Shown: positions 1 to 60,403 of the stretch, piece after piece
Layout: the number at the start of each line of letters is the position of its first letter
Numbering within the stretch: position 1 is the stretch's first letter
DNA from: Chloroflexota bacterium
Lineage (GTDB): Bacteria > Chloroflexota > Anaerolineae > UBA4142 > SHND01
DNA: 60,403 nt
Assembly: GCA_029778615.1 (NCBI GenBank)
Contig: JAKOPZ010000207.1
Location: forward strand, 1 to 60,403
Direction: 5' to 3'
Translations under genes and position numbers: made by a program
The notes under the pieces: model-generated
What the model saw: only the letters and a program-made list of their open reading frames with translations
What the model was told of the DNA's origin: nothing
The model's database searches: none

Positions 1-372
1 CTACCTAACAGCACTGTATATTCCGTTGGCAGCATAGAGAATCTGCAAGGTGTGATTGTGGGCGGTGGTTGGGAACATGACGCGTTCGGAAATCCATGCG
101 CCCGCGTAGAAATCTTGCTCGACGCGAGTCGCTTGACTCGCGTTGATGACACGGAACGCGGTTGGACGCTTGAAGCTTTCGATGACGCGCCGAATCCCGA
201 TGAAGAATTCAAAAGGGTTTTCGGTGTCGCGTTCGGCGAGGATGCGGAATTTGATTACGCGGTGCTGCTCAATTTTGTGAGAACGTTGGAGCGCGTAGGG
301 AGTGAACGGATTGCAGAAGTGTGTCGAGGAACAACGAGTTCGCTTTTTATCGAACGCGGAGTGGCTGCATAG
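1..372 (+). CDS. 3' end of an unrecognised gene (5' partial)
   Basis: The frame is open from the first base of the window to TAG at 370-372 (123 codons visible), so the start lies upstream. The encoded stretch is acidic and without cysteine-rich, membrane or repeat features, and I recognise no family. Residues around 40-50 are encoded by an inverted repeat (CGCGAGTC / GACTCGCG near 122-141), which may be a small palindromic insertion inside the gene. The opposite strand is also open here but gives a Cys/Arg/Phe-rich product typical of a shadow frame, so the plus reading is preferred. Function unknown. Confidence 0.5.
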   Translation, partial: LPNSTVYSVGSIENLQGVIVGGGWEHDAFGNPCARVEILLDASRLTRVDDTERGWTLEAFDDAPNPDEEFKRVFGVAFGEDAEFDYAVLLNFVRTLERVGSERIAEVCRGTTSSLFIERGVAA

Positions 373-736
373 AATTCGTCCTCGCTCAAAATAACGCTGG
401 CAGCCGCTACGATTTGTATTCGTTGTGGCTGCCAGCAAAGTGCTTTTGCACGTAATGGAGGTCACGTACTATGCGTCTCGAAATGAAATTCTGTGTAGGA
501 TTCTTTTTTTGTGTACACGAAATGTACAAACATCATATGCGACAAGATTCACGGAGATTCAATTCATCGAAGGCGCTTCTCACTGAATTTGAAAATTGGA
601 ACAAGCATTTCGTGCCCGCGCAATTGGGTTTTCAATTCCCCTGTCCCCTCTGCCCTTTGGCTATAATCCATCACCGAGGTCTTCATTGTTATACCATGCC
701 TATGACGCCTGGTGTGTCTTTCCCACACAAGGACAT
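373..736. other. gene-poor spacer with one hairpin
   Basis: No convincing gene. A 9-bp perfect inverted repeat (397-405 CTGGCAGCC with 427-435 GGCTGCCAG) follows the upstream gene and is succeeded by a GTGC-TTTT-GCAC mini-hairpin. It could stop transcription but lacks a good U-tract. An open frame at 471-794 has atypical composition (many Cys, His, Phe) and no Shine-Dalgarno, so I do not call it. Confidence 0.45.
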
Positions 737-1237
737 TCAATATGTAACAGGCAATAGCAAAGAGGCGCGTTGCGTCTTTCCAGTTTTGTTGTAAACGAAC
801 ACTCCCTCTACAATGATTACTTTTTCGTTTCGATTCTGTTCACTTGGAATCCATGTCCATTCTATACGGTGACTTGCTCCAGGCGGCAACTCCAAACGGT
901 GCAACAGGTTTTCTGGTGGTTGTTCGTTTGACCAGCGTGGTTGAATGCGATCCGCTCCGCGAATGACAATATCCATGACTGGACGGTCACTTGACTCTAG
1001 AATAATTGGCGGCCCTGATGCTGCGATGTTCGTCAACGTCTGGGTGATATGCACAGGTTCACCAATTTTGGCATGATCGCGATCCGTTTGGATTTCGAGT
1101 ACCAAATTACTGACTATGCCATATCCTGTGACTTTCTTTTGACAACCGGCAATGCTGAAAAAGAGAACTGCACAAAGAATCAAGCATTGCAATATCCACA
1201 ATCTCGATTGTCTATCGGATAATGAGATGGGCGTCAT
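737..1237 (-). CDS. BsuPI-like lipoprotein, copy B
   Basis: 166 aa. The N-terminus has a hydrophobic segment ending in a lipobox (FSIAGC near residue 32), so it is predicted to be exported and lipid-anchored. The rest is one beta-rich domain. Its pattern (PVxDIVI, then RWS about 15 residues on, then a Pro-Gly-x-Ser turn and IEWTW) resembles the BsuPI fold named after the Bacillus intracellular proteinase inhibitor. It is a clear paralogue of the lipoprotein at 1773-2264. Its start overlaps the end of a decayed peptidase fragment (1212-1740), just as the other copy follows an intact peptidase. The inhibitor-like fold is inferred from pattern; that it inhibits a protease is a guess. Confidence 0.65.
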   Translation of the reverse strand: MTPISLSDRQSRLWILQCLILCAVLFFSIAGCQKKVTGYGIVSNLVLEIQTDRDHAKIGEPVHITQTLTNIAASGPPIILESSDRPVMDIVIRGADRIQPRWSNEQPPENLLHRLELPPGASHRIEWTWIPSEQNRNEKVIIVEGVFVYNKTGKTQRASLLLPVTY

Positions 1238-1740
1238 AGAGGTAACTCATTTCCAAGTCGGAAGTAACATTCATTAACATTACTACAACGCGATCAGATT
1301 GCTGAAAGTTCTGAATGGTAGCTGTGTACTCCAAGTCGCCTCCGTTTACGATTGGATTAAGGAACGCATTTGCGGGATGCGGCACAGCAGCAAAACCCTG
1401 GATCGCCATCGCGCTTACGCGAGGACGATGAATTGACAAAAGCCCACCTCTATCCTCTATCCGCAATAGTCATCGTCAATTGCAGATCAGCCACATTCCC
1501 TGCTGGCAAATTCAACTGCGAAGGGTGGAATTCGATAGATAACGCGCCCAAATGATCTACTGAATTTTAAGTCTCACCGTCAATAGGAAATTGATTTGAG
1601 GGGAGGTCGATAGGACCCTTAATTGGAACTGCCGCAGTATCATTTGGAGAAATTCTGCGCGGGTTAGGGTCTGTGGATTATTGTCTGGAATGTTCTCACG
1701 AAATATCCGCCACAGCGTCTAATTCTTTTTACAATTTGGT
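1212..1740 (-). pseudogene. decayed C-terminal fragment of the HExxH peptidase
   Basis: Read on the minus strand, this stretch aligns with the last ~140 residues of the peptidase at 2272-3519: first LWRIFRE, then PNDTAAVP, VDHLG, LQLTMTI, SIHRPRV and DLEYTATIQNFQ. The reading frame is broken several times: TAG where the paralogue has Trp, a shift near 1690, TAA near 1567, and a shift at 1447-1460 caused by a 7-bp direct repeat (CCTCTAT twice). Removing one 7-bp copy restores frame exactly. The N-terminal half with the zinc site is absent. It is best read as the remnant of a tandem duplication of the peptidase-lipoprotein unit. Confidence 0.8.
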
Positions 1741-1772
1741 ACATACTTGCTATGTTCACCGGCGAGCATGAA

Positions 1773-2264
1773 TCAACAATAGTTGATACATAATAAAACT
1801 CCAACACTTTTGACACTCCGAGAATTTTCATCCAGTAGACCTGCAATTCGCACGACAGTTCCTGAGATGGCGCTTTCAGATTCGAGTGCCCAAGTTAATT
1901 CGATAGTTCTCGACTCGCCTGGCGCCAATTTCATCTCGTGGGCGACTAGATCTGGATGTTCAATTGACCATGTTACATAGCGTTTATGGCTGCTGACATC
2001 CTCAGCTATAATGTCAAACACGGGAGTGTCCAAAGACTCATAGGATAAAACCCGATTTCCAGTATTCTGCAAAGTAAATGTAACCATTACAGTTTCATTT
2101 GCGCGGAGTATAGATTGGTTCACTTGAATCTTCAATCCAAGATCCCGATCATACTCTGTCTGCGCCTCTTTACCTTGCAAACTAGAACATGCGATGGCAA
2201 GTAAGACAATCAGCAGCTCAAGTATGTTCAACCAGATTATGGATCGTGAGCGCGTTTTTTCCAT
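1773..2264 (-). CDS. BsuPI-like lipoprotein, copy A
   Basis: 163 aa from the ATG at 2264. A longer frame reaches 2348, but the preferred start puts the signal peptide at the N-terminus (MEKTR, then a long Leu/Ile stretch) and a lipobox LLAIAC near residue 27. The mature part carries the BsuPI-like pattern: LDTPVFDII, YVTWS, LAPGES and IELTW. The start lies 7 bp after the stop of the metallopeptidase at 2272, so the two are probably co-transcribed as a secreted peptidase and a surface lipoprotein of inhibitor-like fold. Paralogue of 737-1237. Confidence 0.7.
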   Translation of the reverse strand: MEKTRSRSIIWLNILELLIVLLAIACSSLQGKEAQTEYDRDLGLKIQVNQSILRANETVMVTFTLQNTGNRVLSYESLDTPVFDIIAEDVSSHKRYVTWSIEHPDLVAHEMKLAPGESRTIELTWALESESAISGTVVRIAGLLDENSRSVKSVGVLLCINYC

Positions 2265-2271
2265 ATTTGCT

Positions 2272-3519
2272 CTAATGTATGTTAATTGCCGCGCGATAGT
2301 GGACGTCCATGCCGTCAAAATTCGCAACGGGTAGGAAATTCGAGACAATTACCACCACTCGATTATTCCGTTGGAAATTCTGAATAATTGTGGTGTATTC
2401 CAAATCGGCTCCATTTGTTTGCGGCTGAATAAACTGGTTTCCCGGATGGGGCACTCCATCAAAATCCTGAATGGAAATCACACTTACGCGCGGACGATGT
2501 AGCGATACAAGCCCTGCGCGTTCTGGAATTGTAATTGTCAATTCCAAATCCGCGCTGGCACCGGGTTGCAGGTTGAGATTTGATGTTCGGAACTCAATGT
2601 AGGTGACTCCTAAGTGATCTATTGCCGTTGCCTCTGCCTGAATGGGAAACAGATTTGCTGGCTCGTTAATTGGCCCTTCCACGGGAACGGCTGCTGTATC
2701 GTTTGGGTGATCTCTTATATCGGGTGCAAGTTTTTCCCTGAAAATTCTCCACAGGGGCCAATTATTCTGCAAGCTTCCCAAGTTTCGGGTATCTGTATAT
2801 ACACCATTCGGCGGCACGAAATCATACGTGCCTTGATTCATAAAATAATTCAAGCGTGCAAATTCAGGGAACGCATCACGAAAACTTGTATTGTAGTTCT
2901 GTACCAATACATTCTCAATCGCGGTAAGCATGCCTGCGTTAGGATTCGTGCCGTATCGCTCCCATGTCTGCTGAATGACAACATGATTACCGTTTGCAAT
3001 CTGCTCCTCTAAGAAAGTTGCAAAAATAAAACTGCCGTATGCCCGCGTTCCTTCGCTTAATGAACGTTGCACCATAGAAAGATGAGGATTTGACAAGAGA
3101 TAGTCCGAAAACTTTGGATATTGTCCATCTTGGTCATAGACATGCGGTTGCGCCCATTCTGCAGTTGCTTCCATCCACCAGCGCAACTCTTCGCTTGTTA
3201 ACCAGGTGCCGATTGGATTTGAAATATAGGTCCACTGAATCGTATGATAGAGTTCATGCGCGCCCAATTGACTTCGCAACCAGTCAATCGGAGCGTTCGG
3301 GTCTGGAAAATACGGCTGGTCGCGTGCGATATACATCTGGTCTGGAAAGGTTATGCCCCCCGTGTGTTGAGCAAATGGTAAAACATTGGTCCAAATGGGC
3401 TGCGTGCTGATATAAACTGGATATCGCTCATTCACCGTTTTCGGAATCTCATTCAAATGTGCGCCATATCCCATTTGTTCGTATGTGATGTAGCTCTGTT
3501 CCAAACTTTCTGCAAGCAC
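2272..3519 (-). CDS. HExxH metallopeptidase-like protein, probably lacking its N-terminus
   Basis: 415 aa from a GTG at 3519. A zinc-site motif HELYH is followed about 27 residues later by WWMEATAEW, fitting a gluzincin-like site (two His plus Glu). The C-terminal ~120 residues form a beta-domain (LQPGASADLELTI, then SLHRPRV and DLEYTTIIQNF) that is duplicated in the remnant at 1212-1740. No signal peptide is present. Upstream of 3519 the same frame stays open and coding-like for about 70 codons (PPDQNAPAN, PLNPNGYPQFV) back to a TAG near 3731, but contains no ATG, GTG or TTG. This suggests that the true N-terminus was lost by truncation. Specific family and substrate are unknown. Confidence 0.6.
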   Translation of the reverse strand: MLAESLEQSYITYEQMGYGAHLNEIPKTVNERYPVYISTQPIWTNVLPFAQHTGGITFPDQMYIARDQPYFPDPNAPIDWLRSQLGAHELYHTIQWTYISNPIGTWLTSEELRWWMEATAEWAQPHVYDQDGQYPKFSDYLLSNPHLSMVQRSLSEGTRAYGSFIFATFLEEQIANGNHVVIQQTWERYGTNPNAGMLTAIENVLVQNYNTSFRDAFPEFARLNYFMNQGTYDFVPPNGVYTDTRNLGSLQNNWPLWRIFREKLAPDIRDHPNDTAAVPVEGPINEPANLFPIQAEATAIDHLGVTYIEFRTSNLNLQPGASADLELTITIPERAGLVSLHRPRVSVISIQDFDGVPHPGNQFIQPQTNGADLEYTTIIQNFQRNNRVVVIVSNFLPVANFDGMDVHYRAAINIH

Positions 3520-3720
3520 AATGACAAATTGCGGATACCCATTGGGGTTAAGTGGCGCAACCGCATTAGCGGGCGCATTTTGATCGGGCGGACGGACTCG
3601 ACAATCTTTTTCTACATTTGAATTGGGAACATTGGGACTCGTCCTTGTGTAGTAGATTCGAACAAAGAAATCCAGAACACAACAAATATACTTTGTGGTG
3701 CGCCTTTTTTCTATGGTTTG

Positions 3721-3741
3721 CCGTAGATTTCTAATCTACGG
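3721..3741. repeat. 9-bp-stem palindrome
   Basis: Perfect inverted repeat CCGTAGATT / AATCTACGG with a 3-base loop. It sits between two divergent genes, at the point where the open frame of the truncated peptidase ends, so it may mark the breakpoint. Confidence 0.6.
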
Positions 3742-3792
3742 TCGCTCATGCTAAAATCCCTTTTCGCAAATTGAAATTCACGAGGCATTGCA

Positions 3793-5592
3793 TTGAATCT
3801 ATTTTCTCGCAACAAAAAACGCAATGAACGCTCCGCGCTCAAATCGGTCACGCCAAATTTTGCTTTTCCCCCGCTCAAACAAAATTTCGATTCCTCGCAC
3901 TTGTACATCGTCCCGCGCGTGTTGGAACGCGCGACGGGAAAGATTACTCATCTCGATAACGCGCTGCATCAACACACGCGCGCAATTCTCGTCGGCGCAG
4001 CGGGTATGGGCAAATCGTCCGCGCTCGCCTTTATTTCCGCGCAAGTGCTTGCGCCCGTGCTTTCACTCGCGGACTATCACGCCCAAGCATTACCCGAGAA
4101 ATTCTCGAACGAAAATTTTATTTTGCTCGACGACGTGAGCGGACCCGCGCATTTGGAATATCTCGCCGCGCTCGCGCAAAAATTTCCCAACGCGAAAATT
4201 TGGGCGGCGACACGTGCCGAAAAATTTTCACCGCAAAACTTTTCGTTGCTCGAATTGCAAACGCTCAACGAACGCGAAATCGTTTCCTTTGCCGAAGCAT
4301 GGTTTCCCCAGAACGAAAAACACAAAAGAATCAATCGCGCCGCACAAGACTTTATCGCGTCCGTCCAAGCGAACGCAGGCACGCGCGAACTTGCCATCAC
4401 ACCGCTTGATTTGTACTTGTTACTTCAAGTGTACGAACCCGCGTCGAAGCAAGAACAAGTTGTGGAAGAAAAAGTCGCGCTGCCGATGCTTGGGAGCAAT
4501 GCGGCGACGCCGTTCGCCGTGCCGCAGCGCACCCACGCCGCGCAATTGCCCTCTCGCCGCGCGCAATTGTTTGATGCATACATCAATGCGAAATTAAAAA
4601 ACGCAAGTGATTCCGATTTCGCCGCGCGCGCGGTCGAAGGCATCGCGCTCTCGACCAAACGCGGACAACTCGCGTCGGACGACCACCTCGCGCGCGGTTT
4701 TGATTTTCTCGAAAAGCGCGCAAGCGGACGCGTTGAATTTAGACATTCCTTGCTTCAAGATTTTCTCACCGCGCGCGCGCTCCGTCGCAACCCCGATTTT
4801 GAACCGATGCGCGAACATCTTTTCGATGCGGAATGGCGCGATGTCGCGTTGTTTTACGCGGGTTTGGGTGATGCGACAGAAATTGTGCAAGCGGCGTTAG
4901 GTGATGGTAAAGACGTTGCCGGTAAAGACGTTGCCGGTAGAGACGTTCCACCGGAACGTCTCTACTTGGCGGCATACGCGCTCGCCGCAACTGCCGAACC
5001 CAACGCGAAACTGTTGGAGCAAACCGTCAAAGGACTCGTCGCGCGCGCGTGGGAAGACAACGACGAAAACGCAATGCGCGCACTGGGCAGTTTGCGTAAC
5101 AACATGGCGAGCGATTTTTTTGCGGCGAAACTCAAAGACAAAAATGCAGAGGTGCGTTTGCGCGCCGCATACATTCTCGGCAAACTGCACACCGACCGCG
5201 CACTCGAGTATCTCTTGCCGCAATTGCGCGACCCCAGCGACGACGTGCGCGCGCAGGTCATCGCGTCATTGGGTTCGAGTCGCAGTGAACGCGTTATCGA
5301 ACCCTTGCTCGTCGCGCTGCGCGGCGACCCGCGCGTTGCCGCGAGCGATACGCGCATGAAAATTGCCGCCGCGAAAGCGTTGGGCGAATTCGGCACGGAC
5401 AAAGCTGTGCCTGCGTTGATTGTGGACTTGCAAGTGAGTGACGACGACGTGCGCGAGCAAGCGATTCTCGCGCTCGAAAAAATTCGCGGCAGTTTCGCCG
5501 TCAAACCTCTCACTGAAATCGCGCAGACCGACAAAAAAGAACACGTGCGCGCGGCGGCGATGCGAGTGCTGCAAAACATGCACGGGGAATAA
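3793..5592 (+). CDS. STAND/NACHT-type ATPase with C-terminal HEAT repeats
   Basis: 599 aa from TTG at 3793; no better in-frame start is seen. Order: a short leader (1-60); a P-loop NTPase with Walker A GAAGMGKSS (68-76) and Walker B FILLDD (109-114); a sensor-like Arg in WAATR (~141); a winged-helix-like region with EFRHSLLQDFLTA (315-327), a pattern common in NACHT proteins; then HEAT-type alpha repeats from about 425 to the end (LRAAYILGKL, VRAQVIASLG, KIAAAKALGEFG). STAND ATPases are signalling switches, and the repeats would be the sensor. No N-terminal effector domain is visible, so it is not a complete defence protein by itself. Residues 371-391 are encoded by a REP-like palindromic insertion (4906-4965). 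Confidence 0.7.
   Translation: MNLFSRNKKRNERSALKSVTPNFAFPPLKQNFDSSHLYIVPRVLERATGKITHLDNALHQHTRAILVGAAGMGKSSALAFISAQVLAPVLSLADYHAQALPEKFSNENFILLDDVSGPAHLEYLAALAQKFPNAKIWAATRAEKFSPQNFSLLELQTLNEREIVSFAEAWFPQNEKHKRINRAAQDFIASVQANAGTRELAITPLDLYLLLQVYEPASKQEQVVEEKVALPMLGSNAATPFAVPQRTHAAQLPSRRAQLFDAYINAKLKNASDSDFAARAVEGIALSTKRGQLASDDHLARGFDFLEKRASGRVEFRHSLLQDFLTARALRRNPDFEPMREHLFDAEWRDVALFYAGLGDATEIVQAALGDGKDVAGKDVAGRDVPPERLYLAAYALAATAEPNAKLLEQTVKGLVARAWEDNDENAMRALGSLRNNMASDFFAAKLKDKNAEVRLRAAYILGKLHTDRALEYLLPQLRDPSDDVRAQVIASLGSSRSERVIEPLLVALRGDPRVAASDTRMKIAAAKALGEFGTDKAVPALIVDLQVSDDDVREQAILALEKIRGSFAVKPLTEIAQTDKKEHVRAAAMRVLQNMHGE
4906..4965. repeat. GTAG-type palindromic (REP-like) element inside a CDS
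   Basis: Two identical 15-bp units (4906-4920, 4921-4935) encode GKDVA twice. They are followed by a near-identical third that opens a 13-bp perfect inverted repeat (4937-4949 with 4953-4965, loop ACC). The palindrome starts with GTAG and ends with CTAC, like the intergenic elements at 26761, 37529 and 40069. It keeps the frame of the STAND gene. Confidence 0.75.
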
Positions 5593-5593
5593 C

Positions 5594-5659
5594 TGGAGAC
5601 TAGAGATTGGAAACTATGTCTCCAATCTCTAGTCTCCAATCTCCCGTCTCCAATCTCCA
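5594..5659. repeat. heptad array as two inverted arms (GGAGACT family)
   Basis: Left arm of about three degenerate 7-bp units (GGAGACT, AGAGATT type), right arm of about six complementary units (GTCTCCA, ATCTCTA type). It fills the whole gap between the STAND gene and the VOC gene and runs right up to the ATG of the latter. The same words recur at 36088, 42127, 50919 and 52847. Confidence 0.8.
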
Positions 5660-6031
5660 ATGCTAGTTTCCATCCATCACATCCAACTTGCCGCGCCGCG
5701 TGATTGCGAAGACGCCGCGCGAAAATTTTATGGCGAATTGTTGGGACTGCTCGAAATTGAAAAACCGCCCGAATTGAAAAAACGCGGCGGCGTCTGGTTT
5801 GAATTGGGCAATGGACAGCAAATCCACATCGGCGTCGAGGAAAATTTTGTCGCGGCGAAAAAAGCGCATCCCGCGTTCGTCGTGGCAAATCTAAATGCGC
5901 TCCGCGAAAAATTGAACGCCGCCGGAATTGAAACGCAGGACGACGATTTATTCATTGGCTATCATCGTTTTTACGCGCACGACCCGTTTGGAAATCGAAT
6001 CGAGTTTATTGAACCTGCTGAGGTCGGATAG
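5660..6031 (+). CDS. VOC superfamily protein (glyoxalase/dioxygenase fold)
   Basis: 123 aa, the usual length of a single VOC domain. Evidence: HHIQLAAP at the start (metal-ligand-like His), FYGELLGL, the central HIGVEE, and HDPFGNRIEFIEP at the C-terminus, which is the standard closing motif of the family. The catalytic activity (glyoxalase, dioxygenase, antibiotic-binding) cannot be assigned. The start overlaps the end of a heptad repeat array, and the TAG stop is part of an octad array (VGATAG reading into GTCGGATA). Confidence 0.8.
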   Translation: MLVSIHHIQLAAPRDCEDAARKFYGELLGLLEIEKPPELKKRGGVWFELGNGQQIHIGVEENFVAAKKAHPAFVVANLNALREKLNAAGIETQDDDLFIGYHRFYAHDPFGNRIEFIEPAEVG

Positions 6032-6142
6032 TCAGATTGTCGGATAGTCGGATGGTCAATCGCCGCGACTACCCGACTATCCGACTATGACGCATCAGCC
6101 CGCATGTTGCTCAATCTGCGCGGGGTGCGGGCTGATGCGTCA
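6023..6142. repeat. octad array plus 17-bp inverted repeat
   Basis: About four units of GTCGGATA type (6023-6053) are answered by complementary units (CGACTATC type, to ~6087). Next to them lies a perfect 17-bp inverted repeat, 6088-6104 with 6126-6142, spaced by 21 bases. The VOC stop codon lies in the first unit. The GTCGGAT word recurs at 52387. Confidence 0.8.
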
Positions 6143-6156
6143 CCGACGAACCGACT

Positions 6157-7611
6157 ATGACTGTCACCACTCCCGCTTGGGTCAAGGACGCCATCTTTTA
6201 TCAAATTTTCCCCGACCGTTTTGCAAAAAGCACACGCGTCGAAAAACCGCACCATCTCGAAACATGGGACTCGCCACCGACGACGTATGGGTTCAAAGGC
6301 GGAGATTTGCTCGGCGTCGTCGAGCATCTCGACTATCTCGCCGCGCTCAGCATCAACGCCATTTACTTTTGCCCCATCTTTCAATCTACCGCAAATCATC
6401 GCTATCACACGCACGACTATTTTCACATTGACCCGATTCTCGGCGGCGACGACGCGTTTCGACAGATGCTCGATGCCGCGCACGCGCGCAACCTCCGCGT
6501 CGTCATTGACGGCGTTTTCAATCACGCCTCGCGCGGTTTTTATTATTTCAACCACACGCTCGAAAACGGCAAAGACTCGCCGTATCTCGATTGGTTCACC
6601 TTTACCAAATTTCCGCTCCATGCGTACGAAGATGGTCAGCAGGGCTATGCCGCGTGGTGGAACATCAAAGCTCTGCCAAAACTCAACACCTTCAATCCGC
6701 AGGTGCGCGAATATATCATGCGCGTCGGCGAGTATTGGATGGAGCAAGGCGCGGACGGCTGGCGCCTCGACGTACCGGCAGAAATTGACGACGATTCGTT
6801 CTGGCAAGAATTTCGCACGCGCATCAAGGCAAAAAATCCCGAAGCGTACATCGTCGGCGAAATTTGGCATCGCGCCGACCGTTGGCTGCAAGGCGACCAA
6901 TTCGACGCCGTGATGAATTATCAATTCACGCGCGCGGCGCTTTCGTACTGCATCGGCGCCAAACACGCCGCCAAAGAATTGCTGCAAGGTTCGAGCTATG
7001 GCGATGTCGTCACTGCCGATGCGCCGCAGTTTGCCGACGCGCTCGAACAGGCGGCAACTTGGTATCATCCCGAAATCACGTACGCGCAAATGAATTTGCT
7101 CGACAGCCATGACACAGCGCGCTTTCTCACCATCGCCAAAGGCGACAAGACGGCGTTACAGCTCGCGTGGCTCGCCCTGTTCACCTACCCCGGCGCGCCG
7201 ACCATTTATTACGGTGATGAAATCGGCATGCAAGGGGGCAAAGACCCCGACTGTCGCCGCGCGATGATTTGGGATGAAAGCAAGTGGGATACCGAGCTCT
7301 TGGAGACGGCAAAAAAATATATCGCGCTCCGCAAAAAATATCGCGCGCTGCGCCGCCCCGGCGGTTACGCGCGTTTGTACGCACAAGGCATGGTGTACGC
7401 GTTTGCGCGTCAGCTGGAAGGCGAGACCGTCATTGTCATTTTGAACGCGGGCGACAAACCCGCAACACTGGACCTGGGCGTCGCCGCTATTTTGGCGGAC
7501 GGCGCAAGTGTGGCACAAGAATGGAGCACTACAACGCGGCGCGTTACCGACGGGAAACTGAACGCGCTGGAAATTCCTGCCCGAGACGGCGTCGTGTGGA
7601 GCGCACAGTAA
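6157..7611 (+). CDS. GH13 alpha-amylase family enzyme (neopullulanase/cyclomaltodextrinase-like)
   Basis: 484 aa. The (beta/alpha)8 barrel starts at once (WVKDAIFYQIFPDRF), with the conserved regions in order: VVIDGVFNH, then GWRLDVPAEID with the nucleophile Asp, VGEIW with the acid/base Glu, and LLDSHDTAR with the third Asp. A small C-terminal beta domain follows. The N-terminal starch-binding domain found in many neopullulanases is absent, and there is no signal peptide, so it is predicted to be cytoplasmic and to act on maltodextrins. A terminator follows directly. Exact specificity is uncertain. Confidence 0.9.
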   Translation: MTVTTPAWVKDAIFYQIFPDRFAKSTRVEKPHHLETWDSPPTTYGFKGGDLLGVVEHLDYLAALSINAIYFCPIFQSTANHRYHTHDYFHIDPILGGDDAFRQMLDAAHARNLRVVIDGVFNHASRGFYYFNHTLENGKDSPYLDWFTFTKFPLHAYEDGQQGYAAWWNIKALPKLNTFNPQVREYIMRVGEYWMEQGADGWRLDVPAEIDDDSFWQEFRTRIKAKNPEAYIVGEIWHRADRWLQGDQFDAVMNYQFTRAALSYCIGAKHAAKELLQGSSYGDVVTADAPQFADALEQAATWYHPEITYAQMNLLDSHDTARFLTIAKGDKTALQLAWLALFTYPGAPTIYYGDEIGMQGGKDPDCRRAMIWDESKWDTELLETAKKYIALRKKYRALRRPGGYARLYAQGMVYAFARQLEGETVIVILNAGDKPATLDLGVAAILADGASVAQEWSTTTRRVTDGKLNALEIPARDGVVWSAQ

Positions 7612-7630
7612 TCCCCCATAATTCTGCAAA

Positions 7631-7670
7631 ACAAATTCCTATCCCCACAACGGATAGGAATTTGTTTTTT
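7631..7670 (+). terminator. intrinsic terminator after the amylase
   Basis: 14-bp perfect stem (7631-7644 with 7652-7665), 7-base loop, then a run of six T (7665-7670). Confidence 0.9.
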
Positions 7671-7682
7671 CCCCAAAGCGGA

Positions 7683-7709
7683 TATAATTCCAACTGAAAA
7701 TGTTTTTCA
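7683..7709 (+). promoter_or_regulatory. promoter -10 and Fur/Zur-type operator
   Basis: TATAAT at 7683-7688 is followed at 7695-7709 by TGAAAATGTTTTTCA, a 6-3-6 inverted repeat of the size and style of Fur-family boxes. It would cover the transcription start of the fur-znu operon and so give autorepression. The -35 is weak (TTGTTT in the terminator T-run). Confidence 0.65.
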
Positions 7710-7718
7710 TTTAGAAAA

Positions 7719-8183
7719 ATGAGTGCGCCTATTTCTCACGACATGCGCGATGGCTTGCGCGAACATCGCCGTAAACTCACGCGCCCGCGACAGGCGATTC
7801 TCGACATTATCGCCTCCGCCGACCATCATCTCACGCCCGCCGCAATTCACAAACGCGCGCGCAAAAAATATCCGCATCTCGGTCTCGTCACCGTCTACCG
7901 CACGCTCGACTTGCTCACCGAGTTGGGCTACGTTCAGCGCGTCCATTTTGACGATGGCTGCCACAGCTACATTGCCGCGCCGCACGGACACGCGCATCAT
8001 CTCGTCTGTTCCACTTGCGGCAAAGCGCAAGAATTTAGCGACTGCGACCTTGACGCGCTCATTGCGACGTTACAACGCAAGACCGGGTTTGAAATCAGTG
8101 TGCACATGCTGGAATTGATGGGACGCTGTCCCGCTTGTGCGGCATCGCAAAAGGCGCTGACGCGGCAAGCGCGTTCGCAATAA
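7719..8183 (+). CDS. zur: Fur-family metalloregulator, likely Zur
   Basis: 154 aa. The N-terminal winged helix (LTRPRQAILDII, then VTVYRTLDLLTELGYV) is followed by the dimerisation domain with HGHAHHLVCSTCGK and CPAC, the paired CxxC motifs of the structural zinc site. It lies first in an operon with a zinc/manganese importer and has an operator-like palindrome in its own promoter. It therefore probably represses the importer when metal is replete. Zur is chosen from context; a Mn- or Fe-sensing member cannot be excluded. The stop overlaps the next start (TAATG). Confidence 0.8.
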   Translation: MSAPISHDMRDGLREHRRKLTRPRQAILDIIASADHHLTPAAIHKRARKKYPHLGLVTVYRTLDLLTELGYVQRVHFDDGCHSYIAAPHGHAHHLVCSTCGKAQEFSDCDLDALIATLQRKTGFEISVHMLELMGRCPACAASQKALTRQARSQ

Positions 8184-9112
8184 TGTTTCGCGCGCGCGGA
8201 TTGGTTTGGGTTGGCTGTCTGCTTGTCGTGAGCGCGTTGGCGAGCGCGTGCGCGGCGAACACGCCAACGCCTTTGCAAAAGGGACTGCGCGTGGTCGCCA
8301 TCGAATCTTTTTTGGCGGACATGGCGCAGAATGTGGCGGGCGACCGCCTGCATGTGGATACCTTGATGCCCATCGGCGCCGACCCGCACGGTTTTGAGCC
8401 GACGCCGCAAGATGTCAAGAAAATTGCCGAAAGCGATGTGTTGATTCTGAACGGCGCGGGGTTTGAGGAATTTTTACAAAAGCTTGTACAGAACGCGGGC
8501 GGTGAACATCAACTCATTCAAGCATCCAAAGGATTGACGAGCCGCGCGCTAAAACCAAACGAGCCACACGACGCGGACAATCCCGGTGACCCGCATTTTT
8601 GGTTCGACCCGACCAAAGCGGTCACGTATGTGGAAAATATTCGCGATGGTTTAACCCACGCGGACCCTGCCGGAGCCGCAACGTACGCGCAAAACGCGGC
8701 AGCGTATATTGCCAAGCTGAACGCGTTGGATGAAAAAATCAAACAACAAGTGAGCGTGATTCCGCCGGCGCGGCGCAAACTTGTCACCGACCACGACACG
8801 TTTGGCTATTTCGCCGACCGCTATGGTTTTGAAATCGTCGGCATGATTGCGCCCAGTTTCAGCACCGCCGATTCGAGCACGGCACAGCAGTTGGCGCAGT
8901 TGATTGATACGATTAAAGCGACAAATGCACCCGCCATTTTTTTGGAACAAAACGCGAATCCCGCGCTCGCCGCACAGCTCGCGCGCGATACCGGCGCGCA
9001 AGTGGTCACCGGTTTGTATACCCATTCGTTGAGTGAGCCAAACGGACCCGCGCCCACGTACATTCAAATGCTCGAGTACGATACGCAAAAAATTGTCGAC
9101 GCGTTAAAATAG
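8183..9112 (+). CDS. znuA: Zn/Mn ABC transporter substrate-binding lipoprotein (ZnuA-like)
   Basis: 309 aa from the ATG at 8183, which overlaps the fur stop. Lipobox SALASAC (cleavage before the Cys near residue 22). The cluster A-I metal-binding residues are recognisable: GADPHGFEP, DPHFWFDP, DHDTFGYF and the C-terminal acidic site before NANP. The His-rich loop of many ZnuA proteins is absent, so Zn versus Mn is not settled by sequence. It captures metal outside the membrane and delivers it to the permease at 9981-10844. Confidence 0.85.
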   Translation: MFRARGLVWVGCLLVVSALASACAANTPTPLQKGLRVVAIESFLADMAQNVAGDRLHVDTLMPIGADPHGFEPTPQDVKKIAESDVLILNGAGFEEFLQKLVQNAGGEHQLIQASKGLTSRALKPNEPHDADNPGDPHFWFDPTKAVTYVENIRDGLTHADPAGAATYAQNAAAYIAKLNALDEKIKQQVSVIPPARRKLVTDHDTFGYFADRYGFEIVGMIAPSFSTADSSTAQQLAQLIDTIKATNAPAIFLEQNANPALAAQLARDTGAQVVTGLYTHSLSEPNGPAPTYIQMLEYDTQKIVDALK

Positions 9113-9114
9113 TA

Positions 9115-9984
9115 GTGGTGAATCCCGCAACGTCAATCCTTAATCCCGCGCTCGAATCTATGAATCACATTCCCGCCCATCTCCAAATTCAAGACCTCGA
9201 CGTTCGATACGATAACAATCCGCGCCTCGCGCTGGACAATGTTTCGTTCAGCGTTCCCGAAGGCACGCGTGTCGCCATCGTGGGACCGAACGGCGCGGGC
9301 AAGTCCACTTTGTTCAAAGCCATCGTCGGACTCTTGCCGCGCGAACGCGGCAGTATTTCAATTCACAACGGCGCAGCCAACACACTGCAAGAATGTGTCG
9401 CGTACGTGCCGCAGCGCGAACAAGTGGACTGGCGTTTTCCGGTGAATGTGCAGGACGTGGTGATGATGGGGCGTTACGGCTCGCTCGGTTGGTTCAAGCG
9501 TCCCGCCAAAAAGGACCGCCTCGCCGTGCAACACGCCCTCGCACAAATGAACATTGAGAATTTAGCCAGGGCTTCCATCGGCGAATTGTCGGGCGGACAG
9601 CAGCAGCGCGTGTTTCTTGCGCGCGCCCTCGCGCAGGACCCGCGCATCTTGTTGATGGACGAACCATTTACCGGCGTGGACGTGACGACCCAGGAAGCGA
9701 CGCTCAATCTGTTGGACCAATTGGGCGCGCAAGGTGTTACGTTGATGGTGTCTACGCACGATTTGAATCTTGCCGCCTCGCGTTTTGAACGCGTGCTCCT
9801 GCTCAATCGTCGGCTCGTCGCCTACGGCGCGCCGGCACAAGTTTTGACCACAGATAATTTACTACGCGCATTCGGCGCACACGCGATGTTTGTCGAAGGC
9901 AAAATGATTGTGGATGATTGCTGCCCCGGCGATGAACATTTGCTGTTGGGGGAATCTCCCGCGTTGGAAACGTTGGAACGATGA
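9115..9984 (+). CDS. znuC: Zn/Mn ABC transporter ATPase (ZnuC-like)
   Basis: 289 aa if started at GTG 9115, 274 aa from the ATG at 9160, which places the conserved LQIQDLDVRY close to the N-terminus and is the more likely start. Walker A GPNGAGKST, signature LSGGQQQR, Walker B ILLMDEP and a switch His in STHDL are all intact. The C-terminus ends in an acidic tail (CCPGDEH). The permease start (9981) overlaps its stop by 4 bp, indicating coupling. Confidence 0.88.
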   Translation: MVNPATSILNPALESMNHIPAHLQIQDLDVRYDNNPRLALDNVSFSVPEGTRVAIVGPNGAGKSTLFKAIVGLLPRERGSISIHNGAANTLQECVAYVPQREQVDWRFPVNVQDVVMMGRYGSLGWFKRPAKKDRLAVQHALAQMNIENLARASIGELSGGQQQRVFLARALAQDPRILLMDEPFTGVDVTTQEATLNLLDQLGAQGVTLMVSTHDLNLAASRFERVLLLNRRLVAYGAPAQVLTTDNLLRAFGAHAMFVEGKMIVDDCCPGDEHLLLGESPALETLER

Positions 9985-10844
9985 TACAAATTTTTACCGA
10001 ACCGCTGGCGTATGGCTTTATGCAGCGCGGAATGCTCGCGGCAGTGATGGTTGGAATTCTGTGCGCAGTGGTGGGCTGCTATGTGGTCTTGCGCGGCATG
10101 GCATATTTGGGTGATGCCATTTCGCACGCGATTTTGCCGGGAGTTGCCATCGCGTACGTTCTCAAAGGCGACATTTTGGTCGGCGCGTTGGTGGCGGCGA
10201 TTCTCGTCGCGCTCGCGATTGGTTTTTTCACCCAGCGCGGCAACATCAAAGAAGATACCGCGATTGGCATTTTGTTCGCGGCGACGCTTTCGCTCGGCAT
10301 CGCCATCATCAGCACAATCAAAACGTATGCGCTCGACCTCACGCATATTTTATTTGGCAATGTTTTGGGCGCCAGCGACACCGATTTGGTATTGATTGCA
10401 ATTCTCAGTGTGATTGTGCTCGTCACCCTTCTCGCCTTGTACAAAGAACTGCTGGTCGTTTCCTTTGACCCGGTGCTTGCGGCAACGCTCCGCTTGCCGA
10501 CGAACCTTTTGATAAATATCTTGCTCATTTTAATTGCGCTCGCCGTTGTGATTTCTCTACAAACCGTCGGGGTCGGACTCGTCGCCGCGATGCTCGTCAC
10601 TCCGGCGGCAACCGCGAATCTGCTCACGCGGCGTTTGCCGACAATGATGTTGATTGCAGGAATGCTTGGCGCGCTCGCGTCCATCATCGGTCTGTATCTT
10701 TCGTACTATCTCAACATTGCATCGGGCGCGGTGATTGTTTTGACGACGACGGTATTTTTCTTTATCGCGTACGTGTTTGCTCCGGCGCGCGGCATCTTTT
10801 GGAATCTGCGTCACCGCCCGCCGCACGCCGCGCCGACGCGTTAG
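9981..10844 (+). CDS. znuB: Zn/Mn ABC transporter permease (ZnuB-like)
   Basis: 287 aa with eight to nine hydrophobic segments, and the family signatures GCYVVLRGMAYLGDAISHAILPG near the N-terminus and QTVGVGLVAAMLVTPAATA in the second half. It starts inside the end of the ATPase gene. With the genes at 8183 and 9115 it makes a complete metal importer. Confidence 0.9.
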   Translation: MIQIFTEPLAYGFMQRGMLAAVMVGILCAVVGCYVVLRGMAYLGDAISHAILPGVAIAYVLKGDILVGALVAAILVALAIGFFTQRGNIKEDTAIGILFAATLSLGIAIISTIKTYALDLTHILFGNVLGASDTDLVLIAILSVIVLVTLLALYKELLVVSFDPVLAATLRLPTNLLINILLILIALAVVISLQTVGVGLVAAMLVTPAATANLLTRRLPTMMLIAGMLGALASIIGLYLSYYLNIASGAVIVLTTTVFFFIAYVFAPARGIFWNLRHRPPHAAPTR

Positions 10845-10853
10845 CATTCCCGC

Positions 10854-11960
10854 GTGATGTTGATTTTTGTGCGCGTGGTTTTGGGCGCAATCTGCCTGAC
10901 GCTCATCAGCTGCGCGTCCGCATCCACACCGCCGTCCCCCTCCCCTACTCTTTCACTCGCGCCGACATTCTCCCCGACACAACTCGCGCCGCCGACCTCC
11001 GCGTTTGTCGAAGCAACGCCTGACGCGCCGCTCGACGTACGCGGCACCTTTGTCTATGCGGCGGGCGATGGGAGTCTGTGGCTTCAAGAGCCGGACGGCG
11101 ACGACCCGCGTGCGTTTGTTGAACGTTCCACGGAATTTATCGCGCAAATGCCCGCGTTCGCGCCCGACGGAAAAAGCATCGCCTATTCCGCGCTGCTTTT
11201 TTTGAGCAACAACGCGCTGCGCGGCGATATTCGAATCATGGACGCGGAGGGCCGGAATGCGCGCGTGTTGGTGCGCGCGGCGCAAGATGAGACCGTTTAT
11301 TTTTATCCGCGTTGGGCGCGTGATGGGCAATTGCTTGTCACACACGCGGAGAATTTGCAGACGACAAACGAACGCGCGTGGCTGGCGTGGGTGAACGTGA
11401 ACGGAGACGGCAAAGAAACGCGTGTGGTGGAAAATGCGCGCGATGGCGATGTTTCGCCCGATGCGACGCGGGTTGCGTTTGTGCGCTATGACGCGGCGAC
11501 CATGCGTTACGCGTTGTGGGTTGCGAACGCGGACGGGACGAATCAAACGGAATTGGTGGGCGCTGAAACGTTTGCGGCAATTTTGAATCCGCGTTTTTCA
11601 CCGGATGGCGAATGGCTCGCGTTCGGCGTGCACGGCGCGCCGCAAAAAAATTTGCCGACCGTCCGGCGAAATTCCGCCGACGAATGCGCGCTGCGAATTG
11701 TACTTGTTTGTGTTGCACAAAAGGCGTCCGCACATGCCGCGCCCGGCGCGCTGTGGCGGGTAAATCTTGAAACGAAAAAATTTCAAGCGCTCACGGATGT
11801 GTATGATGACAGCCCTGTGCCCGCATGGTCGCGCAATGCCAAGTCTATCGCGATTCACGATTTCACGGGCATTCGTTTGATTGATTTGGCGCGCAACAAA
11901 ATTTATCCGCTGTTTCTCCAGGACGGCGGGAACGGCGGCTTTGACTGGTTTCAAAAATAA
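10854..11960 (+). CDS. TolB/WD40-like beta-propeller lipoprotein
   Basis: About 367 aa (GTG 10854 or ATG 10857). Signal peptide with lipobox LTLISC near residue 20, then a Pro/Ser/Thr-rich linker to about residue 60, then a propeller with PD40-type blades (FAPDGKSIAY, SPDATRVAF, FSPDGEWLAFG, IRLIDLARN). Such proteins usually act as extracytoplasmic binding scaffolds. One blade contains an odd Cys-bearing insertion around ECALRIVLVCVA. It lies 9 bp after znuB, but nothing links it to metal uptake. The specific role is unknown. Confidence 0.75.
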   Translation: MMLIFVRVVLGAICLTLISCASASTPPSPSPTLSLAPTFSPTQLAPPTSAFVEATPDAPLDVRGTFVYAAGDGSLWLQEPDGDDPRAFVERSTEFIAQMPAFAPDGKSIAYSALLFLSNNALRGDIRIMDAEGRNARVLVRAAQDETVYFYPRWARDGQLLVTHAENLQTTNERAWLAWVNVNGDGKETRVVENARDGDVSPDATRVAFVRYDAATMRYALWVANADGTNQTELVGAETFAAILNPRFSPDGEWLAFGVHGAPQKNLPTVRRNSADECALRIVLVCVAQKASAHAAPGALWRVNLETKKFQALTDVYDDSPVPAWSRNAKSIAIHDFTGIRLIDLARNKIYPLFLQDGGNGGFDWFQK

Positions 11961-11961
11961 A

Positions 11962-11988
11962 ATGCCTCGCAGGGCGAGGCATTTTTTT
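11962..11988. terminator. bidirectional terminator between convergent genes
   Basis: 9-bp stem (11962-11970 with 11974-11982) followed by seven T. On the other strand the stem is followed by TTTTATTTTT. It serves both the TolB-like gene and cbiO. Confidence 0.9.
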
Positions 11989-11990
11989 CG

Positions 11991-12701
11991 TTACGGTTTC
12001 TCCAAACCGTGCGCGTTCAGCAGCGCGTCGTCATTCAGAATCTCTGACGTTCTCCCGTCCGCCACAACGCGTCCGCCATCCATGACAATTGTGCGCGGCA
12101 GTAATTCTTGCACCATGTGCAAATCGTGCGTGGCAATCAACATCGTCTGCGGCAATTCGCGCAAGAGGCGAATCAAATCGCGCCGCCCGCGCGGGTCAAG
12201 CCCGGCGGTGGGTTCATCCAAGACCAAAATTTCGGGCTGCATCGAGAGCACGGTGGCAATCGAAATGCGTTTCTTTTGTCCCACGCTCAAGTGATGCGAA
12301 ACGCGTCGCGCATAATCTTGCATGTGCACTGCGTGCAGCGCGTGTTCCACGCGCGCCCGCACTTGTTGTTCGTCCAAGCCCTGATAAATCGGACCGAATG
12401 CCACATCGTCAAAAACGGTGGGCGAAAACAATTGGTCGTCGGGGTCTTGAAAAACAAGTCCCACCGCCGCGCGCACGCGGGCAAAATTTTTTTCGACGAC
12501 GGGAATATCGGCAACGCAGACGGTACCTTCGCCTTGCAAAATTCCGTTCAAGTGCAAAATTAATGTGGACTTGCCCGCGCCGTTCGGACCGACGAGCGCG
12601 ACTTTTTCGCCCGGCGCGATGTGGAACGAAACGCCGTCCAACGCGCGGGTGCCGTCGGGATATTTGAAAACGAGCTCTTGAACTTGAATGGTGTGATGCA
12701 A
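11991..12701 (-). CDS. cbiO: ECF cobalt/nickel transporter ATPase CbiO
   Basis: 236 aa from a TTG at 12701. This start follows GAGG at good spacing and sits 8 bp after the cbiQ stop; the frame extends to 12782 but would overlap cbiQ. Walker A GPNGAGKST, Q-loop VFQDPDDQLF (the hallmark of ECF ATPases), signature LSVGQKKR, Walker B ILVLDEPTAGLD and H-switch ATHDL are present. Energises the CbiMQ membrane unit. Confidence 0.87.
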   Translation of the reverse strand: MHHTIQVQELVFKYPDGTRALDGVSFHIAPGEKVALVGPNGAGKSTLILHLNGILQGEGTVCVADIPVVEKNFARVRAAVGLVFQDPDDQLFSPTVFDDVAFGPIYQGLDEQQVRARVEHALHAVHMQDYARRVSHHLSVGQKKRISIATVLSMQPEILVLDEPTAGLDPRGRRDLIRLLRELPQTMLIATHDLHMVQELLPRTIVMDGGRVVADGRTSEILNDDALLNAHGLEKP

Positions 12702-12709
12702 CTTGCGCC

Positions 12710-13516
12710 TCAACCGACGATGAGAATCGAAAACAAGAGAATCAAAGCGAAAAGAAAAATCGCCGCGCCCAAACCGAACCACTGCGTCAGCGGCACCTGC
12801 GGCAGTGGAAACGCGCGCACTTCGCCGTCATAGCCGCGCGCCGCCATCGCCGCGTAAATGCGGTCGCCGCGTTCAAAGCCGCGCATCAATAAATTGCCCG
12901 CCATGCCGCCCGTTGTTTGCGCGCGCCACACAATGGAACCGCCGACGCGCCTGCCCATTTCGGGCGTTGCGCCACTGCGCGCGGCGCGTGCGCGCAACAG
13001 ACGCAGCGCCTGGTCTACCAATACAAAAATGTAACGCCACATCAAGCCCACAATCGCGACGAGCAAGCGCGGAATCCCGATGCCGCGCATTGCCATCAAA
13101 AGATTTGGGAACGAGGTGGTTGCCGCGAGCACAATCGCCATTTGTACCGAAACCCATGATTTGAACGCGATGCTCAACAAACGTTCAACGCCTTCGAGTG
13201 ATGCGGTGAATGTCCATGCGCCGAGCGAAAAAGTAAATAGCAGAGTGCCTGGCACGGTAAAAATCAATGGCACAGCAGCCAGCACAAACGGCGTCGCCAA
13301 AAGCGCGCGGCGCAAGACATAGCCAATGCCCAACTCGGAAGCGAGTTCGACGGACAGGACGATTGCCAAGAGCAATACGTACGCCGCCCACGCGCCGAAC
13401 GGCAAAAGGGACGCGGTAACGATATACGCTAACGTAAAAACCAGCTTGACCCTGGGGTCAAGCCGGTGAATTAGACTCGTGCCATTGTGAAACGGGTCCA
13501 GAAAGTGAACGTGCAT
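12710..13516 (-). CDS. cbiQ: ECF transporter T component CbiQ
   Basis: 268 aa, five to six hydrophobic segments. The start overlaps the cbiM stop. The cytoplasmic coupling motif AMAARGYDG matches the Ala-Arg-Gly box through which T components dock to the ATPase, and HRLDPRVKL near the N-terminus is typical. It connects CbiM to CbiO. Confidence 0.88.
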   Translation of the reverse strand: MHVHFLDPFHNGTSLIHRLDPRVKLVFTLAYIVTASLLPFGAWAAYVLLLAIVLSVELASELGIGYVLRRALLATPFVLAAVPLIFTVPGTLLFTFSLGAWTFTASLEGVERLLSIAFKSWVSVQMAIVLAATTSFPNLLMAMRGIGIPRLLVAIVGLMWRYIFVLVDQALRLLRARAARSGATPEMGRRVGGSIVWRAQTTGGMAGNLLMRGFERGDRIYAAMAARGYDGEVRAFPLPQVPLTQWFGLGAAIFLFALILLFSILIVG

Positions 13517-14478
13517 CAGTTGGAGACGACACTGCGATTGCGCCGCGCGTAGGCGAGCGCGAACGCGACTCCGCCGACGACGAGCGTGCCGATGACGCCC
13601 GCGACAATGGTTGCCAGCGCCGCATTGCCAATTCCGGGAAAGACGTAATCGGGAATGATTTGATACGGCGCGTTGTGTGCGTTATTCAAAAAGCCCTGTT
13701 GTTCCGCGACCCATTCCAAGCCGTCCGGGAAACTCGAAGCGAGCGGCGATGCAACAGCAATGGCGAGGGCAATGACCAGTCCCGCCAACCACACCGCGCG
13801 GCCTGCCGGTTTCGCTTCGCCAATTTTCAAAAGGTCGGGACGCGTGAAATACAAAAACGCAAGCGCGCCAACAGTAATTAATGCTTCGCCAAAACCGATG
13901 AGCACATGCACGCCGCCCATCGCGGGAATGGCAATGTTTGCCGCCGTCGTTCCCGAAATGGCGAGTTCAAGTGCCGTAATCAAAGACGCGGTCACAACGC
14001 CCAGCCATGCGCTCGCAAAGCCGCCGACAAAAATAGTCCAGCGTTTGCCGCTGCCCAAATTGCGCAGCGTGCGATATAAAAAGTGTGTGACGACGACGCC
14101 GACGATGCCCATGTTGAAAATGTTCGCGCCCATTGCGAGCAAGCCGCCGTCTTGAAACAACAAGCCCTGCACGCCAATCACACACGCCATCACCAAAACC
14201 GCCGCGTAGGGTCCTAGCAGAATCGTCGCCAACGCCGCGCCGAGCAAATGCCCGGAGGTGCCGCCCGCGACGGGAAAGTTCAACATTTGTCCGGCGAAAA
14301 TCGCGGCGGCGAGAACGCCCATCAATGGCACCTGACGTTCGCCCAAATCTCGATTGACGCGCTGCAACGAAACGGCGACGATGCCAATGGTAGCAATCCA
14401 CAAAACTACCGATACAAGTATCGAAAGAAAACCATCGGGGATGTGCATGAGAGGCGGAGACAGCGGAGCCGAAAGCAT
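13516..14478 (-). CDS. cbiM: cobalt/nickel ECF substrate component CbiM with C-terminal CbiN-like domain
   Basis: 320 aa. MHIPDGFLS and the following six to seven membrane helices define CbiM. The last ~80 residues, with SFPDGLEWV and one more helix, look like the fused CbiN/PDGLE part. In this family the Met-His-Ile N-terminus itself binds the metal. Yet the best ribosome site (GGGAGG, 9 bases ahead) serves the ATG at 14478, which adds ten residues ([10 protein letters not shown]) before the MHIPDG at 14448. Either the extension is removed or the inner ATG is used. Co or Ni cannot be told apart. No cobalamin riboswitch pattern was found upstream. Confidence 0.85.
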
Positions 14479-14507
14479 AAGAAATTTCCTCCCTTGAAAA
14501 TATTTTG

Positions 14508-14618
14508 TAGTGACGAATTCATTCGTCCGCCCAGGGGAACGATTGAGGCGATGTCGTTCATCGCACGTTACTACGAGCTGTTACTACGAGCTGTTACGAC
14601 GCGCTGTTACGACGCGGC
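14508..14618. repeat. GTAG-type element with four 13-bp tandem units
   Basis: GTAGTGACGAATTC opens the element and CGTTACTAC closes its first part. Four tandem 13-bp units (GTTACTACGAGCT, drifting to GTTACGACGCG) follow from 14567. It fills the cbiM to fur spacer and resembles the element at 46499-46545. Confidence 0.65.
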
Positions 14619-14693
14619 GCCCATTTTCATTGGCTGCAGGTGAGCCAACGGCTCATGGACAACTCCTATAAAAATGTAGAGCGGCAGAGTGTT

Positions 14694-15155
14694 TTAGTGT
14701 GTGTGACGTTTGGCGCTTTTTGCGGCGCGGGCGCGGCATTTGTGGCACGTGCCAAAAATCGCAAAGTGGTCCAGGTCGGCGTGAAAGCCAAAATCTTTTT
14801 CCAGTTTTTTGTGCAGCGAATTCATCACCGCTTGGTCAATTTGCTGTACGCCTTTGCAGTGCCGACAAATCAAATGATGATGATGCGGATGCCGATGCAA
14901 TTCGTATTCGACGCGTCCGTGTCCCAAATCGGTCTGATTGACCAGACTCAATTCGGTCAACAAATCGAGCGAGCGATAGACGGCGGACTTGTTGAGATAC
15001 GGGTAACGCTGGCGCACGCGCGCGAGAATTTCTTCGGCGGTGAGATGACCGTCGCTGTCGGCAATCACCGCGAGCACGCTTTCGCGTTGAGGCGTCAAGC
15101 GATGTCCTGCGTCGCGCAGCGATTGTACGAGCTCAAGATGCTGTGGCATTGGCAT
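14694..15155 (-). CDS. second Fur-family metalloregulator
   Basis: 153 aa. Winged helix with LTPQRESVLAVI and SAVYRSLDLLTELSLV, then the metal part HRHPHHHHLICRHCKG and CHKC. It is transcribed with the CbiMQO importer behind a strong promoter that overlaps a TTGCAAC palindrome. It probably senses the imported metal (nickel or cobalt; Nur-like) and represses the cluster. The metal is inferred from context only. It is clearly different from the regulator at 7719. Confidence 0.8.
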   Translation of the reverse strand: MPMPQHLELVQSLRDAGHRLTPQRESVLAVIADSDGHLTAEEILARVRQRYPYLNKSAVYRSLDLLTELSLVNQTDLGHGRVEYELHRHPHHHHLICRHCKGVQQIDQAVMNSLHKKLEKDFGFHADLDHFAIFGTCHKCRARAAKSAKRHTH

Positions 15156-15234
15156 AGACTCCCGCCCGCATCACCCTACTCACGACTGCCGGTGACGCGC
15201 GAAATTCGTCGCAAAGCAAACCAACCGGACCTTA

Positions 15235-15284
15235 TTGCAACCAGTTGCAACAAACATTTATACACAATATGCACCAATTGTCAA
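15235..15284 (-). promoter_or_regulatory. promoter and palindromic operator of the fur-cbiMQO cluster
   Basis: On the minus strand TTGACA (15284-15279) and TATAAA (15262-15257) are spaced by 16 bases. Directly downstream, at 15250-15235, is TTGCAACTGGTTGCAA, a 7-2-7 palindrome covering the expected transcription start. The layout is that of a repressor site; the Fur-family protein of the same transcript is the obvious candidate. Confidence 0.75.
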
Positions 15285-15339
15285 TCGTGTTCTGCTTGAA
15301 AAATACGGATGGCTGGCAGGTTTGCATCTCGCGTGCAAA

Positions 15340-15371
15340 TAAAAAAAAGGCGGAGCGTTTCGCCCCGCCTT
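15340..15371 (-). terminator. terminator of the PucC-like gene
   Basis: 11-bp stem (AAGGCGGAGCG / CGCCCCGCCTT with one mismatch), loop TTT. On the minus strand it is followed by a run of eight T. Confidence 0.85.
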
Positions 15372-15382
15372 GCCCTGCCCGT

Positions 15383-16750
15383 CTACACTTCGGCAGCAAT
15401 GACCTGTGCCTCCGTCGGCGAAATCCGTCCGGTGTCCCGCGCAAAACCAATGATGTTGACACGCGCGAGCAGCACAATCGAAATCAAAAGTCCCAGCCCT
15501 TCGAGTCCAAAGATGATGCCGTATGTGAGCGGGTGCGATTGCGTGAACCCATACAATCCGTCGCGCAGCGCGCCGCCCGCGAGAATGCCCAACCCACGCG
15601 TGAGCAAAATCGTTACCGTCCACAGACCGAGATACGCGCCCGCCGCTTTGTCCGAAGTCATCACCACGAGTAGTTGAAACGCGCTAAAGGTATAAAAACC
15701 GAAACCGATGCCAAACACCAACAGCGCGGGATTGACCATCCACCGAATGCCTGTGAGCGAAGTCAATGCCAGCCAAAGCATTCCCGCGCCCATTATCCCT
15801 AACCCGATTTTTGCAATCGGCGCTTGCCGTTCGGGTTTGCGCTTGCGCCACACGAACGCGGCGATGATGAGAATGAGTGCCGTCGCGCCTTGCCAATAAC
15901 TGGAATAACGCGTCGTCTGCGCGATGGTGGCTTGTAACACTTCAGCGCCAAACGGTTCGAGAATCGCGTCTTGCGCCCACGCGGAAAATGTGGCGCCGCC
16001 GAGAAACAGCATAAAAGCGCGGGCGCGCGGGTCGTTATAGATTTTGGTAAACGTCCCCCGAAATTCTTGAAATTGCGCGCGGGTTTTCTCTGCCGTATGT
16101 TCCACCGCTTTGTGCATCACGCCCCGCTGTTCCACGCCCGCGATGGCAAACACCCAAAAGAATCCGCCCACGAGCGCGGTAATGACAATCAATTCCCAAA
16201 AACCCGCGAGCGTGTATTCATGCAGAACCAAGCTAAAGGAAATCGCGGCGATGGGAAAAAATAAAATGAGCGCTGTCTCCAACACAGACAAGGCGAGCCC
16301 CTGCCGCGCGCGCGGCATGGCATCACGCACGAGCGCGAGAAACGGACTCCCCGAAAGCAGGGTGCCGGTGCCGTACAACAAAAATGAAATAAAGGCGAGA
16401 ATCCAACCGAACGAAGCATTGCGGCTGGCATCAAACAACGTGATGCTCAAGCCGAGCAGCGGAAACGACGCAACCATCATGGCGCGCCCGAGCCAAATGT
16501 ACGACGTGCGGCGCAGACCCAAAAACAGCGTGGTATCCGAACGAAAGCCCGCGTACAAACTTAACGGCGAAAGCAAATAGCGGAGGGCAATTAGCAGACC
16601 AATGGGCAGCGCGGGAAAACCAAAATTCACAATCATGATGCGGTTCCAAATCGAAGTGACGAGAATATCGCCCATCGCCGAGCCGATTTGAAACGTGCAC
16701 AAGCGCAATACCAGCCACCAACTGAAACGCGGTTCGGATGATTCGGTCAT
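15383..16750 (-). CDS. PucC/BCD-family MFS transporter
   Basis: 455 aa, twelve hydrophobic segments. RYLLSPLSLYAGFRSD after helix two and AQDAILEPFGAEVLQ in the second half match the family motifs of PucC and the related bacteriochlorophyll-delivery (BCD) transporters, which act in assembly of light-harvesting complexes. No photosynthesis gene lies in the window, so either the organism is phototrophic with the genes elsewhere, or this is a retained or repurposed member. The family call is good; the role is open. Confidence 0.75.
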   Translation of the reverse strand: MTESSEPRFSWWLVLRLCTFQIGSAMGDILVTSIWNRIMIVNFGFPALPIGLLIALRYLLSPLSLYAGFRSDTTLFLGLRRTSYIWLGRAMMVASFPLLGLSITLFDASRNASFGWILAFISFLLYGTGTLLSGSPFLALVRDAMPRARQGLALSVLETALILFFPIAAISFSLVLHEYTLAGFWELIVITALVGGFFWVFAIAGVEQRGVMHKAVEHTAEKTRAQFQEFRGTFTKIYNDPRARAFMLFLGGATFSAWAQDAILEPFGAEVLQATIAQTTRYSSYWQGATALILIIAAFVWRKRKPERQAPIAKIGLGIMGAGMLWLALTSLTGIRWMVNPALLVFGIGFGFYTFSAFQLLVVMTSDKAAGAYLGLWTVTILLTRGLGILAGGALRDGLYGFTQSHPLTYGIIFGLEGLGLLISIVLLARVNIIGFARDTGRISPTEAQVIAAEV

Positions 16751-16804
16751 ATTTTTTCCATAGCAAAAAATTTGTCCTGCGTGGAGCGGGAGGGCGGGAA
16801 CAAT

Positions 16805-17449
16805 TTACGCGGCTGCCCGTTGTTGTATCTTGCGCGTGTAACTGAAATAGCGTTCCAACGCGACGAGGGCGAGATTCACCGCCAGCGCCAGCGCCGCGAC
16901 AGCGAGCGCGCCCGCCCAGATTTTATCATAGCGACCCGTTTGGGCAATTCCATCAAAGAGCAAACGGCCCAAACCTCCCGCGTTAAATTTTGCGCCGACT
17001 GTGGCTATCCCAATCGCAACGATTGCGGCGATGCGAATCCCCGCGAGCATCACGGGCAGCGCGAGCGGCAGCTGTACGCGCCACCACAATTGCCGGCGAT
17101 TCATCCCCATCCCGCGCGCCGCTTCCACAATCACCGGGTCAATTCCGTTCAATGCCGCAACATTGTTCCGCACCAAAATCACCTGCACATAGAGAATCAG
17201 CGCAATGATAACCGACCATTCGTTCAAACCCGTGACGGGTAAAAGCAGAATAATGAGCGCAATGCTGGGGATGGTATAAAACGCGCTCAAGATGCCCAGC
17301 ACGATTGTGGTGAGCCGACGGCTGCGGAGAATGAGCAAACTAACGGGGAGCGAAATCAGAATGGCTACGACCAGCGCAATGCCAGTGACAAAAAGATGCT
17401 GCCACAAAAGTTGAAACACGACGAGCGGATTTTTGAAAATATAATCCAT
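16805..17449 (-). CDS. opuBB: osmoprotectant ABC transporter permease 2
   Basis: 214 aa, five to six helices, with the binding-protein-dependent permease motif EAARGMGMNRRQLWWRVQLP, followed by PVMLAGIRIA. Last gene of a four-gene transporter; it begins 27 bp after the ATPase stop. Close in type to the permease at 19460 (same EAA-loop layout), so the translocator is probably a heterodimer for glycine betaine, choline or a similar compatible solute. Confidence 0.82.
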   Translation of the reverse strand: MDYIFKNPLVVFQLLWQHLFVTGIALVVAILISLPVSLLILRSRRLTTIVLGILSAFYTIPSIALIILLLPVTGLNEWSVIIALILYVQVILVRNNVAALNGIDPVIVEAARGMGMNRRQLWWRVQLPLALPVMLAGIRIAAIVAIGIATVGAKFNAGGLGRLLFDGIAQTGRYDKIWAGALAVAALALAVNLALVALERYFSYTRKIQQRAAA

Positions 17450-17476
17450 CAGGCAATGAACAATGAACCGTGAACT

Positions 17477-18433
17477 CTACGCCCTTTTTGCCGACGCGCG
17501 AATTTGTTCCAAACTCAAAACGCCGACCGGCTTGGTTTCATCCAACACTGCGAGCGCGGAGGCGCCGCTTTGGAGCAATTTGGATAACGCGTTCCGCAGG
17601 TCATCCTGTTGCAAAATCGTGGGCGTCCCGTTCAACACAAAATTTTTCGGCAGCGGCGCCATGACATGTTCGACGCGCAACAAGGACAATTGACGCACCA
17701 TATCGTCCGCGCCGACGAGCTCACGCACAAACTCGTTCGCCGGCGCGGTGAGAAGGTGGTACGGTGTGTCGTACTGAACAATACGTCCCGCGCGCAGCAC
17801 GACAATTTTGTCCGCGAGCCGCAGCGCTTCATCTACATCGTGCGTGACAAACAAAATTGTTTTGTGAATCGTATTCTTGAGTCGCAGCATTTCGTCTTGC
17901 AGGGACGCGCGCGTAATCGCATCAATCGCGCCGAACGGCTCGTCCATCAACAACACTTGCGGGTCTGCTGCGAGCGCGCGCGCCAGACCGACGCGCTGCT
18001 GCTGCCCGCCCGACAGCTGCGCGGGATAGCGCGCGCGATAGTATTCGGGTTTCAACTCGACCAATTCGAGCAGCCCATCAATCCGCGCGTCAATGCGCGC
18101 GCGTTCCCATCCGAGCAATTCCGGCACGACTGCGATATTTTGCGCGACGGTGAGATGCGGAAAGAGACCGACCTGTTGAATCACATACCCAATGCGCCGC
18201 CGCAACTGCGTCGCCTCGAGCGCGCGAATATTTTTTCCATCCAAAAAAATTTCGCCCGCCGTCGGCTCGAGGAGACGATTCACCATTTTCAACAGTGTCG
18301 TCTTGCCGCAGCCCGAAGGTCCGAGCAGCACGACAAAACTTCCCGAATCCACCTCGAACGTACAGTCGTTCACTGCCGCGTGCGTTGAATTCGGAAAGGT
18401 TTTGGAAACGTGTTGAAAGGCGATGGAGGACAT
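17477..18433 (-). CDS. opuBA: osmoprotectant ABC transporter ATPase
   Basis: 318 aa. Walker A GPSGCGKTT, signature LSGGQQQR, Walker B VLLMDEPFGAID and H-switch VTHDV are complete. A C-terminal extension of ~70 residues ending in ALAVLDETKPVGVLSLEQI looks like one CBS-type repeat, which in OpuA-type importers helps sense ionic strength. The heptad hairpin at 18443-18493 separates it from the binding-protein gene. Confidence 0.85.
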   Translation of the reverse strand: MSSIAFQHVSKTFPNSTHAAVNDCTFEVDSGSFVVLLGPSGCGKTTLLKMVNRLLEPTAGEIFLDGKNIRALEATQLRRRIGYVIQQVGLFPHLTVAQNIAVVPELLGWERARIDARIDGLLELVELKPEYYRARYPAQLSGGQQQRVGLARALAADPQVLLMDEPFGAIDAITRASLQDEMLRLKNTIHKTILFVTHDVDEALRLADKIVVLRAGRIVQYDTPYHLLTAPANEFVRELVGADDMVRQLSLLRVEHVMAPLPKNFVLNGTPTILQQDDLRNALSKLLQSGASALAVLDETKPVGVLSLEQIRASAKRA

Positions 18434-18442
18434 TCAAAAACG

Positions 18443-18493
18443 AACGACAAAGGACGAATGCCCAGCCCGCTTGGCGAATCATTCGTCCTTTGT
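18443..18493. repeat. heptad hairpin (ACGAACG/ACAAAGG family)
   Basis: Three 7-bp units read into a perfect 14-bp inverted repeat (18447-18460 with 18480-18493). The same words form the hairpin between hisB and hisH at 39400-39465. Confidence 0.75.
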
Positions 18494-18505
18494 CTTTGCG
18501 TCGCG

Positions 18506-19408
18506 CTATTTGACGAGCCCTTGCTGCTGCAAAAATTCTTTTGCCACATCGGCGGGTTCGCGTTTCTTGCCGTCCACTTCAAAATTCAAACGCTGCATCG
18601 TGGCATCGTCCAGCAGCGGCGCGAGTTTGTTGAGCACCTCTGCGATTTTTGGATTCGCGTCAAGCGCCTGCTGACGCACCACCGGCGTAATTTGGTACGG
18701 CGGGAACAATCCCTTGTCGTCCGTCAACAACATCAAATCGTACGCCGCGAGTTGTCCGTCCGTGCCGAACGCGACGACCACATCCGCCTGTCCGTTCACC
18801 AGACCTTCATACCGCAGACCGGGGTCAACCGGAATGTACGCCTTTAATTTGAAATTGCCGTATGCTTTTTGAATGCCCGGCAAACCGTCTTCCCGTTGTT
18901 CGAATTCGGGCGGACCAATCATTGTCAGCTCGCCCGCTTTGGCTGCCATGTCCGAAATCGTCTTGATACCAAATTTCGCGGCAACATCTTTTTTCATCGC
19001 CAGCGCCTGTGTGTCGTTCATCGGCGCGGGGTCGAGCCACACGAGATTGAATTGCGATTTGTAGCCGTCCTTGACGGCGTTGTACACGGCTTGGCGGTCC
19101 GTGCTGCTGGGCAATTTCAAAACGGTCAATAAACCTGTGCCCGTATATTCGGGATAGAGGTCTATCTGGTCACTGACCAACGCCTGTTGCAAGACGGGTG
19201 TGCCGCCGAGATTCAGCTTGCGTTCAACCGGGATGCCGTTACTTTCCAGCAACAACGCGTACATGTTCCCGACGATAAATTCTTCGGTGAAATCTTTCGA
19301 GCCCACGCGCACGGCTTTGGGCTGACCGCCACATGCAGTAATAACCATCAACGCCGCCAATGCGAACACGAGCATTCCGAGAAACATGCGCGAACGTGTT
19401 GTGACCAT
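18506..19408 (-). CDS. opuBC: osmoprotectant-binding lipoprotein
   Basis: 300 aa. A good ribosome site (AGGAGG) precedes ATG 19408. Signal peptide with lipobox MVITAC (Cys ~26). The mature part begins VRVGSKDFTEEFIVGNMYA, a hallmark of OpuAC/OsmF-type binding proteins, then DLYPEYTGTG and the C-terminal VVAFGTDGQ. It captures quaternary amines outside the membrane for the permeases at 19460 and 16805. Confidence 0.85.
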   Translation of the reverse strand: MVTTRSRMFLGMLVFALAALMVITACGGQPKAVRVGSKDFTEEFIVGNMYALLLESNGIPVERKLNLGGTPVLQQALVSDQIDLYPEYTGTGLLTVLKLPSSTDRQAVYNAVKDGYKSQFNLVWLDPAPMNDTQALAMKKDVAAKFGIKTISDMAAKAGELTMIGPPEFEQREDGLPGIQKAYGNFKLKAYIPVDPGLRYEGLVNGQADVVVAFGTDGQLAAYDLMLLTDDKGLFPPYQITPVVRQQALDANPKIAEVLNKLAPLLDDATMQRLNFEVDGKKREPADVAKEFLQQQGLVK

Positions 19409-19459
19409 AACGTTTCCTCCTGCGAATTGGATTGTGTTGGATAAAACTTTGCGGCTTGC

Positions 19460-20098
19460 TTAGCCGTATGGAGTACGCACAAAGCGTTCCAAGCCCCCCA
19501 ACAAGATTTCGGCAGTGAGCGCAAGCAGCGCGACGGAAATCGCGCCAACTAACAAAATCGAAGTATCAAACAATGCAAAGCCGCGCGTAATGTAAATGCC
19601 CAAACCCCCGCCGCCAATGAATGCCGCCAACGTTGCACTTGCAATTACCTCGACCGTTGCAATTCGGATGCCCGCCACAATCACCGGCAGCGCGAGCGGG
19701 AACTCGATGCGCCACAGCACCTGCCGCGCGGTCATGCCCATCCCCAACGCCGCTTCCTTGAGTGGAGGTTCAATGGTTCGGAACGCCGCGTCCGTATTGA
19801 TTAGAATCGGCGGCAGTGCAAGCACCGTTAGCGCGAGCGCGGACGATGTGAACGACAAGCCAAAGTACGGAATCGCCAAAAACAAAATTGCTAAACTCGG
19901 CACCACGCGGAGCGCGTTCGCCATGTTGATAATCGCGAGCGATGCCGCGCGCGAACGCGAAGTGAGCACACCGAGCGGAACACATAGGACAATGCCAATG
20001 CCCAGCGCCACGCCCACGAGCAAAAGGTGCTGTCCCAACGCCACCCAAATCTCGTCCCCGCGCGAGAGCAGATAGTTGTACGCCTCAATCAGGACCAC
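19460..20098 (-). CDS. opuBD: osmoprotectant ABC transporter permease 1
   Basis: 212 aa. ABC permease with EAALGMGMTARQVLWRIEFPL, then PVIVAGIRIATVEVI and FIGGGGLG, all typical of the OpuB/OpuC/YehW permeases. First gene of the cluster. No clear promoter was identified in the 80 bp before it. Confidence 0.82.
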   Translation of the reverse strand: MVLIEAYNYLLSRGDEIWVALGQHLLLVGVALGIGIVLCVPLGVLTSRSRAASLAIINMANALRVVPSLAILFLAIPYFGLSFTSSALALTVLALPPILINTDAAFRTIEPPLKEAALGMGMTARQVLWRIEFPLALPVIVAGIRIATVEVIASATLAAFIGGGGLGIYITRGFALFDTSILLVGAISVALLALTAEILLGGLERFVRTPYG

Positions 20099-20178
20099 AG
20101 AAATTTTAGACGATTGATTTTTGATTCTTGAATTTCGCTCTCACCTGCCAAATCACAAGACCAAAATCCGAAATCGTT

Positions 20179-20673
20179 TCACCAGTTCCACGTGTCCGGT
20201 CCGCCTTTGAACGGACCAATAATCTCCTGTGTAATCCAGCCACCGTAAAATTCGCCGGGCTGCGGTGTCACCACTTGGTCGTCCACATAACACGCATCCA
20301 TACGCGCGGGATAAAACGCCACATAATTTGCCAATGCCTCGTACCCCGCTTGCGGTTGCGGATAATACCATGCGGCATTTTCCGCGCGCTGTGCGCCGAC
20401 GGCGACGGTGTAATAACGCGCGCTGCCTTTGAATTCACAATACGAATGCCGCGCGGCGGGCTGCAAACATTCCATCCGAACATCTTGCGGCGGAAAATAA
20501 TAAACGGGCGGATGACTTGTCTCGAGGACGCGCAGCGCACGCCGCGTGTCGGCAATCGTTTCGCCGTTAAAAATCACGCGCAGATGTTTCGGGGTCGGTT
20601 CCACGCGCGGCGGACGCGGATAGTCCCACACGGATTCTTGTCCGGGCTCTAGCAAAATTCGACGCGGTCTCAT
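20179..20673 (-). CDS. DUF427 family protein
   Basis: 164 aa. The core HLRVIFNGETIADTRRALRVLETSHPPVYYFP, followed by ARHSYCEFKGSARYY, AAWYYPQP, FYPARMDACYVD and a C-terminal YGGWIT, matches DUF427, a small single-domain family of unknown biochemical role. Length is normal. No operon partner. Confidence 0.85.
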   Translation of the reverse strand: MRPRRILLEPGQESVWDYPRPPRVEPTPKHLRVIFNGETIADTRRALRVLETSHPPVYYFPPQDVRMECLQPAARHSYCEFKGSARYYTVAVGAQRAENAAWYYPQPQAGYEALANYVAFYPARMDACYVDDQVVTPQPGEFYGGWITQEIIGPFKGGPDTWNW

Positions 20674-20770
20674 TTTGAACCACCTACCCGTTTTTGTATC
20701 TGTGCGGCGTCATTTGTTACACGCGCGCGATTTTATCCCGTTTCCTTTGAATCGGCAACGCAACCGTAGT

Positions 20771-20881
20771 GGGCGAATAGAATTCGCGGCCACACGCGGC
20801 AAATTCGACCTCCGTCGAATCCACACGCGCCAGTCAACGCAGGTTGACTTGGCTTTGCGTTGCTGCGATTTCGAATCGCCC
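20771..20881. repeat. structured intergenic repeat with nested hairpins
   Basis: The outer ends (GGGCGAATAGAATTCGC at 20771-20787 and GCGATTTCGAATCGCCC at 20865-20881) are nearly complementary. Inside are two perfect hairpins: ATTCGAC (20803) with GTCGAAT (20814), and AGTCAAC (20832) with GTTGACT (20843). The ends resemble a repeat I know from cyanobacterial spacers that also begins with a GCGAATAGAATTCGCGGC-like word. Confidence 0.65.
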
Positions 20882-20899
20882 GCATGTGAGGCAATGTGC

Positions 20900-20905
20900 T
20901 ATAAT
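20900..20905 (+). promoter_or_regulatory. probable -10 of the parA operon
   Basis: A perfect TATAAT 57 bp ahead of the parA start. The -35 position is poor, so this is tentative. Confidence 0.4.
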
Positions 20906-20961
20906 CGCTTGAGCATACATCACGCGTTTGCGCCTATCGTATGCGGCATTGAGAAACGCTC

Positions 20962-21996
20962 ATGGCACACGTAATCGCCGTCACCAATCAAAAAGGTGGT
21001 GTGGGGAAAACGACCACCGCTATCAATCTTGGCGCCGCGCTCGCCGAAATGGGACACTATACCCTGCTCGGCGACCTTGACCCGCAAGGCGGCTTGTCGC
21101 TGGGCTTGGGACTCGCCGCACACGACCTCGACCTCACCATTTACAACATTCTCACCGACACGCGCATTCCCGTCGCGGGCATCACACATCACATTCGCGC
21201 GCATCTCGATTTGCTTCCGTCCAACATTGACCTCGCCGTCGCAGAATTTCAACTCATCGCGCAAATGGGACGCGAATATATTTTGCGCGAAGCGCTGCAA
21301 GCCGTGCGTCATCAATACGAATACATTGTGTTGGATTGTCCGCCCTCGTTGAATCTCTTGACCGTCAACGCGCTGACCGCCGCCGATGCGATTATCGTTC
21401 CACTTCAGGTGGAATACTTTGCCATGCGCGGCTTGGAACAATTGATGGACGTATTTGGACGCGTGCGTCGGCGTTTGAATCCGAATTTGGAAATCATCGG
21501 CATCGTGCCGACAATGGTGGATGTGCGGCGCACCAACGACCAACAAATTTTGCAAGAAGTGACCAAAGCATATCCGGGAATGCTGCTCGACGTGTACGTC
21601 AAAGAAAGCATCAAATTCGCAGATGCGCCGCGTCATCAACGTTCCATTTTAGAATTGGACCCGCGTCACGACGGCGCGCGCGCGTATCGGCAATTGGCGC
21701 GGCTCGTCTTGAAACATTATGGCGAATACGTCGAGCCCGAAACACAGACGTACGAGTCGCCCATCGCCGATGAACCCCCGCCGCACGCCGACGAATTGTC
21801 GAACACATCGGAATTTTCTCCGGGTCCACCCTCCGCGAATGGGCGTAACGGCGCACTTGACGTACCACTCACCGAAACGCCGCCGCCCGAAACGCAAGCT
21901 ATCCAACCCACAGCCGATTTCCCGATACAGACATCCAACCTCCAAGCTCCCAGCTCCAGTCTTGAGCACCCAATCCCCTCCCCAGAGGAATCGTAA
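20962..21996 (+). CDS. ParA-family ATPase with proline-rich tail
   Basis: 344 aa. Deviant Walker A KGGVGKTT at residues 11-18, switch region DLDPQGG, Walker B IVLDCPPS and GIVPTMVD identify a ParA/Soj ATPase (about 255 aa). A ~90-residue Pro/Glu/Thr-rich tail follows. Part of the tail is encoded by four 7-bp units of the array class seen between genes (21935-21962). No parB follows. Instead a proline-rich membrane protein starts on its stop codon, which points to positioning of a membrane-bound cargo rather than, or besides, chromosome segregation. Confidence 0.85.
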   Translation: MAHVIAVTNQKGGVGKTTTAINLGAALAEMGHYTLLGDLDPQGGLSLGLGLAAHDLDLTIYNILTDTRIPVAGITHHIRAHLDLLPSNIDLAVAEFQLIAQMGREYILREALQAVRHQYEYIVLDCPPSLNLLTVNALTAADAIIVPLQVEYFAMRGLEQLMDVFGRVRRRLNPNLEIIGIVPTMVDVRRTNDQQILQEVTKAYPGMLLDVYVKESIKFADAPRHQRSILELDPRHDGARAYRQLARLVLKHYGEYVEPETQTYESPIADEPPPHADELSNTSEFSPGPPSANGRNGALDVPLTETPPPETQAIQPTADFPIQTSNLQAPSSSLEHPIPSPEES

Positions 21997-23084
21997 TGGC
22001 AGAACCAACCGAACGCTCACCGCGCCGCCGACCCGTTGATGTTTTATTCGGCGAAGAAATCCAACTCAAACCGACGGCACCCGAACCACAAGCGGACACG
22101 TCGCCGCCGGGTTATATGGTTGAACCGCCGCGCCCCGTCGTCACCGTCCGACCGCCGCCGCCCGAATTTCCGAGCGATTGGAGTGCGAGCGCGCCGCCCG
22201 AACCGGCGACCGTTATCGAACCGTCGCCGCAAATGCCTGCCCAGCCCGACCTGGTTACGCCGCCGCCGAAACCAACCACATACGAACCGCCGGTCGTAAA
22301 TCTGATTCAAGAAGCGGTCACGTTCACAACGTCCGAAACAAAACCGACGGCAAGCGTCGAAAAACTGCCTGCCCCGCTCGAAACACCAATGCTCACACCG
22401 GCGCCGCCCCCCGCGCCTGCGCCACTTGCGCCGCCGCCGATGTACGCCCAAGCCGAGCTGCTCGAGCTTTCACAATTTGTTGACCAGTTGTATCAAAACG
22501 TCGCAGATGAAACGAGCGACAGCGCGGCATTGAACGCAGAGTGTCTGGCGAATTTGAACGCCGCGCGCGCGGGAATTGAAAAAGGCGAATACGCGCAGGC
22601 AGAAGCGGCAGCTGAGCTGGTCAAGGCGCGCTTGCTGCGCGCGCGCGCGAGCCGCGCAGCCGCCGCCGAACCGACGACGCGTCTTGTGTTGGGCGGACTG
22701 GTCATCGCCGCACTCGTTGGCGCCGTCCTCTTTGCCATTCCCTTTTTCCTCCGCATTGTGCCGGTCGTCATTCCCCTTTTGCGCGGCGCGGGCATGGGCG
22801 TGTTGGGTGGCGCGTTGATGAGCTTGTTTCAATTGACGCAGCACATTTCGCGCCGCGATTACGATGCCGCATTCAATTCCAAATACGCGTTGTCGCCATT
22901 CTTTGGCGCGCTGCTCGGCGCACTCTTGTATCTCTTGTCCGTGCTCGGCATCCTCGCCGCGCCCAACGCGTTGGGCATTACGATTGAACCGTACGCGTTG
23001 ATGTATCTCGGCGCTTTCATCGCCGGCATTTTCAACGACGCGATTTTGGATGCGGTGCGCGGGCTTGTCACGCGTCGCAAATGA
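21996..23084 (+). CDS. proline-rich membrane protein coupled to ParA
   Basis: 362 aa; the ATG overlaps the parA TAA. Residues 1-150 are Pro/Glu/Thr-rich and probably disordered. Residues 155-215 are helical and Ala-rich (NLNAARAGIEKGEYAQAEAAAELVKARLL). Then four or five hydrophobic segments (ca 230-350) end in a basic tail. No family recognised. The disordered arm could contact the similar tail of ParA. The GDSL hydrolase start overlaps its stop by 4 bp. Confidence 0.65.
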   Translation: MAEPTERSPRRRPVDVLFGEEIQLKPTAPEPQADTSPPGYMVEPPRPVVTVRPPPPEFPSDWSASAPPEPATVIEPSPQMPAQPDLVTPPPKPTTYEPPVVNLIQEAVTFTTSETKPTASVEKLPAPLETPMLTPAPPPAPAPLAPPPMYAQAELLELSQFVDQLYQNVADETSDSAALNAECLANLNAARAGIEKGEYAQAEAAAELVKARLLRARASRAAAAEPTTRLVLGGLVIAALVGAVLFAIPFFLRIVPVVIPLLRGAGMGVLGGALMSLFQLTQHISRRDYDAAFNSKYALSPFFGALLGALLYLLSVLGILAAPNALGITIEPYALMYLGAFIAGIFNDAILDAVRGLVTRRK

Positions 23085-23740
23085 GCGCGCCTCCTTTATC
23101 TCACAACACATCACAAACCGCGCGGACGAACAGCGTCCCGCGCGGTTTGCGTTATCTCGCGCTCGGCGACTCGTACACCATCGGCGAAAGTGTTTCCGAA
23201 GCCGAACGCTTTCCCGAACAATTGGCGCGGGCGCTGCGTGCGCGCGGATTCGCCCTCGACGCACCGTATATTGTCGCGCGCACAGGTTGGACGACGGATG
23301 AGCTGTGGCGCGCCTTGGAGGCGAACGAGCCAAGCGGCATGTTTGACCTCGTGACGTTGCTGATTGGCGTGAACAATCAATATCGCGGGCGCGCCCCGGA
23401 AAATTATCGTCCCGAATTTGCGGCGTTGCTCACGCGCGCCATCGCGTATGCCAACGGCGAACCGGCGCGCGTGATTGTGGTCTCGATTCCCGATTGGGGT
23501 GTGACGCCATTTGCGCGCGGACGCAAGAATGTTGCCGCCGAAATTGACGCCTTCAATGCGGTGAATCGCGCAGAAACCTTAAGGTTGGGCGCGCGCTATG
23601 TAGACATTACCGCAGACTCGCGCGACGCGCAGCACGACACCGCGTTGACCGCAAGCGATGGACTGCATCCGTCAGGGAAGATGTATACGCGCTGGATGGA
23701 ATTGCTTTTGCCGCTTGCGCAAGCAATCCTGGAAAAATAA
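23081..23740 (+). CDS. SGNH/GDSL hydrolase
   Basis: 219 aa. Block I GDSYT with the nucleophile Ser, block III GVNNQ with the oxyanion Asn, and block V DGLHPS with the Asp-x-x-His pair are all present. No signal peptide. Likely an esterase or lipase; substrate unknown. Last gene of the parA transcript, followed by a strong terminator. Confidence 0.85.
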   Translation: MSAPPLSHNTSQTARTNSVPRGLRYLALGDSYTIGESVSEAERFPEQLARALRARGFALDAPYIVARTGWTTDELWRALEANEPSGMFDLVTLLIGVNNQYRGRAPENYRPEFAALLTRAIAYANGEPARVIVVSIPDWGVTPFARGRKNVAAEIDAFNAVNRAETLRLGARYVDITADSRDAQHDTALTASDGLHPSGKMYTRWMELLLPLAQAILEK

Positions 23741-23767
23741 ACCCGTCACACGTGTGACGGGTTTTTT
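23740..23767. terminator. bidirectional terminator
   Basis: A 22-bp perfect palindrome at 23741-23762 (ACCCGTCAC with GTGACGGGT) followed by T6; it sits between convergent genes. Confidence 0.9.
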
Positions 23768-24707
23768 ACTCTTGCTCCATCGGCACGCGCTGCAAGCGCG
23801 GGCTTGGCGTGGTGCCCGGCGTCAAACCGCGCCGCGCCAACGGTTTCCCGTCGCTCTCTTTGAGTTCGGGCGCGAACGGAATGGGCGTCGCGAGTGCAAT
23901 CGAATCGCCGACGAAAAAACCGTCCACCGGCGCGTGTTCGATGTTCCAGATGCCAATGTGCGTGGGCGTCACTTCGCCGTTGATAAAAATTTTCACGCGC
24001 GGAAAACCCGCAAGGTCGAGCTGCGCGCGCAAACGTTTGACCACTTCGGGCGAAGGTTCGATGCGGGTTGCTTCGGTGCGCAGGACAATGCCGGTCAAGT
24101 GGTCGCCCAAACCCAACGCCACGCGCACCGCTTCGTCCACCACATCGTGAAATGTATCCACCACCGTCAAGCGCGGCAGGTCGTCGGCAAGCGTTTGGTC
24201 CAACGCGCGCGCGGCGTGCAGAGTATCACCCAGCAAGAGCACAAGCGCATTCGACAAGATGCCTTGACTCAAGGGCGCGTTGGAAGCAACACAGCCGCCC
24301 ACTTGCGCCGCGTATTCGAACGATGCGACAACGTTTGGCATGAGGAGGCGCGACGAGGTGAGAAGAATCGGCAGCGGATCTGCTTTTTCGACTAACGTTC
24401 GCGCCGTCGTCGCCCAACCCGTTTGCGTCGCCAAAATGCCCGCAATCCCGTTCACGTGCGCGCTGTACTCGAGATAATGTCCGCGCAGCCGCATCGCCAC
24501 TTCGCCCGCGCGAACGAGTTCGCCCTCCAGAAGCGACCAGACTTGAAAGCCATGTCCCTGTAAACTGTGGAGCAGCGCGACGACATCGTGAATGCCGCAA
24601 AAAATTCCATCGCGCTGCGCGACAAATTCGGTGGTGGCAATGGGGTCGAGAAACTGGCGCGCGAGGACGCGACGCGTATTTTCTTCAAAGGATAAGGGAG
24701 CCGTCAT
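23766..24707 (-). CDS. nicotinate phosphoribosyltransferase-like enzyme
   Basis: 313 aa, shorter than PncB. Features of the type II phosphoribosyltransferase fold: TEFVAQRDGIFCG near the N-terminus, LPRLTVVDTFHDVVDEAV, GDHLTGIVLRTEAT, then FINGEVTPTHIGIWN and VDGFFVGDSIA at the phosphate-binding end. This matches the compact archaeal/bacterial NAPRTase-like group, which makes nicotinate mononucleotide from nicotinate and PRPP for NAD salvage. The substrate is inferred by family. Monocistronic. Confidence 0.7.
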   Translation of the reverse strand: MTAPLSFEENTRRVLARQFLDPIATTEFVAQRDGIFCGIHDVVALLHSLQGHGFQVWSLLEGELVRAGEVAMRLRGHYLEYSAHVNGIAGILATQTGWATTARTLVEKADPLPILLTSSRLLMPNVVASFEYAAQVGGCVASNAPLSQGILSNALVLLLGDTLHAARALDQTLADDLPRLTVVDTFHDVVDEAVRVALGLGDHLTGIVLRTEATRIEPSPEVVKRLRAQLDLAGFPRVKIFINGEVTPTHIGIWNIEHAPVDGFFVGDSIALATPIPFAPELKESDGKPLARRGLTPGTTPSPRLQRVPMEQE

Positions 24708-24749
24708 TTTCGCTCGGTGTCACAGATGTTTGGCATAACGAATTCCGAG

Positions 24750-24755
24750 TATAAT
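24750..24755 (+). promoter_or_regulatory. probable -10 of the lipid kinase gene
   Basis: TATAAT 41 bp before the ATG at 24796; TGTTTG lies 17 bp further upstream as a weak -35. Confidence 0.45.
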
Positions 24756-24795
24756 CATTCAACTCGCATTGTCAATGAATTTTTCAGGGGGTCAC

Positions 24796-25737
24796 ATGTC
24801 CAAGACCTTGGTTGTCTTGAACCCGATGGCGGGACACGGCGCGGCATTGAAAATGTTTCCGCAAGTGGAACAACAATTGCGCGCGGCAGGAATGCAATTT
24901 GATGTCGCACACACGCGCGCGTCCCTGCACGCGGTCCAAATCGCCTGGGACGCGCCCGGACAAGGGTACGAGCGCATCATCGCCGTCGGCGGTGACGGAA
25001 TTGTGCATGAAGTTTTGAATGGGCTGATGCGCGCGTCGGAGGAAGGGGAGACCATTGCGCTCGGCATCATTCCGCTCGGCAAGGGCAACGATTTTATCAA
25101 ATCGCTGCCGCCCGCGTTGAACCCCGGCGAAACGCGCGACGATTGGAAACTTGCCATTCCGCGTGTGACCTCGCCAAACACCGCGCTCGTGGACGTGGGC
25201 AAAATCACGGTGGACGTGCCAACGCCCGGCGTGCCGCATCCGCAGTATTTTACAAATGGCACTGACGTTGGCTTTGGCGCGCGCGTCGCGAAAGCGATTC
25301 GCGGAATTCCGATGACGGGCATCGCCGCGTATCTGCTCGCGATTGTGCAGGTGATGGTAGATTATGGGCTCCCGCACATCAAACTCACCCTCGACGACAA
25401 TGAAGTGATTGAATTAAACACAACGCTCACGGCGGTGACGAACGGGCGTTGTTTTGGCGCGTCGTTTTGGTTGACGCCGATGGCAGAAATCACCGACGGC
25501 GAATTGAACGTCATCATTGCGAAAGCGTTGGGGCGTGTCGGCATTTTGCAAATCATTCCGCTGTTGATGAAGGGGACGCACCTTGACCACCCCGCCATCA
25601 TCATGAAAAAAGCGCGCAAAGTTGTCATCGAATCACCCGAACCGCTGATTATGGAAGCCGATGGCGAGATGCCGTTCCGCGACGCGCGGCGGATGCAGAT
25701 TGAAATTTTGCCAAAACGATTGCGTATGATGGTATAG
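24796..25737 (+). CDS. diacylglycerol/lipid kinase family protein (YegS/DgkB-like)
   Basis: 313 aa from ATG 24796, preceded by GGGGG (7 bases ahead); an upstream in-frame start at 24769 is less likely. LVVLNPMAGHG is the nucleotide loop, VGGDGIVHEVLNGL the catalytic GGDGT-like motif, and PLGKGNDFIKSL the third family block. The C-terminal half is beta-rich. Predicted to phosphorylate a membrane lipid such as diacylglycerol. The stop TAG runs into a heptad array. Confidence 0.88.
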   Translation: MSKTLVVLNPMAGHGAALKMFPQVEQQLRAAGMQFDVAHTRASLHAVQIAWDAPGQGYERIIAVGGDGIVHEVLNGLMRASEEGETIALGIIPLGKGNDFIKSLPPALNPGETRDDWKLAIPRVTSPNTALVDVGKITVDVPTPGVPHPQYFTNGTDVGFGARVAKAIRGIPMTGIAAYLLAIVQVMVDYGLPHIKLTLDDNEVIELNTTLTAVTNGRCFGASFWLTPMAEITDGELNVIIAKALGRVGILQIIPLLMKGTHLDHPAIIMKKARKVVIESPEPLIMEADGEMPFRDARRMQIEILPKRLRMMV

Positions 25738-25740
25738 AAA

Positions 25741-25812
25741 GGGAATGAGGAATGAGAGATGAGTGGAGGTATTTTCAACTTGAGACTCAACGCTCAATGC
25801 TCACTGTCGGGA
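25741..25812. repeat. heptad array, two arms (GAATGAG family)
   Basis: Left arm GAATGAG twice and AGATGAG; right arm CTCAACG, CTCAATG, CTCACTG. The right arm complements the left. The word family recurs at 44021-44060. Confidence 0.7.
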
Positions 25813-25813
25813 C

Positions 25814-26302
25814 ATGGCGATTGACGCGACTTTATACAAACAAGTAATGCGCCGTTACGCGACAGGCGTAATGGTACTGACCGTGCGGGATGGCAAAAAT
25901 TTTCACGCGGTCACGGTGAACAGTGTCACATCCGTTTCGCTCGAACCGATTCTGTTGTTAGTCTGTCTGGAAAAAAATGCCCGTTCGCACGAATTGCTCC
26001 AAGAGGCGAAAACGTTCGCCCTCAACATCTTGTCCGAAGCGCAAGCGGAATTGGGGAAAACATTCGCGTATGACCGCGCCGCGCGGAATGAACCGCGCGC
26101 GCAAAGCGCGCATTTCGTTTCCGCACGCGGCGAATTGTTATTCAAAGATTCGCTGGGCTATTTTGAATGCCGCGTCGTCGCGGAATACGCGGGCGGCGAC
26201 CACACGATTTTTTTGGGAGAGGTTGCGAATGCGGCGATTTCGGGAGCAGCGATGACCCCGTTGATTTATTTTCTGGGAGAATGGGAGGCGCTCGCACGAT
26301 GA
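25814..26302 (+). CDS. flavin reductase-like FMN-binding protein
   Basis: 162 aa. YKQVMRRYATGVMVLTV, VNSVTSVSLEPILLLVCLEKNARSHELL, FALNILSEAQ and DHTIFLGEV cover the whole flavin-reductase-like (HpaC/DIM6) domain at usual length. Such proteins supply reduced flavin to a partner oxygenase or reduce metals; no partner is adjacent. Confidence 0.88.
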   Translation: MAIDATLYKQVMRRYATGVMVLTVRDGKNFHAVTVNSVTSVSLEPILLLVCLEKNARSHELLQEAKTFALNILSEAQAELGKTFAYDRAARNEPRAQSAHFVSARGELLFKDSLGYFECRVVAEYAGGDHTIFLGEVANAAISGAAMTPLIYFLGEWEALAR

Positions 26303-26468
26303 AAACGCCAGCGCGGTTTCGCGTCAAGTAGGGGGAGGTATTCTTGAGGGTCTCGCGCAGTGGCGCAGCACGCGAACACTGCGGAGCGCGCGCGGCGAAT
26401 TATTTCTCACACGCGCGCGGTTGTATGAAAATGCTTTGGCGCGCACAACACTTCACAGGAATACTTGA

Positions 26469-26788
26469 ATGAATCTTGAACCCACGCCGCATCACCGCCG
26501 TTCGATTCGCTTGAGAGGATACGATTACACGCAAGCAGGCGCGTATTACATCACCATCGTCACGTCGAATCGTGAATCCTTCTTTGGCAATGTCGTGAAT
26601 GGTGAAATGCTGTTGAACGAAATCGGAACATTGGCGCGAGATTGTTGGTTGGCAATTCCCGCGCATCATTCGCACACGGATGTGGATGAATTCGTCATCA
26701 TGCCCAATCATGTGCATGGCGTGATTGTCATTGAGAATGACCCCAACGCGGATGCCATTCGTAGGGGCGTTCAATTGAACGCCCCTAC
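26469..26788 (+). pseudogene. REP-associated tyrosine transposase (RAYT) fragment
   Basis: The first 97 codons match the Y1/RAYT family: RSIRLRGYDYTQAGAYYITI, NGEMLLNEIG and the HUH motif in MPNHVHGVIV (His81, His83). The C-terminal half with the catalytic Tyr is missing. The homology stops exactly where a GTAG-type palindrome begins (26761). The frame runs on without homology to 26909, antisense to the neighbouring SDR. Inactive as it stands; family knowledge says RAYTs process REP palindromes preceded by GTAG. Confidence 0.85.
26761..26788. repeat. perfect 28-bp GTAG palindrome (REP-like)
   Basis: Starts GTAGGGGCGTTC and reads the same on both strands. It truncates the RAYT frame on one side, and on the other supplies the last codons and the TGA stop of the SDR gene. 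Confidence 0.9.
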
Positions 26789-27772
26789 CTTTTTCATCCC
26801 CCGTCTCCCCATCTCGTACTCCATCAACTCGCGCATCAACTGTTCGAGCGGACGCGGGTGCCAATCCAATTCGCGCTGTGCTTTGGCGTTTGTTGCCCAA
26901 AAGGTGTAATCCATCATCGAAGAAAGCGATTCGCCCGCAATTGGAAACGGAACGCCGAGTCGTTCAATGAGATGCACCACTTTTTGATTCATACCGACGA
27001 GCCAGCTCGGCGCCCAAAGTTTTGGCGCGGCGATTCCGGTAATGGGTTCCCACATTTCCATCGCTTGCTTCCACGTGAGCGGCGGACCCGAAATGCAATA
27101 CGCTTCAAACTTGCCGCGTTCCAATGCGGCGATGTGTCCGTCGGCGGTATCGTCCACGTGCGCCCAACATACGCCGGAATTTGCGCCAAAGCCGAGCGGC
27201 ACGCGATAAAAATACAAATCGTATTGCAACGTGTGCGGCGATGGGTCATTCGGTCCGGCGACGAGACCGGGCTGAACGATAATGACCGGCGCGCCTTGCA
27301 CTTGTAACGGCACCGCGACATCATAGTGCGCTTCGTATTTCGTGCGCTCGTACTCTGAATCCATTTCGGCTTTGTTGCCGCGATACGTTTCGTCCACAAT
27401 TTTGTGATGCGTGTTGCCAAAGACGCCGACGGTGCTGGTGTGAATAATTTTTGGCACGCCGAGTTCCGCCGCCATCTGCAAAACATTGCGCGCGCCGTCC
27501 ACGTTGATGGCGCGCATTTGCGGAATAAATTTCGGACCGTACTTGTACATGCCCGCGAGATGAAACACCGCGTCCGCGCCGCGCATCGCGTCGCGCATCG
27601 AAGCGGGTTCCGTAATGTCGCCGCGCACCCATTGGATATTCGGTGAAACAGCGTTCGCCGTTACTTGGGATGGGTCGCGCACGAGACACACCACCGTATC
27701 GCCGCGCGCCGCGAGTTTTTGCGCGAGCCGCTTGCCGATAAAACCATTGCCGCCCGTGAGAAAAATTTTCAT
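26771..27772 (-). CDS. NAD(P)-dependent epimerase/dehydratase (extended SDR)
   Basis: 333 aa. TGGNGFIGKRLA is the dinucleotide-binding glycine motif; HTSTVGVFG and YERTKYEAH carry the Ser and Tyr-x-x-x-Lys. C-terminal features resemble the dihydroflavonol-4-reductase-like group. The substrate is unknown. Its ATG overlaps the upstream stop by 4 bp (ATGA). The final residues (VGAFN) and the stop are encoded by the REP palindrome, so the original C-terminus may have been replaced. Confidence 0.85.
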   Translation of the reverse strand: MKIFLTGGNGFIGKRLAQKLAARGDTVVCLVRDPSQVTANAVSPNIQWVRGDITEPASMRDAMRGADAVFHLAGMYKYGPKFIPQMRAINVDGARNVLQMAAELGVPKIIHTSTVGVFGNTHHKIVDETYRGNKAEMDSEYERTKYEAHYDVAVPLQVQGAPVIIVQPGLVAGPNDPSPHTLQYDLYFYRVPLGFGANSGVCWAHVDDTADGHIAALERGKFEAYCISGPPLTWKQAMEMWEPITGIAAPKLWAPSWLVGMNQKVVHLIERLGVPFPIAGESLSSMMDYTFWATNAKAQRELDWHPRPLEQLMRELMEYEMGRRGMKKVGAFN

Positions 27773-28446
27773 GCGGTTTCCCCGTATTTCCCTTGATACA
27801 ATTTCCGAAAGATGCGTTGGGCAAACGGATAAATGAACAAGAGGAGCAACACCACACGCGCAGAATCCGGCGCGACGATGCCAACCAATAACATCAATGT
27901 AAAAATCGTTATCGTGATGCGTCCGCGAAACAAATAATAATCAATAAAGATGGGATGAATGTCGTCCGTCAAAAGTTTTGCAGAGACCGCGTGACGCCAC
28001 AACAATTGTCCGACGAGTCCAATCGTCGCCAATGTTCCCGCGTACACCACGACCACAATCGCAACGTCGCCGTGCGTGTCAAACAGCCCCGCCGCCACCG
28101 GCAGAAACGCCACGCACATCAACAAGACCAAATTGAGCCACGTCAACATAATATCGCTGCGCTGGATAAAGTGAAACGTGCGCCGATGCACTTGCCAATA
28201 CAAGCCCACCAACAGAAAACTTGTCACATAAATAACGAAATCGGGCGCAAGCTCCAAAACCGCATTCGTGACCTCGCCGGGACCGGTGCTTGACGCGAGA
28301 CGCGGAAAATCCACATTAATCGCGAGCAGCGTCATCGCGAACGCAAAGATGCCGTCGCTCAAACCAATCAAGCGGTCGGTGCGATTGTCGGGGTCAATGT
28401 CCAGGTCGGCGGGAATTCCGGAAATGGGTTTGGGCGTGTCTGCCAT
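27769..28446 (-). CDS. TMEM175-like (DUF1211) membrane protein
   Basis: 225 aa with six hydrophobic segments. RLIGLSDGIFAFAMTLLAINV is the family signature around the (F)SDG motif on the first helix, from which prokaryotic TMEM175 potassium channels take their filter. It forms an operon with the SDR at 26771. Ion conduction is inferred from family only. Confidence 0.82.
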   Translation of the reverse strand: MADTPKPISGIPADLDIDPDNRTDRLIGLSDGIFAFAMTLLAINVDFPRLASSTGPGEVTNAVLELAPDFVIYVTSFLLVGLYWQVHRRTFHFIQRSDIMLTWLNLVLLMCVAFLPVAAGLFDTHGDVAIVVVVYAGTLATIGLVGQLLWRHAVSAKLLTDDIHPIFIDYYLFRGRITITIFTLMLLVGIVAPDSARVVLLLLFIYPFAQRIFRKLYQGKYGETA

Positions 28447-28493
28447 GATGGCGAGAGGATAACACGCCCGCGCGAAAAATTCAATAACTCATG

Positions 28494-28605
28494 TTACGCA
28501 GAATTGTCATTTCGAGCGGTCTTGCGAGAAATCTCGGTGGAAAAAAGTGAGATTTCTCACAGAGTTTACCCCGAAGGATTGAGGGGTTCGAAATGACATG
28601 CGTAA
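28494..28605. mobile_element. MITE-like inverted-repeat element, copy 1
   Basis: The ends TTACGCA with TGTCATTTCGA, and TCGAAATGACA with TGCGTAA, are inverted; the inside carries GCGAGAAATCTC and its partial complement. The 10-bp word TCAATAACTC flanks it at 28481-28490 and 28612-28621, as a target-site duplication would. Copy 2 is at 58430-58493. Confidence 0.75.
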
Positions 28606-28632
28606 GGTGAATCAATAACTCTTGTTCGGAAC

Positions 28633-28666
28633 AAAAAAACCGCGCGGGATTCGACATCCCGCGCGG
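28633..28666 (-). terminator. terminator of aceA
   Basis: 11-bp perfect stem (28640-28650 with 28656-28666), 5-base loop, then T7 on the minus strand. Confidence 0.9.
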
Positions 28667-28688
28667 TCTGCTCACAACCAACGGACAA

Positions 28689-30044
28689 TCAATTTATCAC
28701 ATGCTCCGGCGCTTCTACCCGAAATTGTTCCTCTTCCGTCGAACCTTCCATTGCTTTGGTCGAAACCGCCTCGCCTGTCAGTGCGGTCTGCACCTCATCA
28801 AAATATCCGGCGCCGACGAAACTCTGATGTTTCACCGCTTTGTAACCGTACTCGAATTCCATCTCGAATTCTTTTTCCTGCAAACGCGAGTACGCCAGCA
28901 TCCCTTCGAGGTTGTAGGTATGCGCGAGTTCAAACATGCTCGCGTTAAGCGTGTGAAAGCCGGCGAGCGTGACGAATTGGAATTTATAGCCGAGCTCGCC
29001 CAATTTTTCTTGGAACGTCAGCATGGTCTTTTCGTCGAGATGTTTTTTCCAGTTGAACGACGGCGAGCAGTTGTACGCCAGCCATTTGCCGGGGAATTTT
29101 TCGTGGATGCCTTGCGCGAATTCGCGCGCCTCACCCAAATCGGGCTTGTTGGTTTCGCACCAAACCAAATCCGCATACGGCGCGTACGCGCGTCCTTTGG
29201 CGATGGCGAGTTCGATGCCGCCGCGCACGTGATAATAGCCCTCGACGGTGCGTTCGCCGGTCATAAACTTTTCGTCAACGGGGTCGTTAATTGTGTGCAT
29301 CAAGTGCGCGCCTTCGGCGTCGGTGCGCGCGATGAGGATGGTGGGAACACCCATTACGTCGGCGGCGAGCCGCGCGGCGTTCAACTTGGGAATAAATTCA
29401 TGCACGCCGACGAGGACTTTGCCGCCCATGTGTCCGCATTTTTTCAACGCGGAAACCTGGTCTTCCAAATGTACGCCCGCCGCGCCCGCTTCAATCATCG
29501 CCTTGACCAATTCAAACACATTGAGCGTGCCGCCAAAGCCCGCCTCCGCATCGGCGACGAGCGGCGCGAACCAATATGGAACGCTCGGCGCCGCGTTCCC
29601 GTTTGCCCCATCTTGAACGCTGTGGTGAGCGTTCAGTGCGTCCATGTGATGAATTTGGTCGGCGCGTTGGAGCGCATTGTTGATGCGCTTGATGAGCGTC
29701 GGTACACTGCTGACCGAATACAGCGATTGGTCAGGATACATTTGGAGCGAATCATTCGCGTCGCCCGCCACTTGCCAGCCGCTGACGTAGATTGCTTGCA
29801 AGCCCGCCGCGACCATTTCGACGGCTTGATTGCCGCTCATTGCGCCGAGCGAACGGACAAACTTTTCATTCTTTAACAAATTCCACAAACGCTTGGCGCC
29901 CAGTTCGGCGAGCGTATGTTGAATTTGAATCGAGCCGCGCAGCCGCACCACATCTCTTGCGGTGTAGGTGCGCTGAATGTTGCGCCAGCGCGCGTTGGTC
30001 TGCCAATCTTTTTCGAGGGCGAGGACTGCTTGTTCGTACGACAT
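28689..30044 (-). CDS. aceA: isocitrate lyase
   Basis: 451 aa from ATG 30044 (MSYEQAVL); an upstream TTG at 30080 is not needed. The catalytic loop KKCGHMGGK (Cys203) and the substrate and Mg2+ sites [15 protein letters not shown] and NCSPSFNWK are intact. Cleaves isocitrate to glyoxylate and succinate, the first step of the glyoxylate bypass. Malate synthase lies upstream on the same strand, separated by 415 bp that hold a palindrome, so aceA may also have its own promoter. Confidence 0.97.
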
Positions 30045-30459
30045 AGTTTTGGGGACAACGTTGTTCACAACGCCTCTCAAAAATGCTTTTACCGCTGCGC
30101 CCGCTTGAGAGTGCTTTTGTCAATGCGGCGAGGTTACATTTCCATTTTTGAGATGCGTTGACGGAATCAGCCCGGTGAACAACGCCGTCATGGAAAAGAA
30201 CATGGTTTGAAACATGCACCGCGCTGGATTGCGACCAACCGTGTCGCGCGCCGTTCATATTTCGGTTATTGCGTATGATAGCAAGACGCTATCAAGGCAG
30301 TACAAAACACGCGTAAAGCTGTGTGAATTCGAATTCAAGTTTTGGTAAAGCGCGCGCCGCCTTTATCAGAAACGCCGTTGGCGCCAAACGAATCCGCATG
30401 TTGCAAGAATGCAGATTGCCGCGCGCCAAGAACACAGCTCGCCATGACAATCTTGTGAC
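30045..30459. other. aceB-aceA spacer, no gene
   Basis: 415 bp without a convincing gene. The inverted repeat GATAGC-AAGAC-GCTATC (30277-30293) is the only clear symmetric element. On the minus strand it overlaps TTGATA and TATCAT, which could be promoter elements with a poor spacing, so it is a candidate operator for aceA. Confidence 0.4.
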
Positions 30460-32064
30460 TCAATCCAAATACTGGTACGCGGGCAGGGTCAAAAAGTCCG
30501 ACAGCTGCTCCGCCGTCACCAGTTTGTCAAACAGCAGTGATGCTTCGGCGAGGCGCGATTTTGCCACGTTCGCCATGCCCCACGTCTGTTTGATTTTTTC
30601 GATTTCTTCGTCAAAGATGACGCGATACAAATCGGTATCAATCGCGCGTCCGTCGTCCAGTTTGCCGCCGTGATGTAACCACTGCCACACCTGCGAGCGC
30701 GAAATTTCTGCCGTCGCCGCGTCTTCCATCAAGTTGTTAATTGCCACCGCGCCGTTGCCGCGCAGCCACGCTTCCGTGTATTGAATGCCGACGCTGATAT
30801 TGTTGCGCAAGCCCGCTTCGGTGATGGTGCCGCCGGGAATTTTGAAATCAATCAGTTGCGCGGCTTGTACGTTCACGTCCTCGCGCAGGCGTTCTTTTTG
30901 ATGCAGTTTCGCGCCGAGCGCATTGTCAAACACCTCGCGCACGGTAGGCACCAAATCGGGATGCGCAATCCACGTGCCGTCAAAACCATCTTGCGATTCG
31001 CGCAATTTATCCTCGCGCACTTTGCCCAACGCGATTTCATTCACCGCGGCGTCTTTGCGTGAGGGAATGAACGCCGCCATGCCGCCCATCGCGTGCGCGC
31101 CGCGTTTGTGACACGTGCGTACCAGCAGTTCGGTGTATGCGCGCATGAACGGCACGGTCATCGTCACTTGCGCGCGGTCGGGAAACACAAGGTCGCGACG
31201 ATTGCGAAACTTTTTGATGCACGAAAAAATATAATCCCAGCGTCCCGCGTTCAAACCCGTAATGTGCTCGCGCAGTTCGTACAAAATTTCTTCCATTTCA
31301 AACGCGGCAAGAATCGTTTCGATGAGCACGGTAACTTTGATGGTCCCTTGCGGCAGTCCCACATATTTTTGCGCGAACACAAACACATCATTCCACAAAC
31401 GCGCCTCGAGATGCGATTCCAGTTTGGGCAGATAATAGTACGGACCCGTGCCCCTCTCGAGCAAGCGGCGCGCGTTGCGGAAAAAGTAAAGCCCAAAATC
31501 AAACAGCGACCCGGACATGCCCTCGCCGTCGACGCGCAAATGCTTTTCCTCCAGATGCCAGCCGCGCGGGCGCACCATCAGCGTCGCCACTTGCGGATTC
31601 AGTTTGTATTCCTTTTCGGCAGTTTGAAATTGAATGGTGCGCTCGATGGCGTCGGTGAGATTCAACTGCCCTTCAATCATGTTTGTCCATGTCGGCGCAT
31701 TCGCATCTTCAAAATCCGCCATGAACACGTCCGCGCCGCTGTTGAGCGCGTTGATTAACATTTTCTTGTCGGTGGGTCCCGTAATTTCGATATGCCGCCG
31801 CTGCAAATCGGCAGGAATCGGCGCCACACTCCAATACGGGTCATCCCGCACACTGGCGGTTTCGGCGAGAAAGGTGGGATTTTTGCCCGCGTCAATTTCG
31901 GCTTGGCGGGCAACGCGTTTTTTCAACAACTCGCGACGGCGCGCGTTGAATTCGCGCTGGAGGGCGACGATAAATTTCAGCGCGTCGGGACTCAGAACCT
32001 CATCAACTTGCTGTGTATACGGAGCGGTAATTTCCACCCCGTCGGGAATTTTGAAAGAGCTCAT
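30460..32064 (-). CDS. aceB: malate synthase A
   Basis: 534 aa, the length of the A isoform. [76 protein letters not shown] and the C-terminal [19 protein letters not shown] cover the conserved core. Condenses glyoxylate and acetyl-CoA to malate, completing the bypass with aceA. Its ATG overlaps the patatin stop by 4 bp. Confidence 0.97.
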
Positions 32065-33371
32065 AGGTTTCCTTTGGATGAATAAACCGCGTGCGTTTCG
32101 CGCGTTTCCAGCAGCTCCAATGTCTTGTCCAAATCATTGAGCGCGCGGCGCAGCGGACGAATTGTGGTGCGGCGGCGTTTCAGACGCGGCGCGGCGCGCC
32201 CCGACTGCTCCAAAATACGGCGCAGGGTTTGCGGCGAGCTGCCGTCCTGTTGTAACGCATGTAATTCTTGAAGCAAGACGCGCCGCGTAATTTGAATGCC
32301 GTGCTGTTCGAGCATGTGTTTGTAATAACCGTAATCTTCGGCGATGTTGAGCGTCACACTTTCAAAGCCGTGCCGCGCCAAAAGCAAACGCGCGGAATAA
32401 CGCATGGCGTTATAGAAAAACATTTTGTAATCATGCCGCGAAGGTTCAATCAGAATAATATCCACGCCGGGATGCGTTTTGCGTAACTGTTTGATGTGAT
32501 AATGCAGCGCGCTGTGCGCGGTGATGCGCGTGATTTGCTGGGCGATGCCGGACAAGCCCTTGTCGCTCAAGTACGAACCGTCGGGACCGAGAATCGGAAT
32601 GTTGCTGTGCTCACTGTTGTCGAGCGGCACCATCGGATTAATGCACACAATCAATTCGGCGCCGTGCTCCACCGCAATATCGAGCGACGCATTCCCGCGT
32701 GCCGCGCCGTCCACGTAATCGTGCCCGTCAATGCGAACGGGTTTGTACAACATCGGCACGGCAGACGAAGCGGCGACTGCGCGCGTGATGGGCACATGCG
32801 CGAAATGTTCTTTGCTAAAGACGGTACGATGCCCGTTGTCCAAATCGGTGGCGATGATATACAGTTCGCGTTCGAGGTCTTCAAAATGGGTTGACTTGCC
32901 TTCCAACGACAACACGCGTTCCAGATACCGTTCGAGCGAACTGTTGTCATACACCCCGGCGGGAAGCGCTTCAAGCAGCAGCCACACCAAATCAAAAAAG
33001 GTCATGTCGCTGGCATGACGCACATAATGCGACGCCGCGCCGAGCAGGGTGCGCGGCACGCGAATCCCCCATTGCGCCAAATCTCTGATGTTGATGGAAA
33101 ACAAATCGCGCGGCTGAATGGGCGGGACATTGGCATGTTCCCCCGCAAGCGCGTCCATGATTTCGTGGGGACTGATGCCCTCGGCAAGAAAGGTGGAAAC
33201 GAGCGCGCCCGCGCTCGTCCCGACATAAATATCAAAATCGTTGACCGTGCGGTCAACCAGCAAATCGTCAATGGCGCGCAATGCGCCAATTTCATAGACC
33301 GCGCCCGTCAGCCCGCCGCCGGCGAGAACGAGCGCCGTTTTTGTACGCAGAGTGCGTTTCGCAGAAATCAT
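32061..33371 (-). CDS. patatin-like phospholipase
   Basis: 436 aa from ATG 33371, preceded by AAGGA; the frame continues upstream but without coding character. Oxyanion motif AGGGLTGA, nucleophile elbow GTSAGA and the Asp of the dyad in VDGAARGNA are present. The C-terminal third is basic and helical. Predicted to release fatty acids from lipids or storage material. Translational coupling to malate synthase suggests that its fatty acids feed acetyl-CoA into the glyoxylate bypass; that link is inference. Confidence 0.85.
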
Positions 33372-33554
33372 CAACTGGTCCTTGTTGTCACGGCGGCGCC
33401 GCTTGCCAAAAATGGGGTGCGTGCGGCAAGCGTTCTTGTGCCGTGCAGTCACGCGGCAGCGCGCGACCACAAGTAGTGTAATCCGATTTTGTCGTTTTGA
33501 CAATATTTTTATGACGCGGTGCGTCATAAGCCGCTGCGGCGCATGCTGCCAAAA

Positions 33555-33581
33555 GCAAAAAAGCGGACTCGTCGAGTCCGC
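33555..33581 (-). terminator. terminator of the small membrane protein gene
   Basis: GCGGACTCG / CGAGTCCGC hairpin (33563-33581), then TTTTTTGCTTTT on the minus strand. Confidence 0.85.
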
Positions 33582-33605
33582 CGTTGCGTCGGGCGATGCG
33601 TGGAA

Positions 33606-33845
33606 TTACATCTTCAAGACAAATCGCTTGTATGCCCAAAAGACGGCAAAACAAATGACGCCAACCACGACGGCAATAATCAGACTGGGGATGAGCGCTG
33701 CCGAAATCCAATCTTGCTGGAATGCATTGCTCACCAAAAAAGGATACGCGAACGCTACCACCCAAGCCACGACTGGAATCACCATCATCCCGTAGCGCAC
33801 CATATTCAACTTGCGTTGATTTGGGTCTGTTGTCGCACTTTGCAT
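33606..33845 (-). CDS. small two-helix membrane protein
   Basis: 79 aa, two hydrophobic segments (about 17-40 and 48-72) with a basic end (YKRFVLKM). A strong AAGGAG precedes the ATG and a terminator follows, so it is a real single-gene unit. No family recognised. Confidence 0.7.
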   Translation of the reverse strand: MQSATTDPNQRKLNMVRYGMMVIPVVAWVVAFAYPFLVSNAFQQDWISAALIPSLIIAVVVGVICFAVFWAYKRFVLKM

Positions 33846-33987
33846 AATTTGCTCCTTTTCTATCGCCCGACGCTCGCCCAGTCTAGTGCGAGACCATGAA
33901 AATGTAAATAGGGAATTTGGACAAGACGCGTCCGGGGCGCCCGTTCAACTCGCGGGCACTCGGAAATTGCAACATCTGTCAATCAAA

Positions 33988-34010
33988 GCAAAGGTGCCGG
34001 GGACCTTTGC
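33988..34010. repeat. GCAAAGGT hairpin repeat
   Basis: GCAAAGGT and ACCTTTGC enclose GCCGGGG. A similar AAAGGTGCC-type hairpin is common in bacterial spacers. It lies just upstream of the his promoter. Confidence 0.5.
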
Positions 34011-34016
34011 GCCAAT

Positions 34017-34044
34017 TTGACATTCAAGCTCATTCGCATAGAAT
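34017..34044 (+). promoter_or_regulatory. his operon promoter
   Basis: TTGACA (34017-34022), 16 bases, TAGAAT (34039-34044). The expected start of transcription (about 34051) lies only one or two bases before the leader-peptide ATG at 34053, so that peptide would be read from a leaderless end. Confidence 0.7.
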
Positions 34045-34052
34045 CGTCGCAA

Positions 34053-34151
34053 ATGTTTGCCCAATTCGATTCATCCTGCCAACAACCTGCCGCGCAACTT
34101 GGCGCGCATCATCATCACGTACATGGGGTGAATCGAGTGCGTTCGACCTGA
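34053..34151 (+). CDS. hisL: his operon leader peptide
   Basis: A 32-codon frame whose residues 19-24 are His-His-His-His-Val-His, five His codons in six, ending in TGA at 34149-34151. It lies between the his promoter and an intrinsic terminator, directly before the ten his genes. This is the arrangement of ribosome-mediated attenuation: stalling at His codons when charged tRNA-His is scarce. No Shine-Dalgarno is visible, in keeping with a leaderless start. The frame is too short for routine gene calling. Confidence 0.8.
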   Translation: MFAQFDSSCQQPAAQLGAHHHHVHGVNRVRST

Positions 34152-34219
34152 ACGGTCGCGCATTGTTTGACGTTGTGATTCACCCCAAGGGCTGTCGGTA
34201 CTCGACACGCCCTTTTTTT
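34125..34219 (+). terminator. his attenuator: leader hairpin and terminator
   Basis: GGGGTGAATC (34125-34134), overlapping the codons just after the last His, pairs perfectly with GATTCACCCC (34177-34186) around an inner CGACC/GGTCG hairpin. Next is a terminator: AGGGCTGTCG with CGACA-C-GCCCT (34188-34213) and T7 (34213-34219). A ribosome held at the His codons would mask the first strand. The exact antiterminator pairing is not obvious by eye. Confidence 0.75.
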
Positions 34220-34248
34220 ATTTTTCGTAACAACGAATTCATTCGTCT

Positions 34249-35448
34249 ATGTTGAAATCCTCTTTTATCGAACGCCAACTGCCGCACGGCGTCGCGGACT
34301 TGTACTTTGAAGACGCCGCGCGCAAAACGCGCGCGGAAACGATTCTGCGCGAAACCTTTTCCCGCGCGAGTTTTTCCGAAGTGATTCCGCCGACGTTCGA
34401 ATATTACGAAGCGCTCGCCGCCGAAGCGAGTCCGCAAGTGCGTGAAGAAATTTATCGTTTCCCTGACCGCGACGGTAGAATGCTCGCCCTCCGAGCAGAC
34501 CCGACGATTCCGATTGCGCGATTGATTGCTACAAAATTGTTTGACCGTCCGCTGCCGCTCCGTTTGTTTTACATTGCCAATGTTTTCCGTCACGAGGAAC
34601 CGAAAGCATCACTCCGCCGCGAATTTACGCAAGCGGGCGTGGAATTGATTGGCGCGGGGACGCCGCAAGCGGACGCCGAAGTGATTGCGCTTACGGTAAA
34701 TTCTTTGCGCGCGCTGGGCTTGCAAGAATTTCGCGTGCGGCTCGGCGCGATGGATGTGTTGAACGCGCTGCTCGAACCCCTCGCTTTGAATGACACGCAA
34801 CTCGAACTCATCAAAGGCGCGCTCGAACGCAAAAACGAACGCGCGTTGAATGATTTATTGCGCGACGCGCCAATGACGTGGGAAACGCGCCGCGCGCTCA
34901 ATGCGCTGCCGTCCCTCGCAGGGGGGGGTGAAATTTGGGCGCGCGCGTTTGAGGAATGTTGTATCAATGAACGCGCGCGAACTGCCCTTGAACGCTTGCA
35001 GACGATTTGGAATTTTCTCGACGCGCTCGACGTGAGTGATGCGCTTACGCTCGATTTGGGCATGGTGCGCGGGATGGCGTATTACACCGGCATCGTGTTT
35101 GAAGGATTCGCGCGCGGCATCGGCTTTTCGATTTTGAGCGGTGGACGCTATGACAAATTGCTCGCGCATTTTGGGAACGCGCTGCCCGCGTGCGGTTTTG
35201 CGATTGGCGTCGAACGCGTGCTGGCGGCATTGGCATTACAAAGCGGCGACGAAATCTCACTCGCTCCCGAAATTATTGCCGAGATGGGAAATGCGGAGGT
35301 GACCGCGCGCGTCGCTCAAGCATTCGCGCAGAACAAACGCATCGAGTGGTATCTGCAAAACGGGGCGCGCGCGGAAATTTTAACGTATGCGCGTGCACGC
35401 GGCGCACGCGCAGTGTGGTTCAACGACGGCAGCGTGGAGGAAATTTGA
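34249..35448 (+). CDS. hisZ: ATP phosphoribosyltransferase regulatory subunit HisZ
   Basis: 399 aa, class II aminoacyl-tRNA-synthetase-like fold related to HisRS: LPHGVADLYFEDA at the start, MLALRADPTIPIARL, LRLFYIANVFRHEEP, REFTQAGVELIG, LDLGMVRGMAYYTGIVFEGF and LSGGRYDKLL. It lacks the catalytic completeness and anticodon domain of HisRS. HisZ is needed by the short form of HisG, which follows with overlapping stop/start (TGATG). The operon's first enzyme thus gets histidine feedback control at protein level, besides the attenuator. Confidence 0.93.
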   Translation: MLKSSFIERQLPHGVADLYFEDAARKTRAETILRETFSRASFSEVIPPTFEYYEALAAEASPQVREEIYRFPDRDGRMLALRADPTIPIARLIATKLFDRPLPLRLFYIANVFRHEEPKASLRREFTQAGVELIGAGTPQADAEVIALTVNSLRALGLQEFRVRLGAMDVLNALLEPLALNDTQLELIKGALERKNERALNDLLRDAPMTWETRRALNALPSLAGGGEIWARAFEECCINERARTALERLQTIWNFLDALDVSDALTLDLGMVRGMAYYTGIVFEGFARGIGFSILSGGRYDKLLAHFGNALPACGFAIGVERVLAALALQSGDEISLAPEIIAEMGNAEVTARVAQAFAQNKRIEWYLQNGARAEILTYARARGARAVWFNDGSVEEI

Positions 35449-36095
35449 TGAGCGCGCTAACGATTGCTTTGCCGAAAGGGCGTCTGCTGAATCCCGCGCT
35501 CGATGTGTTGGACACGCTCGGTTATGACATGGCGGAAATTCGCGGCGGCACGCGCAAATTGATTGTCGAGGACAACAAGAATCACGCGCGTTTTCTATTG
35601 CTCAAACCATTCGATGTCGTCACATTCGTCGAATACGGCGCGGCGGATGTGGGCATCGTTGGGCAAGATGTTTTGCTCGAACAAGAAAGCGACGTGTTTG
35701 AACCGCTCGCGCTGCCGTTCGGTTTTTGTCGCATTGTCTTGGCAACGCGCCGCGAACGCGCGCAAACGAATTGGCGGTTGGCAACGTCGTTACGCCTCGC
35801 GTCAAAATATCCGCGCATCACGCGCAAATTTTTCATCGAGCGCGGTTGGTCGGCAGAAATTATTCCCCTGCACGGCTCGGTCGAAATCGCGCCCGCGTTG
35901 GGATTGAGCGATTTGCTCGTGGACATTGTGGACACGGGACGCACGCTCAAGGAAAATGGTTTGGTCGAAATCGAAACGCTGTGCCATTCGCAAGCGGCAT
36001 TGATTGTGAATCGCGCGAGTCACGCGTTACGGTTTCAAGAGATTGGCGCGTTGATAGCTCGACTGAACCAAGTCATCAAGGAGCAGGGAGACTAG
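35448..36095 (+). CDS. hisG: ATP phosphoribosyltransferase, short form
   Basis: 215 aa from the ATG that overlaps the hisZ stop. LTIALPKGRLLNPALDVL, GAADVGIVGQDVLLE and LSDLLVDIVDTGRTLKENGL are the HisG motifs; the third contains the PRPP-binding stretch. The C-terminal regulatory domain of long HisG is absent, consistent with HisZ beside it. Catalyses ATP + PRPP condensation, the committed step. The stop TAG falls within the first unit of the heptad array at 36088. Confidence 0.95.
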   Translation: MSALTIALPKGRLLNPALDVLDTLGYDMAEIRGGTRKLIVEDNKNHARFLLLKPFDVVTFVEYGAADVGIVGQDVLLEQESDVFEPLALPFGFCRIVLATRRERAQTNWRLATSLRLASKYPRITRKFFIERGWSAEIIPLHGSVEIAPALGLSDLLVDIVDTGRTLKENGLVEIETLCHSQAALIVNRASHALRFQEIGALIARLNQVIKEQGD

Positions 36096-36156
36096 AGACT
36101 AGAGACTGGAGACTAAAGACTGACGTGGTCTCTCGTCTCCAGTCTCCAATCTCTCT
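36088..36156. repeat. heptad array, two arms (GGAGACT family)
   Basis: Left arm of five units (GGAGACT, AGAGACT, AAAGACT type), right arm of about four complementary units (GTCTCCA, ATCTCTC type). The first unit contains the hisG stop. Confidence 0.85.
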
Positions 36157-36170
36157 TTTATGGCGAATTT

Positions 36171-37511
36171 ATGATTCCAATTTTATTTGGCATCCAAGCC
36201 GCGCGGGAAAAAATTTCCAGGCAGCGCGCGTTGACGGAAAAAACAGTGACGCCGGAAGGCATGGCGCGCACAGAAAAAATTTTTGGTGAGCGATTGACGC
36301 CCGAACAAGCTGTCACAAAAATTTTGGATGATATTCGCACGCGCGGCGATGACGCGGTGGGCATGTGGAACGAACAAATTGACGGCGGCGCAGGCGGCAA
36401 CTTTTTGGTAAGCGCGGAGGAAATTGAAACCGCGTATCAGGAAACACCTGACGCAGTACGCGACGCATTACATCTCGCGGCGGAACGAATACGCGTATTT
36501 CACGAAAAACAAAAACCGCGTTCTTGGCTCGACTGGACTGGGGCTGGCGGCGCGCTCGGGCAAATTATTCAGCCGCTCGAACGTGTGGGAATTTATGTGC
36601 CGGGCGGCAGCGCGCCATTGCCATCGTCGTTGTTGATGAGCGCGATTCCCGCGCGTGTCGCGGGCGTGCAGGAAATTATTGTCATGTCGCCGCCATCGCG
36701 CGATGGAAAAATCGCGCCGGTGATTCTCGCCGCCGCGCGTGTTGCAAATGTTTCGCGCGTGTACGCACTCGGCGGCGCGCAGGCGATTGGGGCGCTCGCG
36801 TACGGAACCCCAAGCATTCCACGCGTGGACAAAATTTTGGGCGCGGGCGGATTGTTCACGACGCTCGCCAAACGCCAAGTGTTTGGCATCGTCGGCATTG
36901 ATGGTTTGTACGGTCCGACGGAAACAGTTTTGATTGCGGACAATTCCGCAAATCCAAAATACGCGGCGGCGGATTTGCTCGCGCAAGCAGAGCATGATGT
37001 TTTGGCGACGAGCATTTTGCTCACCACATCGCGCCCTCTCGCGGAAAACGTTGCGCGTGAAATTGACGCGCAGATGCAACATCTAGCGCGCCGCGCCATC
37101 ATGGAACAGTCGCTAGCAAATCAAGGCGCGATTTTTGTTTTGGATTCGCTCGATGAATGTTTGGCGATTGCGAATCAATTTGCGCCCGAACATTTGTGTT
37201 TGCTTACACGCGACGCGTGGTCGCTCGTTCCACGCGTTCGCAACGCAGGCGGAATTTTTGTCGGCGAACAATCGTCGGAGGCGTTGGGCGATTATGTATT
37301 GGGTCCGAGCCACGTAATGCCGACGGGCGGCACCGCGCGTTTTGCTTCGCCATTGAATGTGAATGATTTTGTAAAAATTACGAGCGTGTTTTGCGCGAGT
37401 GCGGAGGAAGCGCGGGAACTGAGCAAGGCGGGGCAGGTGTTGGCGAATGGGGAAGAGTTGACGGGGCACGCGAACGCGTTAAAGGTGAGGGGTGACACAG
37501 TGACATGGTGA
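36171..37511 (+). CDS. hisD: histidinol dehydrogenase
   Basis: 446 aa. VGIYVPGGSAPLPSSLLM, AQAEHDVLATS, the catalytic Glu-His in FAPEHLCL, and GPSHVMPTGGTARF with the zinc ligands are present. Oxidises histidinol to histidine in two NAD-dependent steps. Around residue 225-250 the usual GPGN and PAGPSE motifs read GAGG and LYGPTE, a variant that I associate with Chloroflexi-type HisD (recollection, not checked). The last residues (RGDTVTW) and the TGA stop are encoded by an octad array. Confidence 0.94.
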   Translation: MIPILFGIQAAREKISRQRALTEKTVTPEGMARTEKIFGERLTPEQAVTKILDDIRTRGDDAVGMWNEQIDGGAGGNFLVSAEEIETAYQETPDAVRDALHLAAERIRVFHEKQKPRSWLDWTGAGGALGQIIQPLERVGIYVPGGSAPLPSSLLMSAIPARVAGVQEIIVMSPPSRDGKIAPVILAAARVANVSRVYALGGAQAIGALAYGTPSIPRVDKILGAGGLFTTLAKRQVFGIVGIDGLYGPTETVLIADNSANPKYAAADLLAQAEHDVLATSILLTTSRPLAENVAREIDAQMQHLARRAIMEQSLANQGAIFVLDSLDECLAIANQFAPEHLCLLTRDAWSLVPRVRNAGGIFVGEQSSEALGDYVLGPSHVMPTGGTARFASPLNVNDFVKITSVFCASAEEARELSKAGQVLANGEELTGHANALKVRGDTVTW

Positions 37512-37553
37512 CATGGTGAACGGGTGACGTAGAGACGTTTCGCTGAAACGTCT
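37490..37553. repeat. octad array followed by a GTAG palindrome
   Basis: Five units of GGTGACAT type (37490-37528) hold the hisD stop. They join GTAG plus a 9-3-9 palindrome (AGACGTTTC with GAAACGTCT, 37533-37553), close in sequence to the element inside the STAND gene. Confidence 0.8.
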
Positions 37554-37578
37554 GGTCTGCAACGAGAGAGGTGCCGCA

Positions 37579-38613
37579 TTGAAAAAATTTTTGCGAAGTG
37601 ATTTGGAGTTGTTGCCCGATTATACGCCCGCGCATGTGACAGACCCGCGCGCGGTGATCAAGTTGGACTCGAATGAAAATGTGTATGGTCCTTCGCCACG
37701 TGTGATTCAAGCATTGGGCGACACGCGCACGTGGCAATTTTATTTTGGACAAGACGATGTGCGCGAACAATTGGCGCGATATGCGAACGTTGCGCCGGAA
37801 AATATCGTGATTACGAATGGTGGTGATGAATCCATTGATTTAGTATTGCGCGCGGTGTTGGAAAATGGCGATGTGGTGATTGACGCGCCGCCGTCGTTCG
37901 AGATGTATCGCATTTCGGCAATCGCGAATCGCGCGCGGGTGGTGGATGTGCCGCGTTTTGAAAATTTCGCGCTGGATGTGGAAACAATTTGCAAGACACC
38001 GAACGCAAAAGTGATTTGTCTCGCCTCGCCAAATAATCCCGATGGACAATTACTGCCGCGTGCGGATTTGTTAAGGTTATTGGAGCTTGGCGCGCTTGTA
38101 ATGCTGGACGAGGCGTATTTTGAATACGCGGGCGAGAGCGCGGTGGATTTACTGCCGCGATTTCCGAATTTGGTGATTGTCCGAACGTTCAGCAAATGGG
38201 CGGGACTCGCGGGCTTGCGCGTGGGCTATGTTATCGCGTCGGCGGAATTCATCAACGCGTTGCACAAATTGCGCGCGCCGTATAATGTGAATTGGGCGGG
38301 ATTGGTTGCCGCGCGCGAATCCTTGAACGACGCGGACTATTTGATGAACAACGTGCGCGCGACGATAGCCGAACGCGAACGGATGTGTGTTGAGTTGAAC
38401 AAATTCGATTGGCTCGAACCGATTCCGAGCAAGACAAATTTTTTGTTGATGCGCGTGCGCGGACGCGAACCGCAGACGATTAAACAAAAACTCGCGGAGA
38501 AACATATTCTGCTTCGCGCGTTTCGCTCGGAGCGATTAAAGGACTATATTCGCATTAGTATTGGAACGCCGGAAATGAATGCCACTGTTTTGTCTGCATT
38601 AAATGAATTATAG
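37579..38613 (+). CDS. hisC: histidinol-phosphate aminotransferase
   Basis: 344 aa from a TTG at 37579 (GAGAGAGG upstream). Fold-type I PLP enzyme: LDSNENVYGPSPRV, ITNGGDESIDLVLRAV, CLASPNNPDGQ, MLDEAYFEYAG, and TFSKWAGLAGLRVGY with the PLP lysine. Transfers the amino group from glutamate to imidazole-acetol phosphate. Confidence 0.94.
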   Translation: MKKFLRSDLELLPDYTPAHVTDPRAVIKLDSNENVYGPSPRVIQALGDTRTWQFYFGQDDVREQLARYANVAPENIVITNGGDESIDLVLRAVLENGDVVIDAPPSFEMYRISAIANRARVVDVPRFENFALDVETICKTPNAKVICLASPNNPDGQLLPRADLLRLLELGALVMLDEAYFEYAGESAVDLLPRFPNLVIVRTFSKWAGLAGLRVGYVIASAEFINALHKLRAPYNVNWAGLVAARESLNDADYLMNNVRATIAERERMCVELNKFDWLEPIPSKTNFLLMRVRGREPQTIKQKLAEKHILLRAFRSERLKDYIRISIGTPEMNATVLSALNEL

Positions 38614-38616
38614 GAA

Positions 38617-38685
38617 CCGCGAATCTACGCGCATCTTTACGAATGAAAGCAAAAAAAATTGGCGTAAATCCGCGCAGATTCGCGG
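38617..38685. repeat. imperfect inverted repeat in the hisC-hisB spacer
   Basis: CCGCGAATCTACGCG (38617-38631) and CGCGCAGATTCGCGG (38671-38685), one mismatch, around an A-rich middle. Confidence 0.7.
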
Positions 38686-38742
38686 GGAGAAATGGTTCTT
38701 GTTCGACAATTCGGTCCAACAACTTGTGTGAAACGGATTAGG

Positions 38743-38797
38743 AACTACAGATAACGCAGATTTATTTTTATCCGTTCAATCGGCGTTATCCGTGGTT
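38743..38797. repeat. second inverted repeat in the hisC-hisB spacer
   Basis: AACTACAGATAACGC (38743-38757) pairs with GCGTTATCCGTGGTT (38783-38797), with G-T pairs at two positions. Confidence 0.65.
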
Positions 38798-38807
38798 AGG
38801 TTTTTCT

Positions 38808-39398
38808 ATGTCACGAATTGCAACTATCGAACGCAAAACGAAAGAAACGGATATTCAAATCACGCTCAACTTGGACGGCGCGGGAAACGCCGAGATTGAA
38901 ACGGGCGTTGGTTTTTTTGACCACATGCTGCATCATGTCGCGGTACATGGCTTGTTTGATTTGCAAGTTCGCGCGGTGGGCGATTTGCACATTGACGCGC
39001 ATCATACAATTGAAGATGTGGCGATTGTGTTGGGCGACGCGCTGGACCGCGCGCTGGGCGAACGCCAAGGCATCACGCGTATCGGTCACAGTTACGTGCC
39101 AATGGATGAAGCCCTAGCGCGTGTAGTGATTGATTTGAGCGGGCGCGGCTATGCAGTGTTTGATGGAAAATTCGATACGCCGATGATTGGAACATTTCCG
39201 ACATCACTCGTGTCACATTTTTTCGAGACGCTCGCGCTGCGAAGCAAAATGAATTTGCACGCGCACGTATTGTACGGACGTGATGACCACCACAAAGCCG
39301 AAGCGTTATACAAAGCGTTGGGTCGCGCGTTGAGTATGGCGGTGGCACTGAATGAACGGCGCGCCGAGACTTCGACGAAAGGAACGTTAATCACCTGA
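38808..39398 (+). CDS. hisB: imidazoleglycerol-phosphate dehydratase
   Basis: 196 aa, the monofunctional form without a phosphatase domain. [54 protein letters not shown] and [19 protein letters not shown] include all the Mn-binding His/Glu residues. A separate histidinol phosphatase is not seen in the operon and must be elsewhere. Confidence 0.96.
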
Positions 39399-39399
39399 C

Positions 39400-39465
39400 C
39401 AAAGACGAACGACGGAGGACGAACGATACTTGCTTTCGTCCTTCGTCCTTTGTCGTCCGTCGTTT
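39400..39465. repeat. heptad array, two arms (ACGAACG family)
   Basis: Left units ACCAAAG, ACGAACG, ACGGAGG, ACGAACG; right units CTTCGTC, CTTTGTC, GTCCGTC. It reaches the hisH ATG. Same family as 18443. Confidence 0.8.
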
Positions 39466-39466
39466 T

Positions 39467-40072
39467 ATGATTGCGATTATTGATTACGGCATGTCGAATT
39501 TGCGAAGCGTGCGTCATGCGTTCGAGTATCTCGGCACGGACGCGCGGATTGTGGACGACCCTACTACCTTAAGAAATGCGCGCGCTATCGTCTTGCCGGG
39601 CGATGGCGCGTTTGGACCCGCGACGGAAAATTTGCGCGGGTTTGGCTGGCTTGAACCGATGCACGAGGCGATTGCGCGCGGTGTGCCGTTTTTGGGAATT
39701 TGTTTAGGAATGCAGCTGTTGTTTGATTCGTCGCAAGAAAATGGCGAACATCGCGGACTGGGTATTCTGCGCGGGCGCGTGAAAAAATTTCCGCGCGACG
39801 CGGGAAAAATTCCGCAGATTGGCTGGAATCAATTGCGCGTAAATCCCACATCCAGATTTCTTGCTGACGTGCGCGATGGCACATACGCGTATTTTGTTCA
39901 TTCGTACTATTGTGAAGCGGACGACGCGAACGCGATTGCGGCGCGGACGGAATATGGGATTGAATACGCGTCGGTGGTGGAACACGATAACGTCTGGGGC
40001 GCACAGTTTCATCCTGAAAAGAGTGGGGCGGATGGGTTGAAAATGTTGGGGAATTTTTTGTCAATTGTGTAG
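39467..40072 (+). CDS. hisH: imidazole glycerol phosphate synthase, glutaminase subunit
   Basis: 201 aa class I amidotransferase. Starts IAIIDYGMSNLRSV; nucleophile Cys in GICLGMQLLFD; catalytic His-x-Glu in GAQFHPEKSG. Supplies ammonia to HisF. Its TAG stop is the GTAG head of a REP-like palindrome (40069). Confidence 0.95.
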   Translation: MIAIIDYGMSNLRSVRHAFEYLGTDARIVDDPTTLRNARAIVLPGDGAFGPATENLRGFGWLEPMHEAIARGVPFLGICLGMQLLFDSSQENGEHRGLGILRGRVKKFPRDAGKIPQIGWNQLRVNPTSRFLADVRDGTYAYFVHSYYCEADDANAIAARTEYGIEYASVVEHDNVWGAQFHPEKSGADGLKMLGNFLSIV

Positions 40073-40166
40073 GGAACGAACGCTGTTTCGTTCCATGCGC
40101 GGGCGGAACGCTGCGCGGCGGGGAACGCTGCGGCAACTGTGTAGGGAACGAACGCTGTTTCGTTCC
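40069..40166. repeat. two identical 26-bp GTAG palindromes
   Basis: Units 40069-40094 and 40141-40166 are identical: GTAG, then GGAACGAA, a short loop and TTCGTTCC. Between and after them the word GGAACGCTGCG recurs several times. The first provides the hisH stop codon. Confidence 0.85.
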
Positions 40167-40212
40167 GTGCGTGGGGGGAACGCTGCGGCGAGCGTTCCGT
40201 ACATGGAGAGAA

Positions 40213-40977
40213 ATGTTCACGATTTTTCCTGCGATTGATTTGCGCGGCGGGCACGTGGTGCGTTTGAAACAGGGCCGCGCGGAAAATGAAATTGTGTACG
40301 GCGATGACCCTGCGGAAATGGCGCGGCGTTGGGAAAACGATGGTGCAGAGTGGCTGCATGTGGTCAACCTCGACGGCGCATTCGGCGACGCGGACAATTT
40401 GAACGCGTCCGCGTTGAAAAAAATTTTGGGCGCGGTGAAAATTCCTATGCAGTTTGGCGGCGGCTTGCGCGATTTGGAGGCAATGAGACGCGCGTTGGAT
40501 TTGGGCGTGGCACGGGTGATTGTGGGAACGGTGGCAATGGAGAAACCTGAAATTGTTGCAGAGGCGGTGCGCGAATTTGGCGCGGAGAAAATTGTGGTGG
40601 CGATTGATGCGCGCGATGGAATCGTCGCCACGCGCGGCTGGGTGAATGGTTCGGGAATGGATGCAAAAGAGTTTGGAAAAAAAATGCGTGCGTTGGGTGC
40701 GGTGCGCGCGATTGTGACGGACATTGCGCGCGATGGCATGTTGAGCGGAATTGACGCGGGTGCGATGGCAGATTTCGCGCGCGCCACAGATTTACGCGTG
40801 ATTGCGTCGGGCGGGGTGGCGAATTTGGATGATGTGAGAAATTTATTGCGTGTGAGTGCGATTGGCGTAGAAGGCGTAATTGTGGGACAAGCCTTGTACG
40901 CGGGCATGTTCACTCTGCCGCAAGCAGTGGAGATTACGGAAACGAAAAAAGCCAAGAAAAAGATTTGCGAAGGATAA
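40213..40977 (+). CDS. hisA: ProFAR isomerase
   Basis: 254 aa from ATG 40213 (GGAGAG upstream). TIM barrel: [14 protein letters not shown], with the catalytic Asp, [35 protein letters not shown] with the second Asp, and [13 protein letters not shown] phosphate site. Isomerises ProFAR to PRFAR. Followed at 2 bp by hisF. Confidence 0.95.
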
Positions 40978-40979
40978 AC

Positions 40980-41747
40980 ATGCTGGCAAAACGAATCATT
41001 CCTTGTCTTGATGTACAAAACGGGCGCGTGGTCAAGGGCATCAATTTTGTTGGATTGCGCGATGCGGGCGACCCGATTGAGCAAGCGCGATGGTATGCCG
41101 AACAGGGCGCAGATGAATTGACGTTCCTCGACATTACCGCATCGGTGGAAGCGCGCGGCACTTTGCTGCAAATGGTGGAACGCGTGGCGGACACGATTTT
41201 TATTCCGTTCACAGTGGGGGGGGGTGTTCGCAGCGCGGATGATTTTCGTGATTTATTGCGCGCCGGCGCGGACAAGGCGAGCATCAACACGGCGGCGGTG
41301 ACGAATCCGCAAATTATTTCTGAATGCGCGGAAAAATTTGGCAGTCAATGCGTGGTAGTGGCGATTGATGGGAAAAAGACAGGGGATAGGGGACAGGGGG
41401 TAGGGACTTGGGAAGTTTTCACACATGGCGGAAGAAAAGCAACGGGGCGCGATGCAATTGAATGGGCGCGCGAGGTCGAAAGTTTAGGCGCGGGCGAAAT
41501 TTTGTTGACGAGTATGGACCGTGACGGCACGCAAATCGGATATGAATTGGAATTGACGCGCGCGATTGTGGACGCGGTGAACATTCCCGTGATTGCTTCG
41601 GGCGGCGCGGGAACACTCGAACATTTTTACGCTGGCATACAAGTCGCGGACGCGGTGTTGGCGGCGTCGTTGTTTCATGACCGTGTGATGAGTATTGTTC
41701 AAGTCAAGGATTACTTGTCTGCACGAGGCGTCCCTGTGCGAAGGTAA
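40980..41747 (+). CDS. hisF: imidazole glycerol phosphate synthase, cyclase subunit
   Basis: 255 aa from ATG 40980 (AAGGA ahead). TIM barrel paralogue of His[69 protein letters not shown] with catalytic Asp, and [13 protein letters not shown]. Between DGKK and [10 protein letters not shown] an unusual GDRGQGVGT stretch is encoded by a G-rich heptad array (41378-41407), extending a surface loop. Forms IGP and AICAR with HisH. Confidence 0.95.
41378..41407. repeat. heptad array inside hisF (GACAGGG family)
   Basis: About four 7-bp units (GACAGGG, GATAGGG type) in the middle of the gene, adding roughly eight codons in frame. Confidence 0.75.
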
Positions 41748-41754
41748 ACCGCTT

Positions 41755-41797
41755 GATTTGAAAAATTTGATTTCTCCGAAATCAAATTTTTCAAATC
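41755..41797. repeat. perfect 19-bp inverted repeat between hisF and hisI
   Basis: 19-base arms (41755-41773, 41779-41797) built from GATTTG and AAATTT words, with a CTCCG loop. An AT-rich hairpin in a GC-rich operon. No U-tract, so not a terminator. Confidence 0.9.
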
Positions 41798-41808
41798 TCA
41801 CAACTCTT

Positions 41809-42132
41809 ATGAATGAAGAACTCAAATTTGATGCGAATGGATTGTTGCCTGCAATTGTGCAGGACGCGCGGACAAAGCAAGTGTTGATGTTTGCGTACAT
41901 GAACGCGGACGCATTGCGCGCGACGATGGAATCGGGATTTGCAACATTTTGGAGTCGGCGGCGCGAAAAACTTTGGCGCAAGGGGGAAACGTCGGGCAAT
42001 GTTTTGCGCGTGCGCGAAATGTTGTACGATTGCGATGGCGATGCGCTGCTGCTGCTGTGCGACCCTGCCGGTCCGACGTGTCACACGGGGGAAGTGTCGT
42101 GTTTTTATCGGGTGTTAGGGATTGGGGAATAG
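41809..42132 (+). CDS. hisI: phosphoribosyl-AMP cyclohydrolase
   Basis: 107 aa from ATG 41809. [38 protein letters not shown], the metal site DCDGDALLL and [12 protein letters not shown] with the zinc cysteines. Separate from HisE. The TAG stop opens a heptad array. Confidence 0.95.
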
Positions 42133-42179
42133 AGACTGGAGACCGAAGATTGGAGACTGGAGACTGGAGATTGGAGATT
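42127..42179. repeat. single-direction heptad array (GGAGACT family)
   Basis: Seven units in one orientation (GGAGACT, GGAGACC, GAAGATT, GGAGATT). It starts at the hisI stop and ends at the hisE ATG. Confidence 0.85.
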
Positions 42180-42461
42180 ATGAGTGATGTGCTGAACGCG
42201 TTGTATCAAACGATTGTGGCGCGCAAAGAGAATCCGCCGCCGAATTCGTACACGGCGAAATTGTTTGCGGCAGGCGATATCGAGATTGCGAAAAAGGTTG
42301 GTGAAGAAGCGATTGAAGTGATTGTGGCATCGTGCAAGGAAAGCGACGAGCGGTTGGCGTCGGAAAGCGCGGATTTGATTTATCATTTGTTGGTCTTGCT
42401 TGCGGCGCGCGGTGTGGATTGGCGCGCGGTGGAAGCAGAGTTGGAAAAAAGGAAAAAGTAG
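42180..42461 (+). CDS. hisE: phosphoribosyl-ATP pyrophosphohydrolase
   Basis: 93 aa from ATG 42180. ENPPPNSYTAKLF, KKVGEEAIEVIVAS and ESADLIYHLLVLL are the MazG-like helical motifs with the Mg-binding Glu/Asp. Second step of the pathway. The TAG stop lies in a GTAGCAG array. Confidence 0.95.
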   Translation: MSDVLNALYQTIVARKENPPPNSYTAKLFAAGDIEIAKKVGEEAIEVIVASCKESDERLASESADLIYHLLVLLAARGVDWRAVEAELEKRKK

Positions 42462-42491
42462 CAGGTAGCAGGTAGTCGGTCGTAGGTAGCA
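42458..42491. repeat. heptad array (GTAGCAG family)
   Basis: Five units GTAGCAG, GTAGCAG, GTAGTCG, GTCGTAG, GTAGCAA between hisE and the next gene. The same unit recurs after lysC (53556-53579). Confidence 0.8.
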
Positions 42492-42495
42492 AGGA

Positions 42496-42990
42496 ATGGC
42501 GAAGGAAATTTGTCCGGGCTGTGGTATTGAATTGGAACAAGTGGAAACGCCAACGCACGCGTATATTGGCGCGTCGCCGAGCTGCTGGGCGCTGCACACG
42601 GGATTGCTGGCAAGACAATATGAAGGGTTTGGCGCGTTGACGCCGATTCGAGTGATTGATGCGTATGCGGTGCAGCATCACGGCATTGCCGAGCGGCGCG
42701 CGATTCAATCGGTGAACGCGCATTGGGTCGCGTTGTATTTGCAATTGGAAAAAGGTTTTACGGGCGAACAAGTGAACGTAGCATTGCAGCGTGTTTTGAA
42801 ATTTGCGAATGAATTTGTGTGGCTTGAACCGCCGACGCCGAACGGAACAATGACGATTGCGGATGTGTTAAAAGCGGGAAACCCCGAGCAACAAGCGAAC
42901 GCGATTGAAAATTATGCGCGCGATATTTGGAACGCGTGGCAAGGGCATCGCGCGACGGTGTTGAAGTGGGCGGCGAGAGTGGAGCAATAA
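42496..42990 (+). CDS. DUF5946 family protein
   Basis: 164 aa. CPGCGIELEQ at the N-terminus, SPSCWALHTGLLAR, and VDAYAVQHHG-like IDAYAVQHHGIAERRAIQS match a small family that I recall as DUF5946. The CxxC could bind metal. The role is unknown. It overlaps nothing but abuts the desaturase start (0 bp). Confidence 0.7.
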   Translation: MAKEICPGCGIELEQVETPTHAYIGASPSCWALHTGLLARQYEGFGALTPIRVIDAYAVQHHGIAERRAIQSVNAHWVALYLQLEKGFTGEQVNVALQRVLKFANEFVWLEPPTPNGTMTIADVLKAGNPEQQANAIENYARDIWNAWQGHRATVLKWAARVEQ

Positions 42991-44013
42991 ATGCAGCGAG
43001 TTGATTATTTTGCATTGACGACGGAACAGCTGCGCGTGCGGCATCGTTGGCTGACAGTGCGTATTGTCGGCGAAACGATTGCGTTGTTTGTCGCGCTCGC
43101 GTTCGCTGCGAATGTTGTCGGCGCGCGGTGGGGCGAATCGTTCGCTTGGAATCTTGCGTATCTCGTCATTCTGTTCGCGCAAGGTTTGACCTTGCAGCGT
43201 ATTTACATTGTCGCGCATGAAGCCGCGCACAAAAAAATCGCGCCGAACAATTTGCGCGTGAATGATTGGATTGGGCAGTTTGTTTTGCTGCCGATGCTCG
43301 TGCCGCTCCAGGTGTATCGCGCGATTCATGTGTTTCATCACGGATTCAATCGGCGCGATGTGCATACGTCTGCGCTCGATGTGTTTGTGTCGCCGTGGCG
43401 CACGACGCGTTTCGTGCGCGCGGTATGTTATGCGTTGTGGTTCGCGGGTGTTTTTCTCGGAGGATTTTTTCTGCACTCACTCGTTTCGATTGTGATATTT
43501 TTGTTTTTGCCGACACGTACAGCGCAAAAAATTTCGCCCGCGTTCAAACATTGGTCGCCGCGTGACCGCGCAATCGCGTGGGCGCAATTTCTCGCGGGTG
43601 CGGCATTGTACGGAGCGATTTATTTCGCGTTCGGTTTTGACGTTTTGCGTTTCACGTTGATTTATCCGCTTTTGATGTTTGCGTGGATTTGGTCGCTGCT
43701 CGTGTACATTTTTCATTATCACACGACGCTCGGCGAAAAGACGCGCTACAACGTGCGCGCCATCAAACGCCATTGGTTTTTCTCATGGTTAATGTTGAAT
43801 TTCAACGAACACGCGATGCATCACATGTATCCGCACATTCCGTGGTACGAATTGCCCGAACGCAAACAGGAATTGCCCGACGTGTACGCCGAGAAAAATA
43901 AAACGGAAACGTCGGTGTGGCGCGCGATTTTGAATCAGCTGCGCGGACCGCTGGTGGTGTATGCGAAAGATGCGGACCCGCTGCCGTGGTTGTTTATTCA
44001 TTGGGAGGATTGA
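42991..44013 (+). CDS. membrane fatty acid desaturase/hydroxylase
   Basis: 340 aa. The three histidine boxes of the diiron site are present: HEAAH, HVFHH and NEHAMHHMYP, with HYHTT as a possible fourth element; four to six hydrophobic segments lie between. Family members desaturate acyl lipids or hydroxylate carotenoids. A lipid desaturase that tunes membrane fluidity is most likely, but the position of the bond is unknown. Confidence 0.85.
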   Translation: MQRVDYFALTTEQLRVRHRWLTVRIVGETIALFVALAFAANVVGARWGESFAWNLAYLVILFAQGLTLQRIYIVAHEAAHKKIAPNNLRVNDWIGQFVLLPMLVPLQVYRAIHVFHHGFNRRDVHTSALDVFVSPWRTTRFVRAVCYALWFAGVFLGGFFLHSLVSIVIFLFLPTRTAQKISPAFKHWSPRDRAIAWAQFLAGAALYGAIYFAFGFDVLRFTLIYPLLMFAWIWSLLVYIFHYHTTLGEKTRYNVRAIKRHWFFSWLMLNFNEHAMHHMYPHIPWYELPERKQELPDVYAEKNKTETSVWRAILNQLRGPLVVYAKDADPLPWLFIHWED

Positions 44014-44020
44014 GGGACCA

Positions 44021-44060
44021 GCAATGAGCAATGAGTGATGAGCAATGAGTGATGAGTATC
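44021..44060. repeat. heptad array (GAGCAAT/GAGTGAT)
   Basis: Five units alternating GAGCAAT and GAGTGAT, one orientation, between two genes. Confidence 0.85.
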
Positions 44061-44067
44061 AAGGGAT

Positions 44068-44721
44068 ATGCAAATTCAAATTCGTGAGGCAGAGTTAAGA
44101 GACGCGACAGGAATTTTTGACGTGAAGGAAGCGATTCGTTTGCCCGCCGATGCTGATGGTTCGGAACAGCAGGGCGGGTTTTTGTTGGGGACAGATTTGG
44201 CGCAGTACGAATATTTTATTGAACATGACGAGGTGTTGGTTGCGGAAAATGTCGAGGCGAAAAAAATTGTCGGTTTTGCGATTGTGTTGAAACATGAATC
44301 GGTGCGCGGCAGTGTGTTGTGGCAGCGCGCGCAAGAGGTGCGTTGGGAACCGGAATTTGAAAAGGGCTTCGATAACGCGCGCGTTTCGTTTTTTGAACAG
44401 TTGGGTTTTTTGCCCGACAGCGCGTATCGCGTGTATGCGAAATATATCGCGTTTGCGAGCGTGCAGCGCGCATTTGAAACGCACGAACATCTTTTTACGA
44501 CGATTGTGCGCGAACCCTTTTTCAATCGCGCCGCGCTCGCGTTTATGCGCGTGGTCGGTTTTGAATCGGTTGGGGTTCATGACGAAGTGTATCCGGGGTA
44601 CGGGCGAATCGTGTCGGAAGTGTTTCATTTGGGACGCGCGAGGTTTGAAGAGAAAAAGCGAGAGGGCAAATTTGTGAGTTTGGTGGAAAAGATGCGCGAG
44701 TGTCAAGTGTTGGCGGGATGA
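44068..44721 (+). CDS. GNAT-like acetyltransferase (tentative)
   Basis: 217 aa. IQIREAELRDATGIFDV at the N-terminus and EVLVAENVEAKKIVGFAIVL in the middle look like the first strands of a GNAT fold. The C-terminal third has NRAALAFMRVVGFESVGVHDEVYPGYGRI, the usual closing pattern. The acetyl-CoA loop (Q/RxxGxG/A) is not clear, so activity is doubtful. Confidence 0.6.
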   Translation: MQIQIREAELRDATGIFDVKEAIRLPADADGSEQQGGFLLGTDLAQYEYFIEHDEVLVAENVEAKKIVGFAIVLKHESVRGSVLWQRAQEVRWEPEFEKGFDNARVSFFEQLGFLPDSAYRVYAKYIAFASVQRAFETHEHLFTTIVREPFFNRAALAFMRVVGFESVGVHDEVYPGYGRIVSEVFHLGRARFEEKKREGKFVSLVEKMRECQVLAG

Positions 44722-44796
44722 AAAATTTTTCGGTTATAATGTTTTGGATTTGAACGGGAGATTTTTGTTTCTATAGGTTTTCCAAACGCGCGTACC

Positions 44797-46095
44797 TCAC
44801 ACCGCTTCCGTCGGTTGCGGGCTCAATAATATCTTGTCCACGCGTCGTCCATCCATATCCATCACTTCGATGCGCCAATGGTTCCATTCAAACACATCGC
44901 CCGCGCGCGGAATGCGCCCCAACATCGCCATCACGAAACCGCCTACGGTTTGATAATAGCCATCTTCTTCGTCAGGCAGTGACTTGAGTTCAAATTTTTC
45001 TTTGAACTCGTGCGTGGGCAGTTTCCCGTCCACCAAAAACGAGCCGTCCTGACGTTCGACCACTTCGGGTTCGTCTTCGTCCGCCGTCGCCGGAATTTCA
45101 CCGACCAGCGCTTCAATCAAATCCGTAATCGTAACCAAGCCGCTCACGGTCCCGTATTCATCGGTCACCATCGCAAGGTGCGTGCGTTCGGCTTTGAATT
45201 TTTCCAGCAAGTCCAATGCCGGCATTCCTTCCGGCACAAACAGCGCGGGTTTCATCGCGAGCGCGATGTTGATGGATTTTCCTTGCAAAGTTTGTTCAAT
45301 CAAATCTTTGGTCTGGACAATGCCGAGAAGATTATCAATCGTTCCGCGCATGACGGGATAACGCGAATGGTCGTACAATGTCAGTTTGCGGCGAATCGTT
45401 TTTTCGGAATCCTGTAAATCAAACGCGGCAATTTCGGTGCGCGGCGTCATCAACGCGTTTACCACCAAATCGCCCAAGCGAAATACGCGTCCCACAATTT
45501 CGCGTTCGGTGGGTTCGAACACGCCTGTCGCCGTGCCTTCGTCAATCAAATTCTTGACTTCTTCTTCGGTGACGGTTTGTTCCGTGGTCAACGACACATT
45601 CAACACGCGCAGCACCGCATCGGTTGACAAACTGAGAAAGCGAACGAGCGGCGCGGCAACGCGGGAAATGACGCGCATTGGGCGCGCGACACTCATCGCA
45701 AACTGTTCGGGGTTCGTGAGCGCGAGACGTTTCGGGACCAATTCACCAATCACGAGCGAGAGGTAGGTGATGACAATAACGACGATACCAAACGCGATTT
45801 GGTCCGCAAATGGCGCGAGGAAAGGAATTTGACGCAGCAGCACGGCGAGAGGCGCGGCGAGGGATGCGCCGCCGAACGCGCCCGCGAGAATGCCGACAAG
45901 GGTGATGCCAATTTGAACCGTCGAGAGGAAATTGCTCGGCTCCTGCGCCAATTCCAGCGCATCGTGCGCGCGCAGACTGCCCTCGTCTTCCAGCTGTTTC
46001 AAGCGCGCTTTGCGGGAAGACACGATGGCGATTTCGGCGAGCGCGAGCGCGCCGTTCGCCAAAAGCAGGAGCAGGATGATGATGATTTCTAGCAC
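44797..46095 (-). CDS. CNNM/CorC-type membrane transporter (DUF21-CBS-CorC)
   Basis: 432 aa from a GTG. Order: DUF21 membrane domain (1-190; EIAIVSSRKARLKQL, IGITLVGILAGAFGG, LVIGELVPKRLAL); two CBS repeats (200-330; MTPRTEIAAFD, LVTITDLIEALVGEI); the small CorC_HlyC domain (345-425). Proteins of this layout are implicated in Mg2+/Co2+ export or resistance. Confidence 0.92.
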   Translation of the reverse strand: MLEIIIILLLLLANGALALAEIAIVSSRKARLKQLEDEGSLRAHDALELAQEPSNFLSTVQIGITLVGILAGAFGGASLAAPLAVLLRQIPFLAPFADQIAFGIVVIVITYLSLVIGELVPKRLALTNPEQFAMSVARPMRVISRVAAPLVRFLSLSTDAVLRVLNVSLTTEQTVTEEEVKNLIDEGTATGVFEPTEREIVGRVFRLGDLVVNALMTPRTEIAAFDLQDSEKTIRRKLTLYDHSRYPVMRGTIDNLLGIVQTKDLIEQTLQGKSINIALAMKPALFVPEGMPALDLLEKFKAERTHLAMVTDEYGTVSGLVTITDLIEALVGEIPATADEDEPEVVERQDGSFLVDGKLPTHEFKEKFELKSLPDEEDGYYQTVGGFVMAMLGRIPRAGDVFEWNHWRIEVMDMDGRRVDKILLSPQPTEAV

Positions 46096-46160
46096 ATGTC
46101 AAAATGTATAACGACAATCGGAATGTTGACGAACGGTCAGACTTGACGTGGTAGGGGCAC

Positions 46161-46484
46161 TCAGGAGCGAATCATTGTCAGGAGCATCTTGAAAGGTTCG
46201 TTCGCGTTCAAAGCGTGCGGCTGATTCGCAGGCAAAATAATCGCTTGTCCCGTCTCTACTTCAAACGTTTCTTGCGCGATACGAACCTGCGCGCGCCCGT
46301 CCAAAATTTGCACGAGCGCGTCATACGGCGCGGTGTGTTCGCTCAAACTTTGTCCTTGCGCGAACGCAAACAACGTCACCGTGCCGCTCGGCTTGTTGAT
46401 GAGCGTACGGCTTACGATTGCATCATCCTGATATTGCGCGAGGGACGCGAGTTCCGCCACGCGCGCGACGAGGGTTTCGCTCAT
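46161..46484 (-). CDS. small cupin protein
   Basis: 107 aa from ATG 46484; the ten codons upstream are part of a REP-like element, so the longer frame is unlikely. One cupin barrel: LSEHTAPYDALVQILDGRAQVRI and ILPANQPHALNA. The first motif keeps a single His and Glu is absent, so metal binding may be incomplete. Function unknown. Confidence 0.75.
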   Translation of the reverse strand: MSETLVARVAELASLAQYQDDAIVSRTLINKPSGTVTLFAFAQGQSLSEHTAPYDALVQILDGRAQVRIAQETFEVETGQAIILPANQPHALNANEPFKMLLTMIRS

Positions 46485-46498
46485 GGAATTTAGGAAAA

Positions 46499-46545
46499 GT
46501 AGTAACGATTTCAATCGTTCGATTGACGAATCAATTCGTTACTAC
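46499..46545. repeat. GTAG palindrome with inner hairpin
   Basis: GTAGTAACGA opens and TCGTTACTAC closes; inside TCAATCG faces CGATTGA. Same head as the element at 14508. Confidence 0.8.
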
Positions 46546-46553
46546 GCACGAGT

Positions 46554-47612
46554 TTAGAAAAACACTTTTGCCAAACTCAACGCGCCTTGTTTCCACGGTA
46601 CGCGGTGCGAGACACCCGACGCGTTTTTGAATTTGTCCATGTTGGTCACGTACCACTGATAGTTTCGAATCAACGCGTCTTTGTTGGAATACTTGGGCGC
46701 GAATCCAAACGTGTTGCGCGCTTTGTCAATCGAAACGAACGATTCTTTGCCCACTGTTTCATAAATCCACGGATAGAGTGGCGAGAGTCCAACGGCGGAT
46801 AAGGCTTTGAGCGCGAGAATTGCAGGACCCTCGGGAATCGGAATTATTTTCTTGCCGTGTCCTGCGTAATCCAGCACCGCCTGAAAATCCGATTTCGGCG
46901 TGCCAAATTCTTTCGCGCCGACATTAAACGTATCGTTCACCGTTTCGCACGGCAGCGTCGCGCACGCGTAAATCGCATCGCACAAATCTTCGACGGCGAG
47001 ATATTGGTACGGATTGTTGCCGCTGCCGAGCACGGGAAAATTTTTCCCTTCGTACGCCCATTCGTACAACATCGCAAACACGCCAAGCCGTTCGGGTCCG
47101 ATAAAGGACTTGGGACGCAGAACGGGAACGCACATGCCTTGCGCTCGAAATTCGTTTACAACCTCTTCGGCTTGAACTTTAGCTTCGCCATACGGACCGA
47201 CGCCAACCATTTTGTCCGTTTCGAGCAGCGGATGATGGTCAGGAATTCCATACACGGCGGTACTGGAAATATGAATCACGCGCGGGAACGAAGCGGCGTT
47301 CGTTCCATACTGTTTCGCCGCTTGCATCACATTGCGCGTGCCGTCGACATCGGTCGTGTAAATATCTTCGGGTTTGTACAAGGGCAGCGCCGCCGCCGTA
47401 TGAATGACGACATCTACCCCATTCATCGCCGCGTTCAATTGTTCCAGATTGCGAATGTCGCCGCGAATATCCGTGACTCGGTCTTTGCAATCGGGATAAT
47501 CGAACGGGGCGAGGTCATACGAAATGACGCGTTCGTTTTTTGCTAAAAGATGCCGCGCGAGATTGATACCCAAAAATCCCGCGCCGCCGGTGATGAGAAA
47601 GGTTTTGGTCAA
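46554..47612 (-). CDS. NAD-dependent epimerase/dehydratase (extended SDR)
   Basis: 352 aa. [25 protein letters not shown], and a YGEAK Tyr-x-x-x-Lys motif in [12 protein letters not shown]. The C-terminal substrate domain includes FNVGAKEF. The substrate cannot be read from sequence. It is a different subfamily from the SDR at 26771. Confidence 0.88.
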
Positions 47613-47660
47613 ACGTCCTCCAGAAATGCAACAGTTTCTTGAATTGACGCGTCCTAGTTT

Positions 47661-48161
47661 TTATTCAGCACGGTACGCCGAAACTAATGCTTGTTCCAAT
47701 TCTCGACGGGTGAAATTCGCGTTCAAGGTGACATCCACTCGAGGTGAGTTCCCGTATCCGTCCCATCCCTCTACTCGAACATTGTGTCCAACTTCAACCT
47801 TCGCTACGTTACCTGCATCGTCGGGCAAGATTTTCACAAAATAAGCACCAAGCGCAGCGGAAGCTTCAGCAAAACCCCAAGGATGTAGAGACAGTTTGTT
47901 TACTGTGTACTTTTGCTGTCGCGTTGTCTTTTTGTGTTCCTGTGTAGTAACCCAAGAAATCACCGTATAAGTGCCTAACACTTTTACGAACTCTTCCAGC
48001 ACGTTATTTACCATCGGTGCAAGTTGCTCCACATGTTTACGAAATGTTGCTTCAGCGAGTTGACGTTGTCTCGTTTTGTCAGCCTCGCGTTTGGATTCCT
48101 CTTGCCGAAGCTTTTTAGATTGTTCAACCAAATTCCGAAGTTCGTCAAATGGGTCTGCCAT
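47661..48161 (-). CDS. unknown protein with coiled-coil N-terminus
   Basis: 166 aa from ATG 48161, which has a near-perfect GGAGG 7 bases ahead. Residues 1-45 are charged and helical (LVEQSKKLRQEESKREADKTRQ); the rest is beta-rich. No family recognised. The frame stays open upstream to ATG 48257, and that extension reads YDFSKAVRGKFYRADTRLKLP, which resembles the start of a widespread small antitoxin family (YDFSxxxRGKFYRP). It may be an antitoxin remnant joined in frame. Part of a lower-GC cassette with the two genes at 48271 and 48680. Confidence 0.6.
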   Translation of the reverse strand: MADPFDELRNLVEQSKKLRQEESKREADKTRQRQLAEATFRKHVEQLAPMVNNVLEEFVKVLGTYTVISWVTTQEHKKTTRQQKYTVNKLSLHPWGFAEASAALGAYFVKILPDDAGNVAKVEVGHNVRVEGWDGYGNSPRVDVTLNANFTRRELEQALVSAYRAE

Positions 48162-48270
48162 TTTCCGCCTCCTTCGCTTCATAGGCAACTTGAGACGCGT
48201 ATCGGCGCGATAGAATTTTCCGCGCACGGCTTTGGAGAAATCGTATTTTCCTTCCATTGCGCTATTACGC

Positions 48271-48720
48271 TCAATCCTCTTTTTCAATCAGTGCATAAAA
48301 CTGTTCCATACCAATCCATGCCAACATGAATTCACCCACCGAAATTTTCTGCGGCGCGTCAGCAAACGCGGGGTCATTGATGAAAATCTCTTTTCCCTCA
48401 ATTCCGACCACAACAACCGCGTGATTGTTCGCTTCGTCCCAATACGAGAGCTCTCCTGTCTTGACAAAGGCGATTGGTGGGAGGTTGCGCTCCAAATGCA
48501 AACGGAGTGTTTCGATTTCACCACTCGCTGTCAGTACCTTGACACCAAGCGATTGCAGGTACTGTAGATTCTGAAAGTTTGCCCCAAACGGAGTAATTCG
48601 TAACAAATCAAGCAAACGATCATACTCGAATGAAACATCAAGATAGTCCAGCACCATCGCTGCGCAGGCGGCAAGACAATCAGACGACTGCAACTGCTTG
48701 CGATGAGAGACGGGTAGCAA
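48271..48720 (-). CDS. C39-like cysteine peptidase domain protein
   Basis: About 149 aa from a TTG at 48720 (start uncertain; the frame is open to 48801 and overlaps the next gene). KQLQSSDCLAACAAMVLDYL gives the oxyanion Gln and nucleophile Cys, NNHAVVVVGI the His and INDPAF the Asp of a papain-like C39 fold. It lacks a transporter partner. C39 domains usually cleave double-glycine leader peptides; here it stands alone, so the substrate is unknown. Confidence 0.7.
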   Translation of the reverse strand: MLPVSHRKQLQSSDCLAACAAMVLDYLDVSFEYDRLLDLLRITPFGANFQNLQYLQSLGVKVLTASGEIETLRLHLERNLPPIAFVKTGELSYWDEANNHAVVVVGIEGKEIFINDPAFADAPQKISVGEFMLAWIGMEQFYALIEKED

Positions 48721-49057
48721 TGATATTCGCGCGCTCCTGCATCTTGGAAATTTGTTCTTCAGTAAGCGGGATGACTTGCCCCGTCTGTGCGTCCACCTCA
48801 ATTTTACCTAACGTCCCAATTTCACCGAGACGCGGGTAGTTGAAATGCACAGCGAAACGCCACACAGGTTGTTTGCTTAGAACAAGTGTTGGCTTTCCTG
48901 GCATTGTCATCATCGTCACGTTCATCGCAAGATACACATTTGCGCGTCGCGTCGCAACAATAGGCGACACCGCAATCGCACAATCAAAATTACCTGTGAC
49001 GCGATGCGAATCATTCGCTGCCCATTCTTGATCTATTTCGAGCATGACTTGGAACAT
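48680..49057 (-). CDS. unknown protein upstream of the C39-like peptidase
   Basis: 125 aa from ATG 49057 (AGGTG ahead). No signal peptide. The central part is beta-rich (VWRFAVHFNYPRLG), and LGKIEVDAQTGQVI near the C-terminus is a PepSY-like strand-turn-strand. It overlaps the peptidase start by about 40 bp, which implies coupled translation. Family not recognised. Confidence 0.6.
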   Translation of the reverse strand: MFQVMLEIDQEWAANDSHRVTGNFDCAIAVSPIVATRRANVYLAMNVTMMTMPGKPTLVLSKQPVWRFAVHFNYPRLGEIGTLGKIEVDAQTGQVIPLTEEQISKMQERANIIATRLSSQAVAVV

Positions 49058-49111
49058 GGCACACCTACTTTCTATCTCCATCACGCGTTAGAGAACGCGT
49101 ACTACGAGCGT

Positions 49112-50911
49112 TTATTTCAACTCCATCCCCTTGCTCTCCACCAACCGCTTCGCCATCCCAACAAACTGTTCCAACGGCATCGCTTTCAAATCTTCGTTTG
49201 TGCGCAAGCGAACCGAGACCGCGCCTGCTTCCGCTTCTTTGTCGCCGACGACGAGCATGTACGGAATTTTCATCAACTGCGCGTCGCGGATTTTCGCGTT
49301 CATGCGTTCGTTGCGCGCATCTACTTGGACGCGGAATCCTTGCGCGGACAATTTCTTTTCCACCGCACGCGCGTAATCTACGTGACGGTCGGCAATCGGA
49401 ATAATTTTTGCTTGCACGGGCGCGAGCCACAAGGGAAACGCGCCCGCGTAATGTTCGATGAGGACGCCAAAGAATCGTTCCATCGAACCGAACGGCGCGC
49501 GATGCAACACGACGGGCGTTTGCGCTTTGCCATCCGCGTCAATGTATTCGAGTTCAAAACGGCGCGGCAGTTGAAAGTCCACTTGAATCGTCGTGCATTG
49601 CCACTTGCGTCCGAGCGCATCTTTAATCATGATGTCGAGCGCGGGTCCGTAGAATTTCGCTTCGCCTTCCGCGACGATATATTCCATATCACGCGAATCA
49701 AGCGCGCGCTTGATGTCATTTTCCGCGTTCGTCCAGGTTTCATCATCGCCGAGATATTTCGTTTTGTTTTTTGGGTCACGCACGGAGACCCATGCTTCAA
49801 ATTCCGAAAAGCCGAGCGTGTGAAATTGTTCCATCGTTTGGTCGAGGACGTTCAAAAATTCATCTTGAATTTGCGCGGGCGTGACGAAAAGGTGCGCGTC
49901 GTCTTGGGTGAAACCGCGCACGCGCAGCAACCCCGCCAATTCCCCCGAACTCTCGCGGCGGTACACCGTCGCGTTTTCGGCAATGCGAATCGGCAAATCT
50001 TTGTACGAGCGCAGCGCGTTTTTATACACCATCATGTGCATCGGACAATTCATCGGTTTCACGAGATAGTCCACACCGTCAATATCCATCGGCGCGTACA
50101 TTTTTTCGCCGTACAAATCCCAATGCCCGCTCGTAATCCACAATTGCTTTTTGCCCATGTGCGGCGAATAGACATGTTGATAGCCGCGCGCGACTTGATT
50201 TTCGATAATGTAATTTTCGAGAATGCGCCGCGCTGTCGCGCCATTCGGCAGCCAAATCGGCAAACCTGAACCGACTTCATCCGCAACGATAAACAATTCC
50301 AATTCGCGTCCGAGTTTGCGATGGTCGCGCTTTTTTGCCTCTTCGAGTTTCCACAAATAATCGTCCAACTCTTTTTTGGACTGCCACGCCGTGCCATAAA
50401 TGCGCGTGAGTTGTGGATTCTTTTCGTTCCCGCGCCAATACGCGCCCGCGATGCTCAACAGCTTGAACGCGTCGTCGGGAACCTCTGCCGTGTCGTGAAC
50501 ATGCGGACCCGCGCACAAATCGGTGAAGGTGTCGTGTTGATAAATCGAAACTTCGTCCGTTGGTTTCGCTTGTTCTTCGCCGTGAAGTCCCAGTTCACCT
50601 TTTGCAATCGCGTCAATCAATTCCAACTTGAACGGTTGTTCTCGAAAATTTTCGCGCGCTTGCGCCACCGATTGCGTGCTGTGATTGAATTTGTGTTTGC
50701 CGCGAATAATTTCCTTCATGCGATTTTCAATCGCGGGAAAATCTTCGGGCGTAATCGAGCGCGGCAAAAGAAAATCGTAATAGAACCCGTTTTCAATCGC
50801 GGGTCCGATTCCAAATTTAGTTCCCGGAAAAATATCCAACACCGCTTCCGCCATGATGTGCGCGGCGGAATGTCTCAATGGGCGGAGTGCCTCGCTATTA
50901 TCCATCGCCAT
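49112..50911 (-). CDS. thrS: threonyl-tRNA synthetase without TGS domain
   Basis: 599 aa. Begins directly with the editing domain (LRHSAAHIMAEAV and CAGPHVHDT), then class II motif 1, NCPMHMMVYKNALRSYKDLPIR with the zinc Cys, motif 2 (ENATVYRRESSGELAGLLRVRGFTQDDAH), motif 3 (VLHRAPFGSMERFFGVLIEHY) and the anticodon domain (IPYMLVVGDKEAEAGAVSVR). The N-terminal TGS domain (about 60 aa) is lacking. Charges tRNA-Thr. A heptad array abuts the start. Confidence 0.95.
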   Translation of the reverse strand: MAMDNSEALRPLRHSAAHIMAEAVLDIFPGTKFGIGPAIENGFYYDFLLPRSITPEDFPAIENRMKEIIRGKHKFNHSTQSVAQARENFREQPFKLELIDAIAKGELGLHGEEQAKPTDEVSIYQHDTFTDLCAGPHVHDTAEVPDDAFKLLSIAGAYWRGNEKNPQLTRIYGTAWQSKKELDDYLWKLEEAKKRDHRKLGRELELFIVADEVGSGLPIWLPNGATARRILENYIIENQVARGYQHVYSPHMGKKQLWITSGHWDLYGEKMYAPMDIDGVDYLVKPMNCPMHMMVYKNALRSYKDLPIRIAENATVYRRESSGELAGLLRVRGFTQDDAHLFVTPAQIQDEFLNVLDQTMEQFHTLGFSEFEAWVSVRDPKNKTKYLGDDETWTNAENDIKRALDSRDMEYIVAEGEAKFYGPALDIMIKDALGRKWQCTTIQVDFQLPRRFELEYIDADGKAQTPVVLHRAPFGSMERFFGVLIEHYAGAFPLWLAPVQAKIIPIADRHVDYARAVEKKLSAQGFRVQVDARNERMNAKIRDAQLMKIPYMLVVGDKEAEAGAVSVRLRTNEDLKAMPLEQFVGMAKRLVESKGMELK

Positions 50912-50918
50912 ACATTTC

Positions 50919-51005
50919 GGGAGACTAGAGACTAGAGATTAGAGATTCCTCACTCCGTTCGGAATGACACTTCTCCAGTCTCTAGTCTCCAGTCTCTAAT
51001 CTTCC
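50919..51005. repeat. heptad array, two arms (GGAGACT family)
   Basis: Left arm GGAGACT/AGAGACT/AGAGATT (50919-50950), a centre that includes CCGTTCGGAATGACA, and a right arm (AGTCTCT, AGTCTCC). It holds the stop codon of the gene at 50996. Confidence 0.85.
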
Positions 51006-51661
51006 TTTTCAATCGTAAAAAATTCGCCCGTTTCCAAAATCATGTATGTTTCGAGATACGCGGTCGCGTCGTCGTGTTTTGCCACGCGCACAGCTGCGCC
51101 GCGATTCAATGCCGCTTCGGTGAGCTCGTTCAATTTCATTTGCGTTTTTTGAATGCCAAGCAACCGAATCATGTGTTCCGCGAATTTGGATTGGTACGCG
51201 CGCCGATTGCCTTCGCCGCGTCCTTGCGGTTCGGGAATTTTCACTACGGCTATATCATCCGCGTCCACGCCGCCTTCCACCAAAACTTCGGGCGTACGGA
51301 ATCTGCCGTGTTCGTATTCAAAAAACGGCACTTGAGCTTTTTCATATGCCGCAATCAGTTTCGCCGCGACATCAGGATTTTTCGGCTGCCCGCGTCCGAT
51401 AAAATTCACGTACGCGGCGCTGATTAAATCCATCGGCGCGATTTTCACTTTGGCGGTGTCCACTTTGGCGCGCAACAAGACGTAGCTCGGATTTTCGTCA
51501 TAGCCCATGACATCTTCGTCAGGATAACGCCACAAGTACGCGGCGTTGTTGCGCGAGGGAACATCGAACATGAAATACTTGGAACCGGGCTTGATGCCTT
51601 CATCCGAAATCGAGTCGAGGTCATCACTGCGCGCGTAATGATACAAATCAATGGTTGCCAC
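50996..51661 (-). CDS. unknown protein with ADP-ribosyltransferase-like N-terminus
   Basis: 221 aa from a GTG with AAGGAG 6 bases ahead. IDLYHYARSDDLDSISDEGIKPGSKYF follows the opening pattern (Y-H-x...L..I...G) of the DarT/KptA-type ADP-ribosyltransferase fold, and YVLLRAKVD could be a later strand. The match is by pattern only. It starts 9 bp after the MazF-like gene and so belongs to that toxin-antitoxin unit. The TAG stop is inside a heptad array. Confidence 0.55.
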   Translation of the reverse strand: MATIDLYHYARSDDLDSISDEGIKPGSKYFMFDVPSRNNAAYLWRYPDEDVMGYDENPSYVLLRAKVDTAKVKIAPMDLISAAYVNFIGRGQPKNPDVAAKLIAAYEKAQVPFFEYEHGRFRTPEVLVEGGVDADDIAVVKIPEPQGRGEGNRRAYQSKFAEHMIRLLGIQKTQMKLNELTEAALNRGAAVRVAKHDDATAYLETYMILETGEFFTIEKED

Positions 51662-51670
51662 TATTGCTCC

Positions 51671-52021
51671 TTATTCATAGTTGCTTTGGTTTGGGATTTT
51701 CATTTCTAATCCCAATGTATGACGCAATGCCTTGTCTATTTCGTCCATCGGCAATGTTCCAATTTTTCGGTCAATCGCAATCTCCAAAATCGTCGCCAGA
51801 TTATCTGTCATCACAACCGAATCGGTGAGCAGTCCCGACTGCTTGCCTTTATCACTATTCAAAGTTACATGAACGCGGCTTGGATGGTTTGCGCGAAACA
51901 CCCTGCTTGTTATCATCGCGACAATGATTTGAGGCAAACCCGTTTCCAAGCTCTCGGCTTGGATGATAAGCGCGGGACGCGTTTTAGCAGTCCGCAAGTC
52001 TGAATTTGGAAACAACACCAA
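51671..52021 (-). pseudogene. MazF/PemK-like toxin with damaged start
   Basis: The conserved FPNSDLRTAKTRPALII and the rest of the fold are present (116 codons). The upstream frame reads RGDVVLV, the normal first strand of PemK toxins, but the in-frame stop lies just ahead of it and no ATG, GTG or TTG precedes RGD. Only a TTG at 52021 or the following GTG could start it, losing the first strand. Activity is doubtful. A start on a rare codon cannot be excluded. Confidence 0.7.
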
Positions 52022-52286
52022 AACAACATCGCCGCGTTTTTAAGGCGGCTTTGACGGCGTCATAGTCGTCATAGATGCTCATTTCTGGGCTGTCCCAATC
52101 CTCAACAAACGCGGCGAAGGTGCCGCGCAATTCTGCTGCTTGCTGCGCGTCAATCCCGTGTTCGCGCAAATCAATGAGCCCGCGTTCGAGGAATGTGACA
52201 ATGACGTACGTCTCCTCACGAACATCCTGCGGTGGTTCAATCAATTCAATCTTGCCGTGGCGATAAATCCCTTGAACACTCAACAT
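51984..52286 (-). CDS. antitoxin of the MazF/PemK pair, read through into the toxin frame
   Basis: 100 aa; AAGGAG lies 7 bases before the ATG. YRHGKIELIEPPQDVREETYVIVTFLE and DWDSPEMSIYDDYDAVKAALK match a common antitoxin family that normally ends there. Here 16 further codons (RRCCFGVVSKFRLADC) are read out of frame across the toxin start. This fits a small deletion that removed the antitoxin stop and the toxin ATG together. Confidence 0.7.
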   Translation of the reverse strand: MLSVQGIYRHGKIELIEPPQDVREETYVIVTFLERGLIDLREHGIDAQQAAELRGTFAAFVEDWDSPEMSIYDDYDAVKAALKTRRCCFGVVSKFRLADC

Positions 52287-52386
52287 TTTTCTTGCTCCTT
52301 GCTTTGTACATAAACAAGTGCAATTGCATTTTCCATTGCTTTACGATTTTAGCACAACTTGAAAAAACGTCTGCTCGTGAGATTGT

Positions 52387-52430
52387 CGGTTGGGCTGCGA
52401 CTATCCGACAATCCGACCAGCAGACAATCC
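52387..52430. repeat. octad array (GTCGGATT family)
   Basis: Four to five units on the minus strand (GTCGGATT, GTCTGCTG, GTCGGATA). They encode the last residues and the TAG stop of asd. Same word as at 6023. Confidence 0.8.
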
Positions 52431-53543
52431 GACATTATTCAACATTCCTTGTGCGTACAACAATTCCGCATTCAACACCGTCGCGCCTGCCGCGCCGCGC
52501 AATGTATTGTGTCCGAGCAAGACGAATTTGTAATCCAATACATTGCACTCGCGCAAACGTCCGATGATTGTCGCCATGCCTTTTTCGGCGTCGCGGTCGA
52601 GTTTCACTTGCGGGCGGTCCTTTTCGCGACGATACACGGTTGGACGATTCGGCGCGAGCGGCAAATTCAATTCTTGCGGCAGTCCGCGAAATTCATCGAA
52701 TGCGGCGATGATGTCACCCGCGCTTGGTTTGTTGGCAACTCCGTTGCCTTCAAATTCCACACTCACAGTTTCCAAATGCCCATCGCGCGTCGCAACGCGA
52801 TTGCAGTGCGCGCTGATTCGAATATCCGCGTATTCGATTGCTAAATCGGAGACTGGAGACCGGAGACTCCCTCCATTTCCCTCATTTCCTTTCAACCTTC
52901 CCAAGAATTTCACCGTCTCCGTTTCGACTTTGTCTTCTTCACCGCCAATATACGGGACAACGTTATCAATAATATCGAGCGACGCGACGCCGGGATAGCC
53001 CGCGCCCGATAACGCTTGCATCGAAGTCACGAGAACTTTTTTCAAACCGAAACGTTTGTGCAGCGGCGCGAGTCCGAGCGCGAGATGAATTGTCGTGCAG
53101 TTGCCGTTGCAAATAATGTAACCGTCACTCGCGTATTTTTTCTTTTGAGTTTCCGCGAGCGCGAGATGTTCGGGATTCACTTCAGGAATCACGAGCGGCA
53201 CATCCGCGTCCATCCGATGCGGCGACGCGTTGGATGAAACAATCGCGCCGCGTTTTGCGAACGCGACTTCAAGTTCACCCGCAATGTCCGTCGGCAGCGC
53301 GGAAAATACGAGCGGCGCTTGCACGCGTTCGGGGTCGCTCGGCAATACCGTCATTTGCGCGAGACGTTCGGGAATTTCAAACGGCAGCTGCCATTTCGCC
53401 GCATCGCCGTATTTTTTCCCAACGGAATTGTCGCTCGCCGCGAGTTCCGCAATTTCAAACCACGGATGATTCGCCAATAACGTAATAAAGCGTTGTCCCA
53501 CCAATCCTGTTGCGCCAAGAATGGCGACGGGGATTTTGTTCAT
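52401..53543 (-). CDS. asd: aspartate-semialdehyde dehydrogenase
   Basis: 380 aa. ILGATGLVGQRFITLL (NADP loop), SSNASPHRMDADVPLVIPEVNPEHL, CNGNCTTI with the catalytic Cys, and SAHCNRVATRDGH with the substrate residues mark the archaeal/yeast-type branch. Reduces aspartyl phosphate to the semialdehyde for Lys, Thr and Met. A stretch KGNEGNGGSLRSPVSDL is partly encoded by a heptad array (52847-52874), and the C-terminal NVGLSAGRIVG by an octad array. It follows lysC at 30 bp. Confidence 0.94.
   Translation of the reverse strand: MNKIPVAILGATGLVGQRFITLLANHPWFEIAELAASDNSVGKKYGDAAKWQLPFEIPERLAQMTVLPSDPERVQAPLVFSALPTDIAGELEVAFAKRGAIVSSNASPHRMDADVPLVIPEVNPEHLALAETQKKKYASDGYIICNGNCTTIHLALGLAPLHKRFGLKKVLVTSMQALSGAGYPGVASLDIIDNVVPYIGGEEDKVETETVKFLGRLKGNEGNGGSLRSPVSDLAIEYADIRISAHCNRVATRDGHLETVSVEFEGNGVANKPSAGDIIAAFDEFRGLPQELNLPLAPNRPTVYRREKDRPQVKLDRDAEKGMATIIGRLRECNVLDYKFVLLGHNTLRGAAGATVLNAELLYAQGMLNNVGLSAGRIVG
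52847..52874. repeat. heptad array inside asd (GGAGACT family)
   Basis: Units CGGAGAC, TGGAGAC, CGGAGAC and TCCCTCC on the plus strand; in frame within asd, lengthening a surface loop. Confidence 0.75.
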
Positions 53544-53555
53544 TTCGCTTTTCTC

Positions 53556-53579
53556 CCTGCTACTTGATACCTGCTACTT
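53556..53579. repeat. heptad array (GTAGCAG family)
   Basis: On the minus strand GTAGCAG, GTATCAA, GTAGCAG between lysC and asd. The lysC TAG stop is in the first unit. Confidence 0.8.
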
Positions 53580-54980
53580 GTTTTTCACAATCGAATGATG
53601 AATCGCGCGCACGGCGTTATCCGCTTCGCTTTCGTCCACGACGAGCGAAAGATTGTATTCGGATGAACCTTGCGCGATGGCAATGACGTTGATATTTTTT
53701 TCGGCGAGCGCGGTAAAGACGCGCGCGGCGATGCCCGGTGTCGTTTTAATCGCGCTGCCGACGACGGCGATGATGACAATGTTGTCGTGCGCCCACACGC
53801 GTTCGACATTTTGCGTGAGCATTTCATTTTTGAATTCGCGTTCGAGTTCGCTCACCGCTTGCGGCGCGCCCGATGATTCGATAACGAGACAAATGTTTTG
53901 TTCCGACGACGATTGCGAAAACATCAAGACGCTGATGTTGTTGCGCGCGACGGCAGAGAAAACGCGCGCAGCCATTCCGACCACCCCTTGCATTCCGCGA
54001 CCTTCAATCGTCACGAGTGAGACATTACGAATCGCCGTAATGCCGCGAATGGGCGAGCCGTTGCCTTTTGGTTCGCGCACGATGAGCGTGCCGGGATGCG
54101 ATGGCTCGAATGAATTCAAAATGCGAATCGGCGTATTTTTTTCGGCGACGGGCAAGATTGTTTTTGGATGAATCACCTTGGCGCCAAAGTACGAAAGTTC
54201 CGCCGCTTCGCCGTATGAAATTTCGGGCAGCGTAATCGCTTCGGGAACGATGCGCGGGTCGGTGGTCATCACGCCGTTCACGTCCGTCCAAATTTGCACC
54301 TCGTCCGCATCGAGCGCCGCGCCGATAATCGTCGCAGTGTAATCGCTGCCGCCGCGTCCGAGCGTGGTGATGATTCCTTTTTTCGTTGCGCCGATGAAAC
54401 CTGTCGTGACCGCGACATTTCCTTTTTCTAAAAGCGGCAATAGTTTCGCGCGCGTTTGTTCACGCGTTTCCTGCATCAACGGACTCGCCGAAACAAAATT
54501 GTCATCGGTGACAATCAATTCGCTCGCGGGAACCCATTCCGCTTTGATGCCCGCGTCGTTGAACGCTTGCGCGGCGATGGGAACAATCAAACGTTCGCCC
54601 AAACTTCCCACTGAGTCCGTCGCGCGCGGTGTGATTTCGCCGAGAACGTAAATGCTGCTGCACAAATCTTCAAAACGGTCGAGCGCGCTCGTCGTCGTAC
54701 TCGTCAGTTGTTCGCGCGCGGTTTGATTTTTCACCAACGCATTAATCACATCGAGATGTTTTTTCAAAAGTTCATCGCGCGTCTGCAACAATTTTCCCAT
54801 GTTGCCGTTCGCCGCGTCTTTTAATGCGCCGAGCAATGTGTTGGTGACGCCGCTCATCGCGCTCAATACGACGACGACTTGATTTCCTTTGCTCACTTCC
54901 GCGCGCACAATTTCCGCGACTTGTGCGATGCGTTCTGCGTTGCCGACGGACGTGCCGCCAAATTTCATGACCACTTTCAT
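53574..54980 (-). CDS. lysC: aspartate kinase with two ACT domains
   Basis: 468 aa. [13 protein letters not shown] at residues 6-18, [37 protein letters not shown] in the catalytic part, and two ACT domains (about 315-460; [23 protein letters not shown] and [23 protein letters not shown]). No homoserine dehydrogenase domain. Phosphorylates aspartate, first step to Lys/Thr/Met. GAGGTG precedes the ATG. Controlled by the T-box at 54992, besides likely allosteric control through ACT. Confidence 0.95.
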
Positions 54981-54991
54981 ATTTCACCTCA

Positions 54992-55264
54992 AATAAAAAA
55001 ACCGCCCATCCCAAATTGGGACGAGCGGTCTACTCGCGGTTCCACCCAAATTATGCTTGCAAATTGGTTTTTAATTTGCAAACATCTCTTTGAAAAGCGA
55101 TAACGGCGCAACCGTGGCGCATTACTTTATGCACGTGCGCCATTGCTTGTGCAAATTTCCTCGCCATTCTCACCGGGGGTATTCATCAACTCGCTGATAA
55201 AAGAGCTCGCAGCCGATGGCTCTTTCTCGCTGAAATTGCGCGGTTGATTACTCGTCCGGCGGTC
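54992..55264 (-). promoter_or_regulatory. T-box riboswitch upstream of lysC
   Basis: The T-box bulge sequence GGGTGGAACCGCG lies at 55047-55035, directly followed by a terminator stem (ACCGCTCGTCCC with GGGATGGGCGGT) and T6. In stem I, AGTA (S-turn) and ATCAAC (55251-55242) pair with GTTGAT (55190-55185), and CGCCGG pairs below with CCGGTG. The internal-loop strand opposite AGTA reads GAATACCC, so the specifier is ACC (Thr) or TAC; Thr suits the pathway. The UGGA of the bulge would need a tRNA with U73. Confidence 0.9.
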
Positions 55265-55305
55265 TTGCAATCTGAAATCCAAAATCAGAAATCAAAAATT
55301 CAGAG

Positions 55306-55379
55306 TGGGCGATACAGGGATTGAACCTGTGACCTCAGCGATGTCAACGCTGCGCTCTAGCCAACTGAGCTAACCGCCC
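55306..55379 (-). tRNA. tRNA-Val (anticodon GAC)
   Basis: 74 nt with a full cloverleaf: acceptor GGGCGGT/ATCGCCC, anticodon stem CAGCG/CGCTG around TTGACAT (anticodon GAC), T arm ACAGG-TTCAATC-CCTGT, discriminator A. No CCA is encoded. It lies in the same transcript as the T-box and lysC. Confidence 0.95.
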
Positions 55380-55393
55380 AAAGAGTGTCAAAA

Positions 55394-55421
55394 ATTATAG
55401 CATACATCGTCAAGCTGACAA
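55394..55421 (-). promoter_or_regulatory. promoter of the tRNA-Val/T-box/lysC unit
   Basis: On the minus strand TTGTCA (55421-55416), 16 bases, TATAAT (55399-55394), about 15 bases before the tRNA. Confidence 0.75.
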
Positions 55422-55437
55422 ATTTTTTTCTGGAACT

Positions 55438-57039
55438 TTACGACGGCGAGGGACTCGGAATTTCGATGTGCAGCACAAGTCCGCCGTTTGTTGGCGATTC
55501 AAATTGCATCGTGCCGCCGAGAAGCGCGACGCGTTCACTAATGTTGAGCAAACCGAAATGTTTGCGCGCGGAAAGGGTGGCGAGATTCGGCGCGGCGCGT
55601 GTGCCGCGTCCATCGTCCGCAATCCGCACGCGTAACGCGGCGGCTTCGGCGCGTTGGACTGTCACCCACGCGCGCTGCGCGGACGCGTGTTTGCGAATGT
55701 TGTTCAACCCTTCTTGCACGATGCGAAAAATCGAGAGCTCTATCGGTTCGGGCAAACGTCCGAGACGCGGGTCAATGTCGAGCGTGACGCTCACGCCGCT
55801 TTGTTCCGACCATTCTTGCGCGTACGAACTGATGGCAGATGCAAGTCCGTGCGCGTCAATCGAAGGCGGACGCAAGTCACTGCACACTTGGCGCAATTCG
55901 CTCACCACTTGACGAATGCCTTTGCGAATCGCGGCGAGTTCATCTTGCTGTGAGGTGTTGGGCGAATGACTTTCTGCTTCTTCTAAACGATAATTGAAAC
56001 TCAATAAATCTTGAATCACCTGGTCATGCAATTCACGCGCGATATGTTTGCGCTCTTGTTCGCGTTCGGTGAGCAAACGGCGATGCGCGTCTTGCAGCGC
56101 AATGTTCAAACGGTCTAACGCTTCGAGTTGGTCGCGTTGGCGTTCAATCAATTCGCGATTGAGTGAATCTTGCGCGGCGAGATTTTCGCGCAGCGTCGCT
56201 TGCGTGTTGCGTAATTCTTCGGCTTGCTGCTGCGCGGCGTGATAACTTTCGAGCGCCCAAATCACCGGCGTGACTTGTTCGTGATGCGTTGCGCCGACAA
56301 TCAATTCGACAATTTCGCGCGGCGTACAATCGGCGGTGCGGCGGTGCGCAATCGCGCGTCCTTCGTACAACACGAGCAAACGGTCGGTGATGGCAAAGAG
56401 ATGTTCCAAATTGTCGCTCGCAATAATAAACACAACGCCTTGCGCGGCGAGCGTTTTGACGCGCGCCAATAATTTTTTTTGTCGTTGGAATCCGAGTGCG
56501 CTGAGAGCATCGTCGAACATGACCAAGCGCGCGGCTTTGCACAAGACGCGCGCAATCGCCGTGACCTGACGCATTTCATCCGAAAGGTTCGGAATTTTTT
56601 CTTTGAGAAAATTGGGCGGCGCGTCGAGGTCTGCCAACACGGCGGACGCGCGCTGTGCCATCTGAAAATCATCAGGCACGCCAATTCGGGGGGGCCAGCT
56701 GATTTCCCAACCGAGCGCAATGTTTTGAAAGACGTTGAGATTTTCTGCGAAAGTTGGTTTGTGATGAACCAACTCGATGCCCAAACGCTGCGCGTCGGCG
56801 GGGCTGCCGAGATGCACCGTGCGACCATCAATTTGAATGTCGCCTGACGTGGGAAGATGGACACCCGCGAGCAATTGCAGCAAAGTGGACTTGCCCGCGC
56901 CCGGACGCCCGACGATGCCCAAAACTTCACCGGGGCGCAGAGAAAACGAAACGCCCTGCAACGCCGACAAACCGCCATAGCGTTTGGACAGGTTGACGGT
57001 CCGCAACAACGGGGGCGTCATGCGTGCGCTGTCTTGCAT
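55438..57039 (-). CDS. fusion of a degenerate CUT2-type ABC ATPase domain with a histidine kinase
   Basis: 533 aa. Residues 11-250 are the N-terminal half of a sugar-importer ATPase of the RbsA/XylG kind: Walker A GRPGAGKST (44-52) intact, but the Q-loop reads VHHKP, the signature LSDEM (152-156), Walker B MFDD (174-177) with Asp for the catalytic Glu, and the switch His is Asp209. ATP binding without normal turnover is likely. Residues 262-330 form a coiled coil. Then HisKA_3 with ELHDQ (phospho-acceptor His338) and a HATPase domain (N-box EGLNNIRKHA, DDGRG 475-479, FGLLNI). No membrane segment. It ends the xylFGH operon, 58 bp after the permease, so it probably reads transporter state and signals to an unseen LuxR-type regulator. 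Confidence 0.85.
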   Translation of the reverse strand: MQDSARMTPPLLRTVNLSKRYGGLSALQGVSFSLRPGEVLGIVGRPGAGKSTLLQLLAGVHLPTSGDIQIDGRTVHLGSPADAQRLGIELVHHKPTFAENLNVFQNIALGWEISWPPRIGVPDDFQMAQRASAVLADLDAPPNFLKEKIPNLSDEMRQVTAIARVLCKAARLVMFDDALSALGFQRQKKLLARVKTLAAQGVVFIIASDNLEHLFAITDRLLVLYEGRAIAHRRTADCTPREIVELIVGATHHEQVTPVIWALESYHAAQQQAEELRNTQATLRENLAAQDSLNRELIERQRDQLEALDRLNIALQDAHRRLLTEREQERKHIARELHDQVIQDLLSFNYRLEEAESHSPNTSQQDELAAIRKGIRQVVSELRQVCSDLRPPSIDAHGLASAISSYAQEWSEQSGVSVTLDIDPRLGRLPEPIELSIFRIVQEGLNNIRKHASAQRAWVTVQRAEAAALRVRIADDGRGTRAAPNLATLSARKHFGLLNISERVALLGGTMQFESPTNGGLVLHIEIPSPSPS

Positions 57040-57097
57040 AAACTTGGACCACTTTGTCCGTCTTGGGTGCGAGAATTTTTTTCGATAGAGCGCGAAC

Positions 57098-58339
57098 TTA
57101 TTTCGCGCGATTGCGCGTCATGACATCAAAAATAACGGCAATGGCAAGCACCGCGCCGCGAATGACGTATTGATACGCAATGTCCATTTGCATCAAGTTC
57201 ATACCGTTGGTCAACGAGGTATAGACCAATGCGCCAATCAGCGAACCGATGATTGTGCCGACGCCGCCGGCTGCGGAAACGCCGCCGATGTACGCCGCCG
57301 CAATCGCGTCGAGCTCAAACAATGTTCCCGCCGTCGGTGTTGCCGAACGCAAACGCGACGCGAACAAAATTCCGGACAGTGACGCCAAAAAGCCCATCGA
57401 GGCAAAGACAATAAAAATAATGCGGCGCACATTGATACCGCTCAATTCTGCTGCTTCGGGATTTCCGCCGACCGCGTAAATGTGGCGTCCCAATACCGTC
57501 TGCGTTGTGATGAAATGATACACGCCCACCACAATCAACATGATGACAACCGTCCACGAAAGCCCGTTGTACCCCGCGAGAATCCATGTAATGCCCGCGA
57601 GAATCGCGGTCACAAACACCAACTTGAGCACAAACAAATTCATCGGCAGCACTTCAAAATTGTACGCCTGCTTTTTGCCGCGATTGCTGAATTCGCTCCA
57701 GATGTAAAAAATGATGGCAAGCACACCGAGCAGAATGGTGATGGTATGAACGCCGGGGGCGATGGGCAGAAAATCGGGCAGATAGCCATTGCCGATGGCG
57801 TTAAAAATCTCATCGGCGATGATGACGGTGCCGGTGCCGGCGAGAACGACGAGCAGCAAGCCGCGATAAATGAGCCAGCCCGCGAGCGAAGCGACAAATG
57901 ATGGGATGCCGAGACGCGCTATCGGATATGCTGTAATTAAACCGGCGATTGCGCCCAACACGAGCACCATCGGAATCACGAGCCAGACAGGCAGCCCATA
58001 TTTCGCCATCGCGATTGCGGCGAGCGCGCCGAGAAAACCGGAAAGGAAACCCACCGACAGGTCAATTTGTCGAATGATAATGACCAGTGTCATGCCGACG
58101 GCAAGGACTGCAATGTAACCGGTTTGATTGAGCAGATTGGCGATGTTGCGTGAGGAAAGAAAAAGCCCGTTTGTGGTGTAGGTGAAAAACGCCATAATCA
58201 AAAAGAGGGCGATAAACATCGCATAGTCGCGAATGTTTTCTTGCAGCACGCGGCGCAAACTTGCAAGAAAAGAAGGCGCGGCTTGGGTGCCACTAACGGG
58301 ACTGAGCGGACCTGCGTTTGGACTGTTGACTGCCGACAT
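57098..58339 (-). CDS. xylH: sugar ABC transporter permease (XylH/GguB-like)
   Basis: 413 aa from ATG 58339, preceded by GAGGAG. About ten to twelve hydrophobic segments. GMTLVIIIRQIDLSVGFLSGFLGA and HIYAVGGNPEAAELSGI are the CUT2 permease signatures, and the length (over 400 aa) is that of the XylH branch rather than RbsC. The sugar (xylose, arabinose/galactose type) is uncertain. Confidence 0.9.
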   Translation of the reverse strand: MSAVNSPNAGPLSPVSGTQAAPSFLASLRRVLQENIRDYAMFIALFLIMAFFTYTTNGLFLSSRNIANLLNQTGYIAVLAVGMTLVIIIRQIDLSVGFLSGFLGALAAIAMAKYGLPVWLVIPMVLVLGAIAGLITAYPIARLGIPSFVASLAGWLIYRGLLLVVLAGTGTVIIADEIFNAIGNGYLPDFLPIAPGVHTITILLGVLAIIFYIWSEFSNRGKKQAYNFEVLPMNLFVLKLVFVTAILAGITWILAGYNGLSWTVVIMLIVVGVYHFITTQTVLGRHIYAVGGNPEAAELSGINVRRIIFIVFASMGFLASLSGILFASRLRSATPTAGTLFELDAIAAAYIGGVSAAGGVGTIIGSLIGALVYTSLTNGMNLMQMDIAYQYVIRGAVLAIAVIFDVMTRNRAK

Positions 58340-58429
58340 GTCGTGACTCCTCAAAGAATCAATTCGTTTCCGCGTCTGCGCGGTTCATTCACTGCTCTGG
58401 CAAAGCGCGGATGAGTTACGTAAATAACG

Positions 58430-58493
58430 TTACGCACTAGCTGTCATTTCGAGCCGCTTTTGCGAGAAATCTCGTTCGAAATGACATGCGTAA
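58430..58493. mobile_element. MITE-like inverted-repeat element, copy 2
   Basis: TTACGCA and TGCGTAA ends with inner TGTCATTTCGA and TCGAAATGACA, and the shared core GCGAGAAATCTCG. It is a shorter form of the element at 28494, sitting between xylG and xylH. No clear target duplication. Confidence 0.75.
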
Positions 58494-58507
58494 CATCAGA
58501 TGCGTTA

Positions 58508-60028
58508 TCAGTTCGTAGCTAATGCCATGATTTTTTCTTGGGTCGCCTCTTGAATCGGCAGTTCGCCGGTGATGCGTCCTGCCGACACAATGTACACGCG
58601 GTCGCTCATGCCCAAAACTTCGGGGAGCTCGGACGAAATCATAATGATGCTCATGCCCTGCTCCACCAGTTTGTTCATGATGGAATAGATTTCGAATTTT
58701 GCGCCAACGTCAATGCCGCGTGTCGGTTCGTCCAGAATCAAGACATTCGGATTCACAAACAACCATTTTCCCAAACAAACTTTTTGCTGATTGCCGCCGC
58801 TGAGGTTGCTGACTTTTTGTTCGATGCTCGGCGTTTTGATATTGAGCGCGGTGCGATATTTTTCCGCGACCTGAATTTCCGCGTTTTCATTCACCACGCC
58901 GCGTTGCGCAATCGCGCGCAGGTTGGCGAGTGAGATGTTGTGCTTGACATCTTGAATCAAAATCAAGCCCGCTGCTTTGCGGTCTTCGGTGGAATAGGCA
59001 ACGCCATCCTGAATCGCATACTGCGGATGCGTGTAATTTGCTTTTTTGCCATGCACAAACATTTCGCCATTGACGCGATAGCGTTTGGCATTGCCAAACA
59101 GACTCAACGCCAACTCGGTCCGTCCCGAACCCATCAAACCGGCGAATCCCACAATCTCGCCCTTTTTCACATTAAAGTTCACATCGCGCAAAATCGTCCG
59201 CCCGAGTTGAGGGTCATAAGCGTTCCAGTCCTTGACTTCTAACACGATTTCGTTTGACGGTTTGCTTTCACGCACCGGATAGATATTGTCAATCTCGCGT
59301 CCGACCATATGCTTGATTAAAACCGTTTCCGTCACTTGACCCTTGTGTGCGTCCAATGTGATGACGGTTTGTCCATCGCGCAGTACGGTCACGCGGTCGG
59401 CGATGGCAATGACCTCTTTGAGCTTGTGCGAAATCATGATGCAGGTCACGCCGTGAACTTTCAAATCGCGAAGCAAGTGCAATAGATTTTCACTGTCGCT
59501 TTCGTTCAATGCCGAAGTCGGTTCATCGAGAATCAATACTTTAGTGTCGCGACTTAATGCTTTGGCAATTTCCACCAACTGTTGTTTGCCAACGCCGAGG
59601 TCTTTGACTTTGGCTTCGGGGTTCACGTCGAGCTTTACCTTGTCCAGAGCTTGACGCGCGCGTTTGATGGTCTCATTCCAATTGATGGTGAAACGATTTT
59701 TGATTTCATTTCCCAAAAAAATATTTTCGTACACTTTTAATTCGGGCACGAGCGCGAGTTCTTGATAGATGATGGCGATGCCCGCATGTTCGCTGTCACG
59801 GATGCTCGTAAATTTTTGCACCTGCCCTTCGAACAAGATATCGCCGCTGTAATCTCCGAACGGATACACACCACTCAGCACTTTCATCAATGTTGATTTC
59901 CCGGCGCCGTTCTCGCCCACCACACAATGTATCTCGCCTTTTTGAACTTGAAAGCTCACATCCTTGAGCGCTTTGACGCCCGGAAATGTTTTGGTGATAT
60001 TCCGCATTTCCAGAATCGGTGTGTCCAT
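58508..60028 (-). CDS. xylG: sugar ABC transporter ATPase, tandem domains (XylG/MglA type)
   Basis: 506 aa from ATG 60028 (GGAG 7 bases ahead; two upstream ATGs are less likely). Domain 1: GENGAGKST, GVGKQQLVEIAKALS, VLILDEPTSAL, MISHKL. Domain 2: the usual degenerate P-loop GLMGSGRTE, signature LSGGNQQKV, LILDEPTRGIDVG and SSELPE. Complete for its family, in contrast to the kinase-fused domain at 55438, which it resembles in the ATPase part. Confidence 0.93.
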   Translation of the reverse strand: MDTPILEMRNITKTFPGVKALKDVSFQVQKGEIHCVVGENGAGKSTLMKVLSGVYPFGDYSGDILFEGQVQKFTSIRDSEHAGIAIIYQELALVPELKVYENIFLGNEIKNRFTINWNETIKRARQALDKVKLDVNPEAKVKDLGVGKQQLVEIAKALSRDTKVLILDEPTSALNESDSENLLHLLRDLKVHGVTCIMISHKLKEVIAIADRVTVLRDGQTVITLDAHKGQVTETVLIKHMVGREIDNIYPVRESKPSNEIVLEVKDWNAYDPQLGRTILRDVNFNVKKGEIVGFAGLMGSGRTELALSLFGNAKRYRVNGEMFVHGKKANYTHPQYAIQDGVAYSTEDRKAAGLILIQDVKHNISLANLRAIAQRGVVNENAEIQVAEKYRTALNIKTPSIEQKVSNLSGGNQQKVCLGKWLFVNPNVLILDEPTRGIDVGAKFEIYSIMNKLVEQGMSIIMISSELPEVLGMSDRVYIVSAGRITGELPIQEATQEKIMALATN

Positions 60029-60047
60029 TGCCATACTCCACATGAGG

Positions 60048-60078
60048 AAAGTGTGATGGCATCAAGCCATCACACTTT
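60048..60078. other. hairpin between xylF and xylG
   Basis: 13-bp perfect stem (60048-60060 with 60066-60078), no U-tract. Placed after the binding-protein gene, it could stabilise that mRNA or cut down transcription into xylG, as in many sugar operons. Confidence 0.6.
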
Positions 60079-60099
60079 CATTGTAACGATTTCATTTCC

Positions 60100-60403
60100 T
60101 TATTGCAATCCCGTAAAATCACTCGCAGAATAATAACCCGAATCAATCAACGCTTGTTTGACATTGTCTTTGGTCACCGTCACAATCGCCGACGGTTTCG
60201 CCGGCACATCAATCTTGCCATTGTTGTAACTGGTGGTCTTTTCCGGTGTGCCGCCCGCGATGAACGCATTCGCCGCCGCCACCGCATCCGCCGCCAATGT
60301 CCGCACATCCTTGAACACGGTCATGGATTGTTTGCCGTCAATGATGTATTGCACCGATGCTTTTTCGGCATCCTGTCCCGTCACGAAATACTTGGTCACT
60401 TCC
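60100..60403 (-). CDS. xylF: sugar-binding protein XylF, C-terminal part (runs off the window)
   Basis: About 101 codons seen, the 5' end lying beyond 60403. KYFVTGQDAEKASVQYIIDGKQSMTVFKD and ADAVAAANAFIAGG are typical of the C-terminal lobe of D-xylose-binding proteins (periplasmic-binding fold type I), with TGQDAE in the hinge/sugar site. First gene of the xylFGH-kinase operon. Confidence 0.88.
   Translation of the reverse strand, partial: EVTKYFVTGQDAEKASVQYIIDGKQSMTVFKDVRTLAADAVAAANAFIAGGTPEKTTSYNNGKIDVPAKPSAIVTVTKDNVKQALIDSGYYSASDFTGLQ

Follow-up and report, generated by a model that had tools for sequence, protein, structure and literature searches.

Why should a histidine kinase carry the ATPase domain of a sugar importer, and be encoded within a sugar-uptake operon? 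The question is raised by one gene in the window, the whole 60,403-nucleotide stretch of Chloroflexota DNA analysed here (Table 1), whose product the initial annotation had described as an ABC ATPase joined through a coiled coil to HisKA_3 and HATPase domains. Pfam bears this order out, with ABC_tran at residues 27-179 (E 8e-27), HisKA_3 at 329-392 (2e-13) and HATPase_c at 435-529 (1e-8). Homologues begin near Met7, and translation likely starts at that residue (position 57021) rather than at 57039. Among curated proteins, the N-terminal half is closest to the CUT2 ATPases YtfR, AraG and XylG, and the C-terminal half to the NarL-class kinases MctS, LiaS and UhpB; no transmembrane stretch was found in the fusion protein. 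An AlphaFold2 model based on a 29-sequence alignment predicts the ABC nucleotide-binding domain (NBD) confidently (pLDDT near 90 for most residues), the hinge weakly (about 50) and the kinase core fairly confidently, and places long helices at residues 253-289 and 294-357; by Foldseek, the ABC part matches sugar-importer and other ABC ATPases. The protein is best explained, from its sequence, as a soluble histidine kinase that would use a catalytically disabled CUT2 importer ATPase as its sensor domain.

Table 1. Features of the window around the fusion gene, and arrangements of fusion loci in the family (SBP, sugar-binding protein).
Feature	Position in window or loci	Strand	Remarks
NBD-histidine kinase fusion	55438..57039	-	533 aa, one ORF without internal stop
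CUT2-type ABC ATPase domain (NBD)	56290..57021	-	about residues 7-250
Hinge and coiled coil	56064..56283	-	about residues 253-325; conserved hinge TPVIWALESY, residues 257-266
HisKA_3 dimerisation/phosphoacceptor domain	55864..56055	-	His338
HATPase_c catalytic domain	55453..55737	-	N-box N447, G1 DDGRG, G2 HFGL
xylH/gguB-like CUT2 permease	57098..58354	-	proposed docking partner; coupling helix GRHIYAVGGNPEAAELSGINV
xylG/gguA-like double ATPase	58508..60043	-	importer motor
ChvE/XylF-type sugar-binding protein, C-terminal end	60100..60403	-	100 aa; contig ends inside gene
Type A locus	window, L031, L042, L043, L045, L048		SBP-XylG-XylH-kinase
Type B locus	many loci		kinase adjoins regulator; beside, not inside, transporter operon
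Type C locus	L039, L046, L051, L060, L062, L124		SBP, single-domain ATPase, permease, kinase
Type D locus	L032, L033, L035, L061, L063, L100, L101, L102, L105, L107, L112		kinase and own permease, no further ATPase beside that permease

The fusion is the last gene of the operon ChvE/XylF-XylG-XylH-kinase, with gaps of 56, 153 and 58 bp, so that its description as the fourth gene after xylF, xylG and xylH holds, xylF being seen only by its C-terminal end. The operon is one for sugar uptake, as had been proposed, but not strictly for xylose, its nearest NCBIfam relatives being ChvE-GguA-GguB, which handle multiple monosaccharides. In related loci the SBP gene often encodes a tandem double ChvE-type protein (L049:10876-13041; L031:2670-4940), an internal repeat that is the probable cause of the assembly break at base 60403 of the window. 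On the other side of the fusion gene, a T-box leader (Rfam, 100 bits, above the gathering score) lies at 55014-55268 (-), upstream of aspartokinase/asd genes and between these and tRNA-Val(GAC).

A search for the same domain order, combined with an analysis of neighbouring genes, returned 52 near-full-length homologues across Chloroflexota, and CUT2 transporters do adjoin them, contrary to the case, named in the initial annotation as fatal to its proposal, of homologues that never lie beside such transporters. Full-length homologues are spread over the whole of Anaerolineae and extend to other families of Chloroflexota, with the fusion carried by 27 of 400 sampled genomes of the phylum, the window's own included, and they were seen only in Chloroflexota by a seed-based scan of all species genomes whose reach is limited to close relatives. 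A wider, "rhizobial" fusion suggested by tblastn matches (80% of the query) was rejected: of three matches inspected, the two with annotation are ordinary CUT2 ATPases and the third (H1) has none. In one homologue (L102:6654-10181, minus strand) the frame extends to 1175 aa, about 650 residues beyond the fusion without a stop or a family match; we discount a longer natural fusion here, the extra C-terminal part being probably a chance frame or the result of a lost stop. In the tree, the fusion NBDs group together in a single clade (100/98) related to single-domain CUT2 ATPases and to the N-terminal half of XylG, which rules out an origin from the C-terminal half.

How far the importer motor has decayed can be read from its motifs. 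Those listed in the initial annotation, an intact Walker A (GRPGAGKST), an LSDEM signature and Asp at the positions of the catalytic Glu (Asp177) and switch His (Asp209), are all present in the ORF, together with a further change that it had not listed, His93 for the Q-loop Gln. Compared with a functional CUT2 ATPase, the family has kept Walker A (Gly and Lys in 52/52) and the Walker B Asp (52/52) and has lost the glycine of the LSGGQ signature, with Gly155 replaced by Glu in all 52 sequences (LSxEQRQ), as well as the switch His, found in none of the 52 fusions as against 50 of 50 canonical ATPases. Loss of the catalytic Glu, true of the window, fails as a general or defining trait, since the position is variable (E27/D24/N1) and the Glu is gone from only about half of the family. 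The Q-loop Gln is kept in 47 of the 52, and the segment that follows it (N-I-F-L-G-x-E), which in importer NBDs faces the coupling helices of the permease, is the same as in canonical ATPases. Because the Walker motifs are kept while the signature glycine and switch His are lost, the NBD should bind ATP yet not hydrolyse it normally, and its docking face would have been preserved. Below it, the hinge that leads into the coiled coil hardly varies (T-P-x-I-W-A-x-E-x-Y), and the kinase half is intact throughout, with the phosphoacceptor His338 and the HATPase boxes (N447, D475/G477/G479 and G496) each present in 52/52.

Where the flanks are long enough, the kinase gene adjoins, in most loci, one for a REC-GerE-REC response regulator, a LuxR-type partner of the kind that goes with NarL-class kinases but of unusual order, REC-HTH(LuxR)-REC, with a second, C-terminal receiver that is conserved across the family (L031:1295-2347; L058:725-1786). 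The regulator is seemingly missing from the window because the contig ends inside the SBP gene. It lies on another contig of the same genome (G000:C278:725-1786, start about 725-734), is 91% identical to the L031 regulator and is divergent from an SBP N-terminus with a lipoprotein signal, and the full locus is likely to read RR <- -> SBP-xylG-xylH-NBD/kinase, as in L031. In one genus (L117-L123) the fusion lacks such neighbours, yet in each of the two genomes checked regulator and permease share a locus elsewhere.

From the fusion, its motif pattern, the operon and the regulator partner, all directly observed, we infer docking and signalling. Probably, a dimer of the ATPase-kinase would be docked beneath a CUT2 permease and inform the regulator of the loading of the binding protein. 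The kinase dimer would set two NBDs side by side, where they would engage the coupling helices of a dimeric CUT2 permease, which would be a dedicated one in some lineages and XylH itself in that of the window. With bound ATP and without normal turnover, the NBD pair would act as a switch; a sugar-loaded binding protein outside would shift the permease, the pair would open or close, and the hinge and coiled coil beneath would relay the movement to HisKA_3, altering kinase or phosphatase activity, upon which the REC-HTH-REC regulator would control the adjacent sugar-uptake genes. The body of an ABC importer would thus serve as receptor, with a kinase in the place of the motor. In known importers the C-terminus of the NBD points away from the membrane (as does, for example, the regulatory domain of MalK), so a kinase at that end is sterically sensible.

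Evidence for docking comes from the permeases. Gaps between genes in the fusion loci are mostly short, with frequent overlaps, and in the 11 type D loci the only ATPase domain adjoining the permease is that of the kinase. These have their own SBP in 10 of 11 cases (all but L061), most of them alongside a complete importer. The partner permeases belong to the BPD_transp_2 family, and in those of XylH type the cytoplasmic coupling helix reads GRHIYAVGGNPEAAELSGI. Among 41 permeases that adjoin a motor ATPase, 40 have GGN in this helix, as against 1 among the 11 with the kinase's as sole adjacent ATPase domain (Fisher p 7e-9, with rows that are not independent by descent, so that relatedness inflates the p-value). 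Nine of the 11 dedicated permeases have the helix rewritten from GGNxEAA to roughly GRDERAL (~GRYIYTLGRDERALxVAGV), and the other two, L033 and L035, mostly keep the canonical one. The change could partly reflect descent of a single permease clade, but a contrast within one genome, G025, is independent of the effect of relatedness on the p-value: here the permease most closely related to the dedicated one adjoins a XylG and keeps GGNE, whereas the kinase-paired permease has ASSERAL. In the 400-genome search, permeases scoring above 490 bits occurred only beside the fusion (6/6, all of them model members), and the next scored 344 bits. The idea that a decayed motor docks the kinase to a CUT2 permease has thus gained independent support, with the groove segment kept in the NBD and the coupling helix of the partner mostly altered. 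Docking "in place of a XylG subunit", as first phrased, is not supported, XylG being a fused double ATPase and the NBD kin to its N-terminal half or to single-domain ATPases; nor do these results bear out a sensing of flux as such. In five loci (L039, L046, L051, L060, L124), a single-domain ATPase replaces the double XylG in a CUT2 importer, with the fusion gene last.

The window is less straightforward. Elsewhere in its genome no dedicated permease was found at the level of the fusion-paired permeases of G098 and G025 (best other permease 234 bits, against 484-547 for those), so that XylH itself, the only candidate seen, would have to be the partner. Each of the two main clades of the kinase tree contains type D loci, and L032, the closest relative outside the window's genus, is of this type; the window may therefore descend, judging from these sequence relationships, from a type D ancestor that lost its dedicated pair. 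Certain facts tell against docking: XylG is intact in loci of the window type, and XylH would be shared or contested; many type B kinases lie beside rather than inside the transporter operon; and the window has His in place of the Q-loop Gln, the residue that normally provides coupling to the permease.

Some of the same facts would suit a soluble sensor of ATP or another nucleotide, responding to energy charge with no need of a permease and flanked by the genes that the kinase regulates. Such a sensor, which we consider unlikely, would account for the invariance of Walker A and the Walker B Asp with loss of the hydrolysis residues, for the family in which the fusion gene is unlinked from any permease, and for type B loci that are adjacent rather than co-operonic. 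It leaves unexplained, however, the SBP-permease pairs without any other adjoining ATPase, the altered coupling helix, and the retention of a regulator-permease locus after the kinase gene had moved. Improbable, too, is a throttle on transport, in which the fusion NBD would associate with XylH or XylG, as a subunit that regulates or competes, and the kinase would report occupancy; the NBD is indeed of importer type, and both the window and the type C loci have a canonical ATPase and permease in the same operon, but the 11 loci in which the kinase has a permease of its own, often with a complete importer next to it, argue for a separate receptor. That the join is a sequencing or assembly artefact, a pseudogene or a recent, functionless accident has a negligible chance of being true, for although the assembly is fragmented and the contig stops within an SBP gene whose counterparts in relatives are tandem repeats, 52 homologues, some from single-contig genomes, keep the join and share the conserved hinge and kinase boxes, and this conservation already refutes it.

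If the docked receptor kinase is real, it would offer a simple and genetically separable system for learning how a kinase reads the motion of a permease, as well as a direct example of a receptor that evolved from a transporter; a nutrient-sensing function is likely for this protein family found across Chloroflexota. It is an even call whether there is a class of "ABC receptor kinases", in which SBP and permease dimer are retained, the motor is replaced by an ATPase-kinase fusion, and the assembly signals instead of transporting.

What is known of substrate signalling from ABC transporter to kinase comes mostly from Bce- and Pst-type complexes, in which separate proteins are in contact. In ChvE-VirA and XylFII-LytS, the binding protein is a co-receptor that touches the periplasmic or membrane part of the kinase. 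As in these pairs, a ChvE/XylF-type sugar-binding protein would feed both uptake and a kinase, but the fusion has only a soluble ABC domain, with no periplasmic or membrane sensor part, and the permease would therefore have to relay the signal. With the CUT2 importers GguAB, XylGH and RbsAC it shares the origin of NBD, SBP and permease, and differs from them in the lost signature glycine and switch His and in the kinase that replaces the second ATPase half. With NarL/UhpB-class HisKA_3 kinases, such as MctS-MctR, it shares the kinase core and a NarL-type regulator, but has an ABC ATPase as sensor domain and a regulator with an extra C-terminal receiver. No description of the ATPase-kinase fusion was found in the open-access literature searched, where transporter-sensing kinases of the Bce type (PMC10314905, PMC6978683) and transceptors (PMC11109136) were found. 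In BceAB-BceS/BceR, the transporter-dependent kinase system of Firmicutes, an ABC transporter likewise provides the input to a histidine kinase by which the transporter's genes are controlled, but that kinase is a separate membrane protein bound to an FtsX-type exporter with a working ATPase (PMC10314905, PMC6978683). The fusion itself carries an importer-type ATPase domain and, having no membrane segment, is not an intramembrane-sensing kinase of the Bce type; its partner would be a CUT2 importer permease of the BPD_transp_2 family and not an FtsX-like exporter with a large extracellular domain. In receptors with an S-component fold, or transceptors, part of a transporter has likewise been re-used as the receptor of a histidine kinase (PMC11109136); there the kinase is fused to the substrate-binding membrane part, whereas here it is fused to the motor domain.
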